DNA from: Candidatus Pacearchaeota archaeon
GTDB lineage: Archaea; Nanobdellota; Nanobdellia; Pacearchaeales; GW2011-AR1
DNA length: 36,224 nucleotides
NCBI GenBank assembly: GCA_018221285.1
Contig: JAAOYJ010000024.1
Location: 77,156-113,379, forward strand
Direction: 5' to 3'
Shown: one piece after another, positions 1-36,224 of the stretch
Position numbering within the stretch: the first letter of the stretch is position 1
How the letters are laid out: each line of letters begins with the position of its first letter
The notes under the pieces: model-generated
What the model was told of the DNA's origin: nothing
The model's database searches: none
The model's input: the letters and a program-made list of their open reading frames with translations, nothing else
Position numbers and translations under genes: made by a program

Positions 1-30
1 ATGAGTTGGTGGGGCGAAGATGAAGAGTAA
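1..30 (+). CDS. C-terminal tail of an upstream gene (partial)
   Basis: The first nine codons (ATG AGT TGG TGG GGC GAA GAT GAA GAG) followed by TAA form an open frame that reaches the window edge. It is probably the acidic C-terminus of an upstream gene, although the first codon happens to be ATG. It overlaps the next gene's ATG by 11 nt, which fits an operon. Too little is visible to name it. Confidence 0.35.
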   Translation: MSWWGEDEE

Positions 31-565
31 AAATGAATATTCATTGCCATTTGGGAAAGATACTTTAACAGTTTCAATTTCTGACCCAAAAGTACATTAT
101 AGTACTTGGGGCCATGCTGTGGATTTTTTACTTCAATATGATGTTCCAATTTTGGCGGTTGCAAAAGGAAAAGTTGTAAATGTTAAGAATGATTCTGATG
201 TTGGAGGGGATGATGAAAAATTTGCTGACATAAAATATCAGAATTACATTACAATTAAACATGAGAATGAAGAATATTCGCAATATGTTCATATTGCCTA
301 TGAAGGTTCATTAGTTAAAGAAGGAGATATGGTGGAGGAAGGACAACCTATTGCTAAAGGGATTGGAATGATTGGGTATACTACTTCTCCCCATTTACAT
401 TTTATGGTATTTATAGTTAAAGATAATGAGGATGGATTTGAGAGTTTGGAAATTAATTGGAAAAATAATAATCACAAAACATATAAGGATGAAAGCGTAT
501 TCGAAGAAATCCAAAAATCAAAATATAACCCCTTAAGAGAGGCTGTTGCTAAAGCACAAATATAA
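20..565 (+). CDS. M23-like (LytM/duplicated hybrid motif) metallopeptidase-fold protein
   Basis: A 181-residue protein with the lysostaphin-like M23 signature: a GHAVDF segment near residue 31 (Asp35 a likely metal ligand), the turn 'VPILAVAKGKVV', a histidine in QYVHI (His91), and the metal-binding H-x-H in SPHLHF (His125, His127). The first His-Asp spacing is one residue shorter than the usual H-x3-D, so catalysis is not certain. M23 enzymes cut peptide cross-links in peptidoglycan. Archaea lacking peptidoglycan often carry such domains for other roles, for example against a partner's or bacterial envelope (inference). No signal peptide or membrane segment is visible, so an exported role is not supported. 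The start ATG overlaps the preceding frame's stop, and CDC48 follows 9 nt downstream. Confidence 0.75.
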   Translation: MKSKNEYSLPFGKDTLTVSISDPKVHYSTWGHAVDFLLQYDVPILAVAKGKVVNVKNDSDVGGDDEKFADIKYQNYITIKHENEEYSQYVHIAYEGSLVKEGDMVEEGQPIAKGIGMIGYTTSPHLHFMVFIVKDNEDGFESLEINWKNNNHKTYKDESVFEEIQKSKYNPLREAVAKAQI

Positions 566-574
566 AACTAAAAA

Positions 575-2866
575 ATGGCAAAAGAAAATAAAATACAATT
601 GAAAGTTGTTGAGGCTTTGCAGGATGATGCGTATAAAGGTATTGCTCGAATGGATGCAGAGTTAATGAGAGAGTTGGGTGTGAGACGGGGAGATGTTATT
701 ATGATTAAAGGAAGTCGTGAAACTGTTGCGATTGCTGACAGAGCTTATCCGGCAGATGTTGGGGAAGGAATAATTAGGATTGATGGGATCTTGAGAAAGA
801 ATGCAAGAGTTGGTTTAGGAGATGTTGTTGTTGTTACTAAAGCAGATATTAGAGAAGCGAAGAAGATTGTTATTGCTCCAGCACAAAAAGGAATTATGGT
901 TCAGGGAGATCCTGAAAGTTTGAAACGAGGACTTTTTGGAAGAGCAGTCTTGAAGGGAGATCTAGTTGTTTTAGGAGGAGTTCAGAGAAGAAAAGATTTA
1001 TTGTCGGATGAATTTGGGGACTTGAATGATATGTTGGGAGATATGTTAGGGAATATGGGCTTTGGAAATTTAGGAGGAGGAATCTCACAGATTCGGTTCA
1101 TGGTTGTTAATTCTAATCCTGGTAAACCGGTGATTATAACGGAAAATACAGAGGTCACGCTTAATCCTAAGGCTGTTGAGTTAACTGATGAAAAAATTCC
1201 TGAAATTAATTATGAAGATATTGGGGGGCTTAAAGAAGAGATTACGAAGATTCGTGAAATGGTTGAGATTCCTATGAAGAAGCCGGAAGTTTTTGAACAG
1301 TTGGGAATTCAACCTCCGAAAGGTATCTTGCTTCACGGTCCGCCTGGAACAGGTAAGACTTTGCTGGCCAAGGCTGTTGCAACAGAGTCGGAAGCTAATT
1401 TTATTTTGTTGAATGGTCCTGAGATAATGTCTAAATTTTATGGAGAGAGTGAGAAGAAGATTAGGGATATTTTTGAAGAGGCAGAGAAGGCTGCGCCGAC
1501 AATTATTTTTATTGATGAGATTGATGCGATTGCTCCGAAGAGAGAGGATGTGCATGGCGAGGTTGAGAGAAGAGTTGTTTCTCAGTTGTTGACAATGATG
1601 GATGGTTTGAAATCACGTGGAAGAGTTATTGTTATTGGTGCTACGAATCGGGTTAATGCGCTTGATCCTGCTTTGAGACGGCCTGGAAGATTTGATAGAG
1701 AGATTCCAATTAATGTTCCAGATAAAGATGGTAGATTGTCTATTTTGAAAATTCATACTAGGGGAATGCCTTTGAAGAATGTTGATTTGAATAAGTTGGC
1801 AGCAGTCACTCATGGGTTTGTTGGAGCAGACTTGGAATCATTGAGCAAGGAAGCTGCAATGAATGTTTTGAGGAAACATCTTGATGAAATTAATAAGCTA
1901 GATGAGGAAGAGATTCCTAAAGAGATTTTGGAGAAGTTAATTGTTAGGCATAAAGATTTTACAGATTCTTTGAAAGTTGTAAGGCCTTCTGCAATGAGAG
2001 AGGTTTTGGTTGAGACGCCGAATGTAGATTGGGATTCTGTTGGGGGTTTGGATAAGGTAAAGGAAGAGTTAAGGGAGGCTGTTGAGTGGCCAATGAAACA
2101 TCCAGGATGTTTTGAGAGAATGGGGATTCGACCGTCGAGAGGGATTTTACTTTATGGTCCGCCTGGTGTGGGTAAGACTTTAATTGCTAAAGCAGTTGCT
2201 AAGGAATCAGAAGCGAATTTTATTAATGTTAAAGGGCCTTCACTGTTGAGTATGTGGGTTGGAAAATCTGAGGAAGGTGTGAGGAAGATTTTTGAGAGGG
2301 CTAGGCAGGTTGCACCTTGTGTAATTTTCTTTGATGAGATGGATGCAATGGCGGGAAGAAGAGGAGTAGATGCGGGATCGAAAGTTACTGAAAGAGTTTT
2401 AAATCAATTGTTGGCTGAAATGGATGGGCTTGAGGATTTGAAAGATATTTTAATTATTGCTGCAACTAACAGACCGGATATGCTTGACCCTGCTGTTTTG
2501 AGGCCTGGAAGATTTGATAGGATCTTGTTAGTGAATGCTCCTGATGAAAAAGGGAGGGAGATGATTTTGAATATTCATACAAAAAAGATGAAGAAGGCAA
2601 AGGGTGTTAATCTCAAGGATATTGCTAAGAAAACAATTGGTTATACTGGTGCTGACCTGGAGGCTGTGACTCGTGAGGCAGGGATGCTTGCGTTGAGAGA
2701 GAATATCAATGCTGATGAAGTAAAGAAAAAGCATTTTGATGAGGCTTTGAAAAAGGTTAAGCCAAGTGTAACTAAGAACACGCTTGAAGTTTACAAAAAG
2801 GTTGAGGATAATTTCTTGAAATCAGCGAAGGCGGCAGTTCCAACACCGAGTAGTTATCTTGGGTGA
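575..2866 (+). CDS. cdc48: CDC48/VCP-type AAA+ ATPase
   Basis: A 763-residue two-ring AAA+ unfoldase, close to the usual archaeal length. The N-domain (about 1-200, double-psi barrel) is followed by D1 with Walker A GPPGTGKT (255-262) and Walker [10 protein letters not shown] (about 310-318), then D2 with Walker A GPPGVGKT (528-535) and Walker [10 protein letters not shown]. Arginine-finger regions (RRPGRFD and LRPGRFD) are present in both rings. Such proteins extract and unfold substrates for the proteasome and other pathways. Two oddities stand out. There is a Gly/Met/Asp-rich insert at about 141-172 at the end of the N-domain. The protein ends SSYLG, not in the HbYX motif used for proteasome docking. 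Codons for that C-terminus are duplicated downstream at 2908-2925. It is likely co-transcribed with the M23-like gene. Confidence 0.97.
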
Positions 2867-2925
2867 TTGATTCGTCCCGCCCACCTTCCCGTACGCGCTG
2901 ACGCGCGGGTAGTTATTTGGGATAG
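2849..2925 (+). repeat. Duplicated C-terminal codons of cdc48 around a GC-rich hairpin
   Basis: Copy 1 (2849-2866) encodes S-S-Y-L-G-stop (AGT AGT TAT CTT GGG TGA). Copy 2 (2908-2925) encodes G-S-Y-L-G-stop (GGT AGT TAT TTG GGA TAG), 59 nt further on. Apart from the first codon, the differences are synonymous or stop-for-stop. The 41 nt between are markedly GC-richer than the surroundings and can fold as CCCG-ta-CGCG-ctga-CGCG-CGGG (about 2888-2909). Copy 2 is not in frame with copy 1, so readthrough cannot join them. Either a small insertion supplied a recoded gene end, or allelic replacement left the old end behind. Confidence 0.6.
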
Positions 2926-2941
2926 TGTGGCACAATAATTC

Positions 2942-2948
2942 TTATATA
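2942..2948 (+). promoter_or_regulatory. TATA box of the histidine kinase gene
   Basis: TTATATA ends 21 nt before the ATG at 2970. This is the spacing seen before most genes here and implies a leaderless or near-leaderless mRNA. Confidence 0.6.
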
Positions 2949-2969
2949 GATTGATTGCATTTATTTTAG

Positions 2970-4886
2970 ATGTCTGAGGATAGGGATTTGGAAAAGGAAT
3001 TGTTGGAGAGTGAGGAGAAATATAAGAGCTTTTTTGACAATGCCCAAGTTGGAATATTCAGAACAAGAATTTCCGATGCCAAAATAATTGAAATAAATAA
3101 AAAATATGCTAATATAGCAGGGTATTCAACTATTAAAGAGTGTCTAGATGATTTTAATATCTTAGAGAGTTATGTTGATTTTAGTAAAAGGGGAGAATTA
3201 TTAAAGATATTAGAAGAACACGGAAAAGTAGATAATTTTGAGACACAACATATACGAAGAGATGGTTCTAAATTTTGGATTGATTTTTCTGCACAAATAT
3301 ATCTTGAACAAGGATATTTAGAAGGAGTTTTAATTGATATAACGGGCCGTAAGCAGGCAGAAGAGGATTTGAAATTATTCAAGACATTAGTTAGTCACGC
3401 AAACGATGCGATTTATCTTGTAGATCCTATAACAAGCCAGTTTTTAGATGTGAATGATAAGGCATGTGAAGATCTTGGTTATGCGCGTGAAGAATTGATG
3501 AGAATGAGAGTTAGAGATATTGATTCAGTAACTCCGGAAGGGTTTTGGGAGAGTCATATAGAAGAAGTTAGGAAGAGACCTATGGTGTTTGAAGGAGAAC
3601 ACAAACGTAAAGATGGTTCAGTATTTCCTGTAGAATTAAGTGTGAGGTATGTTCCTGTGAAAGAAAAAGATTATATGATTGCTGTTGTCCGTGATATGAC
3701 AACCCGTAAGCAAGCAGAAGAAGAAAAGAAAACTCTTGAGGCCCAGCTTAGGCAATCACAAAAAATGGAATCTATTGGAACTTTGGCAGGAGGGATTGCT
3801 CATGATTTTAATAATATTTTATTTCCGATTATGGGTTATGCGGAGATGAGTTTGGATAATTTACCTGAAGATAGCCCCATACAAGAAAATTTAACTAATA
3901 TTTTACAAGGATCGAAACGTGCAAGAGATCTCGTTCAACAAATTCTTACATTCTCAAGACAGGATGAAACAGAACGGGAGCCAACACAATTAACACTTAT
4001 CGCTAAAGACTCATTAGATTTTCTTAGAAAATCTCTTCCTACAACCATCGAGATATATAGGAATATTCATAAGGTAAAACCTGTTATAGCAAACTATACT
4101 CAAATGCAGCAGGTTATTATAAATCTTGTTAAAAATGCTGCTAATGCTATGGATGACAAAGGAAGATTAGATTTTGAACTTCAAAATGTTGAACTTGATG
4201 CAGATTTTACAGAACCCAACCTTAATTTAAATCCAGGACCGCATGTCAAATTATCTTTAAGAGATACAGGACATGGCATATCAAAAGAGATTGTTGGAAA
4301 AATATTTGACCCCTTTTATACAACAAAGGAACGTGGAGAAGGAACAGGTCTTGGATTATCAGTAGTTCATGGAATAGTTAAATCACATGGAGGAGATATA
4401 GCAGTATATAGTGAGCCTGGAAAAGGTACAAATTTTACAGTATATTTTCCTACAGAAGAAGGAGAAACTGAAGAAGGCCTTGAAAAAATAGTTAAAGAAA
4501 TTCCAACAGGAAATGAGAGAATTCTTTTAGTAGATGATGATCCAAAGATTGTAGATATGAGTGGGAAAATGCTTGGAAATCTTGGGTATAATATTACTGC
4601 AAGAACAAGTTCTGTGGAAGCATTAGAATTATTTAAAACACAACCTGAGAAATATGAACTTGTTATAACTGATATGACAATGCCAGATATGGCAGGAGAT
4701 GAATTAGCAGAAGAATTAATGAAAATTAGGCCTGGGATGCCTGTTGTTCTTTGTACAGGTTTTAGTAGAAAAATTGATGAAGAAAGAGCAAAGAGTTTAG
4801 GGATAAAAGCATTTCTAATGAAACCCTTCGTAAAAGGAGAAATTGCAGAGATTATTAGGGATGCGCTTGATTCTAAAAAAAGATGA
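2970..4886 (+). CDS. Hybrid sensor histidine kinase (PAS-PAS-HisKA-HATPase-receiver)
   Basis: A 638-residue soluble sensor kinase. Two PAS domains (about 15-130 and 137-250) each end in a PAC-type tail (DITGRKQAEE and DMTTRKQAEE). The dimerisation/phosphoacceptor helix has His278 in GGIAHDFNN. The HATPase domain shows an N box (INLVKNAANAM, Asn385 region), G1 DTGHG (432-436) and a G2 segment with GEGTGLGL. The C-terminal receiver has acidic VDDD (521-524), phosphoacceptor Asp568 in VITDMTMP, and Lys618 in MKPF. No membrane segment is present, so it senses a cytoplasmic signal such as a ligand or redox change through PAS. Two-component proteins in DPANN-like archaea are usually seen as acquisitions from bacteria. 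The next gene is a free receiver 38 nt downstream with its own TATA box, a likely partner. Confidence 0.95.
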   Translation: MSEDRDLEKELLESEEKYKSFFDNAQVGIFRTRISDAKIIEINKKYANIAGYSTIKECLDDFNILESYVDFSKRGELLKILEEHGKVDNFETQHIRRDGSKFWIDFSAQIYLEQGYLEGVLIDITGRKQAEEDLKLFKTLVSHANDAIYLVDPITSQFLDVNDKACEDLGYAREELMRMRVRDIDSVTPEGFWESHIEEVRKRPMVFEGEHKRKDGSVFPVELSVRYVPVKEKDYMIAVVRDMTTRKQAEEEKKTLEAQLRQSQKMESIGTLAGGIAHDFNNILFPIMGYAEMSLDNLPEDSPIQENLTNILQGSKRARDLVQQILTFSRQDETEREPTQLTLIAKDSLDFLRKSLPTTIEIYRNIHKVKPVIANYTQMQQVIINLVKNAANAMDDKGRLDFELQNVELDADFTEPNLNLNPGPHVKLSLRDTGHGISKEIVGKIFDPFYTTKERGEGTGLGLSVVHGIVKSHGGDIAVYSEPGKGTNFTVYFPTEEGETEEGLEKIVKEIPTGNERILLVDDDPKIVDMSGKMLGNLGYNITARTSSVEALELFKTQPEKYELVITDMTMPDMAGDELAEELMKIRPGMPVVLCTGFSRKIDEERAKSLGIKAFLMKPFVKGEIAEIIRDALDSKKR

Positions 4887-4895
4887 TTAGTAAGT

Positions 4896-4903
4896 TTTAT
4901 AAA
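4896..4903 (+). promoter_or_regulatory. TATA box of the receiver gene
   Basis: TTTATAAA ends 21 nt before the ATG at 4925, just after the kinase stop codon. It suggests the receiver can be transcribed independently of the kinase. Confidence 0.6.
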
Positions 4904-4924
4904 TGGTTAGAGAGAGTATTTTAG

Positions 4925-5353
4925 ATGGAAAATAAAGGAAGAAATCATTTTATTATAGTAGATGATGAGGATGCGATTAGAGATTTTCTTAGACAATTTG
5001 CTGAAAGGGCTGACAGTGAATGTGATATTTATGAGGCTAAAAATGGGGAAGAATGTTATAATCGTTTGAGAGAATTATCTAAAAATGGTTCCTATGGGAA
5101 GATTTTTATGACTGTTGATCATGGTATGCCAAATTTGACTGGTTTAGATATGTTAAGAAAAGTTAAAGATACTGGTTTGGCTAAAAAATTTGGAGACAAA
5201 TTGATGACATATATGATTTTTTCTGAACACCAAGATTATGGTGAGGAAATAGGAATCGCTGCTGTGGAAGAAGGTCTAGCAAAAGGTTATCGTATAAAAC
5301 CTGCTTCTGGAATGGAGATTGCTGCTCTATCAAGAAAACATTTCACCGCGTAA
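4925..5353 (+). CDS. Stand-alone response-regulator receiver protein
   Basis: A 142-residue single receiver domain with no output domain. The acidic pair Asp13-Asp14 (IIVDDEDAIRDFLRQF), phosphoacceptor Asp65 (FMTVDHGMPN), a Ser in the usual Ser/Thr position (IFSEHQ, Ser100) and Lys125 (YRIKPAS) are all in place. It probably works as a phosphotransfer or protein-contact module for the adjacent hybrid kinase (inference from adjacency). The end lies 16 nt from the convergent Cys-rich gene. Confidence 0.88.
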   Translation: MENKGRNHFIIVDDEDAIRDFLRQFAERADSECDIYEAKNGEECYNRLRELSKNGSYGKIFMTVDHGMPNLTGLDMLRKVKDTGLAKKFGDKLMTYMIFSEHQDYGEEIGIAAVEEGLAKGYRIKPASGMEIAALSRKHFTA

Positions 5354-5369
5354 CCTCCAACCATCCCAA

Positions 5370-5714
5370 TCAATATCTCAAAAGCCAGATATCCACATTA
5401 AAATCTTCTTTGAACTTCTCCACGACTTTTTCATCTTCGACGCTTTTCACAATTATATTCTTTGTTCTATTTGTGAAGCAATACACGCAAAGATTGACTT
5501 GAAGTGAATCACATGCGATGCAGTTAATTGCCGATGGATTTTCTTCAGCATCTTTAATTAATTTTCTCAGAAGTTTTCTTACCTTTTTCATCTCAGCTTT
5601 TTTCAAATCTCTATCTCTTACCCAGGCAATGAGCCCTCTTGCAGAGCAAGAGGGACATAGAGGGTTGGTTATTGGTTGAACACAATCAGTGCATAAGTGT
5701 GTCATCTTTAACAT
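5370..5714 (-). CDS. Small cysteine-rich (zinc-ribbon-like) protein, function unknown
   Basis: A 114-residue protein with an N-terminal pair of Cys knuckles (CTDC then CPSC) and a second set in the middle (CIAC and CVYC, plus a lone Cys), suggesting two zinc sites. Between them is a basic segment rich in Lys/Arg (about 30-50). The pattern resembles small archaeal nucleic-acid-binding or translation-associated zinc proteins, but no family was recognised. The start is supported by a TATA box (TTTATATAAAAT on the minus strand, about 5730-5741) ending roughly 20 nt upstream of the ATG. It converges on the receiver gene. Confidence 0.75.
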   Translation of the reverse strand: MLKMTHLCTDCVQPITNPLCPSCSARGLIAWVRDRDLKKAEMKKVRKLLRKLIKDAEENPSAINCIACDSLQVNLCVYCFTNRTKNIIVKSVEDEKVVEKFKEDFNVDIWLLRY

Positions 5715-5808
5715 GATATGGAGAATCTAATATTTTATATAAACAAGCGTAGTCTTTTTTTAGACAATTCTTATTAGTAACTCAACTGAGACAATATCTC
5801 GTGGTTAC

Positions 5809-6555
5809 TTAGGAATAAGTAATCCTTGCTTCTTCCCATAAAATCTCAAAATAATTTTGGTAAGCTTTTGCAAGCGACTCATTTTCGATTATTATTGTTG
5901 TGAATGGAGGTTCCCATAGGAAAAACATGATTTTGTTCCCACAGATTATTGTGTTTATTTTTGTGTTATAAAGTGAGGGAAGATATCTTGCCTCTGTGTG
6001 GGGCATTTGAGTTAGTTCTTTTATTCGTTTGGTTGCATCTAAATTATAGATATGTTTCATTATAATCCCTTTACTAATCCTTTTTTTATGGAACTCGTGT
6101 ATAAATCCTCCGAGAATCTCTACAGCCTCTTTTGGAATACCATATGTGGATATTTGGGAATTTAATTCTAATAAATCACTCATTGTGGTTCGGATTGATT
6201 GAACTCCTTCAGTAGAAATGATTTTAGTTTCACTTTTTTTTGGTTTACTATGAATTTCTTCCATCTTTGGAATTATTTTTTCTAAGTCATGTGCTTTTTG
6301 GTTAAAATAATCAAGCAAATTTTTTGGAGGAATTGGGTAAAAAACTTTTCTGTCATTTTCAACCCCTTGATTAACAATCCCTTTTTGAATTAATTTTTCA
6401 AGAATATCATAAACATTCGGCCGATGAATTTTCGTTCCTTTTGATATGTCTCCAGCAGATGATTTTCCAACACTTATAAGTTCTAAATAAACAATTATTT
6501 CATTTTTTGATAAACCTATTGATTCAAGTATTGGAGTTATTTCTTCATTAGGCAT
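5809..6555 (-). CDS. TrmB-family transcriptional regulator
   Basis: A 248-residue protein. The N-terminal winged helix (about 5-75) matches the TrmB family: a 'LSKNEIIVYLELI' helix, 'AGDISKGTKIHRPNVYDILE' as the recognition helices and a wing ending in KVFYPIPP. A coiled segment (about 78-105) leads to a C-terminal effector domain. TrmB proteins usually sense sugars or other metabolites. Its start overlaps the end of the upstream receiver-dehydrogenase fusion by 8 nt, so the two are translated from one mRNA. They plausibly act in one regulatory circuit, with the fusion protein sensing or making a metabolite and TrmB controlling genes (inference). Confidence 0.9.
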   Translation of the reverse strand: MPNEEITPILESIGLSKNEIIVYLELISVGKSSAGDISKGTKIHRPNVYDILEKLIQKGIVNQGVENDRKVFYPIPPKNLLDYFNQKAHDLEKIIPKMEEIHSKPKKSETKIISTEGVQSIRTTMSDLLELNSQISTYGIPKEAVEILGGFIHEFHKKRISKGIIMKHIYNLDATKRIKELTQMPHTEARYLPSLYNTKINTIICGNKIMFFLWEPPFTTIIIENESLAKAYQNYFEILWEEARITYS

Positions 6556-7867
6556 TTTTTAGGTATCGTTCTGGAATTATTTGTGAAGGAATGTATATAT
6601 TTCTTGCGCTTTCAAGTGCCTCTTTTTCATCACTATCTAGATTAGGGAGAGAGAGTGCTGAAATAGTTAAGTCTTTATGTATTTTTACTAATCTGTTTTC
6701 AAAGTACTTTCCTGTCCATACTCCCCACGAGAAAGTTGATTGAGATCTTCTTCTTGATAAATCGTCAATTATTCTTTCACACCCTTCTACAACTTCTTCA
6801 GGATTTGTTCTAACATGAACTGCACTATTCTGTACCCTCTTCCCTTTTTCTTCTAATGATTCAAGAATATCTTCTCTTATTGCTTTATAATTTTCTATTT
6901 TCTTTCCGTTAACCTCGGTGGTAGATAAGAGATAGGCTGGGTTTCCATGAGAGCCCCCCACTAATACCGAAATTTTTTCAGGATCTTCTCCTAATTTTTT
7001 AGCAATACTACTTCTTATACGAATAGAATCTGTTACCCCCATCCCTATTTGCCTTGATTCATGAATTCCATATTGCCTTCCTAATTCTAAAAAACGAGCT
7101 ATTGGATTTGAAATAGTAATTATTAGTTCATTACTTTTGCTTCCTGCTATCCCTTTTAATATTGGAGATACTCGTGGAGAAGCTTCATCCCATTCCTTTT
7201 CTCTTGTTATCCCTGAGGTATATCTTGCTCCAGAGGCAATGAATGTCATGTGTGCATTAGGTTCTACAAAACTCTCAAGGCTTTTATGGAGTTTTATTTC
7301 TTCAGACATGTATCCTAAGACATGTTTTATTTCTTCATATTTTCTTTCTGAATGAAACTTGCTCCAAACATGAATTTTCTTTGTCCAATAATCTTTTCTT
7401 GATCTTTTCAAGTTTTTTCTCGACCTTTTCAAAAGTTCTAAACCTATCTCACCTAATCCTGCTATCTTAATCTCTAATGGGATCCTAAATCTTCCATCTT
7501 TTTGTAGCCTTTCTACAGTTTTTATTAGATTATTTTTCCCAAATGGTTTCTCCATCCACCCATCCAAATCATTTTCTATAGCTTGTTTTGCTTCTTCACG
7601 TGTACCGCGTCCCGTGATAATTACTATTGGTAAATAAGGGTGTTTTTGTTTTATGAGCCCCCCTACATTAACTCCATTTAATCCCCTTCTTAAGTTTATA
7701 TCTAAGAAAACTATACTTGCGTGCTCATAAGGGTTATAGTTTAGATTATCTATTTCAGAAGGGTCTTCAAAAGTTTTTACTGAGAAATTTAAGCTTTTTA
7801 AGAGTCCTGAAAAAGCCTTTCTTAAATGCTTATTATCATCAATTACTAACGCTAAAGGTGGTTTCAT
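6548..7867 (-). CDS. Receiver domain fused to a malate/lactate dehydrogenase-like domain
   Basis: A 439-residue fusion. Residues 1-125 form a complete receiver: Asp10-Asp11, phosphoacceptor Asp56 (IVFLDINL), Thr85 (IIITGRG) and Lys107 (MEKPFG). Residues about 132-430 follow the LDH/MDH fold in order: nucleotide loop GLGEIG (137-142); a substrate loop with Arg215 and Arg222 (ARYTSGITR), matching the two active-site arginines of malate dehydrogenases; SNPIARF (Asn254); the Asp280/Arg283 pair in GVTDSIRIR; and catalytic His307 in VGGSHGNPA. The acidic residue that normally binds the NAD ribose at the end of the second strand is not evident (HVWSKFHSERK), so cofactor choice may differ. All expected catalytic residues seem kept, so it may be an active enzyme gated by phosphorylation. 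It overlaps the TrmB gene. Confidence 0.88.
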   Translation of the reverse strand: MKPPLALVIDDNKHLRKAFSGLLKSLNFSVKTFEDPSEIDNLNYNPYEHASIVFLDINLRRGLNGVNVGGLIKQKHPYLPIVIITGRGTREEAKQAIENDLDGWMEKPFGKNNLIKTVERLQKDGRFRIPLEIKIAGLGEIGLELLKRSRKNLKRSRKDYWTKKIHVWSKFHSERKYEEIKHVLGYMSEEIKLHKSLESFVEPNAHMTFIASGARYTSGITREKEWDEASPRVSPILKGIAGSKSNELIITISNPIARFLELGRQYGIHESRQIGMGVTDSIRIRSSIAKKLGEDPEKISVLVGGSHGNPAYLLSTTEVNGKKIENYKAIREDILESLEEKGKRVQNSAVHVRTNPEEVVEGCERIIDDLSRRRSQSTFSWGVWTGKYFENRLVKIHKDLTISALSLPNLDSDEKEALESARNIYIPSQIIPERYLKNA

Positions 7868-7929
7868 TTTCTCTTAATCTAATAAGGCATCCGAGATATT
7901 TATGCTTTTATATATTTAGATGGTCTACT

Positions 7930-8811
7930 TTATCTCGTAGTCACAATTATTTCTCCATCATCATCGATTAATATTGTGTGTTCTGCTTGGCTGACTTTTG
8001 CTCCTGATGATTCTATTAATTGTTCAAAATGATGCAAGTTTCCGTTGGCTTCTAGCTGTTTTAATCCGAATAAAGCTTTTGTGCCGAATTTTTTGACAAG
8101 CCAGCGAGAGCAAAAAGGAAGTGTTTGATATTCTTCTATTATGAAATGGAGGACTTCCCTTGCAATCGGACTTCTTACGTTTTTGTGTTCTATTAACATA
8201 TAGATTCCTGATTGTTTTCCATCTCTAACTTTTCCGTTTCCAGTGGTTGCGAATGGCTCTATAGCGTAAACTCCTGTCTTTATCTTAATGTCTTTTTTGT
8301 CATCAAAGTTTGGGATTGTTACGCCTGCGTGTAGTTCGTGTTGTTTAATCTCATGTCCTGATAGATTTATTATTGGGGAAAATCCATGCGAATTAATTGT
8401 TTCTTGAATTGATCCACCTATTTCACTTGTTGTTATACCTTTTTTTGTAATCTTGATTGCATTTTCAAGAGCTTGTTCAGAAGCTTCGATTAGTTTTTTG
8501 TTTTCTTCAGAATTTTCTAAATCAATTGAGAATGCGGTGTCTGCTAGCCAACCGTCAACAGAGACGCCCATATCGATTTTCAGCAATCCATGAGCTTTGG
8601 TTTCGTCGTCGTGGGAGGGGGTAGAGTGTGCTGCAATTTCATCAATAGCCAAGCTCACAGGGAATGCGGGCTTTCCGCTCAATTCAATTATTTTAGTCTC
8701 GATTTTCTTAGCAATCTCTAAAAGAGGCACGTCTTTTTTTATTAGAGGTTTGATATAATCTCTAACTTGTGCTGCGATTTTTCCAGCGAGCAGAATTTTT
8801 GCTTTGTTCAT
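7930..8811 (-). CDS. map: Methionine aminopeptidase, type II
   Basis: A 293-residue pita-bread-fold metalloprotease that removes the initiator Met from nascent proteins. The ligand set can be read in order: His in NEIAAHSTP-like context (DEIAAHSTP), two Asp in KIDMGVSVDGWLADTAF, His in LSGHEIKQH, Glu in YAIEPFATTG, and a final Glu in AEHTILI. The C-terminal insert typical of type II (archaeal/eukaryotic) enzymes is present between the third and fifth ligands. A minus-strand TATA (TTTAAAAAC, around 8837-8845) lies about 26 nt before the ATG, so it has its own leaderless promoter. Confidence in the family is high. Confidence 0.96.
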   Translation of the reverse strand: MNKAKILLAGKIAAQVRDYIKPLIKKDVPLLEIAKKIETKIIELSGKPAFPVSLAIDEIAAHSTPSHDDETKAHGLLKIDMGVSVDGWLADTAFSIDLENSEENKKLIEASEQALENAIKITKKGITTSEIGGSIQETINSHGFSPIINLSGHEIKQHELHAGVTIPNFDDKKDIKIKTGVYAIEPFATTGNGKVRDGKQSGIYMLIEHKNVRSPIAREVLHFIIEEYQTLPFCSRWLVKKFGTKALFGLKQLEANGNLHHFEQLIESSGAKVSQAEHTILIDDDGEIIVTTR

Positions 8812-8841
8812 GTTTTAGAATAAGAGAATTAGTTTTTAAAT

Positions 8842-9312
8842 TTACACTCGTAGATTCTTCTCCTTCAACCTTCGATTCTTTGGAATATAATTTCCAATCT
8901 TCTTCTCAGAGGCTTTTCCGCACCCTAGGAAATTATCATTGTATTTCATTACAAGAAAGTCTTTTTTGCCAGTTTCAATTAATAATTCTTGGCCTTTCAT
9001 CCATTGTTCTGCTTGTTCACTATTTAGTTCAAAAATGTTTTTTGTGATTTGGTCTTTTAGAAGTTGAGCCCCTTCCATACTCAACCTTACCTCATCTTTA
9101 ATTTCTTTTCCAAAATAAACACCTACTCTTTCCATTTGTGATATTTGTGACAATTCAATTATCTCTTTTCTGCTGAAACTTCCTTGAAATAAGAATAACC
9201 TTTCTTTTCCCATTTGAATAAAAATCCCTTGGATCTCTTCAACTCCAAATTGCCTATTAAGTTTATCAACAATTCTTTTCGTCTCTTTTCTGTTAAAGAT
9301 TTTTAGTTTCAT
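8842..9312 (-). CDS. PUA-like RNA-binding protein (C-terminal domain of an RNA m5C methyltransferase as a separate gene)
   Basis: A 156-residue protein with an N-terminal alpha/beta region and a C-terminal PUA-like segment (about 75-150) including 'FLVMKYNDNFLGCGKAS' and the basic tail YIPKNRRLKEKN. This resembles the RNA-binding domain found at the C-terminus of RsmF/NOP2-like methyltransferases or in Nip7-like proteins. Its ATG overlaps the stop of the upstream NOP2/Sun-type methyltransferase by 4 nt (ATGA), so the two are translationally coupled and probably work together on rRNA or tRNA (inference). Confidence 0.72.
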   Translation of the reverse strand: MKLKIFNRKETKRIVDKLNRQFGVEEIQGIFIQMGKERLFLFQGSFSRKEIIELSQISQMERVGVYFGKEIKDEVRLSMEGAQLLKDQITKNIFELNSEQAEQWMKGQELLIETGKKDFLVMKYNDNFLGCGKASEKKIGNYIPKNRRLKEKNLRV

Positions 9313-10286
9313 TCCTCCCTCCTAAATTTAGCAACAAAAAATCCTTCTGTGTTTGCGTCTTGAGGGTAGACTCTTGCGCATTTTTTTAGTTCTTTTGAAT
9401 ATTTTTTGTCTTTCCATTTAGTAAGGCCTTCCCTATGTTTAATTGGCAGTTTGACTTTCTCGAGTTTTACTTCCCCTTCGAATTTGTTTAATATATTGTC
9501 CACGACTCCTTCGTTTTCTTCAGGCGCGTGAGTGCATGTGCTGTAGATTAATGTTCCATTTGGTTTGAGGATGTCGATGGCTGATTCAACTAATCTTATT
9601 TGAAGTCTTGAGAGTGTTTTGATTGTCTTTGGATTCCACATGAGATATGTTTTTGGAGAGCTTCTTAATGTCCCCTCGCCAGAGCAAGGCGCATCCACCA
9701 ATATTCTGTCAAACATGATCCCTTGTTTTTTTAGTTTGTTGCATAAAGCAATTCCATCTCTTTTTGTTATTATCGTATTTGTTACCCCGCATCTTTCTAA
9801 GTTTGAAGCTAGAATTTTTAGCCTTCCCATGCTCACTTCATTTGCAATTATTGTTCCTGTGTTTTCCATTTCTGAAGCTGTTTGGGTTGTTTTGCTTCCT
9901 GGGGCAGAACATAAATCTAAAATCATTTCTTTTGGTTCTGGTTTAAGAGCGATTATCGGAAGCATGCTAGCAAGTTCTTGGATGTAATAATAACCAAGTA
10001 AGTGTTCTAGTGCCCTTCCTAATTCGCCCGGCTCTAAATCATTCTCAACAACCATAACTTCTGGATGATCTTTCCAGGGTTGTTTTATTTTCCATCCTTT
10101 GGCTTCAAGTTTTTGTTTGAGTTTTGAAGGAGATATTTTTAGTTTGTTGCAACGGATTGATTTGGCAGGAAGAATCTTCAAAATGTCTAGATATGATTGA
10201 TAGTCAGATTTATTTGGTAGAAGCTTTTGCATTCTTTCTGTGAAGCGTGGTTTGAGGGTTAGGTTGTGGGGTTTTCTGGTTTTCAT
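9309..10286 (-). CDS. NOP2/Sun (NSUN)-family RNA cytosine-C5 methyltransferase
   Basis: A 325-residue SAM-dependent enzyme. It has the NSUN order of motifs: motif I LDLCSAPGSKTTQ (about 124-136), motif IV DAPCSGEGT with the conserved Cys used for product release, and motif VI STCTHAPEENE with the catalytic nucleophile Cys. The N-terminal approximately 110 residues form the family's RNA-binding region (RCNKLKISPSKLKQKLEAKG). It makes m5C in rRNA or tRNA; the exact target cannot be told. The start is supported by a shared palindromic TATA box at 10308-10315. The PUA-like partner follows with a 4-nt overlap. Confidence 0.94.
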   Translation of the reverse strand: MKTRKPHNLTLKPRFTERMQKLLPNKSDYQSYLDILKILPAKSIRCNKLKISPSKLKQKLEAKGWKIKQPWKDHPEVMVVENDLEPGELGRALEHLLGYYYIQELASMLPIIALKPEPKEMILDLCSAPGSKTTQTASEMENTGTIIANEVSMGRLKILASNLERCGVTNTIITKRDGIALCNKLKKQGIMFDRILVDAPCSGEGTLRSSPKTYLMWNPKTIKTLSRLQIRLVESAIDILKPNGTLIYSTCTHAPEENEGVVDNILNKFEGEVKLEKVKLPIKHREGLTKWKDKKYSKELKKCARVYPQDANTEGFFVAKFRREE

Positions 10287-10307
10287 GTATATTCGAATGA
10301 GATTAAG

Positions 10308-10315
10308 TTTATAAA
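10308..10315. promoter_or_regulatory. Palindromic bidirectional TATA box
   Basis: TTTATAAA is its own reverse complement. The ATG of the rightward gene (10337) begins 22 nt from its right edge, and the ATG of the leftward methyltransferase (10286) begins 22 nt from its left edge. One TBP site placed symmetrically could therefore start leaderless transcripts in both directions. Confidence 0.6.
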
Positions 10316-10336
10316 TTTGTAAGGCTTTTATTTAGT

Positions 10337-10543
10337 ATGGTAAAGATTGATTTTTATAATAATAAGAGATTCGGTCCTTTTGGAATAATAAGTCAGAATG
10401 AATATAATTCTCTAACTGAAGAGCAGAGGCAAGTTGTTAATCAGTATGGGTGTAAGAGAAGGAGTGAGGAACTTAGGGAATTTTTGGAAGAACTTGATTT
10501 ATTTGAAGAATCTTCTAGAGGAAGTAATATAAGAGTTGGATGA
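10337..10543 (+). CDS. Small protein of unknown function
   Basis: A 68-residue protein, slightly acidic overall, predicted alpha-helical in the middle ('LTEEQRQVVNQYG', 'ELREFLEELDLFEE') with a basic KRRSE patch. No family was recognised. A correctly spaced TATA box (10308-10315) supports it as a real leaderless gene. It is transcribed away from the RNA methyltransferase and converges on polB. A 15-nt inverted repeat lies just after it. Confidence 0.6.
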   Translation: MVKIDFYNNKRFGPFGIISQNEYNSLTEEQRQVVNQYGCKRRSEELREFLEELDLFEESSRGSNIRVG

Positions 10544-10546
10544 TTA

Positions 10547-10561
10547 TTGATTCTTAATCAA
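10547..10561. terminator. Small palindrome between convergent genes
   Basis: TTGATT-ctt-AATCAA forms a 6-bp stem with a 3-nt loop between the stop of the 68-residue gene and the stop of polB, overlapping the polB stop. It could be a two-way termination or mRNA-end structure, but the stem is short and AT-rich. Confidence 0.3.
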
Positions 10562-13023
10562 AACCCCTCTAAAGTCATCTGTTTCTTACCTTCGATAATC
10601 TCATTAATATTTATATCAAATACTTGGAAGATGTTCTCGACTGCTGGAAGGATTTGCCTTTCTAAGTAGTATTTTATGTTGTATTTTCCTTTTTCGTGAG
10701 GGAGTTTTACCTTATCTCTTACGAGTGTTTTCTTTTCTCGTGTTTCTGCGACGAAGTATTCTACTACATTTCCTTGAGTGATTGGAATGTTTTGTTCTTT
10801 CATCTTTCTTGCAGCAACAACATGTGGGGTGTTTGCCTTATATTCTGAGAGGGGTTTCTTGAGTTGGGTCTTAATCATTAAATCTTCTTGAGCTATTTCT
10901 CGCTGTTTTATTTTCTTGATAAGTTCTTTAACATATTCTAATGCTTTCTTTTCGTTTCCGTCTACCAAAACTTGTCTAATAACTTTGTTCTGCATCTCCC
11001 TTGCTAGCTTGCACCAGTCTCTTCTGACTGTCTCGAATCCCCTTATTTTTATTTGATTATCTTTATTGATTAGGGCGTACTTCTTTTTTGCTCCGATTTT
11101 CCCACTTCTTTTTGTTACCCATAAACCTCTTTTGAAAAATCCTTCAAGTTCAAGTCCCATAACTCCTGGAAGTTCAGAGTTTAATTTTTTTAAGAATTCT
11201 AAAACCTGTTTTTCCGATTTACCTTCTGTTGTGAAAGCCACACTATCTGTATCAGCATAGACTACATTGAATCTTGCAGCTTTTGTTTTTTCGATTGTCT
11301 CCTTATTGAACTGTCTGACAAATGCCAAGATTGAAGCAGAGGATTCTAAAGAATAATATCTTGCTCCGAAGAAACCTATGTATCCGTGAGCAGAAGCTGA
11401 CAGGAGTTTGAAAGCGTTGCTTCTTGCGAGAGTTATAACATTTGGGTTTTCTTTGTATTCTTCTTTGTATTGTTTTCTTTTTTCAAATATTTCCTTTAAC
11501 AGCGAGGGGAAAAATCCTGGTTCTTTTTTGAAATAGAATTTTCTTTTTTTACCTTGGAGTTCTAGCCTAGGAGATTCATAAGCTCCCTTTTCTTTCTTTT
11601 CTAGTAAAGTTCCTTTTGAAGTGTTCATGGAAATAATTATGCTTGTGTGCATTGAGGTGAAATCGAATATGGCGAGATCATTGTATAGTCCGGGGATTGG
11701 TTCGTATACAAAAGCACCCTCGACTCCTCCACTGTGCCTTCGCTCTCGAATCTCTTTGTGAACAGGCCTTTTCTCAGGAATCTCATGAAACTTTTCTAAA
11801 TTGTGTAATATATAGGACTCAACTTGTTTTGATAAACCATTTCTTGAAATGTCAAAAATTGGTTCTTGTATAACTTTTGTGAATTCTAGGAGGTCTGGCC
11901 AGAATTTTTCAAAAAGTTTTAATGTGAGGACAGAATCGTGCAGATTGTACTCGTAGAATTTTTTCCAATCAGTGTCTTTTGTTACAACGTGGGCTTCGAA
12001 GTCTTTTTTTGTATCTCCAAGAAATTCCTTGGCTACTTCGTTTAGAGATAATGTCTCTGATTGCATGTATTGGGAATAGGCTGTTCTGATGAATTTTAAT
12101 ATGTCTATGTGGGCGATTCCTTTTATTTTCCCTCTTATATTTATCCCTCGTGTGAATTTTGGCTGGCTTCCATCTATTCCTATTGGAAGTTTTACTTTGA
12201 GCTTATCTGCCCTTGCTTTAATATACGGAAGGTCGAATCCGTCTGAATAGTATCCGACAAGGAAATCAGGGGCAAATTCTTTTACATGTTCCACGAATTT
12301 TTCAAGGAGCTCTGCTTCGTCTTCTACGTATTCAACGTAGTTTGGTTTTCCCTTTTCTATCTTTTTCCAAGTAATTACTTTTTTGAAATTCTTTCCTACT
12401 AAAGAAACCATTAGAATTTCTCCTTTGCCGATTTGTAGTTCGTTGGTTTCTATATCATAAGCCAGGGTTTTTGGAGTGAAGGATTTGTCCCACACTTGTT
12501 TTGAGGAAGTTAGTTTTATACAATAATCAACATCTAGTGCCATATCAATACCTCCGAATTCAAGGGAGTTGTTCAGGAGTTCGCCTTCGATCTCATACCA
12601 GCACAATGGATTGAGTTCTTTCTCGATGATGTAATGTGTGACGAATCCTAAATCATATCCTCGTCTTTTTGTTATCTCTTCTACTCCGAGTTTGTCAGCA
12701 ATACCGTGTAAATCTTTGTAATTTGTCGCGAAGACTTTCAATGCTTTGACTTTTTTCCCAAGGAAGTTCTTATCCTGCAGTTCCACATTCTCGACCTTTG
12801 TCTTTCTACCTTTTTCATCGAGTTTTATTTTTGAGATTTTCTTGATGAGTTTATCTATTTTGTTTTGTTTCAAACCATCTTTCAGAATGGCCCATAGATA
12901 AACAGAACACGAGTCAATCACACAGATTCTTTTTCCCTTGCTATCTCGTCCGATGATCTTTGCATAGTTTCTACCTTCAAAATCAAAGTAGTCGTAATCT
13001 ATTGGGATGAAATCTGTTTTCAT
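10558..13023 (-). CDS. polB: Family B DNA polymerase with 3'-5' exonuclease
   Basis: An 821-residue replicative-type polymerase. The proofreading exonuclease is intact: Exo I LAYDIETNE (Asp190, Glu192), Exo II in GYYSDGFDLPY (Asp264) and Exo III YNLHD (Asp363). Polymerase motif A reads DFTSMHTSII (Asp454) where the family norm is DFxSLYPSII, so the steric-gate tyrosine position is His459. Motif B reads KLLSASAHGYIG in place of K-x-x-x-NS-x-YG. Motif C is normal (YADTDS), as is the downstream KKKYALI. The C-terminus QMTLEGF is a PCNA-interacting (PIP) box. The start is supported by a minus-strand TATA (TTTAAATAA) about 21 nt upstream. It probably works with the RFC subunits and FEN1 in this window. 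Confidence 0.96.
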   Translation of the reverse strand: MKTDFIPIDYDYFDFEGRNYAKIIGRDSKGKRICVIDSCSVYLWAILKDGLKQNKIDKLIKKISKIKLDEKGRKTKVENVELQDKNFLGKKVKALKVFATNYKDLHGIADKLGVEEITKRRGYDLGFVTHYIIEKELNPLCWYEIEGELLNNSLEFGGIDMALDVDYCIKLTSSKQVWDKSFTPKTLAYDIETNELQIGKGEILMVSLVGKNFKKVITWKKIEKGKPNYVEYVEDEAELLEKFVEHVKEFAPDFLVGYYSDGFDLPYIKARADKLKVKLPIGIDGSQPKFTRGINIRGKIKGIAHIDILKFIRTAYSQYMQSETLSLNEVAKEFLGDTKKDFEAHVVTKDTDWKKFYEYNLHDSVLTLKLFEKFWPDLLEFTKVIQEPIFDISRNGLSKQVESYILHNLEKFHEIPEKRPVHKEIRERRHSGGVEGAFVYEPIPGLYNDLAIFDFTSMHTSIIISMNTSKGTLLEKKEKGAYESPRLELQGKKRKFYFKKEPGFFPSLLKEIFEKRKQYKEEYKENPNVITLARSNAFKLLSASAHGYIGFFGARYYSLESSASILAFVRQFNKETIEKTKAARFNVVYADTDSVAFTTEGKSEKQVLEFLKKLNSELPGVMGLELEGFFKRGLWVTKRSGKIGAKKKYALINKDNQIKIRGFETVRRDWCKLAREMQNKVIRQVLVDGNEKKALEYVKELIKKIKQREIAQEDLMIKTQLKKPLSEYKANTPHVVAARKMKEQNIPITQGNVVEYFVAETREKKTLVRDKVKLPHEKGKYNIKYYLERQILPAVENIFQVFDININEIIEGKKQMTLEGF

Positions 13024-13077
13024 TCACTTGGAAAGTATCCTAGTTATTTAAAGATTAGGAATCCAGAAGGGGAAAGA

Positions 13078-13085
13078 TTTATATA
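13078..13085 (+). promoter_or_regulatory. TATA box of the 105-residue gene
   Basis: TTTATATA ends 21 nt before the ATG at 13107, again at leaderless spacing. Confidence 0.55.
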
Positions 13086-13106
13086 CTACTTTTTAGGGGT
13101 TAAATT

Positions 13107-13424
13107 ATGATAAAAGAAAAAGTTCCATTAGAAAAATTAATTGTTTTGATAAAAGAAAAAGTTCGAGCTAATATTACTGTTCGAGGAATGACTTCTATTA
13201 GAAAAGGAGGATTAATTCAAGGAGCGGGATATAAGGTTATAAGAAAATACCATTTTTTAAGTAAAGATGTTCGTGAGGAATGTTATCCAGATAATGATCA
13301 ACCTTATAATGAATGTCTAAATGATAGTGTAGAAGCAATCTCTTTTTTAGTTAAACCTTATGGGATAAAATCCACGATTGTGGGGAATAATTCTGCTGTA
13401 ATTACAATAAAGCCAGAAGAATAG
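13107..13424 (+). CDS. Conserved-looking small protein of unknown function
   Basis: A 105-residue soluble protein starting with an amphipathic helix (LEKLIVLIKEKV) and continuing as mixed beta/alpha. It contains two Cys near the middle (EECYPDNDQPYNEC), a possible metal or disulfide pair. No family was recognised. Codon use resembles its neighbours and a TATA box (13078-13085) is correctly spaced. It lies between divergent polB and FEN1, both replication genes, but nothing in the sequence ties it to replication. Confidence 0.65.
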   Translation: MIKEKVPLEKLIVLIKEKVRANITVRGMTSIRKGGLIQGAGYKVIRKYHFLSKDVREECYPDNDQPYNECLNDSVEAISFLVKPYGIKSTIVGNNSAVITIKPEE

Positions 13425-13446
13425 TATTCTAGATCTTAGTTAACTA

Positions 13447-13454
13447 TTTATATT
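13447..13454 (+). promoter_or_regulatory. TATA box of fen
   Basis: TTTATATT ends 19 nt before the FEN1 ATG at 13474. Confidence 0.55.
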
Positions 13455-13473
13455 TAGTATCCCCTATTAATAG

Positions 13474-14514
13474 ATGGGTTTAAACATACGTGACATTATT
13501 CCGCGGAAGGAGCTTGAATTTGCGAATTTGAGAGGGAAGCTTGTGGTAGTGGATGCGTTTAATATTTTGTATCAGTTTTTGTCTACGATTCGGCAGGCAG
13601 ATGGGACGCCGTTGATGGATAATCAGAAACGGATTACGAGTCATTTGTCTGGGATTTTTTATAGAAATGTTAGTTTGCTTTCAGAGGGAATTAAGTTGGT
13701 TTATGTTTTTGATGGGGAGCCGCCTGAGTTGAAAGGGAAGACGAGAGAGGGACGAGAGGAGAAGAGAGAACTTGCGAGAGAAAGATTTGAAGATGCTAAG
13801 TCGAGAGGGGATTTTGATAAAATGAGAAGTTATGGAAGTCAGTTGGTTCGGCTTGAGGATGAAATGATTGTAGAGAGTAAGGAGTTGTTGAGGGCCATGG
13901 GTGTTGCGGTTGTTCAGGCGCCGAGCGAGGGAGAAGCAGAGGCTGCCTATTTATGTAGGATAAAAGAAGATGTTTATGCGAGCATTAGTCAGGATTATGA
14001 TAGTTTGCTTTTTGGAGCTTCGAGGTTGATTCAGAATTTGACGCTCTCAAGGAGAAGGAAGACTTTTTCAGGATATGTTGAAGTGAAACCAGAGATGATA
14101 GAGTTAGAAGATGTTTTGAATAAGTTGGGAATTAATCTTGATCAGTTGATTTGTTTGGGGATTCTTGTTGGAACAGATTATAATCCTAAAGGGATTCCAG
14201 GGATTGGGCAGAAGAGGGCGTTGGATATTGTTAGAAAGTATAACCAACCTGTTTTGATTTTTGAAAGTGTTGCAGAGCAGTTGATGAGTTTGCCTGAAGA
14301 AGATCGGTTTGATTGGCAGGAAATTTTTCAATTGTTTCACAAACCTAATGTTGTTAATGCTGATTTTGAGTTTGAGAAAATTGACGAGGATAAAATAAAA
14401 GAAATACTTGTGGAGAGACATGATTTCTCAGAAGATAGGGTAAACAAACAATTAGATAAGTTGAGAGCTGTCGAGGAGAAAGCGAAACAAAAGGGGCTCG
14501 ACAAATGGTTCTGA
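13474..14514 (+). CDS. fen: Flap endonuclease 1
   Basis: A 346-residue structure-specific 5' nuclease for Okazaki-fragment processing. The N-domain begins MGLNIRDIIP with Asp27 in VVVDAFNILYQFL and a second metal Asp in YVFDGEPPELKG. The I-domain shows 'APSEGEAEAAYL' and 'SISQDYDSLLFGA'. The DNA-binding helix-hairpin-helix is GIPGIGQKRAL. The C-terminus QKGLDKWF is a PIP box for PCNA binding. After the TGA stop, the same frame runs 21 more codons and ends in a second PIP box, QKGLDKLF-TAG (to 14580). The distal stop overlaps the stop of the convergent membrane-protein gene, suggesting that it was the original gene end. Confidence 0.96.
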   Translation: MGLNIRDIIPRKELEFANLRGKLVVVDAFNILYQFLSTIRQADGTPLMDNQKRITSHLSGIFYRNVSLLSEGIKLVYVFDGEPPELKGKTREGREEKRELARERFEDAKSRGDFDKMRSYGSQLVRLEDEMIVESKELLRAMGVAVVQAPSEGEAEAAYLCRIKEDVYASISQDYDSLLFGASRLIQNLTLSRRRKTFSGYVEVKPEMIELEDVLNKLGINLDQLICLGILVGTDYNPKGIPGIGQKRALDIVRKYNQPVLIFESVAEQLMSLPEEDRFDWQEIFQLFHKPNVVNADFEFEKIDEDKIKEILVERHDFSEDRVNKQLDKLRAVEEKAKQKGLDKWF

Positions 14515-14580
14515 TTTTGTTTGCGACGAATCCACACAGTGATTCATCGGAAGCAGAAGGGACTTGATAAGTTGTTTTAG
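14485..14580 (+). repeat. Tandem PIP-box coding repeat at the fen 3' end
   Basis: Copy 1 (14485-14514) and copy 2 (14551-14580) each encode K-Q-K-G-L-D-K-x-F-stop. Of ten codons, one is identical, seven differ only at synonymous third positions, one changes Trp to Leu, and the stop is TGA versus TAG. They are 66 nt apart and in the same frame. The spacer contains an imperfect hairpin, CGACGAATC (14524-14532) with GATTCATCG (14541-14549), eight pairs and one mismatch. Confidence 0.75.
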
Positions 14581-15152
14581 ATTCCCCCGCCCTGGCCCAC
14601 ATAATGATGGGTTCTTCTTGATCTATTTGGGTTTGAAGGTCCCCGATTCATGAACCAGCCAATTATAATTAAGATAACTCCAAGAATTATTAGGCTCGCG
14701 CTTTCGTAGGTGAAGAAACTTGCAATAATCATCAAGAATCCTACTAAGTAAGGTGCTTGTCTTCGGTGTTGCCAGAAAAAGAAAAGGTAAGCTAGTCCAG
14801 CAATTACAAGAAGAACTATAATTGTGTAGATTAAATCTTCTGAGAGTCCGAGGCTGTAACCTAGATTGTAGAAAATGTTTTCAAAGTCAAATCCTGTTTT
14901 GTTGATGCCGTAGACTGCAAGGAAAGAAACACAAAATGCCACGATTCCTCCAGTTGCTTTATTATCTTTGAACATCTTTGAGGTTGAGTAGTTCACGAAA
15001 GCAAATAAAACTATGAAGATTGCAACAAGGAAAACCGTCGAAGCATCAAATTCGTTTAGCATATCGCTTAAAGAATAACTATAATAAGCACTTGCGAAGT
15101 TGATTAAGAATAATCCGATGAGAATAGTTAATAGTATCTTGCCTCTTTTCAT
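14577..15152 (-). CDS. Multi-pass membrane protein, paralogue of the next gene
   Basis: A 191-residue protein with an N-terminal signal-like hydrophobic segment (ILLTILIGLFLINFASA) followed by about five further hydrophobic helices and a short basic tail ('GPSNPNRSRRTHH') ending in Gly-rich residues. The segment order and phrases such as 'GIVAFCVSFLAVYGINKTGF' match the 360-residue neighbour ('GIVAFVASFVIIYVINRIGF'), so they are tandem duplicates. Function is unknown. A minus-strand TATA-like stretch (CTTAAAAAT) lies about 25 nt before the ATG. Its stop overlaps the distal FEN1 stop. Confidence 0.75.
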   Translation of the reverse strand: MKRGKILLTILIGLFLINFASAYYSYSLSDMLNEFDASTVFLVAIFIVLFAFVNYSTSKMFKDNKATGGIVAFCVSFLAVYGINKTGFDFENIFYNLGYSLGLSEDLIYTIIVLLVIAGLAYLFFFWQHRRQAPYLVGFLMIIASFFTYESASLIILGVILIIIGWFMNRGPSNPNRSRRTHHYVGQGGGI

Positions 15153-15195
15153 GAAGAGAGTAGGAAGAAAGGATTTTTAAGTTTTTTGATGGTGT

Positions 15196-16263
15196 TCAAT
15201 TTATCCTCTTTTTTAGATGCTCAATCTTCTGCTTAATATTTTGGATTTCTTTTTGTAATCGAACGTTTTTTGAGTATTGCCTATACCATGATTTGTATGT
15301 GTCACTTGCTTTTCTGGCTCTTTTTTTATGTTCTGAAGGATCTTCACCTTTTCTTGGGCTGATTCCTGCTTTAGACCATCCTAATCTTGTAGCTTTCTTA
15401 TGAATGTTTTTAGCTATTTCAAGACCTTCTGCATATTCCTTTGATTTTATATCAAGTTTTTTATTTAGATTTCTAATTCCTATTTTTCTTGCAAGAGATA
15501 GTTTTTTCATTGTATCTTCTTGTTTTATTTGTTGTGTTTGTACACTAGCCTGTCTTGCTTGCACTTTATCTTGAGCGGCTTCCTGTTTTCTCCTCGCCCT
15601 CACATTTCTTGCTACTTGTCCTGCACTGGCTCTTGCTTGGCTTCCTGCCCTCCATCTTTCCTTTGCTCTTCCTCCCCATCCCCTGATTCTTTGGAACCTT
15701 TTTCGAGTTCGTAATCTTCTTCTTGTTGAACCTCTTCTCCATAACCAAAGTCCAATTAATAATATAAAAATACCAAGGACAAGTGCAACTCCTTGTTCGT
15801 ATATCCAATCTGTTAGGAAAGTAATTAATATAAGTGTAAGGCCTGAAAGCATAAAAATTCTTGAGAAACCTATTTTGTAGATGAGATAAATTGCTAAGAT
15901 TGCCAAAACTATTGGAACAATCATTGATAGAGTTCCATCTGAATAACCGAGGTAATCAAATGCGCCTTCAAAGTTAAATCCTATTCTGTTAATAACATAA
16001 ATTATAACAAAACTGGCAACAAAAGCTACAATTCCTGCAGAAGAGCTTCCTTCTCCAAGGAGTTTTTGAGATAGTTTGTATAAAAAGAAAAATGAAATTA
16101 TGAATATCATCCCAAGGATTAGTGTTGAAGGTCCGATGAAATTTGCAAATTCATTAAGAAAATCACTAATAGAGAAACGATTGTAAGATTCATAAAAAGC
16201 GCTGATGAGATTAATAGAGAATATAGTTAATATTAGCGAAGCCAATTCTTTTCCTCTTTTCAT
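15196..16263 (-). CDS. Membrane protein with long basic coiled C-terminal domain
   Basis: The product is 355 residues from the ATG at 16263; a TTG five codons upstream is less likely because a TATA (minus strand, about 16284-16297) is correctly placed for the ATG. Residues 1-180 hold a signal-like segment and about five membrane helices. Residues about 180-355 are very basic and Gln/Arg/Lys-rich (RRRLRTRKRFQRIRGWGGR, then long helical stretches), likely a cytoplasmic coiled coil that binds nucleic acid or membrane (inference). It is paralogous in its N-terminal half to the 191-residue gene downstream. No known family was recognised. Confidence 0.72.
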   Translation of the reverse strand: MKRGKELASLILTIFSINLISAFYESYNRFSISDFLNEFANFIGPSTLILGMIFIISFFFLYKLSQKLLGEGSSSAGIVAFVASFVIIYVINRIGFNFEGAFDYLGYSDGTLSMIVPIVLAILAIYLIYKIGFSRIFMLSGLTLILITFLTDWIYEQGVALVLGIFILLIGLWLWRRGSTRRRLRTRKRFQRIRGWGGRAKERWRAGSQARASAGQVARNVRARRKQEAAQDKVQARQASVQTQQIKQEDTMKKLSLARKIGIRNLNKKLDIKSKEYAEGLEIAKNIHKKATRLGWSKAGISPRKGEDPSEHKKRARKASDTYKSWYRQYSKNVRLQKEIQNIKQKIEHLKKRIN

Positions 16264-16337
16264 ATTGTGGAGAGCCAAGACATTCTTATAAATCTTCCTT
16301 CAGCAAACTTTAATAATTCTTATTTGTATGATGTTCT

Positions 16338-17216
16338 ATGAAATCTCCAAGATCATTTGATGTTTTAGGAAATATTGCTATTGTAAATTTTCCATTGGAT
16401 TTTAAGTTAAAAGATAAAAAAGCATTCGTTCAAAGATTATTGAAGGAACATAGCAATATCAAAACTGTTTTAGAGAAGATAGGGAAGGTTAAGGGAAGGT
16501 TGAGGAAGCCTGAGACTAAGCATTTGGCTGGAGAGAAGACAAAAGAGGTTTTGTATAGAGAGAATGATTGTGTGTTTAGATTTAATATTGACAGGACTTA
16601 TTTTTCTCCTAGGTTGAGTAATGAGAGAAAGGAGATCGCTTCGATGATTAAGAGGAATGATGATGTTTTGGTTATGTTTGCAGGAGTTGCGCCGTTTTCG
16701 ATTGTTATTGCTAAGAAGAGTAGGGCTAAGAGAGTTGTTTCTAATGAGATAAATAAGGAAGCTAACAAATATGCTAAGTTGAATGTAGATTTGAATAAGG
16801 TTAAGGATAAGGTTGAATTGGTTCAGGGAGATGTTAAGCGAGTAATAGGCTCACTGGGTTCGCAATTGATGGCTCCGAAATCGCGTCCCGCAGATTTCTC
16901 CGCTAAGAAGTTGCTATCAAAAAAAGTTCCCCAAAGTTATGATAAACAGAGTAAGTTTGTGGGGTTCGATGTCATAGTCATGCCTAGGCCTCAGTTGAAA
17001 GATAGTTTTCTTGAGCAGGCGTTTAGGTTAAGTAAGAAAGGCACGAGGATTTATTATTATGATTTTTGCAGGGTTGATGAGATTAATTTAATCGTTGAGA
17101 AGATAAAGGATGAGGCAAAGAAGTTTAAGAAAAAGATTAAGATACTAAAGACAAAGAAAGCTGGTGAGATTGCACCGTATAAGATTAGGTTAAGGGTTGA
17201 TTTTAGGGTTGTTTAA
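16338..17216 (+). CDS. trm5: tRNA (guanine-37 N1)-methyltransferase, Trm5/Met-10 family
   Basis: A 292-residue SAM-dependent enzyme that makes m1G37 next to the anticodon. Family landmarks: FDVLGNIAIV at the N-terminus, ETKHLAGEKTKEVLYRE, YFSPRLSNERKEIA, SAM motif MFAGVAPFSI (113-122), EINKEANKYAKLN, and the catalytic-site region FDVIVMPRPQ, where the usual NLP-type sequence is altered. Residues about 171-206 (16848-16955) look like an in-frame insert absent from the usual family layout. It is GC-richer and contains a hairpin GAAATCGCG/CGCaGATTTC. A TATA (TTTAATAA, about 16309-16316) precedes the ATG. Its last 4 nt overlap the end of the convergent nucleotidyltransferase gene. Confidence 0.93.
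   Translation: MKSPRSFDVLGNIAIVNFPLDFKLKDKKAFVQRLLKEHSNIKTVLEKIGKVKGRLRKPETKHLAGEKTKEVLYRENDCVFRFNIDRTYFSPRLSNERKEIASMIKRNDDVLVMFAGVAPFSIVIAKKSRAKRVVSNEINKEANKYAKLNVDLNKVKDKVELVQGDVKRVIGSLGSQLMAPKSRPADFSAKKLLSKKVPQSYDKQSKFVGFDVIVMPRPQLKDSFLEQAFRLSKKGTRIYYYDFCRVDEINLIVEKIKDEAKKFKKKIKILKTKKAGEIAPYKIRLRVDFRVV
16848..16955 (+). repeat. GC-rich in-frame insert with hairpin inside trm5
   Basis: These 108 nt separate the SAM-motif region from the catalytic loop where Trm5 proteins normally have only a short link. The piece is visibly richer in GC than the flanking gene and contains GAAATCGCG-tcc-CGC-a-GATTTC, a 9-bp stem with one bulge. It may be a small palindromic element inserted in frame. That reading depends on comparison with family memory, not a computed alignment. 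Confidence 0.4.
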
Positions 17217-17593
17217 TTTGAATCCCAAAAATCATATAGCACTTTTCCCACTTCATTAAGAATGTCTTCATAAGCATATTTTGTTCCTTTTAATTTAATT
17301 CCTCTATTAAATTCACTTTCATAAAGGGGGGTTATATCTATCTTAATTCCACTTTTTTCAGCCAATCTTTTCCTAATTTTTTTAATCTCTTCCATTCCAT
17401 ATAGGGGCAAACCTTCGAAACAATCTGTTAAAAATAATCTGTATTCATCACCAAAAATTACTGCAAGATCTATATCACTATCTTCTCGCTCTTTAGCAAT
17501 ACTTACAGTTCCAAAAAGGAGAATCTTGATAACTTCTGGGAGTTTTTTAATTTCATCACATGCTTCTAAGGCAATTTTTCTATGAAGGCTCAT
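17213..17593 (-). CDS. MNT-type nucleotidyltransferase-domain protein
   Basis: A 126-residue protein with the minimal nucleotidyltransferase signature: a helix, then 'LFGTVSIAKEREDSDIDLAVI', the G-[ST]-x(n)-D-x-D motif with two metal-binding Asp, and a third acidic position near GIKIDITPLYE. Such proteins often pair with a HEPN protein as a toxin-antitoxin or AMPylation module. No HEPN gene is adjacent here, so it is solitary or unpaired. The minus-strand TATA CTTTAAAAC lies about 25 nt upstream of the ATG. It converges on and overlaps trm5 by 4 nt. Confidence 0.85.
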   Translation of the reverse strand: MSLHRKIALEACDEIKKLPEVIKILLFGTVSIAKEREDSDIDLAVIFGDEYRLFLTDCFEGLPLYGMEEIKKIRKRLAEKSGIKIDITPLYESEFNRGIKLKGTKYAYEDILNEVGKVLYDFWDSN

Positions 17594-17627
17594 ACTGTTA
17601 AATTAAAGGAGTATGTTTTAAAGTTTT

Positions 17628-18938
17628 CTATAACCTCTTTTCAAACTTCACAGCAGTAGGAGCCTCACCACCATGCCAGGTAAATCTTGGGCGCATTCTC
17701 ATAGGATAGATTCTTTCTGAGTTATCATCGAGAATTATTGCAGAACCTTTTAGAGTTGGTAAATCGTCCATCTGCTTCTTTATGCTTGCTAAAAGATAGC
17801 TTTGCATTATTTGATTTAGGGCCTCGAGGTCTGATTGAGAAGTCACTCTATGTGCTATAACTAAATCTGATTGGGTCATTACGTCTCTATGGATTTGTCC
17901 AGGCTGCTGAGTTGCTAGAACAAGAGAGATTCCAGGCTGTCTTCCCTCCCTCAATAACTGAATAAGAGCATCTGTTGCAATTGTTTTTCTGCCAAGCGGA
18001 AGGAACTCGTGAGCTTCATCTATAAACATCCATATTAAGGGGTTTTCTTTTTTCTCAGGTTCTGACATGTAGTCCAAACCTCTTGAGACGGACGCGATTT
18101 CTTCTTTTTTTCTCGCATCCATTCTTTGATTAAAGATTTTCCTTGAGAGTAAGCTGATTACTAGTGCTCTTATATTAAATGCTCCAACAGAATTGTAGAC
18201 ACTTAGGTCCAGAATAGAGGTTGTTCCAGCAGTTATCAGGTCGTTTACTTGTGTTGCTTGTTTTTGAGTTTCAGAGAAAATTCCCCATGTCTTTGCTGCC
18301 TCGAACAAACCAACAGCAGCGTTCTTCGTCGCGATATCAGTTTTAGGATCTCTCTCTAGATTGATGATTACGTCATTAAGTCCAAAATCTCCAATTTGTT
18401 TTAATCTAGTTATGGTTCGTTGAATTAAAACTGAAATAGGGTTCATCATATCAAGTCCGAAAGTTAGAACCCAATCTTCAGGGTTCATTTCTGCAATGTC
18501 CAGTGCAAACGACTCATCTATAGGAATTCCTTTTTCTAAATAGTCGTCATAATGTCCGAATGGAACAAAGATCTTGACTGGTAGATTTTGAGATTTTAAT
18601 CCCCATTCTTGTAGAAGTTCCTTGCCTTTTTCATTTGGGTATTTCATAGTCCAGTAGATTCCCATTGTATCAAAGATCAGGGAAGCAATATTTTGGCTTA
18701 CATCTTCTGGGAGGTTTGCAAGTTCCTCTGCGATCACCCCCAATGTATAAGATTTTCCTGAACCTCTTTTTCCAGCCACGAGAATAACATGGCTTCGCGC
18801 GATATCCATCATTATTTTATTACTTAGAGAAGTATACTGCCCCATTTTCACATAACCTTTTCCAATATATGTCAGCCCTTTATCTCCAAGAGCTTTTTTA
18901 TCGCTCTGGTTTCTTCCTGTGACAATCTCATGTGCCAT
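17628..18938 (-). CDS. HerA/FtsK-like ATPase (DUF87 family)
   Basis: A 436-residue P-loop ATPase of the HerA type. It shows Walker A AGKRGSGKSYT (about residues 55-65), Walker B WMFIDEAHEFLP, a sensor segment VLATQQPGQIH and an arginine region (AHRVTSQSDLEALN). HerA proteins are hexameric DNA translocases that work with NurA in recombination. The related bipolar helicases also include solitary members like this one, and no NurA, Mre11 or Rad50 gene is visible nearby. The N-terminal approximately 35 residues carry a short beta segment (KGLTYIGKGYVKMG) typical of the HAS-barrel region but shortened. A TATA-like element (ATTAAAAAT, minus strand) precedes the ATG. Confidence 0.88.
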   Translation of the reverse strand: MAHEIVTGRNQSDKKALGDKGLTYIGKGYVKMGQYTSLSNKIMMDIARSHVILVAGKRGSGKSYTLGVIAEELANLPEDVSQNIASLIFDTMGIYWTMKYPNEKGKELLQEWGLKSQNLPVKIFVPFGHYDDYLEKGIPIDESFALDIAEMNPEDWVLTFGLDMMNPISVLIQRTITRLKQIGDFGLNDVIINLERDPKTDIATKNAAVGLFEAAKTWGIFSETQKQATQVNDLITAGTTSILDLSVYNSVGAFNIRALVISLLSRKIFNQRMDARKKEEIASVSRGLDYMSEPEKKENPLIWMFIDEAHEFLPLGRKTIATDALIQLLREGRQPGISLVLATQQPGQIHRDVMTQSDLVIAHRVTSQSDLEALNQIMQSYLLASIKKQMDDLPTLKGSAIILDDNSERIYPMRMRPRFTWHGGEAPTAVKFEKRL

Positions 18939-18989
18939 GGTTGAAATTAGTCAAGAAGATTTTTAATTGTTTGGATTAGATATTAGTTT

Positions 18990-19018
18990 CACCAAAATGT
19001 TTTTAAACGGAATTTTCA
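18990..19018 (+). repeat. 29-bp promoter repeat, left copy
   Basis: Identical over 29 nt to 20084-20112. It contains a TTTTTAAA TATA-like core. In the right copy this is the promoter of the DsbA-like gene; here it leads only to a 34-codon open frame starting at 19025. The two copies bracket about 1.1 kb holding the HAD gene. Confidence 0.85.
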
Positions 19019-19024
19019 GCAACT

Positions 19025-19129
19025 ATGGTATCAAAGAATTTTCATAGATTGGAAACTCACGAGGTCACTCATTTCGTTCGTTCCGCTCGTGCCACGCCTT
19101 GCAGGCTCTCGCTTCGCTCGGGAAAATGA
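19025..19129 (+). CDS. Possible 34-residue open frame after the duplicated promoter (doubtful)
   Basis: The frame starts MVSKNFHRLETHE and continues into basic GC-rich sequence to a TGA. The TATA spacing is right for a leaderless start, but composition and length suggest chance or a remnant. Confidence 0.15.
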   Translation: MVSKNFHRLETHEVTHFVRSARATPCRLSLRSGK

Positions 19130-19166
19130 ACAGTGATTAAAGAGAAAATCCTTGCAGGATTTTCCC

Positions 19167-19213
19167 AAATTAATTTCTCAGCCAGCTCGTAAACTCGCGG
19201 GAGAAATTAATTT
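19167..19213. repeat. Perfect 13-bp inverted repeat (hairpin)
   Basis: AAATTAATTTCTC (19167-19179) and GAGAAATTAATTT (19201-19213) are exact reverse complements with a 21-nt loop. A second hairpin, GAAAATCC/GGATTTTC, lies immediately upstream (19144-19164). They may form a terminator or be ends of a small element. Confidence 0.7.
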
Positions 19214-19262
19214 TCCTTAATCGCGATGTTATATCTAATTTTAAGATTTTCAAAAGAATAAC

Positions 19263-19924
19263 GAAAGCCCCCTAAAGATTTAAAACAATTAAATTCACAT
19301 TATAATTATGAAAGCAATTGTATTTGATTTTGACGGTGTTATCGCTGATACATACGATTTTAATATGGGATTAGTAAAAGAAGTTGGACATAATGTAAGT
19401 GATGAAGATTTTAAGGCGCATCATGATTGTAATTGTTTAGAAAAACCAAAGATAGCTTTTACAGGAGAATCTTATAATAACTTTCTTAAGAAATACTTGG
19501 AAAGAATTACTCGAGTAAAATCTTTTTTCACATTAGAGAATATTCAAGCTATAAAGAAGATTAGTTCTTTGTATATTATTTCTAGTACAAAAGAACAGTC
19601 AATTAAAAAGTTTTTAGATTATAATAATTTAAGTTATTTTGATGCGATTTTAGGATATGATTTTCATAAATCTAAAGTTGAAAAATTTAAATATTTATTG
19701 AAAAAGTATAATTTAAAGCCAGATGAAGTTGTATTTGTGACTGATACTTTGGGGGATATTTTAGAAGCTAATAAAGTTAATGTTAAAACAATTGCTGTAG
19801 ATTATGGATTTCATGACTTAAATAGGTTAAAGAGAGGAAGTCCGTTTGAAATTGTTTCAAATTTTGACGAGTTATTAAAAGTAATTAAAAATATGTGAAA
19901 TTAATTGAAAAAACGGGGGCTTTC
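19263..19924. repeat. 10-bp inverted repeats flanking the HAD gene
   Basis: GAAAGCCCCC (19263-19272) and GGGGGCTTTC (19915-19924) are exact reverse complements placed just outside the HAD gene. Further out, degenerate direct repeats (19107-19127 with 19935-19956; 19131-19150 with 20026-20043) and the 29-bp promoter copies give nested boundaries, as in a small cargo-bearing insertion. Confidence 0.55.
19308..19898 (+). CDS. HAD-superfamily hydrolase (phosphoglycolate-phosphatase-like)
   Basis: A 196-residue HAD protein. Motif I is MKAIVFDFDGVIADT with the nucleophile and acid/base Asp (residues 8 and 10), motif II is the Ser in YIISSTKEQ, motif III is the Lys in HKSKVEKF, and motif IV is VFVTDTLGDILEA. 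A helical cap sits between motifs I and II. It is probably a small phosphatase; the substrate cannot be predicted. The gene lies in an approximately 1.1-kb region bracketed by a duplicated promoter and by inverted repeats, and is richer in A+T than its flanks, so recent arrival is plausible. A TATA (ATTTAAAAC) lies about 23 nt before the ATG. Confidence 0.9.
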   Translation: MKAIVFDFDGVIADTYDFNMGLVKEVGHNVSDEDFKAHHDCNCLEKPKIAFTGESYNNFLKKYLERITRVKSFFTLENIQAIKKISSLYIISSTKEQSIKKFLDYNNLSYFDAILGYDFHKSKVEKFKYLLKKYNLKPDEVVFVTDTLGDILEANKVNVKTIAVDYGFHDLNRLKRGSPFEIVSNFDELLKVIKNM

Positions 19925-20083
19925 TTAATGTTAGTCTCGCGTTCGCTCGGAAAAATCTTAAAACTCTCCTCCTTCCAGTCGTCGGGGACGCTAGCGCTTT
20001 CACTATCGTTCACCCAGACATAACACAGATTAAAAAGAAAATCGCTCGGCTCGCATTTTTTCCAAATTCCTTGTAATCAATTC

Positions 20084-20112
20084 CACCAAAATGTTTTTAA
20101 ACGGAATTTTCA
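20084..20112 (+). repeat. 29-bp promoter repeat, right copy
   Basis: The exact match of 18990-19018. The TATA core sits about 21 nt before the GTG/ATG start of the DsbA-like gene, so this copy looks functional. Confidence 0.85.
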
Positions 20113-20122
20113 TTAACTTGTG

Positions 20123-21256
20123 ATGGAGAACGAAGAAAAGCCAAAAGTTGAGGAGCCTATGGAGAAAACCGAGGAGCCTAAGGAAACTGTTGAAAAACCC
20201 AAAGAGAAGGTAGTTGAAAAAGTTCAAGAGAAAGCCATTGGGGAGAAGCAGGATGTTGGGGAAACTCTTACAGATATGGTAAGGGAAAAACCTTGGATGG
20301 TTTCTACACTTGTTTTGAGTGTGATTGTTTTAATATTTTTATTTAGTAGCTTTGTTGGGCCAACAGGGAATGCAATTACAGGAAGTGTTGTTGCTGGAGC
20401 AGATGCGGGGCAGGCTTTACTTGATTTTGCCAATTCACAAGGGGCAGAGGCAGAATTATTAGGTGTTGAGGATGTGGGAGAGTTTTATGAGGTTATTTTA
20501 TCAATTAACGGGCAAGAAACTCCTTTAATGGTTACTAAAGATGGAGAATATTTTTTATCAGGAAGTTTAGTTCCTTTGCAGAGTGTTACTCCTCCTTCAC
20601 AGCCGTCTTCACCAACAGGCGCTGATGTTCCTAAATCAGATAAACCAAAGGCCGAATTATTTATTATGACCCATTGTCCTTATGGAACTCAGGCCGAGAA
20701 AGGGTTTATTCCTGCGATTAAAGCATTGGGAGATACAGCTGATGTTAAGATTCGGTTTGTGCACTACTTTATGCATGAGCAACCAGGCCAAGAGCCAGAC
20801 GAGACTCCTAAGCAAGTTTGTATAAGGGAAGAGCAGCCAGATAAGTGGTTAGATTATTTAGAGTGTTTCTTGAAAGAAGGAGATTCTAGTAGCTGTTTGA
20901 GAGAAGTTAATATTAATATGGCTGATTTGAATACTTGTATTAATACTGGAAAAGCAGATGAATATTATGCTGAGGATTCTGCATTGAGCCAGAGTTATGG
21001 TGTTGGAGGGAGTCCTACGATGGTTATTAATGGGGTTAGATTTGCACCATCTGCACAATCTTGTAGTGCTAGTCAGCAAGAATCAGGAGAATGTATTATT
21101 TATCCGATAGGAAGAGATTCAGCAAGTTATTTGAGTGGGATTTGTGAGTCATTTAACGACGCTCCTGAAGAATGCGCTTTAGAATTATCAAGTGCTTCAC
21201 CTTCGCCAGGATTTGGTTACAGCACAACAGGTTCTGCAACAAGTGCTCAGTGTTGA
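20123..21256 (+). CDS. Membrane-anchored thioredoxin-fold (DsbA-like) protein
   Basis: The product is 377 residues from the ATG at 20123; a GTG one codon earlier is also possible. The first 55 residues are Lys/Glu/Pro-rich repeats (VEEPMEKTEEPKETVEKP). One membrane helix follows (WMVSTLVLSVIVLIFLFSS, about 62-80), then PTGNAITGSVV. An approximately 60-residue linker domain leads to a thioredoxin fold with active-site CPYG (MTHCPYGTQAEKGF) and the cis-Pro loop GGSPTMVING. Many extra cysteines (about nine in the C-terminal half) suggest disulfides outside the cell. A role in disulfide formation or repair of surface proteins is likely (inference); the giant surface protein in this window is a possible client. 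The promoter is one copy of a 29-bp repeat. Confidence 0.88.
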   Translation: MENEEKPKVEEPMEKTEEPKETVEKPKEKVVEKVQEKAIGEKQDVGETLTDMVREKPWMVSTLVLSVIVLIFLFSSFVGPTGNAITGSVVAGADAGQALLDFANSQGAEAELLGVEDVGEFYEVILSINGQETPLMVTKDGEYFLSGSLVPLQSVTPPSQPSSPTGADVPKSDKPKAELFIMTHCPYGTQAEKGFIPAIKALGDTADVKIRFVHYFMHEQPGQEPDETPKQVCIREEQPDKWLDYLECFLKEGDSSSCLREVNINMADLNTCINTGKADEYYAEDSALSQSYGVGGSPTMVINGVRFAPSAQSCSASQQESGECIIYPIGRDSASYLSGICESFNDAPEECALELSSASPSPGFGYSTTGSATSAQC

Positions 21257-21261
21257 GGTTT

Positions 21262-21456
21262 TTATCTGTGATTGTTATGTAATGAATATAAGCTTCGAGA
21301 ATCTTTTACCATTTCTTTTGCAACTTTCATTTCATAAATCCTTAATAAATTCATCTCTTCATCATCCAAGCAGATTTCACAAGAGCCAGGGTGTTCAAAG
21401 GCACCTCCACAATTGTTACATATTATTTTACATATGTCTCCAAACAGATCTTTCAT
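21262..21456 (-). CDS. Small zinc-ribbon protein in the rfc operon
   Basis: The product is 64 residues from the ATG at 21456. The four-Cys pattern CKIICNNCGGAFEHPGSCEIC suggests one zinc site, followed by a helix (EEMNLLRIYEMKVAKEMVKD). Its ATG begins 1 nt after the stop of rfcL, so it is almost surely co-transcribed and coupled. No family was recognised. A role near the clamp loader is suggested only by position. Confidence 0.65.
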   Translation of the reverse strand: MKDLFGDICKIICNNCGGAFEHPGSCEICLDDEEMNLLRIYEMKVAKEMVKDSRSLYSLHNNHR

Positions 21457-21457
21457 T

Positions 21458-22630
21458 TTAACTCCCAATGTATTCAATTTCGTCCTCTGTGAGCTTAAGT
21501 TCTTTTTGAATTGAAGGATTTGATTTGATTATTTGTTTTATCACAGGGAATTCATTCATTGCACGTTTAGTTCCGACATGGACATATCTAGCGTATTTCT
21601 TAGAGATTGATTTCTTTTTAGCTGTTCTTTGGTTGTTGAGCCAGATTTTCAATATTCTAGTAGGCCTCTTGTAGCTTGTGAAGCCTGTTTTAGGGGTTTT
21701 CTTGGCTGATGATATGCCATAGCTTAGAAATATGTTTTCGTATACTAAAAATCTCCAGTATTGCTGTTTGTAGATTCTGCCTTTGAATACATCTGCTTTG
21801 CTTAGCAAGTCATATGCTCTTGCGAGTTCTTCTCCTTGATATTCTGATGGGATGTTCTCTTCCATCCATAGTAGTATCTCATCAAGAGGCATTTTAACAG
21901 AGTCAAAGACTCGCAGGGTTTCTTCAGTAGGTTTGCCTTTGAATACTGTTCTTAGAGCGTTGAATATGTCTGTTTCCTTGTCTCTTTCCTCGAGAACAGC
22001 CATAGAAGGCTCCTCCATGTGAGATAATGTCTGTATGTCGTTTATGGCTGCCCTAATGTCTCCTTTGGCCTTTATCGCGACCTTTGTTATCATATTGTGA
22101 TCTATGAATTTATTCTCTTTTCTCAAGAGATTTATCAGAACATCTTTTATTATATCATAAGGAATTTCTTTTAGTTGAACAAGCTCTGACTTTTTTCTTA
22201 AAGGGCTTAGTTTTTTATGCCAGACATCGTTTGCAGTTATGATTACAGGATAAGTAGTTCGCTCAATTAGTCTTACTAACTCCAGAACACCACCTCTATC
22301 ATAATATCCACTGATTCCATCAACCTCATCTACAAGAATTATCTTTCCTTTTTTTGAAAGTGACTGTTGTTCCATTGCTGGTTTGAGAATCTCTTGTAAT
22401 TTTGCTTTGTTTCTTATGTCTGAAGCATTGAGCTCAAAAATTTCTGAGTTGATTTCGTGTGCTGTAACAAAAGCGAGAGTTGTTTTTCCAGTCCCAGGAG
22501 GTCCGTGAAGCAACAAAGCTTTCTTTCCAGTTCCAAAATATTTCGTAAAAGATTTAATTTTATCGACGGCTAAGTCCTGTCCTTTGACATCATCGAACTT
22601 TTTCGGCCTATATTTTTCAGTCCATGGCAT
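21458..22630 (-). CDS. rfcL: Replication factor C large subunit
   Basis: A 390-residue clamp-loader subunit, shorter than the roughly 480 residues common for archaeal RfcL, mainly through a shorter C-terminal tail. It shows MPWTEKYRPKKFDDVKGQ, Walker [13 protein letters not shown], Walker B KIILVDEVDGIS and a sensor region ('IITANDVWHKKLSPL'). It carries the S-x-L-R-K-K-like substitution typical of the large subunit in place of the SRC motif. No clear PIP box is seen at the C-terminus. It begins 4 nt after rfcS and is followed at once by a small zinc protein. RFC loads the PCNA ring for PolB and FEN1. Confidence 0.95.
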   Translation of the reverse strand: MPWTEKYRPKKFDDVKGQDLAVDKIKSFTKYFGTGKKALLLHGPPGTGKTTLAFVTAHEINSEIFELNASDIRNKAKLQEILKPAMEQQSLSKKGKIILVDEVDGISGYYDRGGVLELVRLIERTTYPVIITANDVWHKKLSPLRKKSELVQLKEIPYDIIKDVLINLLRKENKFIDHNMITKVAIKAKGDIRAAINDIQTLSHMEEPSMAVLEERDKETDIFNALRTVFKGKPTEETLRVFDSVKMPLDEILLWMEENIPSEYQGEELARAYDLLSKADVFKGRIYKQQYWRFLVYENIFLSYGISSAKKTPKTGFTSYKRPTRILKIWLNNQRTAKKKSISKKYARYVHVGTKRAMNEFPVIKQIIKSNPSIQKELKLTEDEIEYIGS

Positions 22631-22634
22631 GTTT

Positions 22635-23597
22635 TCACCCCTTTCCCAAACCAGCTAGTACAAAACTTGCTAGAAGAGCTTGTAATTGTATGAAAGGATC
22701 AGAGCCTTCAACGATTCTGAACTCTGCTTCGCCTGTTTTCTCTGTGAGTTTGACTTTTATTTCTGGTTCTACTGGTAGATTCCAGATTTCTTTTTGGACA
22801 GCTTTGATAACATCCTGTCCTGAGATGCTTTCTTTGAGCATGACGTCTAAAAGTTTCTCTCTTGCCCTTTGGAAATCTCCTGCGATCGCGTAATCAAGAA
22901 CAATTTTGATATCTTTTGGTTTTGCGTTTGAGATGATTGTAGAGATAAGATCTGGAGTGATTGAAGGTGATACTGAGGCTGTTGATTGAAGTAGATTGAT
23001 GCATCTTCTACAATCTCCCTCGCTGCCCTCATAAATTATTTCTATTGATTCTGGAGGGATTGTTAGGTTTTCTGATTCAGCGATCCTTCCGATTACTTTC
23101 TCAATATCCTTCTTTTCTAACAATTTGAATCTGAACATTGCACATCTTGATTGGATTGGATCAATGATTTTGCTTGAATAGTTGCAAGATAAGATGAATC
23201 TGCAGGTCGCTGAATAGTTTTCCATTGTTCTCCTTAGTGCTTGTTGGGCTTCGGGAGTGAGTGCGTCTGCTTCATCGAGGAATATTACTTTGAAGGGCAC
23301 GTTTCCGAGGGCTTTTGTCCTCGCGAAGTTCTTTACCTTTTCTCTTACGACGTTGATTCCTCTTTCATCTGAGGCGTTTAACTCAAGATAATTGTCTTTC
23401 CAATTCTCCTTGAAAAGTTCTTTCACGACTATTAACGCTAAGGTGGATTTACCTGTTCCTGCTGGCCCAGCGAAGAGTAAATGAGGGATATTCAATGAGC
23501 CGGTCAGAGCCTCGACTCGCTTCACTATGTTATCTTGTCCTAGAACTTCAAAGAATTTAGACGGTCTGTACTTTTCAGTCCAGATTTCGCTCACCAT
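22635..23597 (-). CDS. rfcS: Replication factor C small subunit
   Basis: The product is 320 residues from the ATG at 23597 (MVSEIWTEKYRP), which matches the family start; an upstream in-frame GTG at 23639 would add an uncharacteristic 14 residues. Motifs: Walker A GPAGTGKSTLA, Walker B VIFLDEADALT, sensor 1 ILSCNYSSKI and the arginine-finger SRC motif (QSRCAMF). The C-terminal collar domain carries KVKLTEKTGEAEFRI. It forms the ATPase pentamer with RfcL. The only good TATA (about 23725-23733) sits more than 120 nt upstream, at leaderless spacing to a different ATG (23704), so rfcS may be translated from a leadered mRNA behind a short upstream frame. Confidence 0.96.
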   Translation of the reverse strand: MVSEIWTEKYRPSKFFEVLGQDNIVKRVEALTGSLNIPHLLFAGPAGTGKSTLALIVVKELFKENWKDNYLELNASDERGINVVREKVKNFARTKALGNVPFKVIFLDEADALTPEAQQALRRTMENYSATCRFILSCNYSSKIIDPIQSRCAMFRFKLLEKKDIEKVIGRIAESENLTIPPESIEIIYEGSEGDCRRCINLLQSTASVSPSITPDLISTIISNAKPKDIKIVLDYAIAGDFQRAREKLLDVMLKESISGQDVIKAVQKEIWNLPVEPEIKVKLTEKTGEAEFRIVEGSDPFIQLQALLASFVLAGLGKG

Positions 23598-23704
23598 TGA
23601 AAACAACCTATGGTTTTTTTCGATTTTCCCTCTCGGCACGAATAGACGATTTCTAATTGCCTCCGCGGAAATCGCATAGGCACCTCTTTTGTAATTGCCA
23701 TCAT
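23591..23704 (-). CDS. Possible 37-residue upstream open frame overlapping the rfcS start
   Basis: An ATG-ATG at 23704 lies about 20 nt from a TATA (TTTATTAAC on the minus strand) and opens a 37-codon frame (MMAITKEVPMRFPRRQ...). It ends at a TGA overlapping the rfcS ATG by 7 nt. Within it, CGATTTC/GAAATCG can form a hairpin. It could couple translation into rfcS, or mark a small insertion between promoter and gene. The peptide matches nothing known to me. Confidence 0.3.
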   Translation of the reverse strand: MMAITKEVPMRFPRRQLEIVYSCREGKSKKTIGCFQW

Positions 23705-23751
23705 GTTTAATTTATCAGAGATTGGTTAATAAAGATTTCTGTGGTTGAGAA

Positions 23752-23868
23752 CTACTTACTTCTTGCTCTTCGCTGTTTTCTCTTCCTTTTCTCTTTTCTA
23801 AGCCTTTTACGTTGCCACTTCCAACGCATCTGCCATCGTTTTTTCCATCTTCGGGATGATCGTTTCAT
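23752..23868 (-). CDS. rpl41e: Ribosomal protein eL41 (L41e)
   Basis: A 38-residue extremely basic peptide. The last 25 residues, from an internal Met at 23829, match the size and pattern of eukaryotic/archaeal L41e: MRWKWQRKRLRKEKRKRKQ then RRARSK. Both the 38- and 25-residue starts are possible. The first ATG is favoured because a TATA (CTTTAAAA, minus strand, 23891-23898) ends 22 nt before it. eL41 is a single-helix protein bridging the two ribosomal subunits. It lies upstream of rfcS on the same strand. Confidence 0.82.
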   Translation of the reverse strand: MKRSSRRWKKRWQMRWKWQRKRLRKEKRKRKQRRARSK

Positions 23869-23936
23869 AGGAAGGAAAGAAAAAATTAGTTTTTAAAGTT
23901 TGCCTCGCCCGTACGAGCATTTTTTGATTAGGTAAA

Positions 23937-23944
23937 TTTAAATA
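23937..23944 (+). promoter_or_regulatory. TATA box of the tRNA-Ile locus
   Basis: TTTAAATA ends 23 nt before 23968, the first base of the duplicated tRNA 5' end, not before the true tRNA at 24070. Transcription therefore probably starts at the partial copy and reads through a structured leader into the tRNA. Confidence 0.55.
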
Positions 23945-23967
23945 TGAAAGAGATGTGAAAGATTCGT

Positions 23968-24056
23968 GAGCCTATAGCTCAGCGAGACAACGAAGTTTTC
24001 TCGCGCACTTTCCGGTTTGAATATTTTGTTTAAACCAATTTGTTCGCTATAGTCTC
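23968..24056 (+). repeat. Duplicated tRNA-Ile 5' end forming a tRNA-like structured leader
   Basis: The first 16 nt of tRNA-Ile (24070-24085) occur exactly at 23968-23983. The copy's GAGCCTATAGC (23968-23978) can pair with GCTATAGTCTC (24046-24056), leaving one mismatch. Inside are CGAGA/TCTCG and GGTTT/AAACC hairpins, giving a cloverleaf-like fold of about 90 nt that is not a normal tRNA (no standard T arm or anticodon arm). Confidence 0.6.
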
Positions 24057-24069
24057 AAGAAAACACTAA

Positions 24070-24190
24070 GAGCCTATAGCTCAGCTAGGTCAGAGCGCTG
24101 GTCTTATATGACTATGATTCGCAAGGATTATATTTTCTTGGATTCGTCTAAGAAAGCCAGAGGTCGACGGTTCAAATCCGTCTAGGCTCA
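24070..24190 (+). tRNA. tRNA-Ile (anticodon UAU) with a 46-nt intron
   Basis: The acceptor stem GAGCCTA/TAGGCTC is fully paired with discriminator A and no encoded CCA. The D arm is GCTC/GAGC, the anticodon stem CTGGT/GCCAG and the T arm GACGG-TTCAAAT-CCGTC. An intron at 24109-24154 sits at the canonical 37/38 position: the 3-nt bulges TA|T and AA|A flank a perfect 4-bp helix CTTA/TAAG, a textbook bulge-helix-bulge. After splicing, the anticodon loop is CTTATAA, anticodon UAU, reading AUA isoleucine. Most archaea instead read AUA with an agmatidine-modified CAU tRNA. The ends of the gene are partly duplicated on both sides. Confidence 0.88.
24109..24154 (+). other. tRNA intron (bulge-helix-bulge)
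   Basis: A 46-nt intron after position 37. The splice sites lie within two 3-nt bulges separated by CTTA/TAAG, and the intron continues with GAC/GTC pairing. It should be cut by the archaeal tRNA-splicing endonuclease. Confidence 0.85.
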
Positions 24191-24276
24191 TTGGGTTTGA
24201 AGCGCTTGCGGTTTCGTTCGGCATAATGGCGGACGATGTACAGATGAATATCTGTGCACAAATCCGTCTAGGCTCA
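24173..24276 (+). repeat. Duplicated 3' end of tRNA-Ile
   Basis: An 18-nt exact direct repeat: CAAATCCGTCTAGGCTCA at 24173-24190 (the tRNA 3' end) and again at 24259-24276. The 68 nt between contain ACAGAT-gaat-ATCTGT. It looks like an attachment-site duplication, but no integrase gene is present and the insert is tiny. Confidence 0.8.
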
Positions 24277-24291
24277 TGCCAATTATAAAAC

Positions 24292-24299
24292 TTTAAAAA
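24292..24299 (+). promoter_or_regulatory. TATA box of tRNA-Glu
   Basis: TTTAAAAA ends 23 nt before the first base of tRNA-Glu (24323). Confidence 0.5.
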
Positions 24300-24322
24300 C
24301 CATTTTGGACATTTAATCCTAA

Positions 24323-24395
24323 GCCCCGATAGTACAGAGGCCAAGTATACTGCCCTTTCAAGGCAGTGACCCGGGTTCGAATCCCGGTCGGGGCG
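24323..24395 (+). tRNA. tRNA-Glu (anticodon UUC)
   Basis: A 73-nt cloverleaf: acceptor GCCCCGA/TCGGGGC, anticodon stem-loop CTGCC-CTTTCAA-GGCAG giving anticodon UUC, and T arm CCGGG-TTCGAAT-CCCGG. The discriminator is G and CCA is not encoded. There is no intron. Its 3' end is duplicated downstream, and endonuclease III begins 80 nt later without a TATA box of its own, so read-through from this tRNA promoter is possible. Confidence 0.92.
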
Positions 24396-24467
24396 CTTTT
24401 GATTCGAACAAGTTCGATACCCAAGGAGGGCACGAGGACCTCTTTGAGGATCTCGGTCGGGGCGCTT
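24381..24467 (+). repeat. Duplicated 3' end of tRNA-Glu
   Basis: The 18 nt at 24381-24398 recur at 24450-24467 with one mismatch (ATCCCGG versus ATCTCGG, then CTT after the tRNA end also conserved). The 51-nt spacer holds the palindrome TCGAAC-aa-GTTCGA and CCTC-ttt-GAGG. Confidence 0.75.
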
Positions 24468-24475
24468 ATCTTAAA

Positions 24476-25129
24476 ATGAATCTTAAAAATATTCCAGCAA
24501 TCATGAAAATACTTTCTAAAGAATTCCCTTCTAATGAACAAACCACTTTAAACAGAATGAGGAAAAAACCTAATGCGTTCAAAGTTCTAATCTCTTGTCT
24601 TTTATCTCTGCGAGCAAAAGACGAAACAACAGAAGTGATTTCTCAGAATCTTTTCAAGATAGCAGACACTCCCCAAACCATTTTAAAAATCCCAACAAGG
24701 AAACTTGAAAAAATTATTTTTTCAACAGGCCATTATAGAAAAAAAGCACGAGTACTAAAACACGTATGTAAAGAGCTTATAGAAAGATTTGAAAGCAAAG
24801 TTCCAAAAACGCGTGAAGAGCTAATGTCAATTAAAGGTGTAGGGCTAAAAACTGCAAATGTTGTACTTGCGTTTGCATTTGGCCAACAAGTTGTTGTGGT
24901 AGATACCCCTGTTCATAGAATCTCTAATCGCATAGGCTTTGTAAAAACAAAGAATGCAGACAAAACAGAACCCGAATTAACTAAAATCTTGCCAAAGAAA
25001 TATGTCACAGAAATAAATGGGATCTTCATACTCTTTGGGAGAGAAATTTGTCAGCCTGTCTCCCCTTGGTGCTCTAAATGCCCTATCAAGAAGTACTGTT
25101 CAAGGGTTGGTGTTAAGAGGAGTCGGTAA
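24476..25129 (+). CDS. nth: Endonuclease III (HhH-GPD base-excision glycosylase with FeS cluster)
   Basis: A 217-residue DNA glycosylase/AP lyase for oxidised pyrimidines. It shows the helix-hairpin-helix with catalytic Lys (IKGVGLKTANVVLAFAFG) and catalytic Asp (VVVDTPVHRISNRIG). The 4Fe-4S loop C-x6-C-x2-C-x5-C is at the C-terminus (CQPVSPWCSKCPIKKYC). N-terminal LISCLLSLRAKDETT replaces the common LLSAQTTD. Length is usual for the family. The gene follows the duplicated tRNA-Glu end; no TATA is seen directly upstream. Confidence 0.95.
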   Translation: MNLKNIPAIMKILSKEFPSNEQTTLNRMRKKPNAFKVLISCLLSLRAKDETTEVISQNLFKIADTPQTILKIPTRKLEKIIFSTGHYRKKARVLKHVCKELIERFESKVPKTREELMSIKGVGLKTANVVLAFAFGQQVVVVDTPVHRISNRIGFVKTKNADKTEPELTKILPKKYVTEINGIFILFGREICQPVSPWCSKCPIKKYCSRVGVKRSR

Positions 25130-25197
25130 TACCTGTTTCCTCGACGGTAATTTAACAAAATGAGCGTTTCTTTTAATTAATTTTAGAAGTTATATGA

Positions 25198-25298
25198 GTA
25201 GTGTAAAATATTTTTCCAAATAAATTTAATGGGTTCTTATTAATATAATTAAATATTAATATATAAATATAATAATAAGCTTTAAATAGTTACACTAC
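25198..25298. promoter_or_regulatory. 9-bp inverted repeat around the AT-rich upstream region of the giant gene
   Basis: GTAGTGTAA (25198-25206) and TTACACTAC (25290-25298) are exact reverse complements enclosing AT-rich DNA with the TATA-like TTTAAATA near 25281-25288. It could be an operator pair for the giant surface-protein gene. A GAGG about 7 nt before the ATG could act as a ribosome binding site. Confidence 0.4.
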
Positions 25299-25322
25299 CA
25301 CTATTTTCTTAAAGAGGCTCTG

Positions 25323-28300
25323 ATGGCATATAAGAGGTATATTAAAAAAGGTGGCAAGGTCTATGGACCATATATTTATCACAGTCATAAGAAAGATGGC
25401 AAGGTTGTTTCTAAGTACCTCGGAAAGCACGAAGAGCAAAAAAAGTTAAAGGATTTCTTTAAGAGTAGTGTAAAACTGAATAAGAAACCAAAGGTTTCTA
25501 AGAAAGGTTTGAAGACTGGAAAGAAGTTTTTTAAGAAGAGTTCTAAGAAGAGAAGTAGTGCGCACCGCTCGGTGTACCCCAAAAATTTGAATGAGTGGGC
25601 AAAAAAATCTGCATCGAGATATGTAGGGTTATCTCAGCAGGCAAATAAACTACAGAAGAGTTTGAGAAGCGGGGCAAAAGCATCGGCTTCTTTTATTTCT
25701 AAGTCCAGGATGTCTAAGCCATCAGCAAGCATCCTGGCACATAGACCTTTGTTGTCTAAGCCTTTATCACGAAGTTGGAAAAAGTCCAAAGGACTTCAAC
25801 CGCGAACGTTGATGAAGAAACCAGGGGACCATAAAATAAATTTCTCAAAGAGGTTTTTATTTCTTGGATTGGCGGGACTGTTTCTTTTGTTATGCATGGC
25901 TTTTTTAGTGAATCTCGGGCTCACTGGGAAGGTTGCTTTGGATGTAAAATCCAAATACACTGCTGGAGAAGTAATTAAAGGGGATCTGAAGTTCTCTCTG
26001 CAAGCCGGAGAGTTGATTCCGACTGATTCTATTCTAATTCTTAATTTGGGTGGCGATACCCATGAGTTTATTTTATCTGATTTGATTGATGGTGGTTTGG
26101 TGGAGGGAGATTTCTATGCTGAAAATACTGTAATTTCTGGGACTGGTTCTGGATATGGTTTGATTGGTTCTAAGCAAGTTTATCCTGATGTTGGCTTTGA
26201 TTTGAGGATATTTGATGAGGGAAAAGAGTCTGTAGAAGACGAAACCCCTGTAGTGGAGGAAGATAATGTAACAGAAGAAGAAGAGAATGTTACAGGGGAA
26301 GAAGAGAATGTTACAGAAGAAGAAGTTAATGAAAGTGAGGAAGTAGTTGAAGAAGAAGTTCCTGCTGAAGAAGAAACTCCTGAAGAGATTGTAGAAAGTG
26401 AAGAGCCTACAGAATCTAGCGATAAAAAAGAGAAGAAGGATAAAGAAAAAGATTCAGAGCCAAGTGAAAGTGAGGATAGTTCAGAAAGTGATGAATATTC
26501 TGGAGAAGAATCCTCAGAATCAAGCGAAAGTTCAGATTCAGATAGTAGTTCATCGCCAATAACAGGTGCTGCTGTATCAGAATCGGATGAGATTGTGTCT
26601 GGAACTGTAAATAAAGATGAAGAATTCACATATGGGTATGAAAAAGGTAAAACTGCAGAGCTCATTGAAGGGACTGTAACAGTTAATGGGGCTGTAATTG
26701 ATGATGGTTCTGTTAAAGTTAAGGCAAAAAATAAGAAGGTTGTTGTGTCAACTAAATATTTTATTGAGGAGAAAGGTTTCGGAGAAGAATATCTTGGAAA
26801 GAAGAAGTTGAAGTTGAAGATTAAACTTAAACAGTTTGGTTTAGTAGTCGAAAATGATTCTGAGTTAATTGTGAAACTTGTTTACAGAGAGGAAATTTTG
26901 GTTGAAGCAAGTAAAGATTTAGTAGTTGATGGGGAAGGGGGTGAAGAAGTTAATGAAACAGAAGTTCCTGAGACTAATTATACTCAAGTGAATGAAACTA
27001 GAGCGAATGTTACTGATACGAACATAACAATTGTTAATGAGACTGTGGTGAATGTGACTATTTTAGATAATGTTGAGATTAACACAACTCAGTTTGGAGC
27101 TGTTTTGAATAAACCTGTTAGATGGAAGAAAGCAGTAACACTTAGCGAAATTGGAAATGTGACAGTTGAGCTTCCTAAAGAGGCGACTAATATTACTGTT
27201 TATATGTTGGATGGAGAAGAGGAAGGAGTTGAGCTTAATGAAACTGAAATTGAACAGAATGAAAGTGTTGTAGAGAGCAATGAAACAGCAGGAAATTTAC
27301 CTGCTTCGCAGATTGATGATGGGCTGTTAATAGAAGAAGATCCTCAAGGATTAACTAATGAAAGCATTGTGGATGCTAATGAGACAGAAATTGTTGAAGA
27401 AACTCCCAAAGTCAAAAAAGAGAAAAAGAAAAAGGGCAAAAAAGTGCAAATCACTGCACAGGTCATTTCAGGAGAGGTTTCAGTAGAGATTGAGTTAGAA
27501 GAGGGCTCTTCAGTCTATAATTTCTTTAGGAATATTTTTAATACTATCACGGGAAGAGTGATTGATGTTGAGGAAAAAGAGAATGTTACAGAGGTTGTGA
27601 TTGATGAGAATGGGACTGAATTTGAGATTGCTTATGAGACTCCTGCTCCTGTGGCGTTTGAGTCTAATACTTCTAAAGGTAAGGATATTGTGATTTCTTC
27701 GGATGTTCATTATGAGAATATCTTGGCTTTCACAGAGCTTCCTAAAGAGGTTCCTGCGAGTATTGTGAAGTTGTATTGGATTACTCAGGAGAATGTGACA
27801 ATTGAGAGCAATAGGACAGAAGAGCAGTGTGATTATAACAATGAGACGAATTCTACAGTTTGTGAAAATGTAACAGTGAGTGATTATGTGGTGAATGGGA
27901 CAAGAGAGGTGCGTGAATTGGTGAATGTGACTAAGTATGATTTGAATAATAATTCTCTGGTTGATTATATTGAATGGGTTGTGCCGAGTTTGAGTAATCA
28001 GAGTTATGAGTTGGAGTTGAGTATTTTGAATGTTCAGTCCTATCCGACTGTTGGAGGGAACTGGACTGTCCGATTTAATACAACTGGGACTGCTAATTTG
28101 ACTATCAATGCTTATGATGGGACGACTTGGATAAATAAGACAGAGTATGATTTGAGGATTGAGAACAATGAGAGTGTTTCAGAGGATTTGGTTTATCTTG
28201 AGACAAAGTGTGGGCCTAACTCAACTGCGTTGAATTATTCTTGGATAGATAATAATTGTTCTGTTTCAGGGAATTGTTCAGTGCTTATCCAGAATTACTC

Positions 28301-31300
28301 ATGTGAGACAACTGGTTATCACACTGTTAAGGTTTTGACTCCTGGGATTCATAATCAGTTGTTTGAGTTTGGGGATCAGAATGCGAGTGCGCATAATCTT
28401 GCTTCGTTTAATTTGACTGAAGGGGTGGTGGGGTGGTGGAGATTTGATGATGATACTCCTGTTGAGATGCCAGACTATGGGGCAACAACACCTATTGACA
28501 TGACTGGTAATGTGTTGTTGATGCACTTTGATAATCATACTCCTGTTGAGATGCCTGCGAATATGGCAACAACCCCTGTTAATATGGATGGTAATGTGCT
28601 GTTGATGCATATGGATAATTCTTCAAGTGTAGGAGAGAATGATAGTTTGGTTTATGATTGGAGTGGGAATGGGAATAATGGAACAATGGCTGTTGGGGCT
28701 CCTACGTTTACGACTTCTAGGAGAGTTGGGGCTGGGGCTTATGAGTTTGATGGAGATGGAGATGGTATTAATTTGGGTAGTGATGATAGTTTGGATGGGT
28801 TGGGACCTTTAACTTATTCATTATGGGTCAAACCTAATGTTGCTTCACACAATGCGATTTGGATGGGAAAAACAACTGGATGGACTCATAGGAAAACATT
28901 TTATTCTGCTAGTTCTAAACTTCATTTTCAAGTAGATGGTTCAACAGACCTTGAATGGGTTTCAGATTGGGATGTGTATGAAGCTGATGTGTGGCAACAC
29001 TATGTTGTTACATGGGATGGGGGAACTGCGGCTTCAGGTGTTAAAGTTTATAAAAATGGTATTGAGGTTACGCCTGATGCTACTGTTAATGGAATTGGCC
29101 TTGTTGATGATTCTGCAGATTCATTTTATATCGGAGCAAGGTTGAGTGGTCCTGATTATTATTTCAACGGCTCAATAGACGAAGTAGCAATCTGGAACCG
29201 TTCGTTGAGTGCTGATGAGATTTCTGCACTGTATGAAATGCAGAAGGGTCCGAAGATTTTGGAGGATTCGAGTAAGAGGGGTGCTACTGAAGCGACTGCT
29301 AGTGGTGATCCTGTATTTACTACTTCGAGTAAGATGGGTAATGGGGCCTATGAGTTTGATGCTGTTGGAGATTATTTTAATCTGGGAACACGTGCTTCTT
29401 TTGATGCAATGACTGAGATGACTTTTAGTGCTTGGATAAAATCAGGGGATAATAATGCAGGTAAGACCATACTTAATCTTCGTTCAGGGGCCAGTGACCA
29501 AATATATTTCGATGTTGATAATGGGGAAGATAATTTAAGAGTATGGAATAATATTGATGCTGCTGGTCCTGAGTCTGCTTCTTCAAGTGCTATTGCTTTA
29601 GCTGATAAGATGCATCATGTGGTGTGGATTGTTAATTCTTCAAATTCAACAACTGCATATTATGATGGGGAGCTTGTTCTAGGCCCAACACAATTTACAA
29701 CAGGATTATCCACATTAGATGATGGTTTTGATTTACTTATTGGAACTATTTACGGAGGGAATTTATTCAATGGAACCATGGATGAAGTTGCACTCTGGAA
29801 TAGGACGCTGTCGGCTGACGAGATTAAGAACTTGTATATGAAGCAGGAGGGGAATTTTCCAAGGGATTATTCTGGGCATTGTTATGACAATGAGACTGAG
29901 ATATTGACCGATGAAGGTTGGAAATATTTTTCCGAATTAAATCAAAATGAAGGGGTGGCGACGCTGAATTCAGAGAGTGGGGAGTTGGAGTGGCAGACTC
30001 CAACTGAATGGCAGGAGTTTGATAATAAAGGAGATATGTATAGAATTGAAACAGATGAGGGGGATTTAGTTGTTAGTGAGAAGCATAGTGTTTATTCTAA
30101 TTCTAATAATTCAATTAATTCTTTTGTTGTGAATGAAGGAATTAATGATTGTTCTTTGAAATGTTTGTCGTTGGACCAGATTGGAATAGATAGTATTGAG
30201 GCCAATGCTAAATATGTTACATCTTTTGGGTCTGAAATTTTGGAGGAGAATTCTTTGATTGATTTGGAATATTTTGATTTATCTATGAATGAAACATTTT
30301 CTTTAAGAAGCTTAATTGCTGAGTTGAAATCAAGACCTGATTTAGATGCGAATTCTTCTTTGTGTTTTTGTAATTCTATTAATGCAAAGTCGGGTGCAAA
30401 TAATTTTAATGAAAATCTTGAGACAATTGAATTAGCAACACTTGAAGGTTTGGCTAATGCGAATAGAACATTAGCATCAACAACGAATTTCATCTTGGAT
30501 TATAATAATTTCTCCTTTTCAAGTTGTTTGGTGACGCCTTCATTAACTTCTTTCCCTAATTCAATACACCATTCTGAGAATCCGTTCTCATCTTCCTGCT
30601 TGAGTTTAGCTAACATTTCTTGTTTCCAAGATAATTGCTTAGCTTTGGTTTCAATTGATGCTCTAACAAATCTAGACCAATTAATTTCTGGAAATCTTTT
30701 CATGAGTTCTCTTGTTTCTCCTGGTACAGATAGTGTTATTGATGCCATTTTATTGTTTTCTGTTGAAAAACATAAATACGTTGAACTATTTAAATCTTTT
30801 GATTTGGAACAAATAACAGAAACTTATGAAAGGTTTGAAAACGGTGAGGAAATCTACTTTTTAGATGAAAATAATAAACCAGTGAAAGTAAAATCAATCA
30901 GCAAGATAACTGATTATTCTGGAAAGATTTATGATGTTGATGTTGAGAATGATATTGTTTTGGTTAGAAGAGGGGAGAGCATTGCTTTATGGAGTGGTAA
31001 TTCTAATAATGGAACTGTTTATGGAGATGTTGTGTGGAATTCAACTGACATGAAGGTTGGTAATGGGGCCTATGATTTTGATGGTGTTGGTGATTATGTG
31101 ATGGTGAATGATATGGGTTCTGTTGAAGGTGTTAGTGGTCTTGCCGTATCTGCATGGGTAAAATCCACTGTCTCTGATAATCCAACGAATGTTAATATGG
31201 TCTCTAAAGAAGGAGGGGGAGATGATACATTTACTCTTAAATGGTATTCAAATGAAAATGTTGTTTTCCAAGTATTTAATACAACGGGAGGATTCTCAAT

Positions 31301-34300
31301 AGCCCAATTTACAGATGGGATTGAAGATACAAATTGGCACCATATTGTTGGAATTTATAATGGGACTAATGCATTAGTTTATGTGGATGGAGTGGTTGGA
31401 GGAACTGCTCCAGTTTTAGAAGGGGCAACATTAGATACGGCTCATGAAGTAGTAATAGGTTCATCTTCAACTGAGGCTTACTTTTGGAATGGCTCAATAG
31501 ATGAAGTAATGATATGGAATAGGTCGTTGAGTGCTGCAGAGGTCCAGCAGTTGTATAATTTGACGAACATGAGTTTGAGTGTTGTGAACTTGACAATATG
31601 GGATGATTCTGATAGCGGGACTGTTTATCCGAATTACACGAAGTTCTATGCTGATTATTCTTCTGGGGTGACTAAATTGAATGGAACGAATTATACTTGC
31701 GAGTTCAGGCATAATAAAACTGGGCTGGCTTGGAATTTGTATTCTCCAGTTAATATGTCATTCAATTCAACATCAAATTTATATGAACTGATTGCAGACG
31801 GGGGCTATACAAATAACGGGGTTACACACACAGATGGAATGCCTGTTGGAAGTTATTGGTTTAATATCTCGTGTTATGATGCGGGCGGAACTTACCAGAA
31901 TATTAGTTTGGTTGATGCTGTTACAGTCTCAGAATATAACACAAGCTTGGCAACAAGTAAGAATAATAGTTCTCCTGATTTTAATGAACAAGTTACATTC
32001 AGTGCGAACTTTACTCGTGATGATCCGTGGGATGTTGAGAATTGGCCTTGGGGACAGGAGATTGGGAGGGTTATATTAAACAAGTCTGGTTTTGGGTCTT
32101 ATAATTATCCAATTAGATTTTTTGATTATGACGGAGATGGGAAAAAGGATGAATTCTTGATAGAATCTCGTGCTGGTTCTGATGTTTTGCATGCTTATTA
32201 TAGTAATGGAACAGAGATTACTGCGGATAATTGGCCTGGAGAAGAGATGAGTGGTGCCTCTGTTGTTATGGAAGTAGGAGATTTGGATGGAGATGGTTTT
32301 GAGAATGATTTGATTATTGGGGGGCATGGAGATACTATCCGTATATTTAATGGAACAGGGGACCAGGTCCAGTCTTTTGCTGCGGGAGATACTGTGAGTT
32401 CAATTAAGATTGGGGATTTGGACAATGATGGGTTGAAGAATGATTTTGTTGTAGGATCATATGCAAATAAGATAATGGTATTTAATACAAGTGACGGGCG
32501 GATATGGGAGAATTCATGGAATTATTCTACAGGCTCTGATGTGTATGACGTTGAGATTGGAGATTTTGATAGAGATGGTTATGAGGATGATGTTGCTTGC
32601 GCAAGTACAAGTAATACTGTATCTGTTTTTGTTGGCATAAATGGTACTCTGATATTTAATACTACTCTCACAAATTCATATAGTGTTACAGCCATGGATT
32701 TGAATGATGATGGGTATAATGATGAGCTTGTTGTAGGGGTTTGGTCAGCAGTAAGGGCCTTCAGGTGGAATGGGACTTGGGGTTCTACAATGCAGAATGT
32801 GGATGATGATGCGACTGGTTATATTTTCGCCCAGGGTAGTGGGCTTAGCGGTTTTGTTTTTGAGATAGTGCCTATTGATTTAGATGATGATGGAAAGAAA
32901 GACGAATTTATTGCTTCGGATTCAGTAGGCACGGTTTCTGCGTATAATGAAAGCGGAGGCATTAATTGGAGCTTTACACTTCCAGCTGATGATGTTGGAA
33001 ATATTTTAGTGAAGGATATTAATAATGATGGGGTGGATGAAGTTGTTGCAGGAGATAGTGATGCCATAGTTTGGGTTTTGAATAAATCAGGAGATTTATT
33101 ATGGAATTATGAATTTAGTCAGGCAGGAACTATTGGGGGTGGTGGCAAACATCCAGGTCTTGATGTAGGAGATTTGAATGGTGATGGGATTAATGATTTA
33201 ATTGCTTTGGATGGAACCACTTCACTTAGTGCAATAATGAGTGCTTTGCAGGACGCATCCTGCTCAATACAATTCACAGACGAAGCTTCAACATATTATA
33301 ATGAGACAGGTTCGAATTTGGAGGATGGTTTGGTTTTGTTAATGCATATGAATAATGATTCTGATCATTGTTATGATAATGAGACGAGAGTTATGACGGG
33401 AGTTGAAGTTGATTGTGGTAGTGTTGATTGTGGAGAGGAAGGGATTGTTTGTGAAGAAATACCTGCTCGTTCCTCGCAGATTGATAGGGGGTTGTTAATA
33501 GAAGAAACACAGGTTAATAGTGATGATAGTAGTTACTCCTCGCAACAACAGACTTCAGATTTCTTGGTTAATAGTTTAAGTAATTCTGAACAAAGTGAAG
33601 CTAATATTAGAAAATGTTACAAGCAAACATGGAAATATTTTGTTGATGTTGAGTATGATGATGAGATTCTTACTTTGAATTCAACTAGTGGCGGGGAAGA
33701 ATATCATAAACCGTTTGAAATACAAAATTTGAATACACCTGAGTTCATGTATAGAATAGAGACTGAAGATGGGGATTTGGTTGTTAGTCCGAAACATAGA
33801 GTTTATGCGTCAACAGATTACTTAAATAAATTATCTGGATATGAAATAAATCTGAATATAGAAACTACAAATAATCTTCCTTTGAACTCAGACGGCTTGA
33901 CTTCTTTGAGCAATTTTGATAATAATGAGAATGTAGTATCGATTAATGGAGGAGTTATTTTAAACACTACAATTCCAGAATGCTCTTTAGGAGGAAATAA
34001 CTTTTTATTAAGGAAATGCTTGTCAAATGTTAATATAACTCTTGAATCAGATTTGGATAGTTTAGATAATTGTTTATCAGATGCTCTTAATGAAACTTTC
34101 TTAACATCATATCCTTTTTCCCTTAATAATTTATCAACCCCTATTGGAAAGTTCTCGTCAGAAAGAAACTTTAACTTATTCTTGGAGAAGAACATGTTTT
34201 TCTTCTCCGATGAGTTTGGAAGCATATGTCAGAACAGAAAAGATAGCAGGGCTTGTGAGTTGAGGGAAATAATCTTGAATGATTTTGTCGATAGTGACTC

Positions 34301-36224
34301 CTGCTCCAAGCAATTCCATAACTTGCCAGACCATAACTCTTGTTCCTTTGAATGTAGGAGTTCCACCACAAATTTCAGTATCAGCAACAATGAACTCGTT
34401 AATATCAATTCTCATGAATTAAATATGGGTGAGGAAATATTTAAATCTTTTGATTATGGAAAAGATAATGATTCAGTAAGCTTTGTCGTGATGCCTGAAG
34501 TTTTCGAAGAAGATGGTGTTATCTTTAAGTTGGAATGTGAGAATGAAGCTTTCAATATGGACTCTTTTGAGGTGATTCATTGGGGCTCTGAGGTTTTTGA
34601 AATGGTTGATGAAAAAAATGTCGGAGTTAATAATTTGTTTGATTTTTTTGTTAACGGCAATTGCAAGAGTTTTGTCTTTTCTGGAGAGTTTAGCGAGGGT
34701 TTTTTCCAATTTATTAGAAATCTCAAATTTGAAGGTCATTCTAAGCCCATTAATTTATCTAATCTTTCTAAGGTAAATTCAGAATGTGGTCCTTTCTCAG
34801 CTTCTTTCAATTCTTTAATAAAAGATTCTTTCATAGGTAATTCGTCAACAGGGTGCCAGTCAATCGCTTCGCAAAATTCACTGTCTTCATCAGTAACTTC
34901 TTTGGTTTGTTTGAATCGTTCAGAAATGTCACGTTTCATTAATGAGACAACTGCTTTAGCTACAAATTTAGAATCTAATTCTAAATTATCCTCGAAAGAT
35001 TTCATCAATTCAGCCATGAATAATGAAGAGAATGGGGATTATTTAAAACTTTCTGATAAGAGGTTACCTGCTCGTGATGGCTCGCAGATTGATGAAGAGT
35101 TGTTAATAGAAAAAATGCCATTTAATGATAATTTATTAGTTAACAGTTTGAATAATCCTTTGCCGTCAGGCAAAGCTAATTTTGATTTGGAGGATTTCTC
35201 TCTTGAGCAAATCTCAGAAACATACAATAGATTTAATTCAGGCGAGGAAATTTATTTCTTAGATAGAGAAGGTAATGAAATTCAGATTAAAGATATTACT
35301 AAAGAATTTTATTCTGGAAGAATCTACGACGTGGATGTGCCGAATGACATTATCTTGGTTGAGAGGGATGGTTTGGTTGTATGGTCTGGTAATTCAGAGA
35401 ATGATACGCTTGTTTATGATTTTTCAGGGAATGGGAATAATGGGACTTCAAAGGGGGATGCACAACCTAATTTGACTAATAAGAAATTAGGTGCGGGAAG
35501 TTTTGAATTTGATGGTAGTGGGGATGATTATGTGAATGCTGGACAAGATATGCTTAATGAGAATAATCAAAGTTTTACAGTTTCGGCATGGGCTTATCGT
35601 CATGATGCAGATAATTATGGGGGGATTGTTAGTAAAGATAGCGGGAATAGGGATTGGTTTATTGCAGAAGCACCTAATGGAGAGATAAGAATAAGAATTT
35701 ATGAAACAGATGGGGGAGAGAAAGAATCCGATTCCCCTGGAGATTCTTTCCCGATTAACACTTGGACACATGTAGGATTTATTGTAGATATTGAGAATGG
35801 GAAGTTATATAGGATAGTAAATGGTGTTTTAACTGATATAACCGGTGCTTGGGATGGAACCTCGAGGAATAGGGTAACAAGTCTTAATATTGGAAAGACC
35901 CATAGTGGTTCAGATTATACTTTCGACGGTTCAATAGACGAAGTAGCAGTCTGGAACCGTTCGTTGAGTGCTGATGAAGTTTGGGAGACTTATAATGCAG
36001 GAGCAGAGAAGCACAGCATGGCATGGAATGTGGCATCAGATGAGTGGGAATATAATAAGAGTTTCTCGACTGCGGAGAATATTACCTATGGAACTCTTTG
36101 TGAGAAGGGAGGTTATGAAACTTCAATGACCACAGGTTCAATTGATTTGACAAGTTCAATCTCATTGAGTAAGACTGCTGGAACACTTTATGCGAACTAC
36201 TCGAAGTTCACAGCGAACTACACA
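25323..36224 (+). CDS. Giant membrane-anchored surface protein with LamG and VCBS-like repeats, interrupted by two inteins (partial)
   Basis: One frame stays open from the ATG to the window end: 3,634 codons with no stop. Residues 1-176 are Lys/Ser-rich and cytoplasmic (start MAYKRYIKKGGKVYGPYIYH). A single membrane helix (about 178-201, FLGLAGLFLLLCMAFLV) follows, then a Glu/Ser/Asp-rich stalk (about 300-440), Asn-glycosylation-type N-x-T/S sites throughout, and four LamG-like domains (about 1100-1306, 1320-1510, 1894-2080 after intein removal, and 3358-3560) ending in phrases like GSIDEVAIWNRSLSADE. FG-GAP/VCBS-type calcium repeats (D-x-D-x-DG) lie at about 2253-2640. Intein-like elements lie at 1520-1893 and 2683-3357. 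It probably binds glycans or cells at the surface (inference), plausible for an archaeon living attached to a host. Confidence 0.9.
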   Translation, partial: MAYKRYIKKGGKVYGPYIYHSHKKDGKVVSKYLGKHEEQKKLKDFFKSSVKLNKKPKVSKKGLKTGKKFFKKSSKKRSSAHRSVYPKNLNEWAKKSASRYVGLSQQANKLQKSLRSGAKASASFISKSRMSKPSASILAHRPLLSKPLSRSWKKSKGLQPRTLMKKPGDHKINFSKRFLFLGLAGLFLLLCMAFLVNLGLTGKVALDVKSKYTAGEVIKGDLKFSLQAGELIPTDSILILNLGGDTHEFILSDLIDGGLVEGDFYAENTVISGTGSGYGLIGSKQVYPDVGFDLRIFDEGKESVEDETPVVEEDNVTEEEENVTGEEENVTEEEVNESEEVVEEEVPAEEETPEEIVESEEPTESSDKKEKKDKEKDSEPSESEDSSESDEYSGEESSESSESSDSDSSSSPITGAAVSESDEIVSGTVNKDEEFTYGYEKGKTAELIEGTVTVNGAVIDDGSVKVKAKNKKVVVSTKYFIEEKGFGEEYLGKKKLKLKIKLKQFGLVVENDSELIVKLVYREEILVEASKDLVVDGEGGEEVNETEVPETNYTQVNETRANVTDTNITIVNETVVNVTILDNVEINTTQFGAVLNKPVRWKKAVTLSEIGNVTVELPKEATNITVYMLDGEEEGVELNETEIEQNESVVESNETAGNLPASQIDDGLLIEEDPQGLTNESIVDANETEIVEETPKVKKEKKKKGKKVQITAQVISGEVSVEIELEEGSSVYNFFRNIFNTITGRVIDVEEKENVTEVVIDENGTEFEIAYETPAPVAFESNTSKGKDIVISSDVHYENILAFTELPKEVPASIVKLYWITQENVTIESNRTEEQCDYNNETNSTVCENVTVSDYVVNGTREVRELVNVTKYDLNNNSLVDYIEWVVPSLSNQSYELELSILNVQSYPTVGGNWTVRFNTTGTANLTINAYDGTTWINKTEYDLRIENNESVSEDLVYLETKCGPNSTALNYSWIDNNCSVSGNCSVLIQNYSCETTGYHTVKVLTPGIHNQLFEFGDQNASAHNLASFNLTEGVVGWWRFDDDTPVEMPDYGATTPIDMTGNVLLMHFDNHTPVEMPANMATTPVNMDGNVLLMHMDNSSSVGENDSLVYDWSGNGNNGTMAVGAPTFTTSRRVGAGAYEFDGDGDGINLGSDDSLDGLGPLTYSLWVKPNVASHNAIWMGKTTGWTHRKTFYSASSKLHFQVDGSTDLEWVSDWDVYEADVWQHYVVTWDGGTAASGVKVYKNGIEVTPDATVNGIGLVDDSADSFYIGARLSGPDYYFNGSIDEVAIWNRSLSADEISALYEMQKGPKILEDSSKRGATEATASGDPVFTTSSKMGNGAYEFDAVGDYFNLGTRASFDAMTEMTFSAWIKSGDNNAGKTILNLRSGASDQIYFDVDNGEDNLRVWNNIDAAGPESASSSAIALADKMHHVVWIVNSSNSTTAYYDGELVLGPTQFTTGLSTLDDGFDLLIGTIYGGNLFNGTMDEVALWNRTLSADEIKNLYMKQEGNFPRDYSGHCYDNETEILTDEGWKYFSELNQNEGVATLNSESGELEWQTPTEWQEFDNKGDMYRIETDEGDLVVSEKHSVYSNSNNSINSFVVNEGINDCSLKCLSLDQIGIDSIEANAKYVTSFGSEILEENSLIDLEYFDLSMNETFSLRSLIAELKSRPDLDANSSLCFCNSINAKSGANNFNENLETIELATLEGLANANRTLASTTNFILDYNNFSFSSCLVTPSLTSFPNSIHHSENPFSSSCLSLANISCFQDNCLALVSIDALTNLDQLISGNLFMSSLVSPGTDSVIDAILLFSVEKHKYVELFKSFDLEQITETYERFENGEEIYFLDENNKPVKVKSISKITDYSGKIYDVDVENDIVLVRRGESIALWSGNSNNGTVYGDVVWNSTDMKVGNGAYDFDGVGDYVMVNDMGSVEGVSGLAVSAWVKSTVSDNPTNVNMVSKEGGGDDTFTLKWYSNENVVFQVFNTTGGFSIAQFTDGIEDTNWHHIVGIYNGTNALVYVDGVVGGTAPVLEGATLDTAHEVVIGSSSTEAYFWNGSIDEVMIWNRSLSAAEVQQLYNLTNMSLSVVNLTIWDDSDSGTVYPNYTKFYADYSSGVTKLNGTNYTCEFRHNKTGLAWNLYSPVNMSFNSTSNLYELIADGGYTNNGVTHTDGMPVGSYWFNISCYDAGGTYQNISLVDAVTVSEYNTSLATSKNNSSPDFNEQVTFSANFTRDDPWDVENWPWGQEIGRVILNKSGFGSYNYPIRFFDYDGDGKKDEFLIESRAGSDVLHAYYSNGTEITADNWPGEEMSGASVVMEVGDLDGDGFENDLIIGGHGDTIRIFNGTGDQVQSFAAGDTVSSIKIGDLDNDGLKNDFVVGSYANKIMVFNTSDGRIWENSWNYSTGSDVYDVEIGDFDRDGYEDDVACASTSNTVSVFVGINGTLIFNTTLTNSYSVTAMDLNDDGYNDELVVGVWSAVRAFRWNGTWGSTMQNVDDDATGYIFAQGSGLSGFVFEIVPIDLDDDGKKDEFIASDSVGTVSAYNESGGINWSFTLPADDVGNILVKDINNDGVDEVVAGDSDAIVWVLNKSGDLLWNYEFSQAGTIGGGGKHPGLDVGDLNGDGINDLIALDGTTSLSAIMSALQDASCSIQFTDEASTYYNETGSNLEDGLVLLMHMNNDSDHCYDNETRVMTGVEVDCGSVDCGEEGIVCEEIPARSSQIDRGLLIEETQVNSDDSSYSSQQQTSDFLVNSLSNSEQSEANIRKCYKQTWKYFVDVEYDDEILTLNSTSGGEEYHKPFEIQNLNTPEFMYRIETEDGDLVVSPKHRVYASTDYLNKLSGYEINLNIETTNNLPLNSDGLTSLSNFDNNENVVSINGGVILNTTIPECSLGGNNFLLRKCLSNVNITLESDLDSLDNCLSDALNETFLTSYPFSLNNLSTPIGKFSSERNFNLFLEKNMFFFSDEFGSICQNRKDSRACELREIILNDFVDSDSCSKQFHNLPDHNSCSFECRSSTTNFSISNNELVNINSHELNMGEEIFKSFDYGKDNDSVSFVVMPEVFEEDGVIFKLECENEAFNMDSFEVIHWGSEVFEMVDEKNVGVNNLFDFFVNGNCKSFVFSGEFSEGFFQFIRNLKFEGHSKPINLSNLSKVNSECGPFSASFNSLIKDSFIGNSSTGCQSIASQNSLSSSVTSLVCLNRSEMSRFINETTALATNLESNSKLSSKDFINSAMNNEENGDYLKLSDKRLPARDGSQIDEELLIEKMPFNDNLLVNSLNNPLPSGKANFDLEDFSLEQISETYNRFNSGEEIYFLDREGNEIQIKDITKEFYSGRIYDVDVPNDIILVERDGLVVWSGNSENDTLVYDFSGNGNNGTSKGDAQPNLTNKKLGAGSFEFDGSGDDYVNAGQDMLNENNQSFTVSAWAYRHDADNYGGIVSKDSGNRDWFIAEAPNGEIRIRIYETDGGEKESDSPGDSFPINTWTHVGFIVDIENGKLYRIVNGVLTDITGAWDGTSRNRVTSLNIGKTHSGSDYTFDGSIDEVAVWNRSLSADEVWETYNAGAEKHSMAWNVASDEWEYNKSFSTAENITYGTLCEKGGYETSMTTGSIDLTSSISLSKTAGTLYANYSKFTANYT
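27298..27341 (+). repeat. In-frame PA-SQID-LLIEE repeat, copy 1
   Basis: Encodes LPASQIDDGLLIEED in the giant gene. The DNA core CGCAGATTGATG...GTTAATAGAAGA recurs at 33461 and 35066 in the same reading frame, in unrelated surroundings. Confidence 0.65.
28452..28619 (+). repeat. Tandem 84-nt repeat (two units) in the giant gene
   Basis: The units 28452-28535 and 28536-28619 each encode 28 residues (TPVEMP...ATTP...GNVLLMH-x-DN). They are alike at both DNA and protein level and lie just before the first LamG domain, a recent tandem duplication of its leading strand. Confidence 0.75.
30092..30493 (-). CDS. vapC: PIN-domain toxin (VapC-like), antisense inside intein 1
   Basis: A 133-residue PIN ribonuclease. 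Acidic active-site residues are in place: Asp6 (FVVDANVL), Glu40 (DFALIELQKHK), Asp91 (DPKDVTYLALA) and Asp109 (IWSNDKHF). VapC toxins cut tRNA or rRNA. It follows its antitoxin with a 6-nt gap, in one operon reading against the giant gene. The stop codon sits exactly where the N-terminal Hint block ends, so the pair occupies the endonuclease slot. Confidence 0.9.
   Translation of the reverse strand: MKFVVDANVLFALAKPSSVANSIVSRFSLKLFAPDFALIELQKHKEEFASKSGLDFNSAIKLLKENVSFIDKSKYSKSIKEFSSKISDPKDVTYLALASILSIPIWSNDKHFKEQSLIPSFTTKELIELLELE
30500..30748 (-). CDS. vapB: Ribbon-helix-helix antitoxin (VapB-like), antisense inside intein 1
   Basis: An 82-residue protein. The N-terminus has a ribbon-helix-helix pattern (ASITLSVPGETRELMKRF, WSRFVRASIETKAKQL) expected to bind the operon's own promoter; the acidic/Lys tail (EVNEGVTKQLEKEK) would wrap the toxin. 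A TATA-like TATTTATG (minus strand, 30771-30778) ends 22 nt before the ATG, like the genome's other leaderless genes. It is upstream of vapC, the usual order. Confidence 0.85.
   Translation of the reverse strand: MASITLSVPGETRELMKRFPEINWSRFVRASIETKAKQLSWKQEMLAKLKQEDENGFSEWCIELGKEVNEGVTKQLEKEKLL
30771..30778 (-). promoter_or_regulatory. Antisense TATA-like box for vapBC
   Basis: Located 22 nt before the vapB ATG inside the intein coding sequence. A stronger TTTAAATA lies about 13 nt further upstream (30788-30795) and could also serve. Confidence 0.45.
33461..33606 (+). repeat. In-frame PA-SQID-LLIEE repeat, copy 2 (inside the N block of intein 2)
   Basis: Encodes IPARSSQIDRGLLIEET, and after a Ser-rich stretch FLVNSLSNSEQSEAN. 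Both halves match copy 3 (35066 on). It splits the first Hint strand pair of intein 2. Confidence 0.65.
33818..34195 (-). CDS. DUF5615-type PIN-like toxin, antisense inside intein 2
   Basis: The product is 125 residues from the ATG at 34195; an earlier in-frame ATG at 34225 would add 10. It shows the DUF5615/Mut7-C-like PIN signature: KFLSDENFP near the N-terminus and VILTFDKHF in the middle, supplying acidic metal ligands. It overlaps the end of the DUF433 antitoxin gene by about 20 nt, as is usual for this pair. Such pairs are predicted toxin-antitoxins with a putative ribonuclease. Confidence 0.85.
   Translation of the reverse strand: MFFSKNKLKFLSDENFPIGVDKLLREKGYDVKKVSLRASDKQLSKLSKSDSRVILTFDKHFLNKKLFPPKEHSGIVVFKITPPLIDTTFSLLSKLLKEVKPSEFKGRLFVVSIFRFISYPDNLFK
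34176..34415 (-). CDS. DUF433-type antitoxin, antisense inside intein 2
   Basis: A 79-residue protein with the DUF433 pattern: 'EICGGTPTFKGTRVMVWQVM' (split here as ICGGTPTFKGTRV and MVWQVMELL) and a DYFPQLTSPAIFSVL helix. These small helix-turn-helix proteins pair with DUF5615 toxins. Its codons are in exact opposite register to the giant gene, and none of its 7 Leu or 3 Ser codons is TTA, CTA or TCA, which would create stops in the sense frame. The TATA at 34438-34446 (minus strand) ends 22 nt before the ATG. Confidence 0.87.
   Translation of the reverse strand: MRIDINEFIVADTEICGGTPTFKGTRVMVWQVMELLGAGVTIDKIIQDYFPQLTSPAIFSVLTYASKLIGEEKHVLLQE
34438..34446 (-). promoter_or_regulatory. Antisense TATA box of the DUF433/DUF5615 pair
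   Basis: ATTTAAATA on the minus strand ends 22 nt before the antitoxin ATG. The 17 nt at 34438-34454 are identical to 30787-30803 in intein 1, upstream of vapB, and in the same sense frame. Confidence 0.6.
34473..34739 (-). CDS. relE: RelE/ParE-family toxin, antisense inside intein 2
   Basis: An 88-residue toxin with the RelE pattern: FKFEISNKLEKTLAKLSRKD at the N-terminus, a central KNLRAPMNHLKRVHI strand and the typical C-terminus FENFRHHDKAY. RelE cuts mRNA on ribosomes. Its ATG overlaps the antitoxin stop by 4 nt. It is in exact opposite register to the giant gene, and none of its 8 Leu or 4 Ser codons is TTA, CTA or TCA. Confidence 0.88.
   Translation of the reverse strand: MTFKFEISNKLEKTLAKLSRKDKTLAIAVNKKIKQIINSDIFFINHFKNLRAPMNHLKRVHIESFILTFQLKDNTIFFENFRHHDKAY
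34736..35017 (-). CDS. RelB-like antitoxin, antisense inside intein 2
   Basis: A 93-residue acidic protein upstream of, and overlapping, the RelE-type toxin. It has an N-terminal helical part (LDSKFVAKAVVSLMKRDISERF) and a charged C-terminal part (ESFIKELKEAEKGPHSEFTL) likely to wrap the toxin. No exact antitoxin family is certain; position and size support the call. A minus-strand TATA (TTTAAATAA, 35039-35047) ends 21 nt before the ATG. Confidence 0.75.
   Translation of the reverse strand: MAELMKSFEDNLELDSKFVAKAVVSLMKRDISERFKQTKEVTDEDSEFCEAIDWHPVDELPMKESFIKELKEAEKGPHSEFTLERLDKLMGLE
35039..35047 (-). promoter_or_regulatory. Antisense TATA box of the RelBE-like pair
   Basis: TTTAAATAA on the minus strand, 21 nt before the antitoxin ATG. 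Confidence 0.55.
35066..35187 (+). repeat. In-frame PA-SQID-LLIEE repeat, copy 3
   Basis: Encodes LPARDGSQIDEELLIEK and then LLVNSLNNPLPSGKAN, matching copy 2 across both halves. It contains the palindrome TTGCC-gtca-GGCAA (35160-35173). It lies between the second toxin-antitoxin pair and the C block of intein 2. Confidence 0.65.

Follow-up and report, generated by a model that had tools for sequence, protein, structure and literature searches.

A palindromic mini-element probably rebuilt the 3' end of an archaeal fen1 gene and stranded the previous one

Why is the gene for the nuclease FEN1 followed, shortly beyond its stop codon, by a second copy of its own C-terminus? The locus lies in a window of 36,224 nucleotides (the whole stretch of DNA analyzed here) from a Candidatus Pacearchaeota archaeon, represented by a metagenome-derived genome (MAG) of 863 kb with an archaeal gene set (G000; 43 contigs, 82% complete, 5.8% contamination), which appears DPANN-like by size and gene content. 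A sequence-only reading had weighed two answers, namely readthrough of the stop codon and, as the more likely one, an insertion that recreated the C-terminus upstream of the old one. The latter is supported by a dispersed hairpin that lies between the two tails and by the recurrence of the same layout at many genes.

The Two Gene Ends of fen1

The fen1 gene (13474..14514, forward strand) is an open reading frame of the XPG nuclease family (Pfam XPG_N and XPG_I), and its product is 87% identical to the FEN1 of a genome of the same genus (G001, hereafter the congener). Its present C-terminus is the tail KQKGLDKWF (proximal or new tail; 14485..14514, forward strand, including the TGA stop at 14512..14514), which carries a consensus-like PIP box. 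Beyond this stop, the FEN1 frame stays open for 21 codons (14515..14577), which end in ...RKQKGLDKLF and are closed by a TAG stop (14578..14580). The tail KQKGLDKLF (distal tail, read below as resident and stranded; 14551..14580 with its stop, forward strand) thus lies in frame, 66 nt beyond its proximal counterpart. This second PIP box, which the earlier reading had pointed out, is far beyond chance: the tail pair has a stop-anchored similarity score of 40, and none of ~17,000 shuffled gene-end/downstream pairs scores as high. The overlap of the distal stop with the stop of a convergent gene was also borne out. This gene occupies 14577..15152 on the reverse strand with its stop at 14577..14579, and a Pfam search of it gave no family.

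The last nine codons of the two tails (proximal/distal) read aaa/aag, caa/cag, aag/aag, ggg/gga, ctc/ctt, gac/gat, aaa/aag, tgg/ttg and ttc/ttt. Seven of these pairs differ synonymously, as had been counted before, one is identical and one (tgg/ttg) replaces W by L. The identical run common to both tails amounts to 5 nt only (AAGGG). The distal motif is the poorer PIP box, as L replaces W at the first aromatic position, where W is found in nearly all QxxLxxWF-type FEN1 tails (~20 relatives). The proximal tail starts with the left half of an inverted repeat (X: aaacaaaa; 14485..14492, forward strand), of which the inverted copy (X': ttttgttt; 14515..14522, forward strand) is located directly 3' of the new stop; the pair reads AAACAAAA/TTTTGTTT. 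The stretch 14515..14550 folds as a stable hairpin (z-score -3.9), and a covariance model of the hairpin element described below (R1) matches 14518..14555 on the forward strand with 35.5 bits. Its conserved core CCACACAGTG (14532..14541, forward strand) comprises a bulged C, a closing pair and the loop ACACAGT.

Tail Duplications across Genes and Genomes

The C-terminus of each gene was compared with the residues preceding any stop within ~200 nt downstream. The comparison covered 856 kb of G000, almost the whole genome, together with 232 kb of the congener and 400 kb of G003, a genome of another genus. Shuffled gene/downstream pairs (for G000, 20 rounds over 863 ends) served as the null. G000 contains six tail duplications with a score of at least 32 against 0.0 expected, and likewise six at a score of at least 28 (0.05 expected). 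In one of the six (L143:11761) there is no hairpin, and the tail is simply duplicated in tandem. At a score of at least 28, tail duplications are found at 8 of 194 ends of the congener (0.05 expected) and at none of the ends of the control genome G003 (0.1 expected). The genes with duplicated tails include those of FEN1, aRF1, DnaG, a YbjQ-family protein, CDC48, RuBisCO, LemA and HtpX; HtpX and several other genes were named by eye from the sequence, the remaining families by Pfam. A restored gene end with the old end stranded behind it is present at fen1 and ~10 further genes.

At the gene for release factor aRF1, QFFNLSGAGALLRFKI and a stop are followed, 3' of the hairpin, by QFNNLSGAGALLRFVV and a stop, with most shared codons changed synonymously. 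This second C-terminus after a hairpin turned the FEN1 curiosity into a pattern. The distal aRF1 tail lies behind an extra in-frame stop, while the distal tail of LemA (58 nt) and that of DnaG in the congener are out of frame. The window itself holds a second case at a gene for a CDC48-family AAA ATPase (575..2866, forward strand), which ends in SSYLG; the distal tail SYLG (2911..2925 with its stop, forward strand) follows 59 nt after the stop, out of frame, and the insert is rich in G+C and inverted repeats, with a hairpin different from that of fen1. Likewise, DnaG, HtpX and others show the order tail, stop, insert and tail with inserts other than this hairpin. Many of these non-hairpin cases were found through protein similarity, and their synonymous excess is partly due to ascertainment; codon differences are nearly all synonymous in the tail pairs ascertained by the hairpin as well. 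EF-2 (named by eye) carries inserts at the same position in two genera, between the tail pairs KGLSENQ/KGLSENQ and KGLAENQ/KGLAENQ (each tail followed by a stop), with synonymous differences only. In G016, a genome of another genus, a truncated repeat of the last part of aRF1 (EIISTETEEGKQFFNLSG) comes after the gene end (L098).

A Dispersed Hairpin between the Tails

A genome-wide search for the loop ATCCACACAGTGAT returned three copies, each just 3' of a stop (FEN1, LemA and aRF1). The core C[C/G]AC[A/G]CAGT[C/G] (CSACRCAGTS) occurs 13 times in G000, twice in the partial congener sequence and not in G003, and the reversed core as a control gave 0/0/0. Across 17 aligned copies the loop is constant, while the stem is not conserved in sequence and covaries strongly: 26 cells are changed on both sides against 7.8 ± 2.6 expected, a number reached in 0 of 500 shuffles. 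A simple scan for stems with a 7-nt loop had overlooked the element because of the bulged C. Covariance model R1 finds 15 copies in G000, 13 in G001 and 10 in G109, and has matches in 20 of 164 family genomes and 17 of 87 genera, a patchy distribution. The element is thus short, non-coding, palindromic and dispersed, as is expected of a mini-element. An Rfam search for a known RNA family gave tRNAs only, exact pattern scans of viral contigs for carriers gave no match, and an autonomous (transposase-bearing) partner was not recognized. The sole exact 18-mer match in the genome-contig collection, in a Gemmatimonadetes MAG, is judged a chance match, as several are expected in a collection of that size.

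Hairpin copies occur after stops, upstream of starts and, in one case, in frame inside a Cbf5-like gene. The latter copy (L190 5701-5738, reverse strand; Cbf5/TruB-like, named by eye) apparently lies between the duplicated segments ERAAERYKK and VRKAVKAYKD. Another small palindromic repeat, TACCCTAAAGGGCAC[A/G]AGC, is found at the RuBisCO end of G001 and inside its Cbf5-like gene (L208 near 3085, L155 near 8150). The similarity between both flanks of the hairpin exceeds the 99th percentile of random sites in 9 (protein) and 10 (DNA) of 40 hairpin contexts, with ~0.4 expected. A gene 3' end is present on both sides of the hairpin at aRF1, LemA, RuBisCO, the YbjQ-family gene, EF-2 (two genera), a GyrB-like gene and tRNA genes. 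For tRNA-Phe of G059 (L234 1744-1880), the hairpin has the opposite orientation and is followed by an exact copy of the last 22 nt of the tRNA 3' end. As a side observation, a tRNA gene of the window spans 121 nt (24070-24190), with an Rfam match that covers the whole model, and probably contains an intron; a similar one is located at L149 17683-17810.

In most cases, the new stop is immediately followed by an inverted copy of part of the tail, with which the insert begins (FEN1, aRF1, DnaG, RuBisCO of G001, tRNA-Phe and others). Over all genes, inverted repeats around stops show no excess against a shuffled control, and hence they mark the inserted cases, not genes in general. Young sites have the flanking direct repeats of a target-site duplication, 14-49 nt in length: 24 and 49 nt in L265 and L261, 14 nt at a tRNA end in L289 and 19-20 nt at the RuBisCO end of G001. 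In G005, a 23-nt insert CAAATCAACACAGTTATTTGCAT is flanked by two copies of ATGGAGGC.AAT..GATAT.TAAAATGAAA. Runs identical at both ends, as candidates for an att core, measure 30 nt in L191 and 5-14 nt at several sites, with only the 5 nt given above at fen1. Insertion takes place beside gene ends, with a flanking duplication, a new stop and a hairpin in the 3' sequence. Two larger inserts of G000, likewise flanked by duplicated gene ends, may be related elements with cargo. In L191 (15510-16660), 803 bp with a DUF2283 gene and another small ORF separate two 3'-end copies of a gene of 96 amino acids, which are diverged upstream of the 30-nt core. In L136 (6190-6710), an insert of 439 bp with one ORF is bordered on each side by a 35-nt copy of the end of a gene for an FtsX-like permease. 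Neither insert contains a recombinase gene.

Polarity of the Tails and Origin of the New One

The polarity of the tails was read at sites where the other species has a single tail, with nucleotides counted by eye. Compared with the single HtpX tail of G000, the distal tail of the congener matches at 23 of 27 nt and the proximal one at 17 of 27; for the last 15 nt of the congener L156 gene these values are 14/15 and 10/15. In CDC48, a TTG codon of the congener is retained in the distal copy, and the proximal LemA tail of G000 is almost identical to the distal LemA tail of G001. Because the distal tail matches the single tail of the other species, these alignments show it as the resident one and the proximal tail as new at four genes (HtpX, the L156 gene, CDC48 and LemA). 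The distal tail of fen1 is most likely the old gene end as well; this polarity is taken from the loci just named and from the overlap of its stop with that of the convergent gene, as would be expected of a resident end. At fen1 itself, the congener tail matches the proximal tail at 22 of 30 nt and the distal tail at 17 of 30, and the congener gene has a different downstream neighbor. A donor of the proximal tail was not found in 180 family genomes.

Where did the new tails come from? We lean slightly towards the view that the new tail usually arrived from a related lineage together with the element, rather than being a diverged target duplication. The aRF1 tail and 28 nt of its 3' flank are 94% identical between G000 and G001, with ~83% for the gene body, and G000, G001 and G095 have a near-identical block at the DnaG tail. 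G095 belongs to another genus, its DnaG is 72% identical and the distal DnaG tails differ synonymously. A tail borne by the element explains both the aRF1 identity and the near-identical DnaG block across genera. Alternatively, target-site duplication alone would account for the layout if the hairpin inserts with long duplications of variable length (14-58 nt), the copies of which start identical and later diverge in place. This is what the young sites look like, with identical or near-identical duplicates at L265, L261, L289, L234 and the RuBisCO gene of G001, and palindromic YPAL elements similarly make target duplications of 3-26 bp (PMC2229807). Both copies are DNA-identical in the fresh cases of G001 RuBisCO, the G192 YbjQ-family gene and G059 tRNA-Phe, which fits plain target duplication, and the rare CTG codon used by both EF-2 copies of G098 suggests a common local origin. 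At the old sites (HtpX, L156), however, most synonymous positions of the proximal copy are altered, and it is the distal copy that still matches the orthologue of the other species. Neutral drift predicts the reverse of a recoded proximal tail next to a conserved, supposedly untranslated distal one, and duplication in place does not lead one to expect a near-identical proximal DnaG block across genera. We consider target duplication alone rather unlikely.

Alternative Explanations

UGA readthrough, bypass or splicing could also yield a FEN1 that carries both PIP boxes or the distal one, and the 21-codon open frame invites this thought, as does the retention of amino acids in distal tails (e.g., DnaG with KLLSL before the stop in three genomes, with synonymous changes). 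Yet distal tails are out of frame at LemA, CDC48 and DnaG of G001, an extra in-frame stop intervenes at aRF1 and the same layout is found at tRNA genes. The conserved W is gone from the distal FEN1 tail, and ~20 FEN1 relatives end once. Readthrough to a two-PIP FEN1, the other answer of the sequence-only reading, did not stand up to these observations and is very improbable. More generally, continued translation of the distal tails, an unusual alternative, would account for their conservation, though not for the cases out of frame, interrupted by stops or at tRNA genes. For the same reason, the open frame at fen1 is best seen as chance, and FEN1 would now be translated to the proximal stop only. 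Gene ends may also be replaced when DNA from a related species recombines, homologously or illegitimately, with the resident gene, in which case the hairpin would be no more than a common terminator-like sequence at the junction. The proximal tails indeed resemble alleles of related lineages, and the congener L156 gene switches from resident-like to foreign-like within its tail. This explanation is nevertheless improbable, as the same hairpin family occurs at junctions in unrelated genes, at tRNA genes, between genes and in frame in the Cbf5-like ORF. Finally, strain variants could have been merged into an assembly chimera in the metagenome bin, a concern raised by the 43 contigs, the 5.8% contamination and a second DnaG gene on contig C3. 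With the layout and hairpin recurring in genomes of other genera that were assembled independently (G001, G005, G028, G059, G095 and G098), such a chimera hardly enters into consideration. The second DnaG (L101 1552-2709, reverse strand) has a single tail and is 73% identical to that of the congener; contig C3 is possibly a contaminating contig.

Proposed Mechanism and Candidate Enzymes

On balance, we consider it probable that a palindromic mini-element inserted near the fen1 3' end, restored the gene end and stranded the old one. In the proposed scenario, a non-autonomous palindromic mini-element of 25-130 bp, in many cases with a free stem below a constant ACRCAGT loop, would insert near the 3' end of fen1. 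Recombination or strand transfer, presumably driven in trans, would take place where the tail begins, at a short core that both partners share. After the insertion, fen1 would be complete, with other final codons, another PIP box and another stop; the hairpin would come next, and behind it the previous end would persist as untranslated 3' sequence.

The enzyme that moves the element presumably acts in trans; the small inserts have no coding capacity, and the search for a mobilizing enzyme identified none. Tyrosine recombinases are encoded elsewhere in all 10 genomes examined. Cas1 (PF01867), sought as a casposase or CRISPR Cas1, is absent in 10 of 10 genomes and present in 9 of 14 controls. 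RNA-guided homing by TnpB (IS200/IS605) was set aside because PF07282 is absent in G000 (82% complete). A more far-reaching proposal is that gene-less hairpins of <150 bp home between species, moved by an enzyme that recognizes a hairpin with the ACRCAGT loop. They would target essential genes at their 3' ends, and each would bring a codon-diverged version of the end of its target, which keeps the host gene functional; we put this forward tentatively, with more doubt than belief.

Comparison with Known Systems

If true, the mini-element reading extends the integrative elements that rebuild gene ends by a class that is very small and has no genes, found in archaea of a family with reduced genomes. 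Insertions of this kind are one way in which a C-terminus, for instance a PIP box, is exchanged or rewritten. What makes the finding important is the element family more than a two-PIP FEN1, and with the element model and the occupied sites listed, the question of mobility can be tested directly. For annotation, it is a warning: where a motif recurs beyond a stop, the second copy can be the stranded end of the gene instead of a readthrough product.

A limited literature search found no report of gene-less hairpins that rebuild core-gene ends in this way, yet the parts have parallels. Insertion of prophage e14 into icd of E. coli supplies a new 3' end of the core gene and leaves the old end at the far side (PMC6379469), just as the old ends are stranded as fragments here. 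The difference is that e14 is a prophage, whereas the inserts described here are mostly 25-130 bp, gene-less and present at many genes per genome; they encode no site-specific recombinase and no integrase is linked to them. In thaumarchaeal genomes, 14 of 68 integrated elements reside in protein genes, in their 3'-distal parts, with the ORF restored and a new stop (PMC6563490). These are archaeal as well, both tRNA and protein gene 3' ends are targeted and EF-2 is a common target, but they are full-size proviruses, casposons and other elements. Casposons also make target duplications at the 3' ends of tRNA and EF-2 genes (PMC6563490); a Cas1 homologue, in contrast, is lacking in the genomes examined here. 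YPAL/RU-2, RPE and other MITE-like repeats are short bacterial palindromic repeats, and YPAL target duplications vary in length (PMC2229807). Like these, the hairpins are short, non-coding, palindromic and dispersed between and inside genes, but they combine a free, covarying stem with a constant loop, and the duplicate at their flank rebuilds a gene end.

Follow-up and report, generated by a model that had tools for sequence, protein, structure and literature searches.

Archaeal inteins of giant LamG proteins carry antisense toxin–antitoxin genes or tRNA in the slot of the homing endonuclease

Two inteins found within one archaeal open reading frame (ORF) probably belong to a monophyletic archaeal intein family that lacks a homing endonuclease and is maintained by addiction. 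What can be read directly from the DNA is the presence of both Hint halves, the splicing residues, the toxin–antitoxin (TA) families and their antisense orientation, the purging of stops from the host frame, the protein-level constraint on the antisense genes, the conserved TATA box, the exchange of cargo and LamG sites without an intein. The window, the whole stretch of 36,224 nucleotides analysed here, is the end of a 113-kb contig in an archaeal MAG of 863 kb (82% complete, 5.8% contamination), and all sequences compared are draft MAGs. Its host gene (25323–36224, plus strand) encodes a giant surface-type protein with Laminin_G_3 (LamG) and FG-GAP domains, as judged from the ORF listing and Pfam, and the plus frame, correctly described as open in the original prediction, runs without a stop from 25323 to the last position of the window, where the contig ends too. 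The two inteins lie in different LamG domains of this ORF (29880–31001 and 33369–35393). The original prediction, made from the DNA letters alone, had read the first of them as an intein with an antisense VapBC pair in the place of the endonuclease, under an open host frame; this holds, but was too narrow, as the element is one of a clade with exchangeable cargo.

Intein 1 (29880–31001, plus strand) comprises 374 residues from Cys1 to Asn374 and is followed by Ser+1 (31002–31004). The N-terminal Hint half, with blocks A and B, occupies 29880–30098 (HMM E = 4.5e-39), and the C-terminal half, with blocks F and G and the terminal residues WSGN, occupies 30798–31001 (HMM E = 1.1e-34). Scores for the entire element against Pfam Intein_splicing (E = 0.0039, under the cut-off) and NCBIfam TIGR01445 intein_Nterm (E = 6e-4) are weak because the Hint domain is split by the cargo; when the cargo is deleted from the sequence, 11 of 12 relatives do match Intein_splicing (best 3.8e-6), and a profile built from the intein family retrieves solved inteins. 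Given the unaltered 374-residue sequence and an alignment of relatives, AlphaFold predicts that residues 1–76 and 302–374 are folded (pLDDT mostly 86–94, about 90 for the N-terminal half) and that the read-through residues 77–301 are disordered (pLDDT about 22). The best 50 Foldseek matches listed are all inteins, bacterial intein-like domains or hedgehog Hint domains. The Hint N and C blocks first recognised in the sequence are thus supported by both family models, by the matches of the relatives and by structure prediction and comparison. No match to a LAGLIDADG or HNH nuclease was found by Pfam in the 374-residue frame.

Removal of intein 1 joins the flanks as RDYSGH/SNNGTVYGDVVW, like the intein-free LamG domain 'YDFSGHGNNGSVVADA' of locus L280, and the joined flanks also resemble YDFSGHGNNGSVV, an intein-free LamG domain of a related genome. 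LamG sites without an intein therefore exist, related genomes contain LamG proteins both with and without the element, and the predicted restoration of a LamG motif upon removal is confirmed. Cys1, the terminal Asn and the +1 Ser are all present, as had been claimed, and are kept together with the block B His in the window inteins and the complete relatives. The canonical block F His and the penultimate His are absent from intein 1 (YDVDVENDIVLV and WSGN); LAGLIDADG-type inteins of related genomes likewise end in WCGN, and the missing His is not taken as defining. These non-canonical blocks F and G, together with the further interruption of block A or block G in some inteins, could mean that the Hint domains no longer splice, or cleave only, and that the giant protein tolerates a disordered insert. 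We consider this improbable, however, given the retention of the four splicing residues in complete members, the confident AlphaFold prediction for both Hint halves and the purging of host-frame stops described below.

Between the Hint halves of intein 1, the minus strand encodes a PIN_2 (VapC-like) toxin at 30092–30493 (PF10130, E = 4.8e-17), whose TAA stop falls within the Val-Tyr codons of Hint block B, and a VapB-type antitoxin of 82 residues at 30500–30748 (NF050799, E = 3.4e-6, under the curated cut-off). The acidic residues expected of a PIN toxin are present by inspection (VVDAN, LIELQ, SDPKD, WSNDKH), in agreement with the original prediction. Its assignment of the partner as an RHH antitoxin was borne out as to the VapB family, in which all nine relatives match NF050799 (best 1.2e-9), but not by Pfam, where the window antitoxin has no RHH match; its predicted layout is an N-terminal segment followed by two helices, and Foldseek on the monomer returned nothing informative. 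A TATA-like box, TTTAAAT (30788–30794, minus strand), at −46 from the antitoxin ATG, is a candidate TA promoter lying beneath the sense peptide LFKSFD. The idea that toxin stops always fall in the Val-Tyr codons of block B was rejected, this being so for only 6 of 19 tabulated modules, some with approximate toxin ends.

Intein 2 (33369–35393, plus strand; 675 residues, +1 Ser), in a separate LamG domain, contains two antisense TA modules in series, DUF5615/DUF433 and YafQ/RelE. Its block A is interrupted by an insertion at 33402–33602 (plus strand, approximate borders from the sequence) in which no gene was recognised, after which the rest of the N-terminal Hint half follows at 33603–33809 (plus strand, HMM E = 7.5e-21, model positions 12–74); the C-terminal half lies at 35196–35393 (plus strand, HMM E = 1.2e-28). 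On the minus strand, the first module consists of a DUF5615 toxin-like gene (33818–34225; PF18480, E = 2.5e-15) and a DUF433 antitoxin-like gene (34176–34415; PF04255, E = 5.5e-18), with a TATA-like box (34439–34445) at −30 of the DUF433 ATG. The second, on the same strand, consists of a YafQ/RelE-family toxin (34473–34739; TIGR00053, E = 3.4e-13, under the curated cut-off, with ParE/YafQ matches in relatives) and a putative antitoxin partner of 93 residues (34736–35017), assigned by position and without a family match, with a TATA-like box (35041–35047) at −30 of its ATG. The insertions in block A of this intein (33369–33602) and of two others (L064:2128–2640 and L058:2209–3000) have in common a leader with a Cys (EVDC...) and a re-entry of the form KCY...WK(Y/L)F.

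Of 200 genomes of the order searched for the Hint part, 29 had matches, the strong ones of which represent the same kind of element, and a scan of 85,000 species genomes gave further named records. The hosts are mainly Candidatus Pacearchaeota and Nanoarchaeota, with further cases in Methanophagales (L070), a euryarchaeal MAG (L071) and an Aenigmarchaeota MAG (L078), and a search across the phylum brought in another family of the class (G213, L278/L279). The 21 TA-inteins form one clade (100/100) in a tree of 45 Hint sequences, apart from 24 other inteins, mainly of LAGLIDADG type; the PIN_2, DUF5615 and YafQ/RelE TA families are absent from those other inteins, some of which come from the same order, and from the 80 Hint loci kept from a viral scan. 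About 32 toxin genes of these three families, counted by hand over the scanned loci, lie beside Hint blocks, and 100% of them are antisense to the Hint frame. Cargo, in the form of antisense TA modules and/or a divergent sense-strand tRNA, is present in every complete clade member, and no complete member without cargo was found in the scanned loci. A one-off misassembly was ruled out, the same architecture being found in about 20 independent MAGs. Apparent frameshifts in L047, L048 and L078 (G170, Aenigmarchaeota LH_S6) represent decay or assembly error.

The cargo of the family ranges over PIN/VapB, DUF5615/DUF433, YafQ/RelE and tRNA and occupies up to three slots. The main slot lies between blocks B and F, the place of the homing nuclease in other inteins; the block A slot holds RelE in L058, a tRNA in L043 and the insert of window intein 2, and a slot between blocks F and G holds RelE in L056, L057 and L064. 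Two modules may also follow one another, separated by the remnant of a C-block, as in L044/L066, L045/L068 and window intein 2. In the Methanophagales locus (L070:5361–7574), HintN-PIN-HintC precedes an incomplete HintN, another PIN/VapB and another HintC, the intein being tandem or nested. Inteins at one and the same LamG position carry different cargo: the site DSDH/SENDT has DUF5615/DUF433 and YafQ in window intein 2 and RelE alone in L063, and sites of SGH/SNNGT type have PIN (window intein 1), RelE with PIN (L058) or RelE (L060). In the PIN tree the label 'intein-borne' switches at least 5–6 times, which indicates that modules have moved in or out repeatedly.

Free-standing relatives of the cargo genes serve as controls for the openness of the host frame, which is unbroken from Cys1 to the Asn–Ser junction in inteins of up to 782 residues. 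Stops occur in each of the three antisense frames of all 29 free-standing PIN_2 genes taken from the same order (set means 10.8, 12.0 and 3.3 per frame, with a minimum of 2 in the best phase), and the lone gene with zero stops among the 30 fetched is the intein-borne copy. Likewise, seven nested YafQ/RelE genes have no host-frame stop, whereas every frame of the 21 free ones contains one or more. Resampling of synonymous codons gave a joint probability near 1e-24 for zero host-frame stops in 30 nested genes, an approximate figure that uses one codon table, related genes and some overlapping gene pairs; the DUF433 and YafQ genes dominate this signal. The window PIN gene taken by itself is unremarkable, the chance of an open host frame for its amino acid sequence being P = 0.44, and the strong signal against chance evidently lies in the family and its free-standing controls. 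Chance openness of the frame was ruled out on the basis of these controls and the resampling. The contrast between nested copies without host-frame stops and free relatives with them implies selection for read-through, and the host ORF is evidently kept readable through the cargo across the family.

The opposite strand is constrained as well. In homologous nested PIN genes, the position that changes least is antisense codon position 2, which is host-frame position 1, in all nine informative pairs; this is the pattern of an antisense-encoded protein, and places the antisense genes under protein-level constraint. The original prediction had singled out a conserved sense-strand domain overlain by non-conserved antisense frames as the finding that would speak against it. 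The plus frame is indeed open throughout, a point in favour of such a domain, but the result went the opposite way: the read-through is predicted to be disordered, substitutions follow the antisense frame, the antisense genes match their families with E = 5e-17, 2.5e-15 and 5e-18, and three unrelated TA families share one slot. We therefore reject spurious antisense ORFs over a conserved sense domain, an explanation to which we give practically no weight.

A box of TTTAAAT/TTTATA type lies upstream of the antitoxin in 21 of 22 modules, either at −28 to −33, a leaderless-type spacing, or, in most VapB modules, at −46 to −58, and is often followed in VapB modules by a sequence of CAACGTA type. 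Over this candidate promoter lies a sense peptide, KHxYVxxFKSFD, that recurs where the C-block begins. The conserved candidate promoter facing the host transcript and the strict antisense orientation would also suit a regulatory or defence device, in which host transcription collides with the antisense TA operon and the TA output reports transcription of the surface-protein gene, for example its shut-off by a virus. This we regard as very improbable: the orientation is equally explained by avoidance of sense-strand stops and translation conflicts, and a PADLOC search gave no match.

TA nesting is not strictly dependent on an intein. In the giant ORF of G174, RelE/antitoxin and PIN/VapB modules lie antisense within the extein with no Hint nearby (L038, G174:C8, 13989–15334 in reverse-complement coordinates), flanked by a duplicated host segment. 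Two free-standing RelE/antitoxin pairs (L293 and L294) branch inside the nested clade and retain an antisense frame open across toxin and antitoxin (209/247 codons); they are likely recent escapees from a nested site. Together with the intermixing of nested and free PIN and RelE genes in trees, these observations lend some weight to a passenger model, in which the TA modules are themselves selfish and settle in giant genes wherever an in-frame niche is neutral, the intein being merely the most permissive niche, since the insert is spliced out, and gaining nothing specific. We hold this model to be unlikely, though a serious contender, as nearly all antisense-nested modules in the scanned loci sit in one Hint clade, and as cargo is present in all complete members of that clade and in no intein of other clades, some from the same order. 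Inteins thus appear to be a favoured, not an exclusive, niche for TA nesting. The passenger and addiction models are not mutually exclusive; the G174 modules support the former, and maintenance by addiction is still the reading we consider the more probable.

Four inteins of the family carry a tRNA in sense orientation, with anticodon CAA and a long variable arm (L042:778–862, plus; L038:9871–9956, minus; L043:3327–3413, plus; L048:679–761, plus), and in L042 it is the sole cargo. With the G174 extein modules, this tRNA-only intein indicates that TA genes can lie outside the intein and that the intein can do without them. Compensatory changes at 15 of 25 pairs among the four, against 0 of 500 shuffles, identify them as real tRNA genes. 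Similarity among three of them is about 75%, and to the ordinary tRNA-Leu(CAA) of G105 only about 50%. A role of the intein tRNA as the sole essential copy was rejected, since G105 has another tRNA-Leu(CAA) and the intein tRNAs are a divergent set. No tRNA was found in the two window inteins.

Our results suggest how such an element could persist. The host mRNA would be translated through the cargo, and the Hint halves would fold together and excise the whole intein, including the cargo-encoded filler. The TA operon would be transcribed independently from the opposite strand by its own candidate promoter. Should the intein be removed, through recombination with an intein-free LamG allele or by deletion, the labile antitoxin would vanish and the toxin would cut RNA, so that cells without the element would be disfavoured; in a polyploid archaeon, allele replacement would be biased toward the intein-bearing allele. 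Addiction would in this way replace homing as the means of maintenance, and splicing would hide the cost to the host protein. Antisense placement of the cargo seems natural, as ribosomes on the host message would have to be shared with, or would be disturbed by, a sense gene, whose stop codon would also have to be kept out of the host frame. Whether the family amounts to a new class of selfish element that persists by addiction, its interchangeable antisense TA operons, and in some cases a divergent tRNA, being so entangled with the host frame at the level of codons that a clean loss of host gene, intein or TA module would always do harm, we judge to be evenly balanced.

The spread and persistence of inteins are explained in textbooks by homing endonucleases. 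For the persistence of nuclease-free inteins, a clade with antisense addiction modules offers a testable second answer, and the family points to a means, not described before, by which a selfish element could escape loss. Nature has here, moreover, placed the codes for two unrelated functional products on opposite strands, and the free-standing relatives provide the controls. Splicing scaffolds with tolerance for long inserts could be obtained from the family, as could naturally occurring cases of genetic entanglement. No report of TA genes inside inteins was found in open-access full texts, and as far as these go the earlier statement that no such intein had been described stands. The components are known; what appears to be new is how they are combined, that the combination is found throughout the clade and that both strands are constrained.

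The closest known systems each share part of this arrangement. Class 1 inteins with LAGLIDADG homing endonucleases have the same Hint fold, Cys1, block B His, terminal Asn and +1 nucleophile, and the same insert position between blocks B and F; here, however, the slot contains antisense TA genes or tRNA and no endonuclease, and the hosts are repetitive LamG proteins, not conserved enzymes. BIL and polymorphic-toxin Hint domains likewise have a Hint fold adjoining a toxin, but there the toxin is encoded in sense and released by Hint, whereas here it is a separate antisense gene. The modules resemble free type II TA systems (VapBC, DUF5615/DUF433, YafQ/RelE) in their families, the antitoxin-first order, the overlapping or adjacent genes and the candidate promoter, but are unlike them in lying antisense inside the frame of another gene that has been purged of stops. 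As with the addiction modules of plasmids and mobile elements, a penalty on loss of the carrier is proposed, although the carrier here is a splicing element in one gene, so that an allele would be protected and not a replicon. Finally, mini-inteins without a homing endonuclease, as described for the homing cycle (PMC8966425), also lack the nuclease, but have lost the slot, which is here refilled with exchangeable, conserved cargo.
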